A DNA stretch of 50,048 nt. Source: an uncultured Pelagibacteraceae bacterium. GTDB taxonomy: Bacteria; Pseudomonadota; Alphaproteobacteria; Pelagibacterales; Pelagibacteraceae. The stretch spans positions 1 through 50,048 of the forward strand of contig CABXYE010000005.1 of assembly GCA_902516425.1 (NCBI GenBank). Direction: 5' to 3'. This document shows positions 1 through 50,048 of the stretch, one piece after another (within the stretch, counting starts at the first letter, position 1; the number at the start of each line of letters is the position of its first letter). Below the pieces are notes generated by a model. It did no database searches and had not been told where the DNA came from. It worked only from the letters and a program-made list of their open reading frames with translations. Both the position numbers and the translations under genes were made by a program.

Positions 1-647
1 TGTTGTTTTAGAAAAAGACTCTTTAAAACAAATAATAGATGCGTCTCTAAATATCAACTCCTTTGCTATCATAGCACCTATTTCTGATAAAAAAGATTAT
101 CCAAATTATAAATTGAATAAAATTCATAAATTTGATCCTACAAAACCCTTTCAAGTAAAAAGCGTTGATGGTTTTGCAATGTTCAGCAGTTTCCTATATT
201 TTGAAAAAACCATTTATAATGTTTAATTTAAAAAGATTAAAAAAATTAAGTAATTTCAGTTTTTTTGATGAAAATTTTTTTTTGTATCTTGAAAATGATG
301 ATATATGTAAAAGGCTTAACAATATTCAAGAAAATATATATATAGTTCCAAAATCAAAAATAAATCATTTAGGCGGCGGAGCGGTTGACCCTAAATATAA
401 AGATGAAATAGAGCTTTTAAGGAATTGGCATTGGATGTGGTCAAAATTTTATTATAATAAAAAACATTATGGTTACTTTAATGCATCTAAAGTTTTTGGA
501 AATCTTGTTTCAGCTAAAATCAAATTTTTTTATTATCTAATATTTTTTAATAACCATAAAAGAAAGATTTATAAGATGAGAGTGTTAGGGTTAATTAATT
601 CAATGTTGGGTAAAAAATCTTTTTACAGACCTAAATTTGATAATTAA
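1..647 (+). pseudogene. Glycosyltransferase family 2, 3' part, disrupted by a 40-base insertion
   Basis: The 5' end lies outside the window. Bases 2-181 read in one frame as a GT2-like segment ending in VDGFAM, then hit a stop at 224-226. From 222 the gene continues in the next frame as FNLKRLKKL and FFDENFFLYLENDDICKRL. Family 2 transferases (rhamnosyltransferase-like) normally have VDGxAM followed closely by FDExFFLYxEDxDLC, so the two pieces belong together once about 40 bases (182-221) are removed. That insert matches the inside of apt in inverted orientation. The product would have been a cytoplasmic or membrane-associated sugar transferase for surface polysaccharide. A start at 165 would give a 160-residue hybrid carrying 13 residues of Apt sequence, which is unlikely to be functional. 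The gene ends convergently on apt, sharing the TTAA at 644-647. I am confident of the family but not of whether the break is real or an assembly artefact. Confidence 0.75.
183..225 (+). repeat. 43-base inverted copy of apt sequence (arm 1)
   Basis: Bases 183-225 are an exact reverse complement of 940-982, which lies inside apt. The copy splits the glycosyltransferase reading frame. Its right end shares the 8 bases AATGTTTA with the expected original glycosyltransferase sequence, a plausible point for replication to have switched back. Confidence 0.9.
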
Positions 648-1171
648 TGTCCTGGAAAGTCAATTATATTTTCTACTTGGTATCCTTTTTTAATTAAACT
701 ATCTGAACCATTAAGATCAAAAAGATTTATTACAAATATAAATCCAGCAACTTTCCCTTCAGAAATTTTTACAAGTTTTGCTGCAGCATGTGCTGTACCA
801 CCAGTTGCAATTAAATCATCAATAATTAAAATAGAGTCTTCTTTATTTATGGAATCTTTGTGAACCTCTATTGTAGCTTTTCCGTACTCTAATTCGAAAT
901 TAACAGAGTGTACTTCAGCTGGTAATTTATCTTTTTTTCTAAACATTATAAATGGTTTTTTCAAAATATAGGAAACTGCTGACGCAAAAACAAATCCTCT
1001 AGACTCGATTGCGGCAATCTTATTAAATTTCATTTTTTTTGATCTTTCTATGATTTGTTCTATTGCTTCTGAAAAAGCTTTCTCATTTTTTATTAGTGTT
1101 GTGATATCTCTAAATAAAATACCTTTTTTTGGGTAATTTGGAATAGATCTAATAAAGTCTTTTAAATTCAT
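644..1171 (-). CDS. apt: Adenine phosphoribosyltransferase
   Basis: This cytoplasmic purine salvage enzyme converts adenine and PRPP to AMP and pyrophosphate. The 175 residues match the usual Apt length. The PRPP-binding loop ILIIDDLIATGGTAH is at about residues 114-128, and the N-terminal segment KGILFRDITTL is typical of Apt. The ATG start at 1171 leaves only 41 bases to the divergent mtnP, so the two genes probably share a promoter region. mtnP releases adenine from methylthioadenosine, so the pairing fits: Apt would recover that adenine. The 3' end overlaps the facing glycosyltransferase remnant by four bases. Residues 65-78 lie in the stretch duplicated upstream. The identification is secure. 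Confidence 0.96.
   Translation of the reverse strand: MNLKDFIRSIPNYPKKGILFRDITTLIKNEKAFSEAIEQIIERSKKMKFNKIAAIESRGFVFASAVSYILKKPFIMFRKKDKLPAEVHSVNFELEYGKATIEVHKDSINKEDSILIIDDLIATGGTAHAAAKLVKISEGKVAGFIFVINLFDLNGSDSLIKKGYQVENIIDFPGH
940..982 (-). repeat. 43-base inverted repeat, source arm inside apt (arm 2)
   Basis: This is the matching arm of the 183-225 repeat. It encodes the Apt segment SAVSYILKKPFIMF, in a normal, uninterrupted position within the phosphoribosyltransferase fold. It is therefore the likely donor, and the glycosyltransferase copy the recipient. Confidence 0.9.
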
Positions 1172-1212
1172 AAGAGTAAATTATAAAAGTATAAATAAAT
1201 TAAATTTTTAAC

Positions 1213-2085
1213 ATGACAATAAATAAATTAGCAATTATTGGTGGTAGTGGCCTTTATGATGTTGAGGAGTTCAAAAATCGAGAATTATTAGATTTAAATA
1301 CCCCATGGGGGAAACCTTCAGACCAAATTTTAAAAACAAACTATAATAATAAAGAAGTTTATTTTTTACCAAGACATGGGAGAGGTCACTTTATTTCACC
1401 ATCTAAGATAAATTTTAGAGCCAATATTGATGCTCTTAAACAATTGGGTGTAACGGATATTATATCAGTTTCAGCAGTCGGATCTTTAAAAGAGGATTTG
1501 CCTCCTGGAAAATTTGTTATTATTAATCAGTTTATTGATCGGACATTTGCAAGAGAAAAAACATTTTTTGATGATGAAATTGTTGCTCATGTTTCTATGG
1601 CTCATCCAACATCCAACGGTCTAATGAATGCTTGTGAAGAGGCTATTAAAAAAGAGAAAATTGAATACCAAAGAAATGGGACGTATGTTGTCATGGAAGG
1701 GCCTCAATTTTCAACTTTAGCAGAATCCAATTTATATAGATCTTGGAAAGCTGATGTAATTGGAATGACTAACATGCCAGAGGCAAAATTGGCAAGAGAA
1801 GCAGAAATAAGATACGCATCAGTTTCGATGGTTACCGATTATGATTGTTGGCATCCAGATCACAAAAATGTTGATGTTCAACAAGTAGTGAAAGTTTTAT
1901 TGGGTAATGCTGCCAAAGCAAAAAATATGATAAAAAATTTAATAGAAAATTTTGAAGATCATATCGATCCTAATGATCCAACTAATAACTGTTTAGATGT
2001 AGCTATTATTACTGCACCAGAAAAAAGAACTAAAAAAACTAGAGAAAAATTAATTACAGTAGCGGGAAGGGTATTAAAAAAATGA
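1213..2085 (+). CDS. mtnP: S-methyl-5'-thioadenosine phosphorylase
   Basis: The enzyme splits methylthioadenosine with phosphate into adenine and 5-methylthioribose-1-phosphate. Its 290 residues begin with the family motif AIIGGSGLYD (7-16). RHGRGH is at 54-59, GMTNMPEAKLARE at 184-196 and VTDYDCWH at 207-214, all characteristic of MtnP rather than of ordinary purine nucleoside phosphorylases. The stop overlaps the next start as ATGA at 2082-2085, indicating translational coupling to the rest of the operon. The substrate would be made by the SpeD-SpeE fusion at the operon's end, and the adenine product can be taken by the divergent apt. Confidence 0.94.
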   Translation: MTINKLAIIGGSGLYDVEEFKNRELLDLNTPWGKPSDQILKTNYNNKEVYFLPRHGRGHFISPSKINFRANIDALKQLGVTDIISVSAVGSLKEDLPPGKFVIINQFIDRTFAREKTFFDDEIVAHVSMAHPTSNGLMNACEEAIKKEKIEYQRNGTYVVMEGPQFSTLAESNLYRSWKADVIGMTNMPEAKLAREAEIRYASVSMVTDYDCWHPDHKNVDVQQVVKVLLGNAAKAKNMIKNLIENFEDHIDPNDPTNNCLDVAIITAPEKRTKKTREKLITVAGRVLKK

Positions 2086-3014
2086 AAAAACTATTATTAA
2101 TTTTTATATTTCTGATAGCTTCTAATACAGTTTACGCAAATGGAAAAATTTTAAAAAGCGGTTTTATTACCAAATCAGCTTCGGTAAAAGAAGGTATGAA
2201 TATTGATGACCCTAAAAATAAAATTATAATTATTTACAATCATGGTCAAAATTCAAATGATAAAGCCCACAAGAATGAATGTATTTGGGTAAATCAAATA
2301 AGAAATCAAGCTTCATTAGTTGATAAGGAAATTAATGGTAAAAAAATTATGGTTTATAATTTCTGCACAAATGATTTTGCGGGTGACATGTCATTAAAAA
2401 AACACTGGTGGAATTCTAAAACTCCTTATGTTGGTAAACACAAATTAGATAAACGAGTTGAAAAAAATTTAGAATTAGTTGAAAAATTTGTAAGTATAGG
2501 GGTTCCAAGAAAACAAATTATTATATCAGGTCATTCATGCGGGGGTCTATTAACTCTAATGTTGTTATCAGCTCACTCCGAAAAAGTAGGTGGAGGCATA
2601 TCATACATGCAAGCTTGTTTTGGTAAGCTTTCTAAAACTTATAAAGTAAAAAAAGTAGGCCCTGAAAAGGCATTGGAAAAATTTGCCAAAAAATATCCAG
2701 GCCCTGCTCAATTACGAGCAAGACAAATTAACAATATTAAACAATCTGATAATGTTCCTGTTTTAGCTTTCACTCACCCCAAGGATAAATGGGAGGGACT
2801 GTTATCTGACTGGATAGAAGAAGTTCCAGGAGTTAAAAGAATTGTTATCTCTGAAGACTATAAAATTAAAGGAAAATCTTGTGTTGTAAAAGGAGATGAT
2901 TGGCAAGAAAATGTTTCAGCTCGGAAAAATCCGGGTCATGAAATGAACCAAGGATTATGTTTTCAATATTATAATCCGGAAATTCTTAATTTTATTGCTT
3001 CAAGATTAAAATGA
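2082..3014 (+). CDS. Secreted alpha/beta-hydrolase-like protein, substrate unknown
   Basis: The 310-residue protein has a clear signal peptide: MKK, a hydrophobic core, then VYAN with cleavage near residue 19-20. It is therefore predicted to be periplasmic. A nucleophile elbow GHSCGG places the catalytic Ser at 152. THPKDKW gives a candidate Asp at 235 and NPGHEMNQG a candidate His at 286, in the right order for an alpha/beta-hydrolase triad. Several cysteines (67, 95, 153, 179, 267, 292) could form disulfides. I do not recognise a specific family. Its position is notable: ATGA overlaps tie it to mtnP upstream and mtnA downstream, yet those enzymes are cytoplasmic. It may be a passenger, or it may act on a related exported or imported compound. 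Confidence 0.8.
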   Translation: MKKLLLIFIFLIASNTVYANGKILKSGFITKSASVKEGMNIDDPKNKIIIIYNHGQNSNDKAHKNECIWVNQIRNQASLVDKEINGKKIMVYNFCTNDFAGDMSLKKHWWNSKTPYVGKHKLDKRVEKNLELVEKFVSIGVPRKQIIISGHSCGGLLTLMLLSAHSEKVGGGISYMQACFGKLSKTYKVKKVGPEKALEKFAKKYPGPAQLRARQINNIKQSDNVPVLAFTHPKDKWEGLLSDWIEEVPGVKRIVISEDYKIKGKSCVVKGDDWQENVSARKNPGHEMNQGLCFQYYNPEILNFIASRLK

Positions 3015-4081
3015 AAATTGAGGGAAAAGAATATCGTACTATTTGGTTTGAAAATAATGTTGTAAAAATTATTGATCAAACAAAACTTCCACACCAATTT
3101 ATCATTAAAGACCTTAAAACAGTTAAGGACTCAATAAATGCGATTAAGGTAATGGAAGTAAGAGGCGCACCTCTAATAGGGGCTACAGCAGCTTATGGAA
3201 TAGTTTTAGCCATAATTGAAAATAATGACCAATCATTTTTAAAGAAATCTGCAGGCGATTTAATTAGTTCAAGACCAACAGCAATAAATTTAAAGTGGGC
3301 TGTTGATAGAATGATGAATAAATTATCAGGTGTTAATAGTGATAAAATCTTAGAAATAGCCTTAAATGAATCAAAAGAAATTTGTGAGGAAGATATAAAA
3401 TTTTGTGAAAATATAGGATTAAATGGACTAAAAATTATTGAAGAAATTTATAATAAAAAAAAAGATACCGTTAACATACTGACTCATTGTAATGCAGGTT
3501 GGCTTGCAACAATAAATTGGGGGACCGCAACTTCTCCAATCTATCATGCACACAAAAAAGGGATTCCTGTTCATGTGTGGGCAGATGAAACTAGACCAAG
3601 AAATCAAGGAGCAAATCTTACTTCTTATGAATTAAATGAAGAGGGAATTAAGAATACAATTATTGCAGATAATACAGGTGGCATACTAATGCAAAAAGGT
3701 GAAGTTGACATGTGTATTGTTGGAACAGACAGAACTTTAGCCAATGGAGATGTTTGTAATAAAGTTGGAACTTATCTTAAAGCACTAGCAGCTCATGACA
3801 ATAAGATTCCTTTTTATGTTGCACTACCAAGCTCTACGATTGACTGGAATATAAAAGATCATAAAGATATTCCAATCGAAGAGAGAAATTCAGATGAATT
3901 ATCTCATGTTGAAGGTTTAGATGAAAAAGGAGTTATAAAAAAAATACAAATTTATCCAACAAAAAGTAAAGCTATGAATTTAGCTTTTGATGTAACTCCA
4001 GCAAAATATGTTACGGGATTAATTACCGAAAAAGGAGTATGTGAAGCATCGGAAAAAGGACTTAAAGAATTATTTAAATGA
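3011..4081 (+). CDS. mtnA: Methylthioribose-1-phosphate isomerase
   Basis: The enzyme converts 5-methylthioribose-1-phosphate to methylthioribulose-1-phosphate. It belongs to the eIF2B-like isomerase family, and 356 residues is the normal length. The motif VRGAPLIG is at 50-57. The catalytic Cys (HCNAGWLAT) falls at 160 and the catalytic Asp (GTDRTLANGD) at 240, the numbering known from the Bacillus enzyme. The gene starts in an ATGA overlap with the hydrolase and ends in another with the aldolase, so four genes are coupled in a row. It takes the direct product of MtnP, so no methylthioribose kinase is needed. Confidence 0.95.
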   Translation: MKIEGKEYRTIWFENNVVKIIDQTKLPHQFIIKDLKTVKDSINAIKVMEVRGAPLIGATAAYGIVLAIIENNDQSFLKKSAGDLISSRPTAINLKWAVDRMMNKLSGVNSDKILEIALNESKEICEEDIKFCENIGLNGLKIIEEIYNKKKDTVNILTHCNAGWLATINWGTATSPIYHAHKKGIPVHVWADETRPRNQGANLTSYELNEEGIKNTIIADNTGGILMQKGEVDMCIVGTDRTLANGDVCNKVGTYLKALAAHDNKIPFYVALPSSTIDWNIKDHKDIPIEERNSDELSHVEGLDEKGVIKKIQIYPTKSKAMNLAFDVTPAKYVTGLITEKGVCEASEKGLKELFK

Positions 4082-4734
4082 AGAATTTAGATCAAAGAAA
4101 TCAGATTATTGAATATTCGTTAAAATTAAATTCCACAAATCTTTCACCGCTTAGATCTGGGAATATATCACTGAGAGTTAGAGAAGATGACACAGAGGGA
4201 TACTTAATTACTCCATCAGGAAAAAAATATGAAACATTAAAACCTGAAGATATTGTTTTTATGGGTTTAAATGAAGACGAAGAAAAAAATGATAAAACCA
4301 ATAAACCATCATCCGAATGGAGATTTCATCGAGATATTTATGCAAATAAAAAAGAAGCACACGCTATTGTTCATGCTCATTCTCCACACGCAACAGCTGT
4401 ATCTTCACATGGAAAATCAATTCCACCTTTTCATTACATGATTGCTCTTGCGGGAGGAGATGACATTAAATGTGCTGAATACGCGACTTTTGGAACTGAA
4501 GAGTTATCTAAAAATGTAATCAAAGCTTTAGAAAATAGATCTGCATGTTTAATGTCTAATCACGGGCAGGTTGCTTTTGGTAAAAATTTAGAAGATGCAT
4601 TTGAACTTGCACAAGAGATAGAAAATATTTGTCATCAATACACTATTGCTTTAAAATTAGGACAACCTAAGATTCTTTCATTTGAAGAAATGAAAAAAGT
4701 TTTAGATAAAGCTAAGAATTATAAAAAAGGGTAA
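4078..4734 (+). CDS. Class II aldolase, FucA-like; probable methylthioribulose-1-phosphate aldolase (Ald2 type)
   Basis: The 218-residue protein resembles L-fuculose-1-phosphate aldolase throughout. It has SGNIS and ITPSG near the N-terminus, the catalytic Glu in KPSSEWRFH at 80, zinc-binding His in VHAH at 99 and 101, and His in NHG at 162. In the methionine-salvage context two activities are possible. MtnB would dehydrate methylthioribulose-1-phosphate, while Ald2 would cleave it to DHAP and 2-methylthioacetaldehyde (the DHAP shunt). The FucA-type signature and the absence of mtnC, mtnD and mtnE nearby favour Ald2. Cleavage has not been shown here, and a full salvage set could lie elsewhere in the genome. 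The gene is coupled to mtnA by an ATGA overlap. Confidence 0.85.
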   Translation: MKNLDQRNQIIEYSLKLNSTNLSPLRSGNISLRVREDDTEGYLITPSGKKYETLKPEDIVFMGLNEDEEKNDKTNKPSSEWRFHRDIYANKKEAHAIVHAHSPHATAVSSHGKSIPPFHYMIALAGGDDIKCAEYATFGTEELSKNVIKALENRSACLMSNHGQVAFGKNLEDAFELAQEIENICHQYTIALKLGQPKILSFEEMKKVLDKAKNYKKG

Positions 4735-4735
4735 G

Positions 4736-5776
4736 ATGATTAAGGTTGGGGAGCATATTACTTTAGATATTATAGGTACTACAAAAGAGTACGATCCTTT
4801 AGTTTTTGAAAAGGTTATACATAAAATCGCTAAAGCAGCTAATGTTACTATTTTGAATATTTCAAAATATAAATTTGAACCCCAAGGTTTTACTATTTTA
4901 GCTTTATTAGCTGAAAGTCATATTAGTTTTCACACATTTCCAGAAAATGGAATTATTAGTTTTGATTTTTTTACTTGCGGAAAAATAAGCCCATCAGTGG
5001 CAATTGATATTGTAAAAAAAGAGTTTGAACATAAACGTATAGTTAAGAAAGAATTTAATAGAGATACTAGATCTCTTTATCACGATATTTATAGTTCACC
5101 GGGTTTACAAAAATCATATGTTGTTAATGAAATTCTAGAAGATTTTAAATCAAAAGTTGGTCAACATATTGAAATTTTCAAATTAGAACAATTTGGAAAA
5201 TCTCTTTTTATTGATGGCGAAATACAAGTCGCAGCTTCAGATGAACATTTATATAGCTCAACTTTTGTAGGAGCTGGCTTAAAATTAAATAAAAAAAATG
5301 AAAGAGCAGCAATAATCGGTGGTGGTGATGGCGGTGTTGCAAGAGAATGTATATCAAAAAAGTTTAATTTTATAGATTGGTATGAATTAGATCCAGAAGT
5401 TGTTGATGTTTGCAATAAACATTTGGGTGATATCGGAAAAAAAGCTACAGAAAAAAATTCAGTTAAATGTGTATGGGGAGATGCTTTTGAGAACATCAAG
5501 TCAGCAAGTGAGGATACTTACGATCATATTTTTGTAGATTTGAATGATGACCAGTTTTGTATTGATCTTGCTGCCAAAAATATGGATTATTTGGTCAGAG
5601 TGCTCAAACCCAAAGGAGTTATTACTGCACAGGTAGGAAGCCAAGATAAAAAACCTCTTCAAGTTGAAAATTGGTTAAACGTATTCAATCATCATTTTGG
5701 AAACGCAAATTTAGCTAGAGTTTATATACCTAGTTTTGATTGCTCTTGGAATTTTTCCTCTTCAATTAATCATTAA
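4736..5776 (+). CDS. S-adenosylmethionine decarboxylase / spermidine synthase fusion (SpeD-SpeE)
   Basis: This 346-residue protein joins two enzymes. Residues 1-115 are a bacterial SpeD: LLAESHISFHTFPE contains the Glu-Ser self-cleavage site (60/61) that yields the pyruvoyl cofactor, and FFTCG gives the conserved Cys at 81. Residues 116-346 are a SpeE-type aminopropyltransferase with IQVAASDEHLY near 163-173, the SAM-like binding motif GGGDGG at 195-200 and ELDPEVV at 217-223. Usual SpeE proteins have VDxxDP, whereas here VDLND is at 267-271. The fusion would decarboxylate SAM and transfer the aminopropyl group to putrescine, giving spermidine and methylthioadenosine. The start lies one base after the aldolase stop, so it is the last gene of the methylthio salvage operon that uses its by-product. 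Confidence 0.9.
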   Translation: MIKVGEHITLDIIGTTKEYDPLVFEKVIHKIAKAANVTILNISKYKFEPQGFTILALLAESHISFHTFPENGIISFDFFTCGKISPSVAIDIVKKEFEHKRIVKKEFNRDTRSLYHDIYSSPGLQKSYVVNEILEDFKSKVGQHIEIFKLEQFGKSLFIDGEIQVAASDEHLYSSTFVGAGLKLNKKNERAAIIGGGDGGVARECISKKFNFIDWYELDPEVVDVCNKHLGDIGKKATEKNSVKCVWGDAFENIKSASEDTYDHIFVDLNDDQFCIDLAAKNMDYLVRVLKPKGVITAQVGSQDKKPLQVENWLNVFNHHFGNANLARVYIPSFDCSWNFSSSINH

Positions 5777-5835
5777 TTTTTTCTTTTTTATACACACAAT
5801 TTGTGAAATACTTAATTTTTATTAAAGGAGAAATA

Positions 5836-6699
5836 ATGAATATATTTAAAAAAACTATTTTTTCAGTTTTACTTTCTCTATTGGTAATGGGGAATGTTAA
5901 TGCTGATAAAATAAGAATTGGAACAGAGGGTGCTTATCCTCCATGGAACTCAAAAAACGAAGCAGGTAAGTTAATAGGTTTCGAAGTTGAATTAGCTAAC
6001 TGGCTTTGTATTTATATGAAAAGAGATTGTACAATAGTGGAACAAGACTGGGATGGTATGATACCTGCCCTTCAAATGAGAAAGTTTGATGCAATTATGG
6101 CAGGCATGTCAATAACAGATGAAAGAAAAAAAGTGATTACTTTTTCTCAAGGCTATGCAGATGAAGTAGCTTCATTAGCTGTTATGAAAGGTTCTAATTT
6201 AGAAGGTATGGATACACCAGCTGGAATAAATCTCACAAAACCAAATGCTGATGCAAAAAAAGCTTTAAAAACTTTAACTGGAGCATTATCTGGAAAAACA
6301 GTTTGTACACAAACAGGAACTATACACCAAAACTTTTTAGAGTCAGGTGATGTGGGAAGTGTAAATGTTAGAACTTACAAAACTCAGGATGAAGTTAACC
6401 TAGACTTAACATCTGGAAGATGTGATGTGGCGTTAGCTGCAGCAGTTGCATTTACTGATTATGCTGAAAAATCAGGTAAGTCAGTTGTATTAGTTGGCCC
6501 AACTTTTTCAGGTGGTGCATTTGGTAATGGAGTCGGTGTAGGAATAAGACAAACCTCACAAATGGGAGAAGGCTCTGAACAAGGTAAAAAAGATGCAAAA
6601 CTTTTAGCAGACTTTAATAAAGCTATCGACACTGCAAGAAAAAATGGAAAAATCAGCGAACTAGCAATTAAATGGTTCGGCTTTGATGCATCTATGTAA
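5836..6699 (+). CDS. Amino-acid ABC transporter, periplasmic substrate-binding protein
   Basis: I place the start at ATG 5836. AAAGGAG sits just upstream at 5824-5830, and a typical signal peptide follows, ending near NVNADK; the GTG at 5803 would add an unlikely extension. The 287-residue protein has the polar amino-acid binding fold (family 3): IRIGTEGAYPPWN near the mature N-terminus, GFEVELANWL, WDGMIPALQMRKFDAIMAGM and ITDERKK. It is closest in type to lysine/arginine/ornithine or octopine/nopaline binding proteins, but the ligand cannot be fixed from sequence alone. It is followed by a strong hairpin and two permease genes. No ATPase gene is in the window, so one must be supplied from elsewhere. 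Confidence 0.9.
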   Translation: MNIFKKTIFSVLLSLLVMGNVNADKIRIGTEGAYPPWNSKNEAGKLIGFEVELANWLCIYMKRDCTIVEQDWDGMIPALQMRKFDAIMAGMSITDERKKVITFSQGYADEVASLAVMKGSNLEGMDTPAGINLTKPNADAKKALKTLTGALSGKTVCTQTGTIHQNFLESGDVGSVNVRTYKTQDEVNLDLTSGRCDVALAAAVAFTDYAEKSGKSVVLVGPTFSGGAFGNGVGVGIRQTSQMGEGSEQGKKDAKLLADFNKAIDTARKNGKISELAIKWFGFDASM

Positions 6700-6712
6700 T
6701 TAAATTTTAGAT

Positions 6713-6739
6713 TTGGCGACTATTATGTATAGTCGCCAA
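6713..6739 (+). terminator. Intercistronic hairpin between binding-protein and permease genes
   Basis: TTGGCGACTA (6713-6722) pairs perfectly with TAGTCGCCAA (6730-6739) around a 7-base loop. No T-run follows, so it is more likely an mRNA-stabilising or partial attenuation hairpin than a full terminator. It would favour the binding protein over the permease. The permease ATG at 6745 lies only five bases beyond it, with no visible Shine-Dalgarno sequence. Confidence 0.75.
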
Positions 6740-6744
6740 TCTGT

Positions 6745-7437
6745 ATGGAACTTCTAGCATTCGGAGATACTGGTTGGGGCGATGAATTATTTTATGCTAC
6801 CCTAATGACTATAGCTGTTTCAATAACAGCAATGTTTATAGGTTTTCTTTTTGCATTAATCTTTACTCCACTAAAATTATCTAAAAATAAGTTTTTAAAT
6901 TTTATCGCTAATTCTTACACAACCATAATAAGAGGTGTTCCAGAATTATTAGTCATTTACCTTTTCTTTTTTGGTGGAACTGGTGCAGTAATGTTTGTTG
7001 CATCAATATTTGGTTATAATGAATATATTGAAATAAATGCATTTGTCACAGGTGCATTTGCAATTGGAATAATCTCTGGTGCATATTCAACAGAAGTTTT
7101 TAGAGGAGCAATTCAATCAATTGATAAAGGCCAGTTCGAAGCTGCTAATGTGTTAGGTCTCAATAAATTTGGAAAATTTGTTAAAATTATTTTACCGCAA
7201 ACATTAAGATTAGCTATTCCAAATCTAAGTAATGTTTGGCAGATAACTCTAAAAGACACTTCTCTAATTTCAGTTACAGGTTTAGTTGAAATTATGAGAC
7301 AATCTTATATTGCTGCTGGATCAACTAGAGATCCATTATTCTTTTATTCGTTTGCTGCAGTTTTATATTTAGTACTTACTTTCGTGAGCATGAAATTAAT
7401 CAACAGATTAGAAACCAAATATAGTAGGGGGTATTAA
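6745..7437 (+). CDS. Amino-acid ABC transporter permease (HisQ/OccQ type)
   Basis: This inner-membrane permease of 230 residues has about five hydrophobic segments. The cytoplasmic coupling loop EAANVLGLNKFGKFVKIILP is the EAA motif that contacts the ATPase. The N-terminal half contains TIIRGVPELLVIYLFFF, diagnostic of the polar amino-acid permease family. It forms a heterodimer with the next gene product and receives substrate from the preceding binding protein. Its last base is the first base of the next ATG, within TAATG. The start follows an intercistronic hairpin without a clear ribosome-binding site. Confidence 0.92.
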   Translation: MELLAFGDTGWGDELFYATLMTIAVSITAMFIGFLFALIFTPLKLSKNKFLNFIANSYTTIIRGVPELLVIYLFFFGGTGAVMFVASIFGYNEYIEINAFVTGAFAIGIISGAYSTEVFRGAIQSIDKGQFEAANVLGLNKFGKFVKIILPQTLRLAIPNLSNVWQITLKDTSLISVTGLVEIMRQSYIAAGSTRDPLFFYSFAAVLYLVLTFVSMKLINRLETKYSRGY

Positions 7438-8111
7438 TGGATCTTGAATTGATGATTGATAGTTTACCAAAGCTACTTAATGCTGCTGTAATAACTTTAA
7501 AACTTCTTTCAGTTTCTTTAATAATAGGATTATTCATTGGCTTATTTTTTGCAATTCTAAGATTAAATAAAAATATATTTATAAATAGATTTGCTTATGC
7601 ATACTCGTACATTTTTAGAGGCACTCCACTTTTGGTTCAAATTTTTATAATTTATTTTGGATTAGGTCAGATTGAATATCTAAGATCGACAGTTCTGTGG
7701 GTAATTTTGAAAGAACCATATTGGTGTGCAATTATTGCTTTTTCTTTAAACACAGGTGCTTACACTTCAGAAATATTAAGATCAGCGTTTCAAACAATAA
7801 AACCTGGAATAATAGAGGCAGGTAAGAGTTTAGGCATTTCAAATAAAGTAATTTTTTATAAAATTCAAATACCTATCGCTATTAGACAATCTTTACCAGC
7901 TTATGGAAATGAAATTATCTTAATGATGAAAGGAACTTCTTTAGCAAGTACAGTGACATTAATGGATTTAACTGGTGTTGCAAAATATATAATTTCGACA
8001 ACTTTTAAACCGATCGAGGTATTTATAGTTGCGGGGGGAATTTATCTTTTTATGACTTTTATAATACACAATGTGATTAAATTTTTAGAAAAAAAATATA
8101 GCTTTAATTAA
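7437..8111 (+). CDS. Amino-acid ABC transporter permease (HisM/OccM type)
   Basis: This is the second permease subunit: 224 residues, about five membrane segments, with SYIFRGTPLLVQIFIIYFGL near the N-terminus and the EAA loop EAGKSLGISNKVIFYKIQIP. The one-base overlap with the preceding permease implies translational coupling. The gene ends convergently with the M24-family gene, the two stops sharing the TTAA at 8108-8111, so no terminator separates them. The cognate ATP-binding subunit is not encoded nearby. Confidence 0.92.
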   Translation: MDLELMIDSLPKLLNAAVITLKLLSVSLIIGLFIGLFFAILRLNKNIFINRFAYAYSYIFRGTPLLVQIFIIYFGLGQIEYLRSTVLWVILKEPYWCAIIAFSLNTGAYTSEILRSAFQTIKPGIIEAGKSLGISNKVIFYKIQIPIAIRQSLPAYGNEIILMMKGTSLASTVTLMDLTGVAKYIISTTFKPIEVFIVAGGIYLFMTFIIHNVIKFLEKKYSFN

Positions 8112-9259
8112 AGTATAACCAAATCTAACTTTTGTTTCCCAACTCTTTCATTGCCATTTTCTGTAACTAAATAAGTTTCACCCAGGTTCATAGCCAATTC
8201 ATTTTCAGAGTCCATTAATATCATATGCATGAAAAAAACATTTCCTGGCTCAATCATATAAGGATTATTTGTGTAAAGCATTGGCCAATCCATCCAATTT
8301 GGAGAAAAAGTATTTCCTAATGAGTAACCACAAGCATTCATTCTAGCCTTATTGAAACCAAGATCATCAAAAGTTTTTGCATGAATATCAAAAACTTCTC
8401 CAATTTTATTTCCAGGTTTCAATTTACTTTCACAATTTTTGAGAGCCTCAACACATGCATCATGCATTTTATGATGTTTTGGGTCTGCTTTTCCAATAGG
8501 AATGGTTCTAAACATTGCAGAATGGTAATGTCTATAAGTACCGGCCCATTCAATAGTTAATTGATCTTGATTTTTTAAAATTTGTTTTTCTGATTGATAG
8601 CGGCAAAGAAGTGCGTTTTTACCTGATCCGATTATAAATTCATTTGCAGGATAATCTCCACCTCCTTCAAATATAACTCTATTCATCTCAGCTAATATCT
8701 TAGACTCACTAACCCCAGCTTTTGCATGTCTCCACACTTCATCCAAAGCTTTATCAGCTAGCTCTGCAGCTTTTTTAACATAAACAATTTCCTCTTTGGA
8801 TTTTACAACTCTTAATTTTGTTATTAAGTCTGATTTATCTTCAAGAGTGAAATAATTTTCTAAAGATTTATTTAATCGAAGAGTATTACGACCAGTTAAA
8901 CCGTAAGCTTCGTATTCAACACCTATTTTTTTTCCTTTAAGATTTAACTCATCCAAAATAACTTTAAGATCATCAGTTGGATTTGATCCATCTTTATCAA
9001 CCCAGATTCTAATATCTACTATGTTGGATGTATTTTGAGCCTGTCTTAAATCAGGTGCTCTTGTGAGTAGTATTATATTTCCATTTTTATCTAAAATTAA
9101 TGTTTGAAAAAAAACATAACCAAATGTGTCATAACCAGTCAACCAATACATCGACTCTTGTCTAAACATTAATAGAGCATCAAGGTTCTGCTCTTTCATA
9201 GAATTTAATACTTTACTTTTTCTATTAGAAAACTCTTCTTTTGAAAAATGGAGCGCCAT
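8108..9259 (-). CDS. M24 (creatinase/ectoine-hydrolase-like) family protein lacking canonical metal ligands
   Basis: The 383-residue protein has the two-domain layout of M24 hydrolases: an N-terminal creatinase-like domain (LDALLMFRQESMYWLTGYDT) and a C-terminal pita-bread domain (SKEEIVYVKKAAELADKAL onward). The five metal-binding positions of Xaa-Pro peptidases are mostly replaced: IEWAGTYRHYHSAM stands where two Asp are expected, GYSLGN replaces the His-containing GHGIG, and FFMHMILM replaces the first Glu region. This pattern is known from creatinase and ectoine hydrolase (DoeA) relatives, which cleave C-N bonds of small substrates. It is thus probably a small-molecule amidohydrolase rather than a dipeptidase. 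The substrate is unknown, and no other ectoine gene is nearby. Confidence 0.85.
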   Translation of the reverse strand: MALHFSKEEFSNRKSKVLNSMKEQNLDALLMFRQESMYWLTGYDTFGYVFFQTLILDKNGNIILLTRAPDLRQAQNTSNIVDIRIWVDKDGSNPTDDLKVILDELNLKGKKIGVEYEAYGLTGRNTLRLNKSLENYFTLEDKSDLITKLRVVKSKEEIVYVKKAAELADKALDEVWRHAKAGVSESKILAEMNRVIFEGGGDYPANEFIIGSGKNALLCRYQSEKQILKNQDQLTIEWAGTYRHYHSAMFRTIPIGKADPKHHKMHDACVEALKNCESKLKPGNKIGEVFDIHAKTFDDLGFNKARMNACGYSLGNTFSPNWMDWPMLYTNNPYMIEPGNVFFMHMILMDSENELAMNLGETYLVTENGNERVGKQKLDLVIL

Positions 9260-9268
9260 TAGAATGAT

Positions 9269-9658
9269 TTAGTAGTTAGTATATTCTTTTATTTCTTTAA
9301 TGACTGAACCAGTATGGTTATTAATTTCTAGTTTTATTTTTGCTCTATCATCATTGAGAAAATGCACGTCTCTAGAAAGTTTAATAAATTTTTCTTCAAA
9401 ATCTTTTTCTTTTTCACATTGTCTTTTATCATCTTCAATTACCCATAGTTTAAAATTTATTTCTTTTAATGATTGATAAAGATCATTCAGTTTGTCGTCA
9501 GCCTTTACATTTTTATCCAACTGATCTTTTAGAATAGAATATTCATTGCTAATAAACTTAAGTTTTTCAGGATCTTTAATTTTTTCTTTTTTAATTTCTA
9601 AAATTGAAATTTTATCTAAAAGTTCACCTACTGAAACCTCTATTATAATTTTATTCAT
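9269..9658 (-). CDS. DUF6165-like small protein, envelope-associated context
   Basis: The 129-residue, highly charged, mostly helical protein begins IIIEVSVGELLDKISILEIK and has the repeated Lys/Glu/Asp pattern of a coiled coil; it has no signal peptide or membrane segment. I associate the VSVGELLDKxxILEIK start with the DUF6165 family, often found beside sugar transferases, but the function is not known. It lies nine bases upstream of the M24 gene on the same strand and 32 bases from the divergent heptosyltransferase-like gene. That context suggests a link to lipopolysaccharide or glycan assembly. The family call is moderate. Confidence 0.7.
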   Translation of the reverse strand: MNKIIIEVSVGELLDKISILEIKKEKIKDPEKLKFISNEYSILKDQLDKNVKADDKLNDLYQSLKEINFKLWVIEDDKRQCEKEKDFEEKFIKLSRDVHFLNDDRAKIKLEINNHTGSVIKEIKEYTNY

Positions 9659-9690
9659 AAAATTTAATACTGTGTTATCTTGTTATAAAT

Positions 9691-10632
9691 ATGTCTAATA
9701 TTTTAATAATTAAACACGGATCATTAGGAGATATAGCTCAAGCAAGTGGCGCAATTCAAGACATATCTGAAAATCACAAAAACGATCAAGTTTATTTGTT
9801 AACTACAAAAGCTTATTTAGAGCTATTTAAGAAAAATCCATTTATTCAGGAAGTAATTTTAGACAAAAGATTACCCAAGTATAATTTAATTTATTTGTAT
9901 TTTTTAATGAGAGAACTTAAAAAATTTAAATTTTCAAAAGTCTTTGATTTACAAAATTCATCTAGAACAAATTTTTATAAAAATATTCTTTTTCCAAAGG
10001 CAAAAAAAGAAACATGGTCTAGCTCTATTACAACCTTACCCGAAGTAATAAATAAAAAAGAATTTGATAAACATTCTGTTCTAGACAGATTTAACCATCA
10101 ATTACAAACTTCAGGTATTAAAACATCTCATACCCTAAATCCTAATTTTAGTTGGGCGTGTTCTGAGATTAGTGGAATTAAAAACCACTTTAAATTAGAC
10201 AAATTTATTTTACTATTTCCTTTTTGCTCGCCACATCTAAATATTAAGAAATGGCCTTACTATAACGATCTAATAAAACTTATTTTAGATAAATTTGGTA
10301 ATGAATACAAAATTGTTACAGCTCCAGGACCTGGTGAAATAAATGATGCTAATGAAATTAATGCTGAGGCTTTACTAGACAATGCGAAAGCACTCAATAT
10401 TTCTCAATTAACCTCTTTAATTAAAGAAAGTTCTTTTGTAGTGGCAAATGATACTGGACCAGCTCATATTGCTGCCCATGTGGGTGCGAAAGGGGTAACT
10501 TTGTTCGGAAAACATACAACTGCCTATAAGGTTAGTATTGAAAGAGAAAATTTTAAAGCAATTGAAGTCACAGATCTTAATAATTTGAGTGCAGAAAAAG
10601 TTTTTGAAAGATTAATTAATTCTTTAAATTAA
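9691..10632 (+). CDS. Glycosyltransferase family 9 (heptosyltransferase-like)
   Basis: The 313-residue protein has the GT9 start ILIIKHGSLGDIAQASGAI, the nucleotide-sugar domain segment FPFCSPHLNIKKWPY and the C-terminal signature VANDTGPAHIAAHVGAKGV. Family members transfer heptose or related sugars onto the lipopolysaccharide core at the inner face of the inner membrane. The acceptor and sugar cannot be assigned. It is divergent from the DUF6165-like gene and convergent with the GT4 gene, sharing TTAA at 10629-10632 as the stop of both. Confidence 0.92.
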   Translation: MSNILIIKHGSLGDIAQASGAIQDISENHKNDQVYLLTTKAYLELFKKNPFIQEVILDKRLPKYNLIYLYFLMRELKKFKFSKVFDLQNSSRTNFYKNILFPKAKKETWSSSITTLPEVINKKEFDKHSVLDRFNHQLQTSGIKTSHTLNPNFSWACSEISGIKNHFKLDKFILLFPFCSPHLNIKKWPYYNDLIKLILDKFGNEYKIVTAPGPGEINDANEINAEALLDNAKALNISQLTSLIKESSFVVANDTGPAHIAAHVGAKGVTLFGKHTTAYKVSIERENFKAIEVTDLNNLSAEKVFERLINSLN

Positions 10633-11711
10633 TTAAGAATTTTTTTGTAATGCTCTAAAGTTTTATCCCACTGAAATTTTGAAACATGTATTTGAGCATT
10701 TTCTCCAAGCTCAATATATTTTTTGTTTTCAATCATCGAATTTAATGATGAATAAATTTCGTCTAGATTATTCCCATCACAAATTAATCCAGTTTTATCG
10801 TGTTCAATAGCATCCGAAGCCCCGCCATCTTTTCCTCCAAGTGAAGGTACTCCGTATTGTGCAGCTTCAACATAAGCTATTCCAAAACCTTCCACTGAGG
10901 TTTTATGTATTATAGAGGGCATTACAAAAATATTTGATTTAGCAACTAATGCATTCTTTAAATCAGCACTTATGTCTTTAAAGAACATTACTTGTGAGGT
11001 TAGATCTAATTCTTCAACTAATTTTTTTATATTTTCCTCCTGATCACCGTAACCAATACAAATATAAACAATATCAGGGTACAATTGTTTTAAATTTCTT
11101 AATGCCATTATTATTTTTTCATGATTTTTTCTTTTATCAAATCTAGAAACAGTAATTAGTCTTGGTGTTTTGACTTTTAATAAACTCTCAACTTTTTCTA
11201 GAGATTTTTTATTTAATTCTTGAACGGGGTTAGCTCCAGGATTTATAACTACAACTTTATCTTGCTCTACACCATTATTTATTGCTAAATTTTTTGTGTA
11301 CTCAGAATTAGCAATTACTCTCTCCACGTTATTAAGAACTTTTGTAACCCTTTTATTCAACGAAGTTCCTAATGGGTGGTTGATCTCTTTACCATGAATT
11401 AAACAATACTTTTTTTTATTAGTTTTAATTAATTCTAAACTTTTCCAGTGATCAGCGATAATACCTTCAACTTTATTATCTTTTAAAAATTCATTAATTA
11501 ATTGAGCTTTTCTTATTTTTCTTAGAAATTTTATTCCACCAACTCTTTCAATTGAAAAACTTGCTTGTTCATCAAAGTTTTTATGATTTTCATGGTAATC
11601 TGCAAAAACTTTAATCATGAAATTTTTTGACATTTCACTCGATAAACCCCACATCAAACTTTGCATTCCACCTATTTCTGGTGGAAATGCTCTTGTCACA
11701 ATAAGATACAT
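10629..11711 (-). CDS. Glycosyltransferase family 4
   Basis: The 360-residue GT-B transferase has an N-terminal acceptor domain beginning YLIVTRAFPPEIGGMQSLMW and a C-terminal donor domain with LITVSRFDKRKNHE, ICIGYGDQEENIKKLVEEL and the EX7E-type region MPSIIHKTSVEGFGIAYVEA. These are typical of retaining GT4 enzymes in polysaccharide or lipopolysaccharide synthesis. The start overlaps the preceding redoxin stop by one base (TAATG), and it faces the GT9 gene. Donor and acceptor are unknown. Confidence 0.9.
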   Translation of the reverse strand: MYLIVTRAFPPEIGGMQSLMWGLSSEMSKNFMIKVFADYHENHKNFDEQASFSIERVGGIKFLRKIRKAQLINEFLKDNKVEGIIADHWKSLELIKTNKKKYCLIHGKEINHPLGTSLNKRVTKVLNNVERVIANSEYTKNLAINNGVEQDKVVVINPGANPVQELNKKSLEKVESLLKVKTPRLITVSRFDKRKNHEKIIMALRNLKQLYPDIVYICIGYGDQEENIKKLVEELDLTSQVMFFKDISADLKNALVAKSNIFVMPSIIHKTSVEGFGIAYVEAAQYGVPSLGGKDGGASDAIEHDKTGLICDGNNLDEIYSSLNSMIENKKYIELGENAQIHVSKFQWDKTLEHYKKILN

Positions 11712-12265
11712 TAATTAGTTTTCCACTTAATACCACATCCAGCACTAGGAATTTGGTTTTCAGGACCTTTATTAGTTTCAGCAATTTGTTTCATGGCTTT
11801 TAAAAGATCACTATTTCCATTTCTCACTGGAATTAATTTTTTAAGTTCCCTTACTCTTCCCCTATATTGAAGTTCCAGATCTTTGTTGTATCCAAAAAAA
11901 TCTGGAGTACATACTGCATCATAAGTTTTTGCAATTTCTTGAGTTTCATCAACTAAATAGGGGAAACCAAATTCATTTTCTTTTGAAAATTTGATCATGT
12001 TTTCAAATGAATCTTCAGGATAATTTTCTGCATCATTAGCACAAATAGCTACGGAATTAATACCAATGTCTTTTAATTTTTTACAATCTTCAACAATATC
12101 TTTTGTTACCGCTTTAACATATGGACAGTGATTACATATAAACATAATTAATGTTCCTTTTTCACCTTTTACATCGGTTAAGGAAAGAATTTTCCCCTCT
12201 GTTGATTTAAGCTTAAAGTCATGCGCTTTTTGACCAAAATCACATATTGGAGTTTGTACGGGCAT
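11711..12265 (-). CDS. Thioredoxin-fold (AhpC/TSA) protein with CNHC motif
   Basis: The 184-residue cytoplasmic protein has the redoxin layout: DFGQKAHDFKLKSTEGKILSL, then FICNHCPYVKAVTKDI with the active-site CNHC, then FPYLVDETQEIAKTYDAVCTPDFF with the conserved cis-proline region. This thioredoxin-like group, with the C-x-x-C followed by PYVKA, is common in marine bacteria, but its partner is not established. A Cys near the C-terminus (SAGCGIKWK) is conserved in the group. It is coupled to the GT4 gene by a one-base overlap and lies 20 bases from the divergent carbonic-anhydrase-like gene. Confidence 0.88.
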   Translation of the reverse strand: MPVQTPICDFGQKAHDFKLKSTEGKILSLTDVKGEKGTLIMFICNHCPYVKAVTKDIVEDCKKLKDIGINSVAICANDAENYPEDSFENMIKFSKENEFGFPYLVDETQEIAKTYDAVCTPDFFGYNKDLELQYRGRVRELKKLIPVRNGNSDLLKAMKQIAETNKGPENQIPSAGCGIKWKTN

Positions 12266-12285
12266 AATGTAATAATATATAAATT

Positions 12286-12798
12286 ATGTTTTACGATTTA
12301 AAAGATAAAAAACCAAAAAACTCTGGTGAAAATTGGGTAGCGCCAAATGCAACTATAATAGGTGATGTTACCTTAGAAAAAAATTCTAGTATCTGGTTTA
12401 ATGCAACCTTAAGAGGTGATGTAGAAAATATTCATATAGGTGAGGGTTCTAATGTTCAAGATGGATGTGTCCTACACACAGACCCTGGATATCCGTTAAA
12501 GGTTGGAAAAAATGTTACAATAGGCCATATGGTTATGTTGCATGGTTGCACAATTGGAGAAAATAGTTTGATAGGAATAGGTGCAGTTATACTTAACAAT
12601 GCAAAGATTGGAAAAAATTGTATTATTGGTGCCAAAGCTTTAATTACAGAAAATAAAGAAATACCTGATAACTCTCTAGTGATTGGTTCTCCTGGAAAAG
12701 TTGTGAGAGAACTCACCGAAGATGAGAAAAAAGCAATAACTGAAAACACAAAACACTATCAAGATAATTGGAAAAAATATTCTAAATCTATATTTTAA
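12286..12798 (+). CDS. Gamma-class carbonic-anhydrase-like hexapeptide protein (YrdA type)
   Basis: The 170-residue protein is a left-handed beta helix built from hexapeptide repeats (VAPNATIIGDVTLEKNSSIW onward). The three histidines that bind metal in gamma carbonic anhydrases are present in VLHTDPG and GHMVMLHGC. The closest known types are YrdA and PaaY, several of which have weak or no carbonic anhydrase activity, so the reaction is uncertain. It is followed after five bases by a tautomerase-family gene on the same strand. Confidence 0.9.
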   Translation: MFYDLKDKKPKNSGENWVAPNATIIGDVTLEKNSSIWFNATLRGDVENIHIGEGSNVQDGCVLHTDPGYPLKVGKNVTIGHMVMLHGCTIGENSLIGIGAVILNNAKIGKNCIIGAKALITENKEIPDNSLVIGSPGKVVRELTEDEKKAITENTKHYQDNWKKYSKSIF

Positions 12799-12803
12799 AT
12801 ATT

Positions 12804-13244
12804 ATGCCAACTTATACAGTAACAAATTCAAATTTTAACATTTCCTCCAAACAACAAAAAAAATTAGCCGAAGGCATTACAAAAGTTCATAATGTAGTAA
12901 CTGGTGCGAATACATATTTTGCTCAAGTAATATTTAATAAAACAAAAAAAAATAATCATTTTATGGGAGGAAAAAAAGTTAAGGAGCCATCACTATTTTT
13001 ACTTGGTCAAATTAGAGCAGGTCGGTCAAAAGAGGTGAAAGACAAATTAATTTCAGATTTAAAACAAGTGTTAGTAAAAAATTCCAAATTGGATGAAACC
13101 CAAGTATGGGTCTATATCAATGATCTCCCTCCATCTCAAATGATTGAATATGGAGCTGTTTTACCAGAATCAGGTAAAGAGAAAGAGTGGTTTTCAAACT
13201 TACCCATTAAATTAAAGAAAAAATTAGCGGCTATTGAAAAATGA
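12804..13244 (+). CDS. Tautomerase-superfamily protein (cis-CaaD-like)
   Basis: The 146-residue protein begins Met-Pro. The N-terminal proline is the catalytic base of the tautomerase superfamily after methionine removal. The double-length beta-alpha-beta architecture, with YFAQVIFNKTKKNNHFMGG in the first half and VWVYINDLPPSQMIEYGAVLP in the second, fits the cis-3-chloroacrylic-acid-dehalogenase-like group. Substrates of most members are unknown. It forms a two-gene unit with the hexapeptide protein and ends 18 bases from the facing outer-membrane protein gene. Confidence 0.82.
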   Translation: MPTYTVTNSNFNISSKQQKKLAEGITKVHNVVTGANTYFAQVIFNKTKKNNHFMGGKKVKEPSLFLLGQIRAGRSKEVKDKLISDLKQVLVKNSKLDETQVWVYINDLPPSQMIEYGAVLPESGKEKEWFSNLPIKLKKKLAAIEK

Positions 13245-13262
13245 ATATTCTAAATTAATTTT

Positions 13263-13976
13263 TTAATTAAAAAATATTCTGTAATCGATTCGATATTGAA
13301 TGATATCGAAGTCAGCTTCATAACCCTCTGTCATACTTCTCATATGCTCGTTATCACATTCTAGTTTTAAATTTTCTATTGAAAAGCCATAACCTTTAAA
13401 AATTCCAGAGCTTTTAAAAATCCCTAAGTTTGGAGTAATACCATAACATTCTACAAATGTTTCTGCACCTCCTTCTCCATATGTACCTGAGTTAACACCA
13501 AAGTTAGTATCTGACTGAAAACCTAGAAAGGCTGAAGCATTCAAACCTACATAAGGAGTGAAATTTACAATTTCATTAAATCTATAACTTGGACCCAATT
13601 CTAAAGCCAAGCCTCTAAAATGAATATCAGGGAATGGGGAATTACCACCCCCATCAAAAGTAATTCTAGTATCCCCCGTGTAATGACGAGCAAATGCAAT
13701 TCCAGAGTTTATGTATAAATTGCCATTTAAAGATTTATTATAATCGATACTTAGTGAATATATTGTATTTAAACTATCATCATCTAAAACTAGGCCTTTT
13801 ACATTTGTACCAGGATTATTTTCTGTAGGACCATGCATTCCTTTTACATTTTCCATAATACCATTTCCAACTGCAATACCTATTGACAATTCATTGTTAT
13901 TTTCAGCATAAACATATGTACATTTTAAAAAAATGATTATTAATATTTTCAAAATTTTTCTGTTTATCTGAATCAT
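13263..13976 (-). CDS. Outer-membrane beta-barrel protein
   Basis: The 237-residue protein has an N-terminal signal (KILKILIIIFLKCTYVYAEN). Alternating polar and hydrophobic strands rich in Tyr, Gly and Asn follow, such as LALELGPSYRFNEIVNFTPY, and the end is aromatic (YRIDYRIFF), as expected for assembly into the outer membrane by the BAM machinery. The role is unknown. It starts one base after the stop of the flavin-binding protein gene on the same strand, the last of a compact three-gene unit. Confidence 0.8.
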   Translation of the reverse strand: MIQINRKILKILIIIFLKCTYVYAENNNELSIGIAVGNGIMENVKGMHGPTENNPGTNVKGLVLDDDSLNTIYSLSIDYNKSLNGNLYINSGIAFARHYTGDTRITFDGGGNSPFPDIHFRGLALELGPSYRFNEIVNFTPYVGLNASAFLGFQSDTNFGVNSGTYGEGGAETFVECYGITPNLGIFKSSGIFKGYGFSIENLKLECDNEHMRSMTEGYEADFDIIQYRIDYRIFFN

Positions 13977-13977
13977 T

Positions 13978-14577
13978 TTATGGAACTAACCAATCTTTTT
14001 TGTTTGACTCTAAATCAAACTTTGCTCTTCGATGTCCTTTAGCTGCAAGATATAGCCATTCAACAGATTTAATTTTACATTTTATAACTGTAAAGTTTTT
14101 ATAACCTTCTTCACTTTGCTCCATAGTGTAATCAAAATCTTTTAATTTAGATATCATTCCAGAGGTTGGATTATCTGATGAAGTTCCAGGAGGACTATCA
14201 GTTAAGTAACATCTTCTGCTAATATGTTGAGTTTTTTTCCAAGATTCTTCTGTTGTAAAATTTTGATTATTTACTTCACACTCAACTTTAACTCTTAACT
14301 GTATTTTTTCTTCCTTATCATAAAAGACCAAAGAAGCATTTTTATTTTTCTTGAGAATATTTACTTTTGGAGATCTTAAATCAGTGTGAAATTGCAATAG
14401 ATTTTTTGCTCTATCTGATTTACGTAAAACAACAATTCTTCCGTCAACATCATCTTGGTGGGAACATATGAAAACGGGAATTCTAAATGGTGAACCTCTG
14501 TTAGTCACAGCATCATCCAACATAGACCAATATTTATTTTGAATTTCTTTTAAATTTTCATAGTATGCTGGCTGCAT
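13978..14577 (-). CDS. Pyridoxamine-phosphate-oxidase-like flavin-binding protein (Alr4036 type)
   Basis: The 199-residue split-barrel protein has GRIVVLRKSDRAKNLLQFHT followed by DLRSPKVNILKKN and SLVFYDKEEKIQLRVKV, the FMN-contacting order of the PNPOx superfamily. The C-terminal VEWLYLAAKGHRRAKFDL fits the Alr4036-like group. Its natural substrate is not known, and it lacks the length and features needed to call it PdxH. Three bases separate it from the dehydrogenase gene upstream and one from the barrel gene downstream. Confidence 0.82.
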   Translation of the reverse strand: MQPAYYENLKEIQNKYWSMLDDAVTNRGSPFRIPVFICSHQDDVDGRIVVLRKSDRAKNLLQFHTDLRSPKVNILKKNKNASLVFYDKEEKIQLRVKVECEVNNQNFTTEESWKKTQHISRRCYLTDSPPGTSSDNPTSGMISKLKDFDYTMEQSEEGYKNFTVIKCKIKSVEWLYLAAKGHRRAKFDLESNKKDWLVP

Positions 14578-14580
14578 ACT

Positions 14581-15450
14581 TTACTTTCTAAATCTTTTTA
14601 TTAAGCTTGAAGTATCCCATCGATTACCACCCATTCCTTGAACTTCTTCATAATATTTATCGATTAATTCAGTTACAGGTAACAATGAGCCATTATTTTT
14701 AGCTTCATCCATTGCAATTTTTAAATCTTTTCTCATCCAATCAACCGCAAAACCAAAATCAAATTTATCATCAATCATAGTTTTATATCTATTTTCCATC
14801 TGCCAAGATTGTGCTGCACCTTTTGAAATAACTTCAATTACATCCTCCATATTTAATCCAGCTTTCATTCCAAAATTAATAGCTTCAGATAGACCTTGTA
14901 CTAAACCCGCAATACAAATTTGATTAACCATTTTTGCAAGCTGTCCATTTCCTGGACCACCAAGCAATTTCATTTTTTTACTATAACAATCAATTTTATC
15001 TTTTGCTTTATCAAAGTCAGATTGATCACCACCTATCATAACTGTTAATGCACCATTTTCCGCGCCAGCTTGTCCTCCTGACACTGGTGCATCTAATGCA
15101 CCAAATCCATTTTTTTTTGCATAAGAATGTATTTCTCTTGCAATTGTTGCTGAAGCGGTTGTGTTATCAATATAAATTGCACCTTTTTTAATTGTTTTAA
15201 ATGCACCGTTGTTTCCAAAAGTTACTTCTCTCAAATCATTGTCATTTCCTACACAAGTAAAAACGTATTCAGCATCTTTTGCAGCCTCAGCTGGTGTATC
15301 AGCTATATTACCCTTAAATTCTTTAATCCATTTTTCACTTTTGGATTTTGTTCTGTTAAAAACAGTTACATTATGTCCACCTTTTGATATATAACCAGCC
15401 ATCGGATAACCCATGACACCAAGACCAATGAAAGCGATATTACAACTCAT
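14581..15450 (-). CDS. Beta-hydroxyacid dehydrogenase (3-hydroxyisobutyrate dehydrogenase family)
   Basis: The 289-residue NAD(P)-dependent enzyme has the Rossmann motif FIGLGVMGYPMA at residues 7-18, the substrate-binding signature DAPVSGGQAGAENGALTVMI and the catalytic Lys in NGQLAKMVNQI. The family oxidises 3-hydroxyisobutyrate, tartronate semialdehyde or similar compounds, and the exact substrate cannot be told from sequence. It is the first gene of a minus-strand trio. The divergent MFS gene starts only 11 bases from its start codon, so both promoters must overlap coding sequence. Confidence 0.9.
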   Translation of the reverse strand: MSCNIAFIGLGVMGYPMAGYISKGGHNVTVFNRTKSKSEKWIKEFKGNIADTPAEAAKDAEYVFTCVGNDNDLREVTFGNNGAFKTIKKGAIYIDNTTASATIAREIHSYAKKNGFGALDAPVSGGQAGAENGALTVMIGGDQSDFDKAKDKIDCYSKKMKLLGGPGNGQLAKMVNQICIAGLVQGLSEAINFGMKAGLNMEDVIEVISKGAAQSWQMENRYKTMIDDKFDFGFAVDWMRKDLKIAMDEAKNNGSLLPVTELIDKYYEEVQGMGGNRWDTSSLIKRFRK

Positions 15451-15461
15451 AATTTTTTAAT

Positions 15462-16667
15462 ATGTTTAAAAGTTTAAGTTTAAAAGTAATCGTATTTGGT
15501 TTCATATTTACATTTTTTTCCAGTTTTGGACAGAGTTTTTTTCTTGGTCTTTTCAATTCTAGTATAAGAGATACTTTATCTATTACACAGGGACAATTTG
15601 GAACAATTTATTCATTTGCAACTCTATTGAGTGGTTTTTTATTAATTTGGGTTGGAAAAAAAATAGATGATATTAATATATTTAAATTTGCGTTTTTTGC
15701 TACAATACTTTTATCTTTTTCTTGTTTTTTCTTTTCAAAAATTTCTTCAATAACTTTTTTATTTATTGCAATTTTTCTTATGAGATTTTCAGGTCAAGGT
15801 ATGATGTCTCATACTGCAACTACTACAATATCTAGATATTTTACAAAATCTAGAGGAAAAGCTTTAAGTGTGATCTGGTTTGGTCTTTCTACTGCTGAAT
15901 TTATATTACCTATTTTAATAGTATATTTACTAACTATTATTTCTTGGCAAAATCTATGGATATATATTTCAATATTAGTTTTAATATTTCTTCCAATTAC
16001 TTCTTTTATTTTGGTAAAGAACTTAAACTTTGATTCAAGAGAAGAGACCAATCAACAAGTATTTAATAAAAAAATAAGACAATGGAAAAGAATTGAAGTT
16101 CTAAAAGACTATCGATTTTATATCGTTTGTTTGAATATGTTAGCGATGCCATGGATTGTTACGGGTGTATTTGTCTATCAATCTTTTATTTTAGATTCTA
16201 AAGGGTGGGGTGCTTATGTAATCGCTCAATCTTTTATGGTTTACTCAATTTTGTCAGTATTAACTCTATTAATCGCAGGATTTCTAATTGATAAATTTAC
16301 GAGTAGAAAATTACTTATTTTTATGAATATTCCATTATTAATTTCCACTGTAGTTCTTATGTATTTTGATATTTCATATTCTGCTTTCATATTTTTAGGT
16401 TTAATTGGTATTTCAAATGGTCTCGCAAACGTCCTAGGCTCTTCAACTTGGGCAGAAATTTATGGTGTAAGATATATTGGTTCAATTAAAGCTTTAACAA
16501 CTGCTTTAATGGTTTTCTCTACTGCTTTTGGCACTGCTTTATTTGGCATATTAATAGATATTGGATTCTCAATAGAGCAGATAGCCTTAATATCTTTTAT
16601 TTATATTGCCTTATCAGCAGTTCTTTTATTGTTTGTTAAAAATAAGCTAAATCCAGAGTATTTATAA
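15462..16667 (+). CDS. Major facilitator superfamily transporter
   Basis: The 401-residue integral membrane protein has about 12 hydrophobic segments and the MFS loop signatures GKKIDDINIFKF (loop 2-3) and AGFLIDKFTSRKLLIF (loop 8-9). SGQGMMSHTATTTISRYF resembles members of the oxalate/formate or monocarboxylate-type branches. The substrate is unknown. It is divergent from the hydroxyacid dehydrogenase, which makes transport of a hydroxy or dicarboxylic acid conceivable, but this is only contextual. Confidence 0.88.
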   Translation: MFKSLSLKVIVFGFIFTFFSSFGQSFFLGLFNSSIRDTLSITQGQFGTIYSFATLLSGFLLIWVGKKIDDINIFKFAFFATILLSFSCFFFSKISSITFLFIAIFLMRFSGQGMMSHTATTTISRYFTKSRGKALSVIWFGLSTAEFILPILIVYLLTIISWQNLWIYISILVLIFLPITSFILVKNLNFDSREETNQQVFNKKIRQWKRIEVLKDYRFYIVCLNMLAMPWIVTGVFVYQSFILDSKGWGAYVIAQSFMVYSILSVLTLLIAGFLIDKFTSRKLLIFMNIPLLISTVVLMYFDISYSAFIFLGLIGISNGLANVLGSSTWAEIYGVRYIGSIKALTTALMVFSTAFGTALFGILIDIGFSIEQIALISFIYIALSAVLLLFVKNKLNPEYL

Positions 16668-16675
16668 AATTCTCC

Positions 16676-16702
16676 TTGATTTTTTAAACTTCACTGTATA
16701 GA
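16676..16702 (+). promoter_or_regulatory. Putative rpoZ promoter, almost leaderless
   Basis: TTGATT (16676-16681) and TATAGA (16697-16702) are separated by 15 bases. The ATG of rpoZ begins eight bases after the -10 element, so transcription would start at or within two bases of the start codon. The spacing is slightly short, and no Shine-Dalgarno sequence is visible. Confidence 0.4.
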
Positions 16703-16710
16703 CACTCCGC

Positions 16711-17247
16711 ATGGCTAGAGTTACTGTAGAAGATTGTATAGATAAAGTAGACAGTCCTTACGAGTTAGTTTTGGTGGCTAAAGAAAGAGCAACTCAACTT
16801 AATACTGGTATAGAACCAACCTTAAATAGAGACGATGATAAAAATACCGTTTTGGCTCTTAGAGAAATCGCAGAAGAAAACATTAAAGTAAACGATCTTA
16901 CTGAAAGTGCAGTTTATAAATTAAGAAAGCATGTAGAGCAAGTTGACGATAGCACCGATGAGGATGAAGATGTAGGTGATGATTTTGAAAGTCTATATAA
17001 AGGTGAAATTTCAAAAAGTGGAACACCTATTTTACCGTCTAAGAGAGCAAGAAAAACTCCAGAAAAAATTCAAGTTTCTAATGAGGATTTAGCAGAACTA
17101 TCACAAACAGCTAAGCCAGATATAGACACATTAGCAACCGATGAAACTGGAGAAGAACAAGGTGATGTTTCATTAGACGAAGTGAATGAAACAGAAAACC
17201 AAACTTCTGAACAAGATATTTCTAACGAGTCAGAAAACAATCAATAA
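16711..17247 (+). CDS. rpoZ: DNA-directed RNA polymerase omega subunit with long acidic tail
   Basis: Residues 1-65 are a normal omega subunit: [20 protein letters not shown], then AKERATQLN and the [11 protein letters not shown] helix. Omega helps fold and assemble the beta-prime subunit. The protein runs to 178 residues, longer than the roughly 90-135 usual in proteobacteria. The additional part is low-complexity and rich in Asp, Glu, Ser, Thr and Asn ([15 protein letters not shown] and a similar C-terminal third) with one basic patch [11 protein letters not shown] disordered tail of this type could contact nucleic acid or protein partners, but no function is known to me. Confidence 0.93.
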
Positions 17248-17250
17248 AAA

Positions 17251-18393
17251 TTAAGTAAATTCTTTTAAAATTTTTTCCCTATGCTCATCTAAATCGGGGA
17301 TATCACCTCTAGTTTTTTCATCTTTATAGTTAGACATTTTAATTGGATTACCCGCTAATTTGAAATCCCCAATTTTTTTATGAAAGGCTTTTACAATCAT
17401 ATTTCTGGCATCTATTTGAGGATTCTCCACAGCTTCTTTTATATTAAATATAGGACCACATGGAATTTTTTCTTTTTCCATATCTTTTACCCATTCATTG
17501 GTATTTCTAGTTAATAGTTTTTTTTCAAGAATTACTTTAAGTTCATCCATGTTTTGTGCTCTAGAAGAGTTGTCAGAAAATTTTGGATCTTTATTTATTT
17601 TAGATATTCCTAAAAGTTCACAAAGTTTTTCGAAGAGTCTATCATTACCAGCTGCGATAATTATATAACTGTCTTTAGTTTTAAAAGCTTCGAATGGTGC
17701 AATCGATGGATGACGTGATCCCATTGGTTTTGGTATTTCATTTTTTGCTAAGTAACGAGCTATAGCATTTTCTAAAATCGCTATTTGACAATCAAGCATT
17801 GAAACATCTATGTACATTCCTTTACCAGTTTTTTGTCTATCGTAAAGAGCTGCATTAATTCCAATTGCTGTAAATAAACCAGCTGTGATATCTCCAATTG
17901 ATGTTCCTACTCTTGTTGGCTCTGAGTTAGGCTGACCAGTCACACTCATTAATCCTCCCATACCTTGTACGACCATATCATAAGCAGGCAGTTCTTTTAA
18001 AGGACCGGTTTGTCCAAAACCTGAAGCAGATGCATAAATTAACTTTGGATATTTTTTATTTACATCTTGCCAACCGTATCCCCATTTTTCTAAAGTACCT
18101 GGTTTAAAATTTTCAACTAATATGTCTGCTTTAGATAAAATCTTATCAAAAATTTTTTTGTCTTCCTCTTTTTTTAAGTTAAGAGCAATACTTTCTTTAC
18201 CTCTATTTAGTGACATAAAATAAGCAGAGTATTCTTCTATGAATGGTCCAAATTTTCGTGAGTCGTCACCAATTTCTGGAGCTTCAACTTTGATCACTCT
18301 AGCTCCAAGATCTGATAAAATCATAGTACAGTAGGGACCAACCAATACTCTCGTTAAATCAACAACTAGCAGGTTTTTTAAAGGTCCATCCAT
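17251..18393 (-). CDS. Family III CoA-transferase (CaiB/BaiF type)
   Basis: The 380-residue cytoplasmic enzyme begins GPLKNLLVVDLTRVLVGPYC and has DLGARVIKVEAP, the catalytic Asp in LPAYDMVVQGMGGLM, and RVGTSIGDITAGLF, all diagnostic of family III. These enzymes move CoA between carboxylic acids (formate/oxalate, carnitine, succinate/citramalate and others). The acid pair is not predictable here. It is divergent from a TRAP transporter for a carboxylate-type solute, with 95 bases between starts. A shared pathway, uptake followed by CoA activation, is plausible but unproven. Confidence 0.9.
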   Translation of the reverse strand: MDGPLKNLLVVDLTRVLVGPYCTMILSDLGARVIKVEAPEIGDDSRKFGPFIEEYSAYFMSLNRGKESIALNLKKEEDKKIFDKILSKADILVENFKPGTLEKWGYGWQDVNKKYPKLIYASASGFGQTGPLKELPAYDMVVQGMGGLMSVTGQPNSEPTRVGTSIGDITAGLFTAIGINAALYDRQKTGKGMYIDVSMLDCQIAILENAIARYLAKNEIPKPMGSRHPSIAPFEAFKTKDSYIIIAAGNDRLFEKLCELLGISKINKDPKFSDNSSRAQNMDELKVILEKKLLTRNTNEWVKDMEKEKIPCGPIFNIKEAVENPQIDARNMIVKAFHKKIGDFKLAGNPIKMSNYKDEKTRGDIPDLDEHREKILKEFT

Positions 18394-18425
18394 ATAATTA
18401 ATATAATATTTGAGTTTTTGACGAC

Positions 18426-18454
18426 TTGACTCTTATTAATAAGTTCACTTTAAT
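18426..18454 (+). promoter_or_regulatory. Putative sigma-70 promoter of the TRAP operon
   Basis: TTGACT (18426-18431), a 17-base spacer and TTTAAT (18449-18454) match the housekeeping promoter pattern. Transcription would start near 18461, leaving a leader of about 28 bases with GAGGGA before the ATG at 18489. This also argues against the longer reading frame that begins inside the -35 element. Confidence 0.55.
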
Positions 18455-18488
18455 TGAAATATTAAAAATAACAATAGAGGGAAAAATA

Positions 18489-19499
18489 ATGTTAAAAAAA
18501 ATATCTTTATATTTAACTTCATTAGTTTTTGTTTTTACTACTATTGGTTCTGCTTATGCTGCTACGCTAAAAGCAAGTCACCAATGGCCTGGAACACCAA
18601 GAGCTGATGGATCTTTCGACCCACGTCATGAAATGGTACAAATCATTGCTGACGAGGTAAAAAAAGCGAATGTTGGAATAGATATCAGAATTTATCCAGC
18701 CAAATCATTATACAAACCTAAGGAACAGTGGAAACCAATGACAACTGGTCAATTGGATATTTCTGCTTTTCCATTAGCTTATGCGTCTAAGTTCCATCCA
18801 GAATTTGATGCAACTTTAATGCCAGGAACTGTTAAAAATCACGATCATGCATTGAGATTCAATAAAGGACCAATGATGACTGAGATTAAAAGAATTATTA
18901 ACGACGCTGGTGTAGTAGTTTTATCTGACGCATGGTTAGGTGGTGGTTTTGCTTCAAAGTCAAAATGTATAAAAAATCCTAGTGACGCAAAGGGTCAAGT
19001 TATGAGAGCTGCAGGTAAAGCATTTAACCAAATGTTAGAAGCAGCAGGAGCAGGTATACAAAGTATGCCATCATCAGAAATATACACAGGTTTACAAACA
19101 GGTGTATTGACTGGTGCTAACACTAGTTCAGGAAGTTTTGTAAGTTATAAAATTTATGAACAAGTTTCATGTGCAACTCCTCCAGGAAAATTTGGTCTAT
19201 GGTTTATGTATGAACCAATTTTGATGTCGAAAAAATCTTTCGATGCACTAAATTCTAAGCAACAAAAAGCTTTAATGAAAGCTGGTAAAGTTGCTGAGAA
19301 ATATATGACAGCTCAAGTAGAAAACTTAGATAAAAAGTTTGAAGATGCTTATAAAGCTGCAGGTGTAAAATTAGTATACATGTCTGAAAAAGACCATGCT
19401 GCGTGGGTAGAGATTGCAAAGAAATCTTCTCATAAAGCATTTGCTGATAAAGTGCCAGGTGGCGATAAGCTTATGGAAATGGCTTTAGCAGTTAAATAA
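18489..19499 (+). CDS. TRAP transporter substrate-binding protein (DctP family)
   Basis: I choose ATG 18489: GAGGGA precedes it, and the protein then begins with a normal signal peptide cleaved after GSAYA. The 336-residue periplasmic protein has the DctP order: KASHQWPGTPRADGS, then QLDISAFPLAYASKF and the ligand-gripping segment QVMRAAGKAFNQMLEAAG with its conserved Arg, then GVLTGANTSSGSFVS. The ligand is probably an organic acid but cannot be named. A strong terminator follows immediately, before the small permease gene, so the binding protein should be made in excess. Confidence 0.92.
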   Translation: MLKKISLYLTSLVFVFTTIGSAYAATLKASHQWPGTPRADGSFDPRHEMVQIIADEVKKANVGIDIRIYPAKSLYKPKEQWKPMTTGQLDISAFPLAYASKFHPEFDATLMPGTVKNHDHALRFNKGPMMTEIKRIINDAGVVVLSDAWLGGGFASKSKCIKNPSDAKGQVMRAAGKAFNQMLEAAGAGIQSMPSSEIYTGLQTGVLTGANTSSGSFVSYKIYEQVSCATPPGKFGLWFMYEPILMSKKSFDALNSKQQKALMKAGKVAEKYMTAQVENLDKKFEDAYKAAGVKLVYMSEKDHAAWVEIAKKSSHKAFADKVPGGDKLMEMALAVK

Positions 19500-19513
19500 A
19501 ATAATATATAAAG

Positions 19514-19549
19514 AACCCCTATTTATTTTTTTAAATAGGGGTTTTTTTT
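19514..19549 (+). terminator. Rho-independent terminator between dctP-like and dctQ-like genes
   Basis: AACCCCTATTTA (19514-19525) pairs with TAAATAGGGGTT (19532-19543) around six T residues, followed by a further run of T to 19549. The next ATG is at 19550, so the U-tract doubles as the leader of the permease gene. Partial read-through would set the binding-protein to permease ratio. Confidence 0.88.
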
Positions 19550-20044
19550 ATGAAAAAAAAATATCTTCAATTTTGTGATTTAATAGCCAAAGCATGTGGT
19601 GCTTTTGCAGTCATAGCATTACTTTTATCAATTTTAGTTATTGTTGAACTTGTTTTTGAAAGGTATTTTTTTCAAAGAGCAATTACTTGGCAAACAGAGC
19701 TTGTTACAATGCTTTTAGTTGCCTCAACTTTTATAGGAAGTGTATACGTACTTAGTGAAAAAGCCCACGTCAGTATGGAGTGGATTTATGATTTTTTGTC
19801 AAAAAAAAATATAATTAGATTAAAAATTTTTACTTCATTTTTAAGTTTATCTTTCTTTTTAATTTTATTTTATTTTGGATTTATAATGGTAGAGGAAGCA
19901 TTTACCAAAAATTATACAACAGGCACTGTTTGGGATCCACCGTTATGGATTCCATATTCATCAATGATGATAGGAGCTGTATTAATGATACTTCAGTATA
20001 TTGCAGAAATTATAAAACTAACTGACGATAAGGATCAGAATTAA
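19550..20044 (+). CDS. TRAP transporter small permease (DctQ family)
   Basis: The 164-residue membrane protein has four hydrophobic segments. LVFERYFFQRAITWQTELVT and LSEKAHVSMEWIYDFLSKKN are typical of DctQ, which partners the large permease in sodium-driven solute import. The ATG directly abuts the T-run of a terminator, and no conventional ribosome-binding site is visible. The stop overlaps the next ATG by one base (TAATG), coupling it to the large subunit. Confidence 0.92.
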   Translation: MKKKYLQFCDLIAKACGAFAVIALLLSILVIVELVFERYFFQRAITWQTELVTMLLVASTFIGSVYVLSEKAHVSMEWIYDFLSKKNIIRLKIFTSFLSLSFFLILFYFGFIMVEEAFTKNYTTGTVWDPPLWIPYSSMMIGAVLMILQYIAEIIKLTDDKDQN

Positions 20045-21375
20045 TGGACCCATTAATAATAGCAATAATTGTTGCAGTTTTTACTCTAGTGGTACTTTTT
20101 TCAGGAATTCCAATTGCTTTCGGTTTGAGTTTTGTGTCAATAGTTCTTTTGGTTTCATTTGAAGGTTTTCAAATGCTTGATGTTTTTGCCGAAACATTTT
20201 TTGCTGGACTAAATTCATTTGTTTTACTTTCTATACCAATGTTTATTTTGATGGGAATGGCAGTTGCTAATTCTCCTGCTGGAAAAGATTTGTACACAGG
20301 ATTAGATAGATGGCTTTGGAGAGTACCTGGAGGATTGGTTATTTCCAATATAGGAGCATGTTCAATTTTTGCAGCTTTAAGTGGTTCTAGTCCTGCAACT
20401 TGTGCAGCAATTGGAACAATGGGAATACCTGAAATGAGAAAAAGGGGATATTCTGATCAAATTGCAACAGGAACTATCGCAGCTGGTGGAACTTTAGGAG
20501 TTTTAATTCCTCCAAGTATTGTTTTAATTGTTTATGGAATCGCAACTGGTACATCCATTGGAAGATTATTTTTATGTGGTCTAGTGCCAGGTTTTATGTT
20601 GGCAGGAATGTTTGCGATATGGGCACTTATCCATAGTTATTTTATTGATAAAGATGCAGCAAAAGCTTTAAGAAATAGAGTAAGACCAACTCTAAAAGAA
20701 AAACTCGAAGTTTTACCAAGAATTCTTCCTTTCCTGGCGATTATAGCTGGTGTTTTGTATGTTTTATATGGTGGAGTAGCAACACCATCAGAAGCTTCAG
20801 GAGTTGGAGCATTTTTAGTCTTTGTTTTGATTGCTGTTGTCTACAAAATTTATCAGCCTAAAAAGATTTGGAGTATTGTTAAAGTTTCAATGAAAGAAAG
20901 TGTGATGATAATGTTTATTATTGCTGCTTCCTATCTTTTTGCATTTACTCTTTCACAACTTTATGTAACCCAGTCTCTAGCTCAAAGCATGGTAGATCTT
21001 AGTTCAAACAAGTGGGTTGTATTTCTTTTAATTAATATATTTCTTCTAATTGCTGGCTTTTTCTTACCTCCAGTTGCAGTCATCGTAATGACTTCAGCAA
21101 TATTGCTACCTGTTATAACAACATTGGGTTTTGATCCTTATTGGTTTGCAATTGTATTTACAATAAATATGGAAATTGGATTAATAACTCCTCCAGTTGG
21201 ACTAAATCTTTACATTATCAAAGGAATTACCCCAGACGTTACTTTGTCAGAAATTTTAAAAGGATCTATACCATTTATGATAATTATGGCTTTAGCTATA
21301 TTAATCTTATGTATTTTTCCTGAAATTGTTACATGGTTGCCTGATAAAATAATGGGTAAAGACCTTGGTTTCTAA
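20044..21375 (+). CDS. TRAP transporter large permease (DctM family)
   Basis: The 443-residue inner-membrane protein has about a dozen hydrophobic stretches. DctM signatures include FSGIPIAFGLSF, LLSIPMFILMGMAVANS, the GSSPATCAAIGTMGIPEM loop, GTLGVLIPPSIVLIVYG and the C-terminal NMEIGLITPPVGLNLYIIKG. It forms the transport channel with the small permease and works with the periplasmic binding protein upstream. The 3' end overlaps the dusA start by 11 bases. Confidence 0.95.
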   Translation: MDPLIIAIIVAVFTLVVLFSGIPIAFGLSFVSIVLLVSFEGFQMLDVFAETFFAGLNSFVLLSIPMFILMGMAVANSPAGKDLYTGLDRWLWRVPGGLVISNIGACSIFAALSGSSPATCAAIGTMGIPEMRKRGYSDQIATGTIAAGGTLGVLIPPSIVLIVYGIATGTSIGRLFLCGLVPGFMLAGMFAIWALIHSYFIDKDAAKALRNRVRPTLKEKLEVLPRILPFLAIIAGVLYVLYGGVATPSEASGVGAFLVFVLIAVVYKIYQPKKIWSIVKVSMKESVMIMFIIAASYLFAFTLSQLYVTQSLAQSMVDLSSNKWVVFLLINIFLLIAGFFLPPVAVIVMTSAILLPVITTLGFDPYWFAIVFTINMEIGLITPPVGLNLYIIKGITPDVTLSEILKGSIPFMIIMALAILILCIFPEIVTWLPDKIMGKDLGF

Positions 21376-22369
21376 TAAAAAGATTAATAGAAAAATTTCA
21401 GTTGCTCCGATGATGGATTGCACTGATAGGCATGATCGTTTTTTCTTAAGACTGATGAGTAAAAATGTGATGCTCTATACAGAGATGGTTGCTACAAAAT
21501 CAGCAATACATGGAGATAGAAAAAAAATATTATCATTTAGCCCTGATGAAAAACCATTGGCGTTGCAAGTAGGTGGATCAGATAAAGAGGAACTAGCAAA
21601 GGTAGCTAAAATTGCAGAGGATATGGGTTATGATGAAATAAATATTAACTTAGGTTGCCCTAGTAAAAAAGTCCAAAAAAATATGTTTGGCGCTTGTTTA
21701 ATGAAGGAGCCAGACTTGGTTGCAGAATGTATAAATTCAATGGTCAACGCTTGTAAAATACCAGTTACAGCTAAAACAAGAATTGGATTTGATGATATAG
21801 AGGAATTTGATTATCTAAACAATTTTATTCACAAGATGAGAGATGCTGGTTCAAAAACTTTTATTTTACACGCTAGAAAAGCAATGCTGACCGGTCTATC
21901 TCCAAAACAAAACCTTAATATACCTAAGTTAAATTATAAAATGGTTTACGATATAAAAAAAGAAAATCAAAATTTAGAAATTATTATAAATGGTGGAATA
22001 TCAAAAATTAAAGAAATTGAAAACCATTTAAATTTATGTGATGGTGTCATGATAGGAAGATCAATTTATCAAAATCCTTATTCTTTAATTGATATTGAAA
22101 AAGAAATTTTCAAAACAAAAAATAACCCAACAAGAGAACAAGTTGTAGAAAAACTTTTGGAATATGCTGATAGAGAAGTAAAATTAGGAACGAAAATAAA
22201 TCATATCATGAGACATACGGTGGGTTTATATCATGGACAGGTTGGTTCAAAAGATTGGAAAAGATATTTAAGTGATAATATGATGGCAAGAGACTCAGAT
22301 TTTCAAAAAGCAAAACATATTATGACTATTGTGCAGAACAATGAGAAAGCAATTCAGGCTAACTCATAA
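21365..22369 (+). CDS. dusA: tRNA-dihydrouridine synthase A, TTG start
   Basis: This flavin enzyme reduces uridines in the tRNA D-loop. The 334-residue protein has the Dus core: SVAPMMDCTDRHDRFF near the start, EININLGCPSKKVQ with its catalytic Cys, KTRIGFDD, and IGRSIYQNPYSL. YTEMVATKSAIHGDR and RHTVGLYHGQVGSKDWKRYL place it in the DusA subgroup. The start is unusual. The only codon giving a complete N-terminus is TTG at 21365, inside the end of the large permease gene, since the next ATG lies within the conserved core. The stop overlaps the next ATG by one base. Confidence 0.94.
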   Translation: MVSNKKINRKISVAPMMDCTDRHDRFFLRLMSKNVMLYTEMVATKSAIHGDRKKILSFSPDEKPLALQVGGSDKEELAKVAKIAEDMGYDEININLGCPSKKVQKNMFGACLMKEPDLVAECINSMVNACKIPVTAKTRIGFDDIEEFDYLNNFIHKMRDAGSKTFILHARKAMLTGLSPKQNLNIPKLNYKMVYDIKKENQNLEIIINGGISKIKEIENHLNLCDGVMIGRSIYQNPYSLIDIEKEIFKTKNNPTREQVVEKLLEYADREVKLGTKINHIMRHTVGLYHGQVGSKDWKRYLSDNMMARDSDFQKAKHIMTIVQNNEKAIQANS

Positions 22370-23205
22370 TGGAAATTTTAGATATAAATGAAATTTTAAA
22401 TCTTCTATTTGTTTTATCTGTTGCAGCATCTGTTGCAGGTTTTATGGCTGGATTACTGGGTGTTGGTGGAGGGATTATAATAGTACCAGCACTTTACTAT
22501 GCTTTTACCGTTTTAGATTTTGACATTGCAACAAGAATGCATCTTTCAGTTGGTACATCATTAGCAATTATAATTCCAACCTCAATCATATCTACCAAAA
22601 CTCATATGGAGCATGATGCAGTTGATTTTAAGCTTATAAAATCATTTGGTATTTTTATTTTGTTAGGTGTAATTGCTGGAACTTTTTTAGCTGTGAATTT
22701 AAAAACACCAGCTTTTATTTTATTCTTTTCAATTATGGCTTTTATAGTCGGTTTATTTTTTATTTTTTTTAGGGAACAACTTTTAAAAAATCCAAAAATG
22801 ATTTCTGACTCAGCTAAAAATATTTCTGGGATTGTAATAGGTTTTATATCCGTATTATTAGGTATTGGCGGCGGATCACTAATGGTTCCTTTTATGAGAA
22901 CTTTTGGTTATGATATTAGAAGATCAATAGGTACTGCTGCAGGGGTTGGTTTTCTAATTGCAGTTTTTGGTACTGTCACAATGATTACTGGAGGTAAAAT
23001 TCTTGATAATATAAGCACTCCTTACAGTGTTGGATACGTAAACTTAATTGGGTTTTTAGTTTTTGTACCGGTAACAATGATAATGGCAAGGGTAGGTGCA
23101 AAGGCAGTTTATAAAATTGATAAAAATATTTTAAGTAAAATATTCGGAATATTTTTGATTATCGTTTCAATTAGATCTTTTTTTGAATACTTATCTTTAA
23201 CTTAA
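22369..23205 (+). CDS. TauE/SafE family (TSUP) membrane transporter
   Basis: The 278-residue integral membrane protein has about eight hydrophobic segments and the two family repeats, marked by GFMAGLLGVGGGIIIVPALY in the first half and GFISVLLGIGGGSLMVPFM in the second. Members export or import sulfite, sulfoacetate, or other sulfur- or carboxyl-containing anions; the substrate here is unknown. It is coupled to dusA by a TAATG overlap. After it come 130 bases without a gene before the oxygenase-methyltransferase cluster. Its arginines are all AGA or AGG, unlike the next two genes. Confidence 0.92.
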   Translation: MEILDINEILNLLFVLSVAASVAGFMAGLLGVGGGIIIVPALYYAFTVLDFDIATRMHLSVGTSLAIIIPTSIISTKTHMEHDAVDFKLIKSFGIFILLGVIAGTFLAVNLKTPAFILFFSIMAFIVGLFFIFFREQLLKNPKMISDSAKNISGIVIGFISVLLGIGGGSLMVPFMRTFGYDIRRSIGTAAGVGFLIAVFGTVTMITGGKILDNISTPYSVGYVNLIGFLVFVPVTMIMARVGAKAVYKIDKNILSKIFGIFLIIVSIRSFFEYLSLT

Positions 23206-23335
23206 GCATTATCAAAACAGCTAAAACTAAATAAACTTGCACTAAAATAATCAAAGGTATTATTTAAGTTTATAAAAGATAACCCATGTCAAAACGCCTC
23301 TTACTAATGAAAAAATAAAACTATAAGGTTATTGA

Positions 23336-24334
23336 ATGGTAATATTTAATAACAATCAAAATTTAACTAAAACTGACGATACCGATGTTAGTAAACCGTG
23401 GGATAAAGACAACCAGGCCTGGTGGGACTGGTATGTTAGTCTTGCAGACAATGATATTAAAGAAGATAAAATTATTGAAGTAGAACCCCTACCAGATATA
23501 ACATTACCTAGTGATGATGAAGTTATCTTAGAATTATCTGAGCCTTATAACTTATTGAAAGATCAAATTAATTTTTTTAAAAAAAACGGATTCATAAAAC
23601 TTAAGAGAGTTTTTTCACCTGGTACTATACTTAAACTTCGAGTTGAATTAATTAATCTTTTGAAAAAAGAGTTTAAGGTTGATCCAGATAAAGGTGCAAA
23701 TGAACGTTTTCTCAGTCTTGAAATGATCTGGACTAACAACCCACTTCTTCGCGCTTACGTGTTATCACCACGTCTAGGTCAAATTTCAACAGATCTTCTT
23801 GAGGTACCAGCCGTTAGACTTTACCATGATAATGTATTAGCTAAACAAGCAGGTTGCGGTCGAACCCCATGGCATTTTGATGATCATCATTTTCCTCTAG
23901 ATACTAATGACGTAGTTACCGCTTGGGTACCAGCGCAGCCAATCCCACTTGAGATGGGACCACTATCGTTTGCTTACCCACTCGATGTTCATGAATTAGT
24001 TAACTCAGTTACATTTGAAAAAACTGGTACTGGATATGACCGCGGAGTGTCAGAGGTTTTTTCAAAAAATAATGTGAGCGTGAATGAAACTCCATTTGAG
24101 CTTGGCGAAGTTAGTTTTCATCATAATTTAAATTTTCATACTGCTTCACGTAACCGTACTAATCGTAGCCGAGTAGTTCTAGCCAATACTTATTACCGAG
24201 ATGGAGCTAGAGTAATTAATTCACCTACAATGGTTTCTGGGGACTGGCAGAAATTTATGCCCAATGTTAAACCAGGAGAAGTGGCTGCTAGCCCACTGAA
24301 TCCTATTTGTTGGCCAGTTAGAGATAAATCATGA
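23336..24334 (+). CDS. Phytanoyl-CoA dioxygenase-like Fe(II)/2-oxoglutarate oxygenase
   Basis: The 332-residue protein carries the non-haem iron triad: His180 and Asp182 in TPWHFDDHHF and His268 in FHTASRNRTN. The likely 2-oxoglutarate-binding Arg279 is in NRSRVVLANTYYRDG. LKDQINFFKKNGFIKLKRVF is the family's N-terminal strand-helix. Such enzymes hydroxylate, halogenate or demethylate small metabolites. The N-terminus (residues 20-37, Trp-rich DNQAWWDWYVSLADN) is an addition outside the core. Eleven of 15 arginines use CGN codons, against none of seven in the preceding gene, hinting at acquisition. It overlaps the methyltransferase start by ATGA, so the substrates are probably linked. Confidence 0.88.
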   Translation: MVIFNNNQNLTKTDDTDVSKPWDKDNQAWWDWYVSLADNDIKEDKIIEVEPLPDITLPSDDEVILELSEPYNLLKDQINFFKKNGFIKLKRVFSPGTILKLRVELINLLKKEFKVDPDKGANERFLSLEMIWTNNPLLRAYVLSPRLGQISTDLLEVPAVRLYHDNVLAKQAGCGRTPWHFDDHHFPLDTNDVVTAWVPAQPIPLEMGPLSFAYPLDVHELVNSVTFEKTGTGYDRGVSEVFSKNNVSVNETPFELGEVSFHHNLNFHTASRNRTNRSRVVLANTYYRDGARVINSPTMVSGDWQKFMPNVKPGEVAASPLNPICWPVRDKS

Positions 24335-25245
24335 AAAATTTAAAAAGTCAGAGAGGACTAAATTCGATCTGGACTGACAGTCTTGCTCACAATTTGCGTC
24401 CTGATAGTAATGCCTTAGTTGATCATTTAATGACTGTTCATCAAAAACATACTGGATTTACTGAAGAGTGTGCAAGTTCTTGTCGGGATGAAACAGGACG
24501 GAATAGTTATGAATGGCTAGCTGAACTTGTGCCAGTTAATGAAAAATTGCGGGTACTAGATCTTGCCTGTGGATCAGGGCTATTATTAAAAATCTTATTC
24601 GATCGTAACAAAAATTTAAACTTAAGAGGTCTGGACATGTGTCCTGAAGAATTAGAATTAGCTGAGTCTCGTCTCAAAAATAGTGGAGTTGATCTTATTG
24701 AGTCTAAGGCGCAAAATTTGACTGCAATCCATGATAATTCTATCGACATAGTATTATGCCACTGGGCCTTAACATTAATGGACCCAATAGCTCCTGTATT
24801 AAACGAAGTAAGACGAGTTTTAACTCCTAAGGGGCGATTTGCAGCATTAGTTGATGGACCAATGAATGCAGTACCTCGCTATGCAGATGTACATAATTTA
24901 ATTTATAGTTATGCAAAAGATGAGATACCTAGTTATGGAGAGGTTGATTTAGGTGATTCAAGAATACGAGGACGTGAAAGCCTAAGTAATCTTGTACATG
25001 AAACTTTTCCAAAAGGAAATATAACTATTGAAACAAAAGTTGTTACTATTGAGGGACCAGTTAATCAAGTATCCGAAATTGCAGCAGGATTTTTCTATGC
25101 TGCATTTATCTTAAAGCCAGAGAAAAGAAAATTAATGTTAGCAAATTTGGCTAACATGCTTACGATACCTAAAGATAGTACTGATTTTGAAAGACTAGGA
25201 AGATTCTCAATGCCAATTAATCGTCTTTTAGTTGATCTGATTTAA
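24331..25245 (+). CDS. Class I SAM-dependent methyltransferase
   Basis: The 304-residue protein has the SAM-binding motif RVLDLACGSGLLLKI at 74-88, the acidic strand LRGLDMCPEELELAESRL and IDIVLCHWALTLMDPIAPVL, a standard Methyltransf_11-type core. An additional N-terminal region contains HQKHTGFTEECASSC, a Cys- and His-bearing stretch not typical of the core, and about 100 C-terminal residues presumably form a substrate cap. Twelve of 19 arginines are CGN, matching the oxygenase. It is coupled by ATGA to the oxygenase and followed after one base by an EgtD-type gene. The substrate is unknown, possibly a hercynine- or histidine-derived compound. Confidence 0.88.
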   Translation: MKNLKSQRGLNSIWTDSLAHNLRPDSNALVDHLMTVHQKHTGFTEECASSCRDETGRNSYEWLAELVPVNEKLRVLDLACGSGLLLKILFDRNKNLNLRGLDMCPEELELAESRLKNSGVDLIESKAQNLTAIHDNSIDIVLCHWALTLMDPIAPVLNEVRRVLTPKGRFAALVDGPMNAVPRYADVHNLIYSYAKDEIPSYGEVDLGDSRIRGRESLSNLVHETFPKGNITIETKVVTIEGPVNQVSEIAAGFFYAAFILKPEKRKLMLANLANMLTIPKDSTDFERLGRFSMPINRLLVDLI

Positions 25246-25246
25246 A

Positions 25247-26170
25247 ATGAAATCATTTTTACAAGAAGTGAGTGTCGGTTTAAGTAAGAAAAATAAGAAG
25301 CTAAGCTCTAAATGGTTTTATGACTTTTATGGATCAAAAATTTTTGAACAAATTACTAAGTTGGAAGAATATTACTTGACACGGACTGAAAGCAAAATTT
25401 TACAAGATAATAAAATTGAAATTGCCAATAAAATTGGCACTAACGCAGTTATAATTGAACCAGGCGCTGGAGACATTAAGAAAATTGGTATTTTTCTCGA
25501 CAACTTAGATAAGCCAAAAAAATATATACCATTAGATATTTCCGACAACTATATAATCAAAATTGCTAAAGGTTTTAAAAAAAAATTTCCAAATGTGGCC
25601 ATTACTCCAAAAGGATATGATTTCTCAAAAAATAATAAACTACCTTTTAAAATCAATTCGTCAGAAAATATAATAATCTTTTTTCCAGGATCAACTATTG
25701 GTAATTTTGAAAAAAATGATGCTATTAAATTTTTAAAAATGCTTAAATTAAAATTTAAAGCAAAAAAAATTATTATTGGCGCCGACTTAGTTAAAGATAT
25801 TCCAACTCTAATTTCTGCTTACGACGATAAAAAGGGCGTAACTGCAAAATTCAATAAAAATATTTTAAGAAGAATAAATATTGAATTGGGCGGAGATATA
25901 AACCTAAATTTCTATAAACATTTAGCTATTTATAATAAACCAAAAAAAAGGATTGAGATGAGATTAAAATCTAAAAGAAATAATAATATCAGAATAAATG
26001 GCTCAAAATATTTTATTAAGAAAAATGAAGAGATCCATACTGAAAATTCTCACAAATATACTATTAGATCCTTTAAAAACTTAGCAAATGAAGCTGGATG
26101 GAAAATCAATAAAACTTGGGTTGATGAAAAAAAACTTTTTAGTGTTCATTGTCTAGATTTAGCCCTATAG
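25247..26170 (+). CDS. EgtD-type L-histidine N-alpha-methyltransferase
   Basis: The 307-residue protein matches the EgtD family, which trimethylates histidine to hercynine using SAM. KWFYDFYGSKIFEQIT and EYYLTRTES open the protein, giving Tyr25 and Tyr43, the counterparts of the two N-terminal active-site tyrosines. Asn153 in GSTIGNFE, Tyr192 in AYDDKKGVTA, Met238 in IEMRL, and Glu266 and Ser268 in HTENSHKY match the histidine-binding residues known from mycobacterial EgtD. The SAM loop reads EPGAGDIKK instead of the usual ELGSGTSEK. Arginines are seven of eight AGA or AGG, so its codon use follows the host rather than its two partners. No EgtB sulfoxide synthase is nearby, so hercynine rather than ergothioneine may be the intermediate. 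Confidence 0.87.
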   Translation: MKSFLQEVSVGLSKKNKKLSSKWFYDFYGSKIFEQITKLEEYYLTRTESKILQDNKIEIANKIGTNAVIIEPGAGDIKKIGIFLDNLDKPKKYIPLDISDNYIIKIAKGFKKKFPNVAITPKGYDFSKNNKLPFKINSSENIIIFFPGSTIGNFEKNDAIKFLKMLKLKFKAKKIIIGADLVKDIPTLISAYDDKKGVTAKFNKNILRRINIELGGDINLNFYKHLAIYNKPKKRIEMRLKSKRNNNIRINGSKYFIKKNEEIHTENSHKYTIRSFKNLANEAGWKINKTWVDEKKLFSVHCLDLAL

Positions 26171-26172
26171 GT

Positions 26173-26373
26173 TTAATCAGTTCCCCATTTAATTTTAGTC
26201 CAGACTCTCTCGTGAAAATAGTAAAAAAATAGTGGAATTATTGATCCCACACCCAATATTCCGGCACCAGCAAATGTACCAGTGTAAACATAACCAAAAA
26301 TTACCCAATAAACAAAAATGATGAATCTCCAGGAAAAAGTTTTTGCAATTGATCTAATTTTTTTATCTGCCAT
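26173..26373 (-). CDS. DUF2061 small membrane protein
   Basis: The 66-residue protein begins KKIRSIAKTFSWRFIIFVYW, has two hydrophobic stretches and ends FYYFHERVWTKIKWG, the diagnostic arrangement of DUF2061 (RSIxKxxSWR ... YYxHERxWxKI). The function is unknown, though members often sit near cysteine or sulfate metabolism genes. Its ATG directly follows the T-run of a hairpin on this strand, and no ribosome-binding site is visible. It faces the EgtD-type gene with two bases between stops. Confidence 0.85.
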   Translation of the reverse strand: MADKKIRSIAKTFSWRFIIFVYWVIFGYVYTGTFAGAGILGVGSIIPLFFYYFHERVWTKIKWGTD

Positions 26374-26411
26374 AAAAAAAAGAGGTGACTTCAGTCTCCC
26401 TCCATCACCTC
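26374..26411 (-). terminator. Hairpin and T8 run directly before the DUF2061 start
   Basis: On the minus strand GAGGTGA (26411-26405) pairs with TCACCTC (26388-26382), followed by eight T at 26381-26374 and then the ATG at 26373. It fits a terminator for the phosphomannomutase gene ending at 26483. A nested GAC-TGAA-GTC within the loop could form instead or as well. A regulatory leader of DUF2061 is the alternative. Confidence 0.65.
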
Positions 26412-26482
26412 ACATCAAAAACATTAAATGATTCTTTACAATTTTATGAACACTTAATAGTTGAATTTGTTAATTATTAATT

Positions 26483-27937
26483 CTAAATTTTTTGATCGTA
26501 TTCACCAATTTTTCCTGTTTTTTTAAGTATCTCATCAATAAATTTAAAAATATTCAATTTTCTCAAATCAGAGGTAGGACTTTCTGTAACCACAACCAAG
26601 GAAGGTTTGTTTGATGAAGCTCTAATCAAGCCCCATGAACCATCTTCAAAAGAAAATCTTACTCCATTTACAGTGATTATTTCCTTTATTTCTTGATTGT
26701 CTATTTTTATTTTTTGGTCTTTTATTTTTTTAAACTCCTTCACCATTTTATCAACTACATCATATTTTTCCTCATCCTTACAAAATGGGGCCATTGTTGG
26801 TGATTGGTAAGTAGTAGGAAGCTCTTTAATTATTTCACTCATTTTTTTATCTTGATTGTTTAATAAGTGACAGACTTGAATTGCTGAATTAATTCCATCA
26901 TCGTAACCATATCCTAATGGCTGATTGAAAAAAAAATGTCCGCTTTTTTCAAACCCAGCTAAAGCTTTTTCATTATGAACTTTTCTTTTTATATGTGAAT
27001 GGCCAGTTTTCCAATATAGAGTTTTACATTGATTTTCTATTAGAATTTTATCTGTTGAGTAAAGACCTGTAGATTTTACATCCACAATAAATTTTGAATT
27101 TTTATGTGAGGTAGATAAGTTTCTAGCAATTAATAATCCTATTTTATCAGAAAAAATTTCATTGCCTTCATTATCAATCACACCAACACGATCACCATCT
27201 CCGTCAAAACCAAAACCTATATCAGCATTATTTTCTTTTACTGATTTAACTATAGCATGAAGCATTTCTAGATCCTCAGGATTTGGATTGTATTTTGGAA
27301 AATTCCAGTCTAAATTACAATCTAACTCGATTACTTCACATCCTATTCCTCTTAATATATCAGGAGCAAAAATACCTGCTGTACCATTACCACACGCAAC
27401 CACAGCTCTAATCTTTTTTTTTAATTTATTTTTACTAATTAAATCCTCTTTGTAAACTTTGTCAAAATTTTTTATTTTCTTTTCATCTCCATCACCTTTA
27501 GTAAAATTTTGGTTTAAGGTTATTTCTTTTAATTCGCTCATCTCTTCAGGTGCGTGCGTTAATCCTTTTTTGATGCCCATTTTTACACCCGTCCAACCAT
27601 TTTCATTATGACTGGCTGTCACCATTGCAACTGCATCAGCATTTAAATTAAATTGTGCAAAATAAACCATTGGCGATAATGATAAGCCAACATCTTCAAT
27701 GAAACATCCAGTTGAAATTAAACCTTTTTTTAGAGCAGACTTTATTTTTTCACTATATGATCTATAATCATGCCCGACAATTACTCTCGGATTTTCTTTT
27801 CTAGTATGTTTTTTAATTTGTGTCCCTAGGCCTTTTCCAAGATTCGTTATTCCTTGTTCATTGATGTCTTTTTCAAAGACCCAACGAGCGTCATATTCAC
27901 GGAAACCATAGGGGTCTATTTTTAAAGTTTCAGACAT
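26483..27937 (-). CDS. Phosphomannomutase/phosphoglucomutase
   Basis: The 484-residue alpha-D-phosphohexomutase has the phosphoserine loop TASHNENGWTGVKMG, the metal-binding loop FGFDGDGDRVGVID, the sugar-binding loop GFEKSGHFFF and a C-terminal phosphate-binding segment GVRFSFEDGSWGLIRASSNKP. Such bifunctional enzymes (ManB/AlgC type) interconvert hexose 1- and 6-phosphates for GDP-mannose and UDP-glucose sugars. The gene is monocistronic in appearance, with a terminator-like hairpin about 70 bases past its stop. It is divergent from nrdA across 157 bases. I cannot choose between mannose and glucose preference. Confidence 0.92.
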   Translation of the reverse strand: MSETLKIDPYGFREYDARWVFEKDINEQGITNLGKGLGTQIKKHTRKENPRVIVGHDYRSYSEKIKSALKKGLISTGCFIEDVGLSLSPMVYFAQFNLNADAVAMVTASHNENGWTGVKMGIKKGLTHAPEEMSELKEITLNQNFTKGDGDEKKIKNFDKVYKEDLISKNKLKKKIRAVVACGNGTAGIFAPDILRGIGCEVIELDCNLDWNFPKYNPNPEDLEMLHAIVKSVKENNADIGFGFDGDGDRVGVIDNEGNEIFSDKIGLLIARNLSTSHKNSKFIVDVKSTGLYSTDKILIENQCKTLYWKTGHSHIKRKVHNEKALAGFEKSGHFFFNQPLGYGYDDGINSAIQVCHLLNNQDKKMSEIIKELPTTYQSPTMAPFCKDEEKYDVVDKMVKEFKKIKDQKIKIDNQEIKEIITVNGVRFSFEDGSWGLIRASSNKPSLVVVTESPTSDLRKLNIFKFIDEILKKTGKIGEYDQKI

Positions 27938-28015
27938 ATTTGTTAATTACTTACATTTTTTTGACTTTTATAGTTGAAATATTTTTTTATTGTTCTATAA
28001 ATGTTCTATTGATTT

Positions 28016-28063
28016 ACAAGTTATATAGTGTATTTAAACAAAGCGCATACAACATATAGTTGT
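28016..28063 (+). promoter_or_regulatory. Pair of likely NrdR boxes upstream of nrdA
   Basis: Box 1 is ACAAGTTATATAGTGT (28016-28031), 13 of 16 positions matching the ACACTATATATAGTGT-type NrdR consensus. Box 2 is the palindrome-like ACAACATATAGTTGT (28049-28063). Their centres are about 32 bases apart, three helical turns, as in known NrdR-controlled nrd promoters. NrdR represses ribonucleotide reductase genes when dATP is high. Box 2 is one base short of the consensus, which lowers certainty. Confidence 0.62.
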
Positions 28064-28094
28064 TTTCGTATTAACAATAAAATATATTAAAAAT

Positions 28095-30035
28095 ATGAAC
28101 AAAATACTATCACAGGCCCTAAAGAAAGCTGTCTCCGAGTATAGCCCTCAAGTCAATGAGGTTCAAAAAAGTAATAGGCCAGATTTATTCTCATTGAATA
28201 ATGAAACTGAGCTTTTTCAAAACGATAAAGGCATAATTATTAAAATTGACCGATCTAGAGATGTAAATCTGACTGATTTTGGTAAAGCAACTTTAAAAGA
28301 TAGATATTTAGGTCACAATGAATCTTATCAAGATTTATTTGCGAGAGTAGCGAGCACTTACTCAGATGACAACCTACACGCACAAAGAATTTATAATTAT
28401 ATAAGTAATCTTTGGTTCATGCCTGCAACTCCAGTTTTATCAAATGGTGGGACTAAAAGAGGTTTACCTATTTCCTGTTTTCTTAATGAAGCCTCAGACA
28501 GCTTAGGTGGTATCTTAGATCTTTGGAGTGAGAATGTTTGGTTAGCTGCCAAAGGTGGTGGTATTGGAAGTTATTGGGGTAATTTAAGATCTATTGGAGA
28601 AAAAATAGGAAAAGTTGGAAAAACTTCTGGAATAATTCCTTTTATAAAAGTTATGGACTCTTTAACCATGGCAATTAGTCAAGGTTCATTAAGAAGAGGT
28701 TCGGCAGCATGTTATCTTCCAATTGATCATCCTGAGATTGAAGAATTTATTGAAATGAGAAGACCAACAGGCGGTGATCCAAACAGAAAATCTTTAAACT
28801 TGCATCATGGTGTTCTAGTATCAGATGCATTCATGAGAGCAGTTGAAACAGATGAGCAATGGGCACTTAAAAGTCCTGTTGATGGAACTATTCAACAAAC
28901 TTTATCAGCTAGAAACTTATGGATTAGATTATTAACAGCACGAATAGAAACAGGAGAACCCTATATAATTTATATTGATACTGTTAATAGACAAATCCCT
29001 CAACATCATAAATTAGCTAACCTTACAGTTAAGACTTCTAATCTGTGTAGTGAAATAACTTTGCCAACAGGAATTGATAAGGATGGAAATGATAGAACAG
29101 CTGTTTGTTGTCTGTCTTCTTTAAATTTAGAAAAGTATGATGAGTGGAAAGATGATCCAAATATGATTGGCGATGTAATGAGATTTTTAGACAATGTATT
29201 ATCCGATTTTATAAACAAAGCACCCGATCAATTTAAAGATGCTAAGTACTCAGCTGAAAGAGAGAGAAGTGTTGGATTAGGTGTAATGGGTTTTCATTCT
29301 TTTTTACAAAAAAATAGAATTCCACTTGAATCAGTTATGGCGAAATCTTGGAATAAAAAAATATTTAAACAAATTGATGAACAAGTTAATCAAGCATCAA
29401 AAGACTTAGCTGAAGAAAGAGGTGCATGCCCCGATGCTGCAGAATATGGATTTCAAGAAAGGTTTTCAAATAAAACCGCTATAGCTCCAACAGCTTCTAT
29501 TTCAATTATTTGCGGTGGAGCATCTCCAGGAGTAGAACCTATTGCTGCTAATAGTTACACACACAAAACTTTATCCGGATCATTTAATGTTAGAAATAGA
29601 TATCTCGAGGAGATCTTAGATGGTCATGGTAAAAATGATGATGAAACATGGTCCACAATTACAACTAATCAAGGGTCAGTTTCACATTTAGATTTTTTAA
29701 CTGAATTGGAAAAAGATGTTTTTAAAACAGCTTTTGAACTAAACCAGAAATGGATTATTGAATTAAGTGGTGATCGGACGCCATTTATCTCACAGGCTCA
29801 ATCAGTCAATTTATTTTTACCAGCAGACGTTCACAAAAAAGAATTACATAGAATTCATTTTGATGCTTGGAAAAAAGGTTTAAAAAGCCTTTATTACTGC
29901 AGATCAAAATCAATTCAAAGGGCTGAAAATATCAATGATGCCAAATCAACAGATGTTACAGCCAATGTATATAAATCCAAAAATAATCAACCAAACCAAG
30001 AACAAGAATACGAGGAGTGTCTATCATGTCAGTAA
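28095..30035 (+). CDS. nrdA: Ribonucleoside-diphosphate reductase alpha subunit (class I), no ATP-cone
   Basis: The catalytic subunit reduces ribonucleotides to deoxyribonucleotides. The active-site Cys pair includes Cys128 in PISCFL, and the radical-site triad NLCSE places Asn316, Cys318 and Glu320. The C-terminus ends ECLSCQ, the CxxC that shuttles electrons from thioredoxin or glutaredoxin. The protein has 646 residues against about 760 for E. coli NrdA. The first 60 residues do not contain an ATP-cone, so the usual dATP off-switch is missing. Two NrdR-like boxes upstream could supply control at transcription instead. The stop lies 10 bases inside the nrdB start region, so the two are translated together. 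Confidence 0.95.
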   Translation: MNKILSQALKKAVSEYSPQVNEVQKSNRPDLFSLNNETELFQNDKGIIIKIDRSRDVNLTDFGKATLKDRYLGHNESYQDLFARVASTYSDDNLHAQRIYNYISNLWFMPATPVLSNGGTKRGLPISCFLNEASDSLGGILDLWSENVWLAAKGGGIGSYWGNLRSIGEKIGKVGKTSGIIPFIKVMDSLTMAISQGSLRRGSAACYLPIDHPEIEEFIEMRRPTGGDPNRKSLNLHHGVLVSDAFMRAVETDEQWALKSPVDGTIQQTLSARNLWIRLLTARIETGEPYIIYIDTVNRQIPQHHKLANLTVKTSNLCSEITLPTGIDKDGNDRTAVCCLSSLNLEKYDEWKDDPNMIGDVMRFLDNVLSDFINKAPDQFKDAKYSAERERSVGLGVMGFHSFLQKNRIPLESVMAKSWNKKIFKQIDEQVNQASKDLAEERGACPDAAEYGFQERFSNKTAIAPTASISIICGGASPGVEPIAANSYTHKTLSGSFNVRNRYLEEILDGHGKNDDETWSTITTNQGSVSHLDFLTELEKDVFKTAFELNQKWIIELSGDRTPFISQAQSVNLFLPADVHKKELHRIHFDAWKKGLKSLYYCRSKSIQRAENINDAKSTDVTANVYKSKNNQPNQEQEYEECLSCQ

Positions 30036-31042
30036 CAGAAAAAATTAAAATGCCTAATAAAGAAATAGTTCAGCCAAAAAAAATGGGTCTATTAGTTGAA
30101 AATCCAGTTTATAAACCTTTCAGATATCCATGGTGTTATGATGCATGGTTAACTCAACAAAGAATTCATTGGTTACCAGAAGAGGTGCCATTAGGTGATG
30201 ATGTTAGAGATTGGCAAAAGAATTTAAGTCAATCAGAAAAAAACTTATTAACTCAAATATTTAGATTTTTTACGCAAGCTGATGTTGAAGTAAGTAATTG
30301 TTATTTAAGACATTACACAACAGTGTTTAAACCGACAGAAGTTTTAATGATGATGACAGCATTTGCTTCTATGGAGACAGTACACATTGCGGCCTACTCT
30401 CATTTATTAGATACAATCGGAATGCCAGAGTCAGAATATTCTGCATTCATGAAGTATAAAGAAATGAAAGATAAATACGACTATATGCAAAATTTTGACA
30501 TGAGCTCAAAAGAGGATATTGCAAAAACAGTTGCTGTTTTCAGTGCGTTCACTGAAGGCCTTCAACTTTTTGCAAGTTTTGCAATTCTCTTAAACTTCCC
30601 AAGACACAATAAAATGAAAGGTATGGGTCAGATAGTTACTTGGTCTGTCAGAGATGAAACTCTTCATTGTAATTCAATGATTAGAATTTTTAAAGAGTTC
30701 ATAAAAGAAAATCCAGAAATATGGAATGCAAAATTAAAAAAAGAACTTTATGAAGCTTGCAGAACTATCATAGAGCATGAGGATGCTTTTATTGATTTAG
30801 CTTTTGAAATGGGTCCAATGGAAGGTTTAACTGCCAAAGAAGTTAAAGATTACATTAGATTTATAGGAAATAGAAGACTAACTCAATTAGGTTTAGAGCC
30901 AATCTATGATGTTCAGAAAAATCCGTTAACATGGTTAGACACAATGTTAAATGCTGTTGAACATATGAACTTTTTTGAAGGTCGTGCAACTGAATATTCT
31001 AAAGCATCAACACAAGGAACTTGGGTAGAAGCTTTTAGTTAA
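30026..31042 (+). CDS. nrdB: Ribonucleoside-diphosphate reductase beta subunit (tyrosyl-radical type)
   Basis: I choose ATG 30026, which has GAGGAG eight bases upstream, over the GTG at 30017. The 338-residue protein supplies the diiron-tyrosyl radical. Candidate ligands are Asp86 (TQADVEV), Glu117 and His120 (SMETVHIAAY), Glu177 (FTEGLQ), and Glu211 and His214 (RDETLH). Tyr124 stands at the radical position seven residues after Glu117, so it is not a Phe-substituted class Ic subunit. The N-terminus has no ATP-cone. The gene start overlaps the end of nrdA, and 42 bases separate it from a small monooxygenase-fold gene. Confidence 0.95.
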   Translation: MSVTEKIKMPNKEIVQPKKMGLLVENPVYKPFRYPWCYDAWLTQQRIHWLPEEVPLGDDVRDWQKNLSQSEKNLLTQIFRFFTQADVEVSNCYLRHYTTVFKPTEVLMMMTAFASMETVHIAAYSHLLDTIGMPESEYSAFMKYKEMKDKYDYMQNFDMSSKEDIAKTVAVFSAFTEGLQLFASFAILLNFPRHNKMKGMGQIVTWSVRDETLHCNSMIRIFKEFIKENPEIWNAKLKKELYEACRTIIEHEDAFIDLAFEMGPMEGLTAKEVKDYIRFIGNRRLTQLGLEPIYDVQKNPLTWLDTMLNAVEHMNFFEGRATEYSKASTQGTWVEAFS

Positions 31043-31084
31043 TATATAAATTACATACATATAATATCAAATGAGCATTTTCTA

Positions 31085-31387
31085 ATGTTTATCGCAATGA
31101 ATAGATTTAAAATTGTATTAGGTAAGGAAGCCGAATTTGAAAAGGTTTGGAGGGAAAGAGATACACACCTTAGTGATGTTAAAGGTTTTAAAGAGTTTCA
31201 TTTAGTTAAAGGTGAAAAAAATGATGAATTCTCATTATACGCCTCTCATAGTATTTGGAATTCTAAAGATGATTTTATTAACTGGACTAAATCAGAAAAT
31301 TTTAGATTAGCTCATAAAAATGCGGGACAACATAAAGATTTATATCTTGGAGCACCTAACTTTGAAGGTTTTGAAGTAGTACTTTGA
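31085..31387 (+). CDS. ABM-domain protein (antibiotic biosynthesis monooxygenase fold, HmoB/IsdG-like)
   Basis: The 100-residue protein fits a single dimeric alpha/beta ABM fold: MNRFKIVLGKEAEFEKVWRE, then VKGFKEFHLVKG, SLYASHSIWNSKDDFINWT and SENFRLAHKNAG. In this superfamily some members degrade haem (IsdG, HmoB), others oxidise quinones or polyketides, and many are uncharacterised. The helix ending AHKNAG resembles the F-x-x-AH segment of haem-degrading members. It sits between nrdB and two small genes that may form one unit. Confidence 0.75.
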   Translation: MFIAMNRFKIVLGKEAEFEKVWRERDTHLSDVKGFKEFHLVKGEKNDEFSLYASHSIWNSKDDFINWTKSENFRLAHKNAGQHKDLYLGAPNFEGFEVVL

Positions 31388-31419
31388 ATATATTTTAAAC
31401 TTAAATTAAGGAGTGAAAT

Positions 31420-31605
31420 ATGAAAATATTAAAAGAATTAAGTGATGCAAAATTAGTTATTGTAGATTTAGAAGTAAGATTAGGAGAAAAGTTAAGGAGT
31501 GCTCCTACTTTATGTGCGAAGTATAAAGGAAAAATTATACCTCTCAATACTGCTCATGATGGAAGACCAATATTGATGAAAGAAGAAAATTCAATAGAAA
31601 ACTAA
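31420..31605 (+). CDS. Small protein of unknown function
   Basis: The 61-residue protein has a good ribosome-binding site (AAGGAG at 31409-31414). It has no signal or membrane segment. The second half, KYKGKIIPLNTAHDGRPILMK, loosely resembles the basic beta-hairpin of HemP-type haem-uptake accessory proteins, and the preceding gene is of a fold that includes haem monooxygenases. The resemblance is too weak for an assignment. Three bases separate it from the next membrane protein gene, so the two are probably co-translated. Confidence 0.6.
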   Translation: MKILKELSDAKLVIVDLEVRLGEKLRSAPTLCAKYKGKIIPLNTAHDGRPILMKEENSIEN

Positions 31606-31608
31606 ATT

Positions 31609-31998
31609 ATGATTGAACAAGTTAGTATTTATTTAACAGCAATGGTTTTAGGAGTTATGTTATTTTTTTCATTTGTAATTGCTCCAGTAGTATTTACTAC
31701 CCTGGATGAAGATAATGCTCGAAAGTTTATAAGAAGAATATTTCCTTTCTATTATAATGTTAATTTAGGAATAAGTTTAGTTGTTCTCTTAACATTTATA
31801 TTTTTGAGTAAATTGGGGATTGATTTCTACTTAATATTAGCAATATGTATTTTATTCGCTACTTCTAACTATCTGTTAATGCCATTGATAAATAAGTATA
31901 GAGATGAGAAGCAGGATAAAAAATTTAAATACTCACATTTCATATCTGTCCTTATCAATTTTGTGCAGATGATTTTCTTAGTTTTATTACTTATTTGA
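31609..31998 (+). CDS. DUF4149/TMEM205-like small membrane protein
   Basis: The 129-residue protein has four hydrophobic segments with the pattern MVLGVMLFFSFVIAPVVFTT, then DNARKFIRRIFPFYYNVNLG and a C-terminal LINFVQMIFLVLLL. This G(x)mxfFSFVxAPxxF start is typical of the DUF4149/TMEM205 group, which has no established biochemical function. It follows the unknown 61-residue gene by three bases and faces the prpC gene, whose stop is 19 bases further on. Confidence 0.78.
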   Translation: MIEQVSIYLTAMVLGVMLFFSFVIAPVVFTTLDEDNARKFIRRIFPFYYNVNLGISLVVLLTFIFLSKLGIDFYLILAICILFATSNYLLMPLINKYRDEKQDKKFKYSHFISVLINFVQMIFLVLLLI

Positions 31999-32017
31999 TA
32001 AAATCTCTGTGGAGTGA

Positions 32018-33142
32018 CTATCTCTGATTTAGACGAACAACTTTTCTGTATTTATTGCCTTTATAGCTCGCAAGCGGACGAATTAATTTATTTGCAGCAT
32101 GCTGCTCAATTATATGAGCTGACCAACCTGTAATTCTCGAAATTACAAAAATTGGTGTAAAGAAATCAGTATCAAAACCCATTAAATGATATGTAGGCCC
32201 TGTAGGATAATCTACATTAGGGTGGATGTTCTTTCTGTCGATCATCACTTTTTCAACAATGTCGTAAATTTTTTCAAATTTTTTATCTTTTTTAATTTTT
32301 GCAACTTTTCCAAAATATTCTCTCATTGTAGGAACTCTAGAATCTCCACTTTTATAAACTCGATGACCAAACCCCATCACAACATCCTTATTATCTAGAG
32401 CTTTATTAATCCAATTTAAGGCATTTTCAGGTTTTTTTATTTTATTCATCATATGCATCACTTCCTCATTAGCCCCACCGTGTAAAGGACCCTTTAAACT
32501 GGCAATGGCCCCAGTAATTGCACCGTGAATATCTGACAAACTACTTGTGATAGTTCTTGCTGTAAATGTTGATACGTTAAAACTATGTTCAGCGTATAAA
32601 ATTAATGAGACATCAAAAGCTTTTACTATTTCTTTACTAGGCACTTTTCCAAAACACATATGAAAAAAATTTTCAGAGAAGGAAAGTTTTTTCTTGGGAG
32701 GAATGACTTTTTTACCTTTTCTTATTCTATAAAATGCAGCTAAAGCAACGGGTGTTTTAGCAAAAATTCTCATTACTTTTCTCATGTTTGATTTTGGTGA
32801 ATTGTCTTTAGTATCTTTATCTTCAAGGCCCATTATACTGACAGCAGTTCTTGCAACATCCATTGGATGAGCCTTTTTTGGGAATTTTTTAATGTCATCT
32901 AATAAAGTTTTTGACAAATTTCTCTCTTTTCTTTCAATTTTTTCAAAAGCTTTTAATTGTTTTTTATTTGGAAGTTCGCCATTTAAAATTAGATAAGCAA
33001 CTTCTTCAAACTTACATTTTGCACATAAATCTTGAGCAGCGTAACCTCTATAAGTCAAAGAGTTAATTTCTGGCATAACTTTAGAAACCTCTGTTTCATC
33101 AACAGTTATTCCAAGCAGACCTTTTTTAATATCGTCACTCAT
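32018..33142 (-). CDS. prpC: 2-methylcitrate synthase
   Basis: The enzyme condenses propionyl-CoA with oxaloacetate. The 374-residue protein is of the short citrate synthase type with the active-site His segment GPLHGGANEEVMHM and the signature GFGHRVYKSGDSRVP. DVARTAVSIMG and the short length fit PrpC, and the operon with prpB and prpD makes methylcitrate rather than citrate the likely product, though many such enzymes do both. The ATG overlaps the prpB stop by one base (TAATG). It is the last gene of the operon. Confidence 0.92.
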   Translation of the reverse strand: MSDDIKKGLLGITVDETEVSKVMPEINSLTYRGYAAQDLCAKCKFEEVAYLILNGELPNKKQLKAFEKIERKERNLSKTLLDDIKKFPKKAHPMDVARTAVSIMGLEDKDTKDNSPKSNMRKVMRIFAKTPVALAAFYRIRKGKKVIPPKKKLSFSENFFHMCFGKVPSKEIVKAFDVSLILYAEHSFNVSTFTARTITSSLSDIHGAITGAIASLKGPLHGGANEEVMHMMNKIKKPENALNWINKALDNKDVVMGFGHRVYKSGDSRVPTMREYFGKVAKIKKDKKFEKIYDIVEKVMIDRKNIHPNVDYPTGPTYHLMGFDTDFFTPIFVISRITGWSAHIIEQHAANKLIRPLASYKGNKYRKVVRLNQR

Positions 33143-34038
33143 TATTCATGACCTTCTGTGTCAAAATTATAAATTTTTTCGTCCAAACTATTATATTTTT
33201 CATAATCTACAAGATCATATAACCGTTTTCTGGTTTGCATTTTATCAATAATGTTATTTTGATGTCCATTTGCATAAATGTCTCTTAAACCATCCTCGAC
33301 ATTTTTCATTGCTAATCTTTGAGTTGTGACAGGATATATAACTATATTATATCCAAGATTTTCTAATTCTTTATAGTTTAATAATTTTGTTTTCCCAAAT
33401 TCAGTCATATTAGCGAGTAAATAACATGAAAGTTCTTTTCTAACTTTTTCAAAATCTTTTTCATCATAAAGCGCTTCAGGAAATATAATTTCTGCACCAG
33501 CGTCGATATAAGCTTTACATCTATCAATCATTTTATCTATTCCTTCTACACTTTTTGCATCTGATCTTGCAATAATTTTAAAATTTTCATCTTTTTTTGC
33601 TGACACGCACTCTTTAATTTTTTTGATCATTGCATCAGTTGATATCAATTCTTTATTATCTAAGTGTCCACATCTTTTTCTCTCGATTTGATCCTCAATG
33701 TGAATTCCAGTAATTCCAAACTCCTCAAAAGTTTCTATAGTTTCTTTACAAGATTTAAACCCGGTATCAATATCAACAATTGTAGGAAGATTAGTAACTC
33801 TGGAGATTAAATATGACCGAGTGCTAACATCTTGTAATGTAGTTAAGCCAATATCTGGAAATCCAAGATCATTTGCCATAACTCCTCCTGAAACATAAAC
33901 AGCATCATAACCTATCTCCTCAATTAATTTTGCAGTTAAGGGATTGTAGGCACCAGGCACTCTTAATATTTTTTTTGATTTTAATTTTTCTGAAAAATCT
34001 TTTCTTTTTTGTATTGGTTCTTTCTCAACAAAATGCAT
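33142..34038 (-). CDS. prpB: 2-methylisocitrate lyase
   Basis: The enzyme cleaves 2-methylisocitrate to succinate and pyruvate. The 298-residue protein has the PEP mutase/isocitrate lyase fold with YVSGGVMANDLGFPDIGLTT, IVDIDTGF, IHIEDQIERKRCGH (catalytic Cys in KRCGH) and IARSDAKSVEG. KRCGH and the C-terminal MQTRKRLYDLVDYEKY match PrpB closely. The start overlaps the prpD stop in TAATG, and the stop does the same with prpC, so all three cycle enzymes are translationally coupled. Confidence 0.95.
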   Translation of the reverse strand: MHFVEKEPIQKRKDFSEKLKSKKILRVPGAYNPLTAKLIEEIGYDAVYVSGGVMANDLGFPDIGLTTLQDVSTRSYLISRVTNLPTIVDIDTGFKSCKETIETFEEFGITGIHIEDQIERKRCGHLDNKELISTDAMIKKIKECVSAKKDENFKIIARSDAKSVEGIDKMIDRCKAYIDAGAEIIFPEALYDEKDFEKVRKELSCYLLANMTEFGKTKLLNYKELENLGYNIVIYPVTTQRLAMKNVEDGLRDIYANGHQNNIIDKMQTRKRLYDLVDYEKYNSLDEKIYNFDTEGHE

Positions 34039-35540
34039 TAAAAAATACCTTTTTTTAAGTTTCGTTTAATTTTACTCTTTCTTACCACAATATTTAATCT
34101 ATCTAATTGGCCAGGCTTTAATTTTATTAAGTTTTGCACTGTTTTTAAAAATCTATCTATTTCGTTTTTATCTAATAAATTTTCAGTAAGAGTTAAAAAT
34201 TTATTAATGTAGTTTTTTCTTTTGAACGGTCTTGATCCGTATGGGTGAGCATCAGCAACTCCTTGTTCTTCAGTGATTTTTTTACCGTTTTTTAATGTTA
34301 TTACTACTTTTGCTCCAAAGGCCTTTTTTTTTGGATTTGGATCGTGATATCTTTTTGTCCATTTTTTATCCTCATGGGTTTTGATTGATCTCCATATTTT
34401 AATTGTACTTTTTCTTTTTGCTCTAGCTTTTGAATAAGATTTAACATGGTGCCAATTACCATCTTCTAAAGCTACAGCAAAAATGTACATTATTGAGTGA
34501 TCTAGAGTTTCTCTGCTTGCATTTGGATCCATTTTTTGGGGGTCATTTGCACCAGTACCAATTACATAATGAGTATGATGACTGGTATAGATATCTATTT
34601 TCCTAATCTGATTAAGGTTTGGAACTTTTTTTTTAAGTTTTTTGGCTAGATCAATTAATGCTTGTGATTGATATTCAGCTGAGTACTCTTTTGTATAAGT
34701 TTCAAGTATTGCTTTTTTAGTCTCGTTCTTTTTTGGAAGTGGAACTTTATACGATGCTTTTTTTCCATCTAAAATCCTAGCTATTACACTATCCTCGCCC
34801 TCATAGATTGGACTTGGCGCACCTTCACCTCTCATAACTCTATCAACAGCTTCAATGGCAAGTTTACCAGCATGTGCAGGGGCATAGGCTTTCCAACTTG
34901 AAATTTCTCCTTTTCTTGATTGTCTTGTTGAAATAGTTGTATGCAAAGCCTGTTGGACTGCTTGATATATTGTTTCTGTATTTAACTTTAACATAGATCC
35001 AATTCCAGCGGCAACACTAGGACCTAAATGAGCTATATGATCTACCTTATGTTTATGTAAGCAAATGCCTTTTACAAGATTAACTTGCACTTCATAGGCA
35101 GTAATTATTCCTCTTAAAAGATCTAGTCCACTCTTCTTATTTTGTTGTGCAACACTTATTAGGGGAGGAATGTTATCACCAGGATGACTATAATCAGCTG
35201 CTAAAAAAGTATCATGAAAATCAAGTTCTCTTACAGCTGTTCCATTACTCCATGCCGCCCATTCACAATCAAATCTTAATTTACTATTTATGCCAAATAA
35301 TGTTGCTCCATTATTTCTTAAATGTTTTAAAGCCATTTCTCTTGATGAGATTACTGGGTGTCTGTTTAAAGAAGCTATTGCGACTGATGCATTATCGATA
35401 ATTCTATTAATTACCATTTCTATTGCCTCTTTGTCTAATTTTGCATTATCACTTGCAATTTCTGCAATTTTCCAAGCTAATTGTTTTTTTTTTGGTAAAT
35501 GGATTTTAGATGGAAAAACTTTTACGTTGTGTATGATCAA
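34038..35540 (-). CDS. prpD: 2-methylcitrate dehydratase, TTG start
   Basis: This MmgE/PrpD-family enzyme dehydrates 2-methylcitrate to 2-methylaconitate. Its 500 residues include [36 protein letters not shown] and [20 protein letters not shown]. The start is TTG at 35540, supported by AGGAG at 35546-35550 (on the minus strand) with five bases between; no earlier ATG exists. It heads the propionate operon in the order prpD-prpB-prpC. The 51 bases separating it from gph hold no clear terminator. A separate methylaconitate isomerase or hydratase would be needed to complete the cycle. Confidence 0.93.
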
Positions 35541-35591
35541 AATAACTCCTAATAAAAAACTGTTCTAATAGGTAAAAAAAAATAATCAATA

Positions 35592-36275
35592 TTAAAGATA
35601 TTTTCCTACAATTTTTTCAATACCAATGAAGTCTTTTATTAAGTGATTATGGTAAATTTCTGTTGTTTTTTTTTCAGTATATCCATCTTCTAGTAAAATC
35701 ACTGGAATTCCAGCTTGTTTTGCGGCATTAGCATCTGTCTCACTATCACCAATCATTAAAGTTTTTTTAAGATCTCCATCTAAAATTTCAATGACCGATG
35801 TCAAATGTCTTGGATCAGGCTTGCAATAATCAAATGTATTGTGTCCAGCCACATATTCAAAAAACTCATATATTCCAATTTTTTTAAGAAGATCAATTGC
35901 TAAATGCTCTTGTTTGTTAGTGCAAACACCCATGGAAATTTTTTTTTCTTTTGACCATATTAAAAAATCTTTTACACCATCAATGAGCTTACTTTCATTA
36001 ACAATATTTTTCCCATAATAATTTACAAACTCTTTCACCATTTCTTTTTTAACTTTTTCATCTTGAACTTTTCCAAATTCTTTTTTAGCTTGACCCCATA
36101 TTGATCTACCAAGCATAGCACCAGCACCTTGGCCGACCAGGTTTCTGATTTCCTCTGTAGATTTTGTTGGATATCCAAATTTATTCATTACATGATTATG
36201 AGCTCTCATCAAATCTGGGGCTGTATCTACTAGTGTGCCATCTAAGTCAAAAAGAATTGTATAAATTTGTTTCAT
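35592..36275 (-). CDS. gph: HAD-family phosphatase, probable phosphoglycolate phosphatase
   Basis: The 227-residue HAD hydrolase has motif I FDLDGTLVDTAPDL (residues 9-22, nucleophile Asp9), a cap domain, motif II region GVCTNKQEHL, Lys in DYCKPDPRHL and motif IV IGDSETDANAAKQAG. The type is Gph/CbbZ, which removes 2-phosphoglycolate formed during DNA repair or oxygenase reactions, although related HADs act on other sugar phosphates. It lies upstream of prpD on the same strand and diverges from the glmU-like gene across 71 bases. Confidence 0.85.
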   Translation of the reverse strand: MKQIYTILFDLDGTLVDTAPDLMRAHNHVMNKFGYPTKSTEEIRNLVGQGAGAMLGRSIWGQAKKEFGKVQDEKVKKEMVKEFVNYYGKNIVNESKLIDGVKDFLIWSKEKKISMGVCTNKQEHLAIDLLKKIGIYEFFEYVAGHNTFDYCKPDPRHLTSVIEILDGDLKKTLMIGDSETDANAAKQAGIPVILLEDGYTEKKTTEIYHNHLIKDFIGIEKIVGKYL

Positions 36276-36346
36276 TTTTAAAAGTATTTTTAAGAAATAT
36301 TTTGTGAATTAAGAAAGATATATACTTAATATAAATGATTTTCTAG

Positions 36347-36970
36347 ATGAAACAATTAAATTTAAAAAAACTTCAAGATTCACTTAGAAAAAAATTTTTA
36401 AAATCTGGTGTAAAAATGATTGCTCCAGATACAATTTATTTTTCAAAAGATACTAAAGTTGGAAAAAATGTGACCATAGAACCATACGTAGTTATTGGCG
36501 CAAAAGTAAAGATTGGAAATAGTGTAATTATAAAATCTTTTAGTCATTTAGAGAATTGTAGAATTGAAAGTAAAGTAGAGATAGGCCCTTATGCAAGAAT
36601 AAGACCAGGAACAATTTTAAAAGAAGGCTCCAAGGTTGGTAACTTTGTTGAAATTAAGAAAAGCACAGTCGGTAAGAAATCCAAGGTAAATCATTTAACT
36701 TATATTGGTGACACATCAATTGGAAAATCAGTAAATGTTGGAGCTGGAACTATCACGTGTAATTATGATGGAATAAAAAAGAATAAAACTAGAATAAAAG
36801 ATAATGTTTTTATTGGCTCTAACTCATCTCTGGTAGCTCCATTAACACTTGAAGAAAGTAGTATAGTTGGGGCAGGGTCTGTAATTACTAGAAGTGTTAA
36901 AAAAAAATCTCTAGCACTTGCTAGGGCTCAACAATTAGAAGTAAAAAATTATAAAAGAAAGTCTAAATAA
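36347..36970 (+). CDS. Stand-alone GlmU-type glucosamine-1-phosphate acetyltransferase domain
   Basis: The 207 residues correspond to the C-terminal half of GlmU only: the linker helix and GVKMIAPDTIYFSKDT, then hexapeptide coils with YARIRPGTILKEGSKVGNF, EIKKSTVGKKSKVNHLTYIGD (catalytic His in NHLTYIGD), GAGTITCNYDGIKKNKTRI and GSNSSLVAPLTL. The N-terminal uridylyltransferase domain of about 230 residues is absent, and only 71 bases separate this start from the divergent gph. It should acetylate glucosamine-1-phosphate, leaving uridylylation to another protein. It is followed after two bases by glmS, which makes its precursor, so the domain is in its proper pathway. Confidence 0.9.
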   Translation: MKQLNLKKLQDSLRKKFLKSGVKMIAPDTIYFSKDTKVGKNVTIEPYVVIGAKVKIGNSVIIKSFSHLENCRIESKVEIGPYARIRPGTILKEGSKVGNFVEIKKSTVGKKSKVNHLTYIGDTSIGKSVNVGAGTITCNYDGIKKNKTRIKDNVFIGSNSSLVAPLTLEESSIVGAGSVITRSVKKKSLALARAQQLEVKNYKRKSK

Positions 36971-36972
36971 AT

Positions 36973-38793
36973 ATGTGTGGAATAATTGGAATAAATAGTA
37001 ATAGACCCGTCTCATCAACAATAATTAGTTCCTTAAAAAAATTGGAATATAGAGGATATGACTCTGCAGGAATTGCAACACTTTCAAACAATGAAATTAA
37101 CGAAGTTAAATCAGAGGGCAGAGTAGATAGACTTGAAAGTAACCCATTAATCAAAAACATGGTGGGGACTGTTGGAATAGGTCATGTTCGTTGGGCAACA
37201 CATGGTTTACCAAATAGCATAAACGCTCATCCTCATTCATCACTAAATGTCTCTGTAGTTCACAATGGTATAATTGAAAATTCGACACAGTTGAAAAAAT
37301 TTTTAGTTAACAAGGGTCATAAATTTAAATCACAAACTGATACAGAAGTAATTGTTCATTTAATCACAGAAAATCTAAAGACAGAGAATATTGTTAATTC
37401 AGTTCGAAAAACTTTAAAATCTCTTCACGGGAGTTTCGCACTTGGAATAATATTTAAAGATCAGCCAGATTTAATTGTTGGAGCAAGAAGAGGATCACCT
37501 CTAGCTGTTGGGTATGGTCCGAATGAAAATTATTTAGGTTCCGACTCATATGCTTTGAAAGCAATGACTAATAAAATTACTTATCTTAACGATGGCGAAT
37601 TTTGTATGATTAAAAAAGACCAAATTGAATTTTTTAGTGAGGATGGAACTAAGATCAATAAAAAAGTTTTAGAATTATCTTCCCAAGAAGAAAAATATGA
37701 CAAAGGTGATTACAAACATTTTATGGCTAAAGAAATAGAAGAACAACCATCAACATTAAAAAATGGAATAAATGAGTATATAGATACTTTAAATAAAGAC
37801 ATTAATATTTATAATTTTCCATGGAAATCCTCCGAAATTTCTAAAATAATTTTGATTGGTTGTGGCACAGCCTATCATTCATGTTTATTAGCAAAGTACT
37901 GGTTTGAGGAACTCACTTCTTTAGATGTAAACGTAGATATAGCTTCAGAATTTAGATATAGAAATAACAGATTTAAAAAAGATACTTTATATGTATTTGT
38001 CTCTCAATCCGGTGAAACAGCTGATACTTATGCTGCTTTAGATTTATGTAATCAAAATGATATGAAGACATGTGCTGTTGTAAATGTCATTGAAAGCTCT
38101 ATTGCTAGAGATTCTAAATTTGTTTTACCAATACACTGTGGTACTGAAATAGGTGTTGCATCCACTAAAGCTTTTTTAGGGCAGATTTTAATTTTGTATA
38201 TTTTGGGCTTAAAAATTGGCTTACTAAGAAAAGATTTAAAAAGGGAAATATTTAATCAAAAATTAAAAGATCTTAGGTCTTTGCCCAAACTAGCAGAAAA
38301 GACTTTAATGACTGATAACAAAATTCAATCAATATCAAATACCTTTAATGAGGCAAAAGGCTCGATGTTCTTAGGAAGAGGTTTTTCTTTTCCAATAGCA
38401 TTAGAGGGCGCGTTAAAATTAAAAGAATTGTCCTATATTCATGCCGAAGGTTATCCTGCAGGAGAAATGAAACATGGTCCACTTGCTTTAATTGAAGAGG
38501 GAATGCCTGTTGTTGTTTTGGCACCAAGAGATAGTTACTATAAAAAGACAATCTCAAATATGCAGGAAGTTATTGCTAGAGGAGCAAAAGTTTTATTGAT
38601 TACAGATAAGAGTGAAGATGAGGTGGTTTCAGAAAATATTTGGGAAAAAATAGAAGTTGAAAGTTCTAGCGAAGATCTTTTACCTTTCCTTTTAACAATA
38701 CCTTTACAAAAATTGGCTTATTATTCAGCACTTAAAAAAGGATTTGATATAGATAAGCCTCGAAATTTGGCCAAATCAGTAACCGTTGAATAA
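36973..38793 (+). CDS. glmS: Glucosamine-fructose-6-phosphate aminotransferase (isomerizing)
   Basis: The enzyme makes glucosamine-6-phosphate from fructose-6-phosphate and glutamine, the first step to UDP-GlcNAc. The 606-residue protein begins MCGIIGI, with catalytic Cys after Met removal. It has EYRGYDSAGIAT, HVRWATHG and HNGIIENSTQLK in the glutaminase domain, then two SIS sugar-isomerase domains (IGCGTAYHS, VFVSQSGETADT, GRGFSFPIALEGALKLKELS) and the C-terminal DKPRNLAKSVTVE. The start lies two bases after the GlmU-like gene. No glmS ribozyme or leader is present, consistent with this internal operon position. Confidence 0.97.
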   Translation: MCGIIGINSNRPVSSTIISSLKKLEYRGYDSAGIATLSNNEINEVKSEGRVDRLESNPLIKNMVGTVGIGHVRWATHGLPNSINAHPHSSLNVSVVHNGIIENSTQLKKFLVNKGHKFKSQTDTEVIVHLITENLKTENIVNSVRKTLKSLHGSFALGIIFKDQPDLIVGARRGSPLAVGYGPNENYLGSDSYALKAMTNKITYLNDGEFCMIKKDQIEFFSEDGTKINKKVLELSSQEEKYDKGDYKHFMAKEIEEQPSTLKNGINEYIDTLNKDINIYNFPWKSSEISKIILIGCGTAYHSCLLAKYWFEELTSLDVNVDIASEFRYRNNRFKKDTLYVFVSQSGETADTYAALDLCNQNDMKTCAVVNVIESSIARDSKFVLPIHCGTEIGVASTKAFLGQILILYILGLKIGLLRKDLKREIFNQKLKDLRSLPKLAEKTLMTDNKIQSISNTFNEAKGSMFLGRGFSFPIALEGALKLKELSYIHAEGYPAGEMKHGPLALIEEGMPVVVLAPRDSYYKKTISNMQEVIARGAKVLLITDKSEDEVVSENIWEKIEVESSSEDLLPFLLTIPLQKLAYYSALKKGFDIDKPRNLAKSVTVE

Positions 38794-38828
38794 TAGAAAA
38801 ACTCTGATACAACAATTCTGAGTTGAAT

Positions 38829-40208
38829 ATGAAAAATTGGAAAGTAAATAGTTGGAGAAAGTATCCTGTTAAACACATACCAAAGTATGATGATGAGAGG
38901 GAACTTAATAGTGTTTTAAATAAATTAAAAACATTTCCACCACTTGTATTTGCAGGTGAGACTAGACATTTAAAAGATCAACTAGCTAAAGTAGTTGATG
39001 GTAAGGCTTTTTTATTACAGGGAGGTGATTGTGCTGAAAGTTTTGCAGAATTCCATCCCGATAACATCAGAGATACTTTTAAAGTAATTCTTCAAATGGC
39101 TTTGGTAATGACATATTCAGCATCTTTACCTATTGTTAAACTTGGTAGGATTGCAGGACAGTTTTCTAAACCAAGAAGTGCCCCAACAGAGAAACAAGGT
39201 GATATTGAGTTACCAAGTTATTTAGGTGATAATATTAATGCAATAGACTTTAACGAAAAAGCTAGAAGACCAGATCCAAAAAGAATGTACAAAGCGTATT
39301 CTCAATCAGCTTCAACGTTAAATCTTTTGCGAGCATTTTCAAAAGGTGGTTTTGCAGATTTGAACAAAGTTCATTTGTGGAACTTAGACTACATTAAAAA
39401 AAGTCCACAAGCTAAAAAATTTAAAGATTTAGAGGATAAGATTGCTGATGCGTTGGCTTTTATGGAGGCATGTGGAATCACTTCAGACTTTAATAATAGA
39501 TTATACACTGTAAATTTCTGGACATCACACGAAGCATTACATTTACCATTTGAGGAAAGTATGACCAGAGTAGACTCTACAACCGGTGAGTACCACGATA
39601 CATCTGCTCATTTTGTATGGATTGGTGATAGAACAAGACAATTAAATGGCGGACATGTTGAATTTTGCAAAGGAATAGAAAATCCAATTGGAATAAAGTG
39701 TGGCCCAACTTCTAAACCCGAGGAGATTGCAAAAATTTGTGAAGTATTAAATCCAAAAAATGAAAAAGGAAAAATAACTTTAATCTCAAGATTTGGCCAT
39801 CAAAATGTAGAAAAGTTTTTGCCTAAGTTAATAAGACGAATTAAAAAAGAAGGGCTTAATGTTATTTGGTCTTGCGACCCCATGCATGGTAATACTATTG
39901 CATCAACAACTGGTTTTAAAACTAGACCTTTTAATAATGTTGTAAATGAGGTTAAAAATGTTTTTGGTGTGCATCAATCAGAAGGATCTTATGCAGGTGG
40001 CTTGCATGTCGAAATGACTGGCCAAGATGTGACAGAGTGTACTGGTGGTGCAAGAAAAATATCTGATGCTGACTTATCTAGCAGGTATCACACACATTGT
40101 GATCCAAGACTAAATTCTGATCAAGCTTTAGAACTGGCTTTCTTAATTTCTGATGAGATTAAAAAGAATAGCAGCTATTCCAAAAATGCTATTCAAGCGG
40201 CATCTTAG
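38829..40208 (+). CDS. Class II 3-deoxy-7-phosphoheptulonate (DAHP) synthase
   Basis: The enzyme starts the shikimate pathway from PEP and erythrose-4-phosphate. I take ATG 38829; the upstream TTG at 38823 adds only two residues. The 459-residue plant-like class II enzyme has WKVNSWRKYPVKHIP at its start, the metal-binding Cys in FLLQGGDCAESF, TEKQGDIELPSYLGDNIN, and RYHTHCDPRLNSDQALELAF at the end. No regulatory domain is fused. It lies 35 bases after glmS and ends 39 bases before nadE on the same strand. Confidence 0.95.
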   Translation: MKNWKVNSWRKYPVKHIPKYDDERELNSVLNKLKTFPPLVFAGETRHLKDQLAKVVDGKAFLLQGGDCAESFAEFHPDNIRDTFKVILQMALVMTYSASLPIVKLGRIAGQFSKPRSAPTEKQGDIELPSYLGDNINAIDFNEKARRPDPKRMYKAYSQSASTLNLLRAFSKGGFADLNKVHLWNLDYIKKSPQAKKFKDLEDKIADALAFMEACGITSDFNNRLYTVNFWTSHEALHLPFEESMTRVDSTTGEYHDTSAHFVWIGDRTRQLNGGHVEFCKGIENPIGIKCGPTSKPEEIAKICEVLNPKNEKGKITLISRFGHQNVEKFLPKLIRRIKKEGLNVIWSCDPMHGNTIASTTGFKTRPFNNVVNEVKNVFGVHQSEGSYAGGLHVEMTGQDVTECTGGARKISDADLSSRYHTHCDPRLNSDQALELAFLISDEIKKNSSYSKNAIQAAS

Positions 40209-40247
40209 GCTATTGCTTTAAATTGTGAGATTATTAAATAGAGTACT

Positions 40248-40985
40248 ATGAATCCTAAAGAAAAAACAAAATTTATATCAAATTGGATTAAATCTTATGC
40301 AGAAGGAATGCCTTCAAAAGCACAATCTTTGGTAATTGGTATTTCTGGAGGTATAGATTCTTCTGTTTCAAGTACATTGAGTGCCATGACAGGCTTAAGA
40401 ACAATAGTTCTTACAATGCCAATAAAACAAATAGAAAACCAACACGACTTAAGTCTAAAGCACCAAAATTGGCTAATTAAGAATTTTAAAAATGTTGAAG
40501 CTCATACAATTAGCTTGGATAAGCTATTTGAGACTTTTTCTTTGACGTTGAATAAATTTGATAATGAGCATGGTTTTGCAAACTCTAGAGCAAGATTGAG
40601 AATGACAACTCTTTATCAAGTAGCAGCAGCAAATAAAGGTATTGTTGTAGGTACAGGTAATAAAGTTGAGGACTTTGGTGTTGGATTTTATACAAAATAT
40701 GGAGATGGTGGAGTAGATATTTCACCAATAGCAGATTGCAATAAGACTGAAGTTTGGGAATTAGGTAAAGAATTAGGAATATTAAAGGAAATTATCGATG
40801 CGCCCCCTACGGATGGTTTATGGGACGATGGAAGAACTGACGAGGGCCAGCTCGGTTTTAGTTACAATGAATTAGAAGATGCAATGAGTAATCCCGACTC
40901 ACCTCACAAAGCTAAATACGAAAAAATTAGAAAACAAAATTTGCATAAAATGGACCCTATTCCCGTATGCAAAATTCCTAGTTAA
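40248..40985 (+). CDS. nadE: NAD synthetase, ammonia-dependent form
   Basis: The enzyme amidates nicotinic acid adenine dinucleotide to NAD. The 245 residues contain the PP-loop ATP site VIGISGGIDSSVSS (about 27-40), ARLRMTTLYQVAA and VGTGNKVEDFGVGFYTKYGD, and PPTDGLWDDGRTDEGQLGFSY near the end. The short length without a glutaminase (nitrilase) domain indicates use of ammonia directly, or of a separate glutaminase. The gene has no close operon partner other than its strand neighbours. Confidence 0.93.
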   Translation: MNPKEKTKFISNWIKSYAEGMPSKAQSLVIGISGGIDSSVSSTLSAMTGLRTIVLTMPIKQIENQHDLSLKHQNWLIKNFKNVEAHTISLDKLFETFSLTLNKFDNEHGFANSRARLRMTTLYQVAAANKGIVVGTGNKVEDFGVGFYTKYGDGGVDISPIADCNKTEVWELGKELGILKEIIDAPPTDGLWDDGRTDEGQLGFSYNELEDAMSNPDSPHKAKYEKIRKQNLHKMDPIPVCKIPS

Positions 40986-41036
40986 TCAATTAGATTAACA
41001 AATCATCAAATAAGGTATATTTCTTAATCAACTGAT

Positions 41037-42380
41037 ATGGATATTTTTTTAACAAATAATTTAACTAATAAAAAAGAACATTTCGTTCCAAAAGAAAAAA
41101 AAAATGTTGGAATGTATGTCTGTGGACCTACTGTCTATGATGATCCTCATATAGGAAATGCAAGACCTTTAATAATTTTTGATATTTTATTTAAATTATT
41201 AAAGAATGAATTTCCTTTAGTTACTTATGTAAGAAATATAACAGATATTGATGATAAAATAATTAAATCATCACAAGAACAAAAAATTTCCACAAAAGAG
41301 TTGACTGAGAAAGTAACAAAAGATTTTTTAGATGATTGCAAATTTTTAAATTGTGATAATCCGACTCATCAACCAAAAGCAACTGAACACATTGATCTAA
41401 TGATTGAAATGATCAATGATTTAATAATAAAAGGATTTGCATACGAAAACAAAAAACATGTTTATTTTGAGGTTAAAAAATTTTCAGATTATGGGAAATT
41501 ATCGAACAAAAATTTAGAGGATTTAGTTGCTGGATCTAGAGTAGAGATTAGTGAAAATAAAAAAAACTCAGAAGACTTTGTTTTATGGAAACCATCAAAT
41601 AAAGATGAACCCGCCTGGAACTCACCCTGGGGTAAAGGTCGTCCAGGTTGGCATTTAGAGTGCTCTGCTATGTCAAAAAAATTCTTAGGTAACGAATTTG
41701 ATATTCACGGTGGTGGTATAGACTTAATTTTTCCTCATCATGAAAATGAAATAGCACAATCTAGATGTGCTAATGATAAAAAAGTTTTAGCAAATTATTG
41801 GGTTCATAACGCATTTATTACTATGTCCAATGAAAAAATGGCTAAATCACAAGGAAATATTCTTAAGATAAAAGATTTTAGAAATAAGATAAGTGGTCAA
41901 ATTATCAGATTAGCTTTAATGAGCGCACACTATAGACAACCATTAGATTGGAACGATAAATTATTAAGTGATTGTGAAAGTACTTTAGATAAATGGTATA
42001 AGGTCTATTCATCTAATCTTAAATCTGTCAATGTTTCAGATGAAATTTTAAAACCATTATATGAAGATTTGAATACCGCTGGATATATTGCCAACCTCCA
42101 TAAATTATATGAAAAAGCTAATAAAGGTGAAAACATAGACTTATTTGTTTCAGCTTGTAAATTTGTTGGTTTGATGAATGAAACCAGTGAGCAATGGAAT
42201 GAGTTTAAAAAGAATAGAGTATCTATAACAGAGGCTGAAATTAAAAATTTTCTTAGTTTAAGAGATAAAGCTAGAGAAATTAAGAATTATCAAGAAGCTG
42301 ACAAAATTAGAGACATGCTTTTAGACAAAGGTGTTTTAATAGAGGACAAAGATGGTAAAACACTCTGGAAATTTAAATGA
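41037..42380 (+). CDS. cysS: Cysteinyl-tRNA synthetase
   Basis: This class I aminoacyl-tRNA synthetase of 447 residues has MYVCGPTVYDDPHIGNARPL with the zinc Cys and the HIGH-type HIGN, then WHLECSAMS and FPHHENEIAQ (remaining zinc ligands), and the KMSKS-type loop KMAKSQGN. The anticodon-binding domain is short compared with the 461-residue E. coli enzyme. The ATGA overlap at 42377-42380 couples it to cimA. Confidence 0.96.
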   Translation: MDIFLTNNLTNKKEHFVPKEKKNVGMYVCGPTVYDDPHIGNARPLIIFDILFKLLKNEFPLVTYVRNITDIDDKIIKSSQEQKISTKELTEKVTKDFLDDCKFLNCDNPTHQPKATEHIDLMIEMINDLIIKGFAYENKKHVYFEVKKFSDYGKLSNKNLEDLVAGSRVEISENKKNSEDFVLWKPSNKDEPAWNSPWGKGRPGWHLECSAMSKKFLGNEFDIHGGGIDLIFPHHENEIAQSRCANDKKVLANYWVHNAFITMSNEKMAKSQGNILKIKDFRNKISGQIIRLALMSAHYRQPLDWNDKLLSDCESTLDKWYKVYSSNLKSVNVSDEILKPLYEDLNTAGYIANLHKLYEKANKGENIDLFVSACKFVGLMNETSEQWNEFKKNRVSITEAEIKNFLSLRDKAREIKNYQEADKIRDMLLDKGVLIEDKDGKTLWKFK

Positions 42381-43978
42381 GTAAAGAAAGATTATACATA
42401 TTTGACACAACCCTTAGAGATGGAGCACAAACACAGGGCGTTGACTTTTCTCTAGAGGAGAAAGAAAAAATTGCCTTAGCTCTGGATAATTTGGGTGTGG
42501 ATTATATAGAAGCGGGATGGCCCGGAGCTAATCCAACAGACACAGAATTTTTTCAAAAGAAACATGTTTTTAAAAATTCAAAACTCACATCTTTTGGTAT
42601 GACAAAGAGATCAGGGCGAAGCGCTGAAAACGATACAGGCTTATCAGCGCTAATGAACTCAAATACTTCGGCAGTATGTTTGGTAGGTAAATCATGGGAT
42701 TTTCATGTTGATGTTGCCTTAGGGATAACAAATGAAGAAAATTTAAATAACATTTCTGAAAGTGCTAAACATTTTGTTAAAGCAAAAAAAGAATTCATGT
42801 TTGATGCAGAACATTTTTTTGATGGTTATAAAACAAATCCAAAATATGCAGTTTCTTGTATTAAAGCTGCTTACGATCAAGGTGCTAGATGGGTAATACT
42901 ATGTGACACAAATGGAGGAACACTTCCACATGAGGTTACAAAAATAGTAAGTGAAGTTACAAAAGTAGTACCGGGAAAAAACCTAGGAATTCACGCTCAT
43001 AACGATACTGGCAATGCAGTAGCTAATTCGTTAGCAGCGGTATTGTCTGGTGTTAGACAGATTCAAGGAACAATAAATGGATTAGGTGAAAGATGTGGAA
43101 ATGCAAATTTGATGTCATTAATACCAACATTATTTTTGAAGAAAGATTTTTCATCTCAATTTGAAATTGGAATAAAAGCAAAAAATATCAAAAATTTAAC
43201 TGACTGTTCAAGACTATTAGATGAAATTTTAAATAGAAAACCTAATCAACATTTACCTTATGTAGGCGCTGCAGCCTTTTCACATAAAGGTGGATTACAT
43301 GTATCTGCTGTGCAAAAAGATCCAAAAACTTATGAGCATATCAATCCAGAGGAAGTTGGTAATTCAAGAAATATTGTAATTTCTGACCAATCAGGAAAAT
43401 CGAATATTATCTCAAGATTGAAAAGTATAAAAATTGATATTCAAGAAAATGATCCAAAAATAAAAAAATTGTTAGACGAAGTAAAAGATAGGGAATTTAT
43501 TGGTTATAGTTATGATGGTGCTGATGCGTCTTTTGAATTGCTAGCTAGAAGAATTATTGGAGAAATACCAAGATATATATTTATTAATGAATATGACGTT
43601 TCGGTAAAAAAAAACAAATCTGGCGAAATAGTCTCTTCTGCAAAAGCTCAATTGGAAGTTGATGGAGAAAAAATTATGTGTGAAGGAGAGGGCAATGGTC
43701 CTGTAAATGCTCTAGATAATGCTATAAGACAAAATGTTGATAGATTAGCAAAATACTCAAAATATTTAAAAGATTTAAAGCTCGTAGATTATAAAGTAAG
43801 AATCTTAAATACAGGTACTGAAGCTGTCACAAGAGTATCAATTGAAAGTACAGACTCTCAAGGAAAAAATTGGTTTACAATTGGTGTATCAACAAACATT
43901 ATTGATGCTTCATTCAAAGCATTAATCGATAGTTTAGATTATAAGTTATTTAAAGATAATGCACCTGCAAGTAAATAA
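42377..43978 (+). CDS. cimA: (R)-citramalate synthase
   Basis: The enzyme condenses pyruvate and acetyl-CoA to citramalate, a threonine-independent entry to isoleucine synthesis. The 533-residue protein has the HMGL-like TIM barrel starting YIFDTTLRDGAQTQGVDFS, with the metal site in HAHNDTGNAVANSLAAVLSG and GTINGLGERCGNANL. A C-terminal LeuA-type regulatory domain follows from about residue 390. TLRDGAQTQGVDFS distinguishes CimA from isopropylmalate and homocitrate synthases. It overlaps cysS by four bases and touches trmJ directly. Confidence 0.93.
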   Translation: MSKERLYIFDTTLRDGAQTQGVDFSLEEKEKIALALDNLGVDYIEAGWPGANPTDTEFFQKKHVFKNSKLTSFGMTKRSGRSAENDTGLSALMNSNTSAVCLVGKSWDFHVDVALGITNEENLNNISESAKHFVKAKKEFMFDAEHFFDGYKTNPKYAVSCIKAAYDQGARWVILCDTNGGTLPHEVTKIVSEVTKVVPGKNLGIHAHNDTGNAVANSLAAVLSGVRQIQGTINGLGERCGNANLMSLIPTLFLKKDFSSQFEIGIKAKNIKNLTDCSRLLDEILNRKPNQHLPYVGAAAFSHKGGLHVSAVQKDPKTYEHINPEEVGNSRNIVISDQSGKSNIISRLKSIKIDIQENDPKIKKLLDEVKDREFIGYSYDGADASFELLARRIIGEIPRYIFINEYDVSVKKNKSGEIVSSAKAQLEVDGEKIMCEGEGNGPVNALDNAIRQNVDRLAKYSKYLKDLKLVDYKVRILNTGTEAVTRVSIESTDSQGKNWFTIGVSTNIIDASFKALIDSLDYKLFKDNAPASK

Positions 43979-44692
43979 ATGAGTAAAAATGATATCTCAT
44001 TTATTCTTCATAAACCTCAACTATCTGAAAACATTGGTGCTTGTGCCAGAGCAATTAAAAACTTTAATTTTAAGAAATTGGTTTTAGTTGATCCAAAACC
44101 TACTTTTCCAAATGACAAAATCTTAGCCACATCAGTCGGTGCAAAAGATATAATCAATCAAAGCAAAAAGTATGATAGTTTAGATAGAGCTATAAGCAAA
44201 ATTGATATTGTTATTGCCACTTCTGCAAGATTTAGAAATAAAAATATTAAACATATAAATTTAAATGATTTAAAAAAAATTGATTTTAATAAAAAAATTG
44301 GTTTTTTATTTGGTTCAGAAGCATCAGGTTTGTCAAATAATGAAATAAGTTATGCTAATTATACTTTGCAAATTCCAACTAATCCTGATTTTAAATCTTT
44401 AAATTTATCTCATAGTTTAATAATAATTGCTCAACAGGTAGCTGGTCTTATAAAACCAAAAAATGCTACATTTAAAAAATCAAAAAAAATTAAATCAGCT
44501 AGCAAGAAGGAAATTCAATCAATGCTAAGTCTATGTATTCAAAATTTAGATAAGATTAATTTCTTCAAACCCAAGGAAAAGAAACCAAAAATGCTTGAGA
44601 ACTTAAGAAATGTTTTTTACAAAATGGACTTATCTGCTAAAGAAACACGTATATTATCCAGTGTATTTGCTAGTTTAGGAAAAAAACGTTGA
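43979..44692 (+). CDS. trmJ: tRNA/rRNA 2'-O-methyltransferase, TrmJ-like SPOUT family
   Basis: The 237-residue SPOUT methyltransferase has FILHKPQLSENIGACARAIKN near its start, LVDPKPTFPNDKILATSVGA, and the trefoil-knot SAM site FLFGSEASGLSNNEISYANY with NPDFKSLNLSHSLIIIAQQV. This group methylates ribose at position 32 of tRNAs; a closely related RNA target cannot be excluded. The start follows the cimA stop with no gap. The stop (44690-44692) is immediately followed by the rpsD promoter. Confidence 0.88.
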   Translation: MSKNDISFILHKPQLSENIGACARAIKNFNFKKLVLVDPKPTFPNDKILATSVGAKDIINQSKKYDSLDRAISKIDIVIATSARFRNKNIKHINLNDLKKIDFNKKIGFLFGSEASGLSNNEISYANYTLQIPTNPDFKSLNLSHSLIIIAQQVAGLIKPKNATFKKSKKIKSASKKEIQSMLSLCIQNLDKINFFKPKEKKPKMLENLRNVFYKMDLSAKETRILSSVFASLGKKR

Positions 44693-44720
44693 TTGACAAA
44701 ATAATGAGTAAGTTTATAAA
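44693..44720 (+). promoter_or_regulatory. Near-consensus sigma-70 promoter of rpsD
   Basis: TTGACA (44693-44698), 16 bases, then TATAAA (44715-44720). The rpsD ATG begins 11 bases after the -10 element, so the transcript should have only about four or five bases before the start codon. No Shine-Dalgarno sequence is present. Confidence 0.7.
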
Positions 44721-44731
44721 CCCCAATATTA

Positions 44732-45349
44732 ATGACAAAAAGATTAAACTCTAAACACAAAATCGATAGAAGATTAAAAGCAAACCTTTGGGGAAGACCA
44801 AAAAGTCCGTTTAATAAAAGAGCCTATGGACCTGGCCAACATGGTCAGTCAAAAAATTCAAAACCATCAGACTATGGTATTCAATTGCAAGCAAAACAAA
44901 AACTAAAAGCTTATTATGGAAATATTAATGAGAGACAATTTAGAAATATATACAAAAAAGCTTCAATGCTCAGGGGTGACACAAGTGAAAATCTTATAGG
45001 TTTATTAGAAAGAAGACTTGATGCAGTCATTTATAGAGCAAAATTTGCAACTACTATTTTTTCGGCAAGACAATTGATTAATCATAATCATGTAAAGGTG
45101 AATGGTAAAAAAGTTAATATTGCAAGTTATGTTTTAAAAGAGGAAGACACTATAGAAATAAGAGACAAGTCAAAACAATTAGCAATAGTAGATATAGCTC
45201 TAGCTAATAAAGAAAGAGAAATACCTGAGTATATTCAATTAGATCAAAAAAATAAAAAGTTTAAATTCGTGAGAATTCCAAAATTAGAGGAAGTTCCTTA
45301 TCCAATAGTTATGGAGCCTAATCTAGTAATTGAATATTACTCTAGATAA
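44732..45349 (+). CDS. rpsD: Small ribosomal subunit protein S4
   Basis: S4 is a primary 16S rRNA-binding protein. The 205 residues begin [15 protein letters not shown] and include the rRNA-binding [39 protein letters not shown] and the S4 domain [25 protein letters not shown], ending with VIEYYSR. It is separate from the main ribosomal protein clusters, as usual for alphaproteobacteria. Its own promoter seems to give an almost leaderless mRNA. The last 20 bases overlap a downstream methyltransferase gene. Confidence 0.97.
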
Positions 45350-45962
45350 CAAATTGATAAAAAGATCATCAAAAAAATACATACAATCAATACTTTCTAA
45401 TAACAATAATTGGAAAATTTTAGATATCGGATGTGGTTATAGTGCCAATAAATATGCGACCACTATTTGTGATGTTCAAGATCTATCTGACTTTTATAGT
45501 AATAGAAATTTCATAAAACTTGATAGTAATCAACTACCTTTTCAAGATAATCAATTTGATTTTGTAATCGCTAGTCACGTAATTGAACATGTTAAAGATT
45601 TCAAATATTTTATAGCAGAATTAGAAAGAGTTTCAAAAAAAGGGTATATTGAGTTACCATCCAAACTTGAAGACAACCTAGTTTTTGAAAATAAAAAAGA
45701 TCACTTGTGGCATATGGATTTTGATGATGTAAATCTAAAATTATTAATTTCCGAAAAATTTCAATATATTGAGCCTATTATTACTGTTTCGATGATACAA
45801 AAATTACGCGAAAATTTCAAAAGTAGTTTTATTCTTGAATTATATTGGGAAGATAAAATAGACTATGAGTTCATTAACAATAGTCATAGCTTAAAAAAAT
45901 ACAATTTATCAACGTTTTTAAGAAAATATTTTTCCAAAAAAATTAGAGGTTTTTTTAATTAA
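45330..45962 (+). CDS. Class I SAM-dependent methyltransferase, TTG start overlapping rpsD
   Basis: The 210-residue protein has a Methyltransf_11-type core: [17 protein letters not shown], then [25 protein letters not shown]. It lacks signal or membrane segments. The C-terminal third ([20 protein letters not shown] onward) resembles small methyltransferases of glycan clusters, but the substrate is unknown. The reading frame begins with TTG at 45330 inside rpsD; another TTG lies at about 45354. The stop abuts the stop of the facing grxD gene without a gap. Confidence 0.8.
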
Positions 45963-46295
45963 TTACTTTTTGTAATTTATTCCTTTATCACTTAAGAACT
46001 TTTTAAGTTCACCACTCTCATACATTTCTTTAATAATATCACAACCCCCAACAAATTCTTTTTTTATATATAATTGAGGTATAGTAGGCCAATCACTGAA
46101 AACTTTAATTCCTTCACGAAGTGACTGATTTTCAAGTACGTTCACACTATTATAGTTTACCTCTAAAATTTTAAGTATATTTGAAACCGCCATTGAAAAT
46201 CCACATTGTGGTGCATCTGGGGTTCCCTTCATAAATAAGCATATATCATTTTCATCAATATGGTTTTGAATTATTTCTTTTGTCTGATCATCCAT
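45963..46295 (-). CDS. grxD: Monothiol glutaredoxin (Grx4/GrxD type, CGFS)
   Basis: The 110-residue protein has FMKGTPDAPQCGFSMAVSNI with the CGFS active site, VFSDWPTIPQLYIKKEFVGG and GCDIIKEMYESGELKKF, all features of iron-sulfur carrier monothiol glutaredoxins. They bridge [2Fe-2S] clusters with glutathione and commonly pair with BolA proteins. Here the start overlaps the bolA stop by one base, in line with that partnership. It is the last gene of the purine operon. Confidence 0.95.
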   Translation of the reverse strand: MDDQTKEIIQNHIDENDICLFMKGTPDAPQCGFSMAVSNILKILEVNYNSVNVLENQSLREGIKVFSDWPTIPQLYIKKEFVGGCDIIKEMYESGELKKFLSDKGINYKK

Positions 46296-46525
46296 TATTG
46301 CTCCTTCGTTTTAATAGCCAAAGCATGTAATTCATTTCCCATTCTGCCTTTTAATGAATTATAAACCATTTTATGTTGTTCAATTTTACTTTTTCCAGCA
46401 AATTTAGATGAAGTAATAGTAGCAGAATAATGATTACCATCTCCAGCTAAATCTTGTATTTCAATTGAGGCATCTGGCATTGCCTCTTTAATAAAATTCT
46501 CAATTTCTTTTAAATCCATTGCCAT
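46295..46525 (-). CDS. BolA-family protein
   Basis: The 76-residue protein has DASIEIQDLAGDGNHYSATI and KSKIEQHKMVYNSLKGRMGN, with the class II-type KH-like fold and the His in KMVY-preceding position that helps bind a shared [2Fe-2S] cluster with Grx4. It probably acts in iron-sulfur transfer or iron sensing. It lies two bases after the purL stop and overlaps grxD by one base, so it is co-translated with its partner. A second Met at residue 3 is an alternative start. Confidence 0.9.
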   Translation of the reverse strand: MAMDLKEIENFIKEAMPDASIEIQDLAGDGNHYSATITSSKFAGKSKIEQHKMVYNSLKGRMGNELHALAIKTKEQ

Positions 46526-46527
46526 AA

Positions 46528-48717
46528 TTAAATCATGTAATCCTTAAGCCAATTAGTATTATATGATTTTAATTCGTCAATTGTTAGTTTCGTCTTTTGA
46601 TCAATTATCATATCTTTATCAATAATTTTACCTATCTCATCATAATGTACCGAATTTTTATCTAAAATCTCAGAAACTTCTTTGAAATCTTTTGGATTAA
46701 TTTCAATTAAATATCTTCCTTGATCTTCAGCAAAAAAGTATTCAATCTCATTAATCAAAAATTTTGGTTTTTTTATCTGTATACCCCTTTTACCTTTTAT
46801 ACACATTTTACTTATTGCTGTGATTATTCCACCAAGGGATACATCATGGGCACTTTTAATGAAATTCTTCTCTATTAAATTTAGTAAAGTCAATCCATTA
46901 TTTTTTTCATTAAATAAATTTACCTCAGGTGGAGGTCCATTTTTCTCATTTAATATTATTCTTGATAGCAAACTTTGGTCTATATGGCCTTCTGTTTTAC
47001 CAATTACTAATATGATATTATCAATTTCTTTAAAATCCATTGTAATCATTTTTTTATAATTCTTTATTAAACCTACGCCTCCTATTGTAGGGGTTGGTTT
47101 AATTCCAATATCTTTAGTTTGGTTGTAAAAAGATACATTTCCAGAAACCACTGGGTAGTCTAAATATTTACATGCTTCACTCATACCTTGAACGCATTCA
47201 ACAAACTCACCCATATTTTCCTCATTCTCTGGGCTTCCAAAATTCAAACAATTAGTAATTGCTAAAGGTTTTGCACCCACTGAGATTAAATTTCTCCAAG
47301 TTTCACAAACGACTTGCTTTCCACCTGTAAGTGGATGTGCCCAACAATAAGTTGCAGATGAGTCAACTGTAGCGGCTATAGCTTTATCTGTTTTATGAAC
47401 TCTTACTACTCCTGAATCTCCACCAGGTTTTTGTATAGTATCACCCATTACAGTGTGATCATATTGTTGCCAAATCCATTCTTTGCTACAAATATTTGGA
47501 CTTGATAAGATTTTTTTCAATGTATCCTTAATTTTTAGATTTTTGAGTGTTGTTTTATCTATTTTATTTTTTTTTGGTAATTTTGATTTTTTCCATTTTC
47601 GATCATACATTGGAGAATTTTCAACCAATATGTTAACTGGAATATTAGCTACTTGTTTGTTGTCAAAAAATAATTCAATATTCTTTGTATTGGTTGTTTT
47701 TCCAATTACAGCAAAATCTAAATTCCATTTATCAAATATTTTTTTGGCTATTTCCTCTTTGCCACTCTCAAGCACTATAAGCATTCGTTCCTGGCTTTCT
47801 GATAACATAATCTCATAGGGTGTCATTTTGGTTTCTCTGCATGGGACTTTGTTTAAATTAATTTCAATACCTAAATTTCCCTTTGATGCCATTTCAATAC
47901 TTGAAGAAGTTAGGCCTGCAGCCCCCATATCTTGAATTGCGATTATAGAGTCTCCTGACATTAATTCTAAACACGCTTCTAATAGAAGCTTTTCAGTAAA
48001 AGGATCTCCAACTTGCACAGTTGGTTTTTTTTCCTCAATTTTTTCGTCGAAACTTGCAGAAGCCATACTCGCTCCATGAATTCCATCTCTACCAGTTTTA
48101 GATCCAACATATATAACTGGTTTATTTAAACCAGCTGCTTTGGAGTAAAATATCTTATTTTTTTTAACCAGTCCTAAGGTCATCGCATTAACTAAAATAT
48201 TTCCATTATATGATCTATCAAAAGATGTTTGTCCCGCTATGGTAGGTACTCCCATACAATTACCATAACCACCAATTCCATGAACGACTCCTCTTAATAA
48301 ATTTTTAGTTTTTTTATGTTGAGTTGATCCAAAATGGATTGAATTTAAATTAGCAATTGGTCTTGCGCCCATGGTAAAAATATCTCTCATAATTCCACCA
48401 ACTCCAGTAGCAGCTCCTTGATAGGGCTCAATAAATGATGGATGATTGTGACTTTCGATTTTAAAAACTATTGCATCTCCATCTTCAATATCAATAACTC
48501 CAGCATTTTCACCTGGTCCTTGAATTACTTTTTTTCCTTTAGTAGGTAATTTTTTTAAATGAATTCGTGAAGATTTATAAGAGCAATGTTCATTCCACAT
48601 TGCAGAGAATATTCCTAGTTCAGTTAGATTTGGTGTTCTCTTCAATAATTTACAAATCTTTTTATACTCATCTGATTTTAAACCATGTTCAATTGCAATT
48701 TTTTCGTTAACAAGCAT
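46528..48717 (-). CDS. purL: Phosphoribosylformylglycinamidine synthase subunit PurL
   Basis: The ATP-dependent synthetase subunit of the fourth step of purine synthesis. The 729 residues match the small PurL that needs PurQ and PurS. Features include [55 protein letters not shown] and [18 protein letters not shown], and the second half repeats the AIRS-like fold with [10 protein letters not shown]. The start overlaps the purQ stop by one base (TAATG). Confidence 0.97.
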
Positions 48718-49400
48718 TATTTGATATTATTTAAAAGATTTTTAAAAAAGATAGACCCATCTTCCCCAGATAAACTTTCATCTATCATTCTTTCAGGGTG
48801 TGGCATCATGGCTAAAACGTTCTTTTCTTTATTGAAAACACCTGCAATATTTTTGATTGAGCCATTAGGATTTACTTGATCATTTGTATTGCCATTTTGA
48901 TCACAATAATAAATTGCTATTTGATTATTATCTTCAATCTCTTTGAGTTGATCGTTGGTGCAAAAATAATTACCTTCATTATGGGCTATGTGAAATTCCA
49001 AAACTTTTTTATCAAGATTTTTGAAAAAGGTGTTTTCTTTATTGTCTACTTTTACATGGACATTTTTACAAATAAACTGAAGATATTTATTTCTTAATAA
49101 TACTCCAGGCACCAAACCAGACTCAACTAAAATTTGAAAACCATTACAAATTCCCATTACCAATCCACCTGATTTTGCAAAATTAATTACTGAATGCATA
49201 ATTTTTGACTTTGAGGCCATACTGCCACAACGTAAATAATCACCGTAAGAAAAACCCCCAGGCAAAACGATTAAATCACTTTTGGGTAATTCCTGATCAT
49301 TATGCCAAACCATTTTATTTTTAAATCCAAATTTTGTAAGAGCCACATCCATGTCTCGATCACAATTTGAACCAGGAAAGGTTATAACCGATGATTTCAT
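48717..49400 (-). CDS. purQ: Phosphoribosylformylglycinamidine synthase subunit PurQ (glutaminase)
   Basis: This subunit supplies ammonia from glutamine to PurL. The 227-residue class I glutamine amidotransferase has [34 protein letters not shown], the nucleophile elbow [15 protein letters not shown] and the His/Glu pair in MMPHPERM. It starts three bases after the purS stop and overlaps purL by one base. The three-subunit organisation is typical of alphaproteobacteria. Confidence 0.97.
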
Positions 49401-49403
49401 TAA

Positions 49404-49646
49404 TTATTGTGTTTCAATAATTTTGTAGTTTTCAATAACTAGATTAGCTAAAAGTTTTTTGCACATATCTTCCACAAGATCTTTAGCTTTTTTTGGATCA
49501 TTTTCTTTAACATCAATTTCAAAATATTTTCCTTGCCTAACTTCATTCACAGAATTAAAACCCATACCATCTAATGTTTCATGGATTACTTTTCCTTGTG
49601 GATCTAAAACATCTTTTTTAAGAGTTATTACTGCAGAAACTTTCAT
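49404..49646 (-). CDS. purS: Phosphoribosylformylglycinamidine synthase subunit PurS
   Basis: The 80-residue structural subunit bridges PurQ and PurL in the small-PurL type enzyme. It has the expected KVSAVITLKKDVLDPQGKVI, GFNSVNEVRQGKYFEID and CKKLLANLVIENYKI. The start overlaps the purC stop by four bases (ATGA, 49643-49646). Confidence 0.95.
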   Translation of the reverse strand: MKVSAVITLKKDVLDPQGKVIHETLDGMGFNSVNEVRQGKYFEIDVKENDPKKAKDLVEDMCKKLLANLVIENYKIIETQ

Positions 49647-50048
49647 TTTCGCTTCTTTTTAATTGAGGATAGTTTAGTTACATTTACTGCGGAAACATTC
49701 GATTGCTCATGTAGAATTCCAAGTCTCTTAGCAACTTCAGTATACGCAGGTAGTAATTCTCCTAAATCTTTTCTAAATCTATCTTTATCAAGTTTTTTGT
49801 CAGTTGCAGAATCCCATAATCTGCAAGTATCAGGGCTTATTTCATCAGCTAGAATTATATTTTTTTTTCCATCAATTTTAGTTCTTCCGAATTCTAGTTT
49901 AAAATCAATTAACTTAATTCCCACTCCTCTAAACATTCCAATCATGAAATCATTAATTCTAAAAATAGTTTTTTTTATTTTTTCAATTTCTTTTTTATCT
50001 GCCCACTCAAATGCGTAAATATGATCCTCTGAAATTAAAGGATCGCCA
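49643..50048 (-). CDS. purC: SAICAR synthetase, C-terminal part (5' end outside window)
   Basis: The frame runs open to the window edge, beginning GDPLISEDHIYAFEWADKKE, so the gene continues beyond 50048. The visible 134 residues carry GVGIKLIDFKLEFGRTK, IILADEISPDTCRLWD and LDKDRFRKDLGELLPAY, signature segments of PurC, which joins aspartate to CAIR in purine synthesis. An apparent start at 49945 is only an internal Met. It leads the purC-purS-purQ-purL-bolA-grxD operon in this window. Confidence 0.95.
   Translation of the reverse strand, partial: GDPLISEDHIYAFEWADKKEIEKIKKTIFRINDFMIGMFRGVGIKLIDFKLEFGRTKIDGKKNIILADEISPDTCRLWDSATDKKLDKDRFRKDLGELLPAYTEVAKRLGILHEQSNVSAVNVTKLSSIKKKRK

Follow-up and report, generated by a model that had tools for sequence, protein, structure and literature searches.

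We propose that three adjacent genes in the 50,048-nucleotide stretch of SAR11 DNA analysed here (the window) form a cassette, carried at several chromosomal sites in SAR11, for a betaine derived from hercynine without EgtB; EgtD would act first, followed by oxidation by a PhyH-type oxygenase and methylation by a second methyltransferase (MT), a reading to which we assign about an even chance.

Architecture of the cassette

The first gene (positions 23336–24334, forward strand, as for all features below) is an intact open reading frame of 332 aa encoding a PhyH-type Fe(II)/2-oxoglutarate oxygenase; it is followed by intact frames for MT, a class I SAM methyltransferase of 304 aa (24331–25245), and for EgtD, an L-histidine N-alpha-methyltransferase of 307 aa (25247–26170). 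The sequence confirmed the junctions described in an earlier note on this DNA: the PhyH stop and the MT start overlap in an ATGA (24331–24334), and a single base (25246) separates MT from EgtD. Of 79 other loci measured at the PhyH/MT junction, with starts inferred by alignment, 74 have an overlap, which ranges from 1 to 17 bases (4 bases in 48 loci and 5 in 21). A 4-base overlap joins MT to EgtD in 48 of the 51 loci measured. An independent SAR11 genome (L028) carries the cassette at 93, 89 and 96% identity between the same neighbours, so the window cassette is not an assembly artefact. Regulation by a riboswitch was rejected, as an Rfam scan of the window gave no match at the gathering score.

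Conserved features of the three enzymes

EgtD is a full member of its family (TIGR03438, 346.3 bits against a curated cut-off of 290.9), and it matched a solved EgtD, 4pim (E 8.9e-45). The histidine-site residues Tyr39, Tyr56, Asn166, Tyr206, Glu282 and Ser284 named in PMC8593015 correspond to Tyr25, Tyr42, Asn153, Tyr192, Glu266 and Ser268 of the window protein. In an alignment of proteins of at least 290 aa these six and Tyr43 were invariant in 74/74 rows (73 distinct). Met252, a further residue of the site, corresponds to Met238, kept in 59/74 rows. The histidine-binding residues listed in the earlier note are thus retained, with one correction: mycobacterial Tyr56 is Tyr42 of the window, whereas Tyr43 falls at position 57. 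From family membership and these residues we infer that EgtD would trimethylate histidine to hercynine.

A second type of EgtD, found in genomes of a genus designated g280, has Gly at the Met252 position (11/74 rows) and altered flanking motifs, and on these grounds may not use histidine. The smaller Gly, seen where genomes carry the PhyH-MT pair alone, could admit a bulkier amino acid, and with the gene order PhyH-MT-EgtD it would fit a pathway in which PhyH and MT modify histidine first (for example by beta-hydroxylation or imidazole methylation) and EgtD trimethylates last. We regard this order as rather unlikely, given that four g280 genomes where no MT was found carry this Gly variant too, that in some pair-only genomes (L019 and L147) the sole EgtD belongs to an EgtB-EgtD operon and would be expected to act on plain histidine, and that the cassette EgtD retains Met238 and the entire histidine site. 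The g280-type EgtD of pair-only genomes also adjoins a glycine-betaine-type ABC transporter in 7/7 contexts read (one by Pfam scan), and SAR11 uses methylated amines; both would suit a set that degrades a betaine, PhyH oxidation labilising hercynine to yield trimethylamine or glycine betaine and MT capping the by-product. Hercynine, however, costs three SAM and would be wasteful to destroy, yet EgtD sits in the cassette, and we consider such breakdown very unlikely.

The oxygenase matched PF05721 at 50.8 bits against a cut-off of 22 in profile searches, and its PDB sequence matches included SnoK (E 1.1e-14), SnoN (1.2e-8) and PhyH itself (4.8e-4). An HxD pair, His180 and Asp182 (23873–23881), together with His268 and Arg279 (24137–24172), was invariant in 80/80 aligned rows; judging by the family pattern and alignment to solved relatives, the three presumably form the iron triad, with His268 as distal ligand, and Arg279 presumably binds 2-oxoglutarate. 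The description of a phytanoyl-CoA-dioxygenase-like enzyme with an intact iron triad therefore stands. Towards the N terminus lies a conserved Trp-rich motif (residues 21–39, PWDKDNQAWWDWYVSLADN; 23396–23452), in which W22, W29, W30, W32 and Y33 were invariant in all 80 rows. The motif was absent from three aligned PhyH relatives of other contexts, in an alignment where His180, Asp182, His268 and Arg279 again did not vary; by this comparison the segment is peculiar to this PhyH subfamily, and it is a candidate aromatic cage that would bind a quaternary ammonium group. The AlphaFold model of PhyH (pLDDT 34) offered no usable structure.

MT matched Methyltransf_11 (64.2 bits against a cut-off of 21.2), and none of the best 25 of its 29 NCBIfam matches exceeded the model's own cut-off; by these profiles it belongs to no characterised subfamily. 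The unusual Cys/His N-terminal region reported earlier is real in that His37 and GFTE (42–45) were invariant in 84/84 rows, with Cys47 kept in 82/84 and Cys51 in 83/84, but the cysteine pair does not hold throughout: each of three distant homologues lacks one of the two, which rules out a conserved two-Cys metal site. Fold matches to the AlphaFold model (pLDDT 66) reached TM 0.3–0.5 under titles covering carboxyl-, N- and S-methyltransferases and so do not indicate the methyl acceptor; a profile search of solved structures gave generic matches too.

Distribution and linkage of the cassette

A genome scan in which 80 of 98 relatives were kept contributed to a comparison of 84 loci, comprising 34 with the trio, 20 with EgtB-PhyH-MT-EgtD and 27 with the PhyH-MT pair alone. 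The trio thus recurs in other genomes, as the earlier note had proposed to check, and more often than by chance. It is flanked by at least six different neighbour pairs, and among four trio genomes its genes are under purifying selection (dN/dS 0.09–0.25 overall; EgtD 0.09–0.13, PhyH 0.11–0.15 and MT 0.20–0.25); changing surroundings and selection together indicate that it behaves as one functional unit. Operons of small genomes can join unrelated genes, and the three might be mere neighbours with no common pathway; the different flanks and the near-constant MT/EgtD overlap make this extremely unlikely.

In the window's family the PhyH-MT pair occurred in 25 of 217 sampled genomes. EgtD was present in 23/25 genomes with MT versus 22/192 without, and EgtB in 2/25 versus 13/192; the single genus g280 supplies 20 of the 25 MT genomes, so the association with EgtD does not represent 25 independent events. 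EgtD was found elsewhere in the genome in 23 of 27 pair-only genomes (partly the same genomes as in the family sample) and in 3/3 distant alphaproteobacteria with the pair. It was not found in the other four pair-only genomes, perhaps through incomplete genomes; in one of these (L061) neither EgtB nor EgtD was found. Of the 61 nearest genomes, 8 carry EgtD; PhyH was found in 4, all of them among these 8. At wider range, a class sample of 385 contained three genomes with MT besides the window's own, and a phylum sample of 398 yielded the window's own genome only. The pair is steadily accompanied by EgtD rather than by EgtB, and seems to depend on the former, not the latter; the likely input of the pair is therefore hercynine.

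For the trees, four of 85 loci (L078, L086, L098 and L102) were left out for cut genes. The SAR11 loci whose cassette includes EgtD all group in a single clade (57 rows, 100/99); inside it, 5 rows (100/100) have lost the cassette EgtD and 19 rows (100/100) have EgtB. On this tree, EgtB within SAR11 cassettes is confined to one derived subclade. The presence of EgtD in the cassette changed three times on a quick tree and twice on a careful one, that of EgtB twice on both. The five genomes that lost the cassette EgtD carry EgtB elsewhere in four cases (one partial and below cut-off) and EgtD in three (one partial).

Carriage by phages or plasmids was rejected. Two pattern scans of viral contigs, one for MT and one for PhyH, showed no relatives, and none of PhyH was found in phages. 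On plasmids, PhyH matches were distant (best 44%), three plasmid PhyH contexts opened had no EgtD annotated in an incomplete gene table, and the best 20 of 46 plasmid matches for MT covered at most 64% of it. Other SAR11 genomes carry a Rieske oxygenase beside EgtD, mostly with a 209-aa methyltransferase, a module unrelated to PhyH-MT.

Relationship to EgtB

The earlier note took EgtB to be absent and suggested a genome search for it. A profile search found no match in the window's own genome (71% complete), and EgtB was found in 0/29 trio genomes searched. G539, a single contig rated 100% complete with MT and EgtD side by side, had none over cut-off; the protein behind its 41.8-bit match has 264 aa and no domain other than FGE. 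In a search of 33 trio loci for EgtB remnants, tblastn returned only chance-level matches (E 0.77 or worse). The claim needs qualification, as 19 of the 80 loci from the genome scan, all SAR11, include EgtB in the cassette, and EgtB adjoins the PhyH-MT pair in both betaproteobacterial loci (L098 and L101) and in 22/84 loci overall. Its presence in or beside some cassettes does connect them with the ergothioneine pathway. A role of PhyH as an EgtB replacement was ruled out, because the two stand side by side in the 19 SAR11 loci.

The EgtB model detects SAR11 EgtB: 15 genomes of the 217-genome sample and, in the search that also covered the 29 trio genomes, four SAR11 genomes were over cut-off, compared with none of 14 control genomes, four of which gave weak matches. 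The cut-off matters, as at E 0.001 the model matches 34/217 genomes, of which 19 fall short of it; the sub-cut-off matches seen were partial or of FGE type (one opened, that of G539). Five EgtB proteins cross-match the OvoA and SenA models at 104–321 bits, so the EgtB model would probably respond to OvoA or SenA too.

The loci with EgtB raise the question of whether PhyH and MT act instead on ergothioneine or on an intermediate of EgtB, tailoring it for instance to hydroxy- or S-methyl-ergothioneine. Two genomes (G202 and G382) carry, elsewhere in the genome, EgtB-EgtD and then an EgtE-like protein, and beta-hydroxyergothioneine is a known product of the mushroom Lyophyllum connatum (Kimura 2005, listed among the references of PMC11993508 and PMC7653990). 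Against this, the trio genomes searched and complete G539 yielded no EgtB over cut-off while all three genes are under purifying selection, and import of ergothioneine would make the cassette EgtD purposeless; we hold such tailoring to be distinctly unlikely.

Proposed pathway and its significance

A route in which hercynine is made from histidine and afterwards oxidised and methylated, in essence that of the earlier note, remains the simplest reading, given the trio's co-occurrence and its EgtB-free genomes, although EgtB is sometimes in the cassette. We infer the substrate, chemistry, step order and role as follows. Hercynine made by EgtD would be oxidised by PhyH, most simply by hydroxylation, and MT would add a methyl group to the product, either at the newly introduced oxygen, at the carboxylate or at a nitrogen of the imidazole. 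Since EgtB is not needed, the resulting unnamed betaine would contain no EgtB-made sulphur; it may serve as a compatible solute or protectant.

More broadly, and with a confidence somewhat below even, we suggest that SAR11 makes an undescribed family of oxidised and methylated hercynine betaines, free of EgtB-made sulphur, by means of a horizontally moving PhyH-MT-EgtD cassette, that the Rieske module may reach a similar end through different chemistry, and that hercynine would then be a hub for several marine betaines, not a mere ergothioneine precursor. Few cells on Earth are as abundant as those of SAR11. A cassette dedicated to diverting hercynine from ergothioneine would establish a further class of nitrogen-rich betaines in the sea, whose masses are defined and can be sought, and EgtD would be seen to serve pathways beyond ergothioneine; the reading can be tested against seawater metabolomes that already exist.

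Comparison with known systems

No description of a hercynine-tailoring PhyH-MT-EgtD cassette in SAR11 was found in searches of an open-access library. Within the PhyH superfamily, the ectoine hydroxylase EctD, which hydroxylates a zwitterionic solute, is likewise PhyH-type and provides a working analogy only, as its sequence similarity to the window PhyH is not significant (E 0.72). SnoK and SnoN, the best PDB sequence matches, have the iron-site pattern in common with the window enzyme, but they belong to a polyketide glycoside pathway, unlike the role proposed here. The ergothioneine pathway (EgtB, EgtD and EgtE) shares EgtD with the trio, and EgtB with the cassette of one SAR11 subclade; the trio differs in lacking EgtB and in adding a 2-oxoglutarate oxygenase and a second methyltransferase, which to our knowledge are not part of that pathway. 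Beta-hydroxyergothioneine is, like the proposed product, a natural hydroxylated histidine betaine, but a sulphur-bearing and fungal one.

Organization and conservation of the PhyH-MT-EgtD cassette

The cassette consists of three intact, head-to-tail genes on the forward strand: a PhyH-type oxygenase (23336-24334; Pfam PhyH 50.8 bits, cut-off 22), a class I methyltransferase, termed MT (24331-25245), which scored below the cut-off of every NCBIfam model among the matches listed, and EgtD (25247-26170; NCBIfam 346.3 bits, cut-off 290.9). The ATGA overlap of PhyH and MT and the one-base gap between MT and EgtD, both described in the earlier note, were confirmed; TauE, DusA and DctP lie upstream. 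Scanning the GTDB genome collection for MT returned 98 relatives, 80 of which were kept (78 Pelagibacteraceae or Pelagibacterales (SAR11) and 2 betaproteobacterial). Gene arrangement was surveyed at 84 loci, comprising these 80, genomes G539, G559 and G638, and the window; 82 are distinct, as G559 and G638 represent the same places as loci L046 and L045, respectively. The trio recurs in other genomes, with PhyH-MT-EgtD at 34 of the 84 loci, followed by PhyH-MT (27), EgtB-PhyH-MT-EgtD (20), EgtD-PhyH-MT-EgtB (1), PhyH-MT-EgtB (1) and a cut MT (1). EgtB, absent from the trio of the earlier note, lies beside the PhyH-MT pair at 22/84 loci.

At least six different neighbour pairs surround the trio, including TauE and a phosphomannomutase-like gene (window and locus L028), dihydrolipoamide-dehydrogenase-like and priA-like genes (19 loci). 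A helicase-like gene borders the trio of the complete genome G539. All the '-like' names were read from sequence. MT and EgtD share a four-base overlap at 48 of the 51 loci measured, and at 74/79 the end of PhyH runs 1 to 17 bases into MT. Pairwise dN/dS among four trio loci was 0.11-0.15 for PhyH, 0.20-0.25 for MT and 0.09-0.13 for EgtD.

The presumed iron triad of PhyH, previously noted as intact, is kept throughout: HxD (180, 182), His268 and also Arg279 are identical in 80/80 aligned rows. Equally invariant is a Trp-rich N-terminal motif (W22, W29, W30, W32, Y33), absent from three aligned PhyH proteins of other contexts, which could form a cage for a quaternary ammonium. In MT, His37 and GFTE (42-45) are invariant in 84/84 rows, in line with the unusual Cys/His N-terminal region pointed out earlier, but its cysteines are less constant (Cys47, 82/84; Cys51, 83/84), one of the two being gone in each of three distant homologues. 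In mycobacterial EgtD, the residues named are Tyr39, Tyr56, Asn166, Tyr206, Thr213, Glu282 and Ser284 (PMC8593015). Across the aligned EgtD proteins, window residues Tyr25, Tyr42, Tyr43, Asn153, Tyr192, Glu266 and Ser268 occur in 74/74 rows (73 distinct) and Met238 in 59/74, so that the histidine site is intact as had been claimed, except that mycobacterial Tyr56 corresponds to window Tyr42, not Tyr43 (position counted along the alignment).

EgtB is optional to the cassette

No EgtB was found in the window's own genome (884 kb, 71% complete). Among 50 genomes of the 58 loci then listed without adjacent EgtB, it was detected in 0 of 29 with the trio and 5 of 21 with the pair only, one of the five being partial and below cut-off. 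G539, a single contig rated 100% complete and carrying the trio, likewise had no EgtB over cut-off; a 41.8-bit match there comes from a 264-aa protein whose sole domain is FGE. For trio genomes, these searches agree with the earlier observation that EgtB is absent. The EgtB model exceeded its cut-off in 4 of the 50 genomes and in 15 of a sample of 217 genomes of the window's family, and in none of 14 control genomes, four of which gave weak matches. In searches with PF10017, the Escherichia coli control genome unexpectedly passed the cut-off as well. Within the 217 genomes, MT was present in 25 and EgtD over cut-off in 45; EgtB occurred in 2/25 genomes with MT and 13/192 others (p 0.69).

In a careful tree of PhyH plus MT (81 of 85 loci), the SAR11 loci whose cassette includes EgtD all fell into a single clade of 57 (100/99), inside which EgtD was lost in one clade of 5 (100/100) and EgtB is present in one clade of 19 (100/100). 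Elsewhere in the five EgtD-loss genomes, partial matches included, EgtB was found in four and EgtD in three; neither was found in one of the five, L061.

A second oxygenase module accompanies EgtD in SAR11, in the order EgtB-EgtD-209-aa methyltransferase-Rieske oxygenase (L020:6777-10773; also L021-L023 and L147); this Rieske oxygenase has a weak likeness to glycine betaine monooxygenase, and a 72% identical enzyme adjoins EgtD, with no EgtB seen alongside, at L166:6020-8125.

EgtD is a steady companion of PhyH and MT

EgtD was found in 23/25 family genomes with MT and 22/192 others (Fisher 1.5e-16), 20 of the 25 belonging to one genus, g280, and thus not being independent, and several appearing also in the EgtB/EgtD locus searches. 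Among the genomes scored as MT-negative, G682 does carry part of MT next to its EgtD, where a contig begins (L167). Pair-only genomes encode EgtD elsewhere in 23/27 cases, or 24/30 with L078, L098 and L101 added, that of L101 being the adjacent gene. EgtD is supplied in three ways: by the cassette itself, by an EgtB-EgtD operon (L019, L147), or by a gene beside betaine-type transporter genes. The g280-type EgtD adjoins a glycine-betaine-type binding protein and permease in 7/7 contexts read, one identified by Pfam scan and the rest from sequence. In distant alphaproteobacteria that carry the pair (G202, G382, G164), EgtD lies elsewhere in 3/3; in G202 and G382 it sits in an apparent EgtB-EgtD operon, with the gene of an EgtE-like protein next in line (aminotransferase class V by scan in G202; other operon genes read by sequence). 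We read these results as PhyH and MT requiring hercynine rather than ergothioneine.

Distant PhyH-MT pairs (L110:4754-8860, L108:7359-14607 and L109) have in common a third methyltransferase of 275-278 aa (55-56% identical) and an MFS transporter, and a sodium:solute symporter adjoins MT in L108 and L109 (L109 transporters by sequence), which suggests that a related product is transported.

In EgtD, residues Met252 and Glu282 determine which amino acid is accepted; a search of open-licence papers returned none on mutants of these residues. The g280-type EgtD has Gly at the mycobacterial Met252 position (11/74 rows; Asn in 1 and Leu in 3 others) and altered flanking motifs, clears the 290.9-bit EgtD threshold by a small margin (292.7 to 305.3 bits, three scanned), and occurs also in four g280 genomes where the MT search found none (L162-L165). 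The Gly, the altered motifs and this presence where no MT was found count against the hercynine reading: the g280 partner EgtD may make a product other than plain hercynine, and the amino-acid substrate of the divergent Gly type may differ. An OpuAC-type binding protein, a permease and a further ABC set lie near this type (L142:4364-7130, L143-L146, L148, L149, L162-L165). At L145:4704-7277 and L164:2256-6415, a 2-oxoglutarate oxygenase of the TauD family stands, together with an HD-domain protein, between the betaine permease and EgtD (L145 pair by Pfam scan), an arrangement reminiscent of the TmpA/TmpB pair.

Proposed pathway and comparison with known systems

EgtD would convert histidine and three SAM to hercynine, PhyH would oxidise hercynine with O2 and 2-oxoglutarate, and MT would methylate the oxidised hercynine; we infer the first step from family membership and the other two from gene linkage and usual family chemistry. 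A solute role for the product is plausible, since hercynine is reported from nine of ten strains of cyanobacteria and betaines are described as compatible solutes (PMC3826126). A hydroxylated relative, beta-hydroxyergothioneine, reportedly comes from a mushroom. Searches of the open-licence literature found no description of the PhyH-MT-EgtD set; the EgtD and PhyH families are already known, and their combination appears to be new. Should the proposed product prove right, it would represent a new natural-product family.
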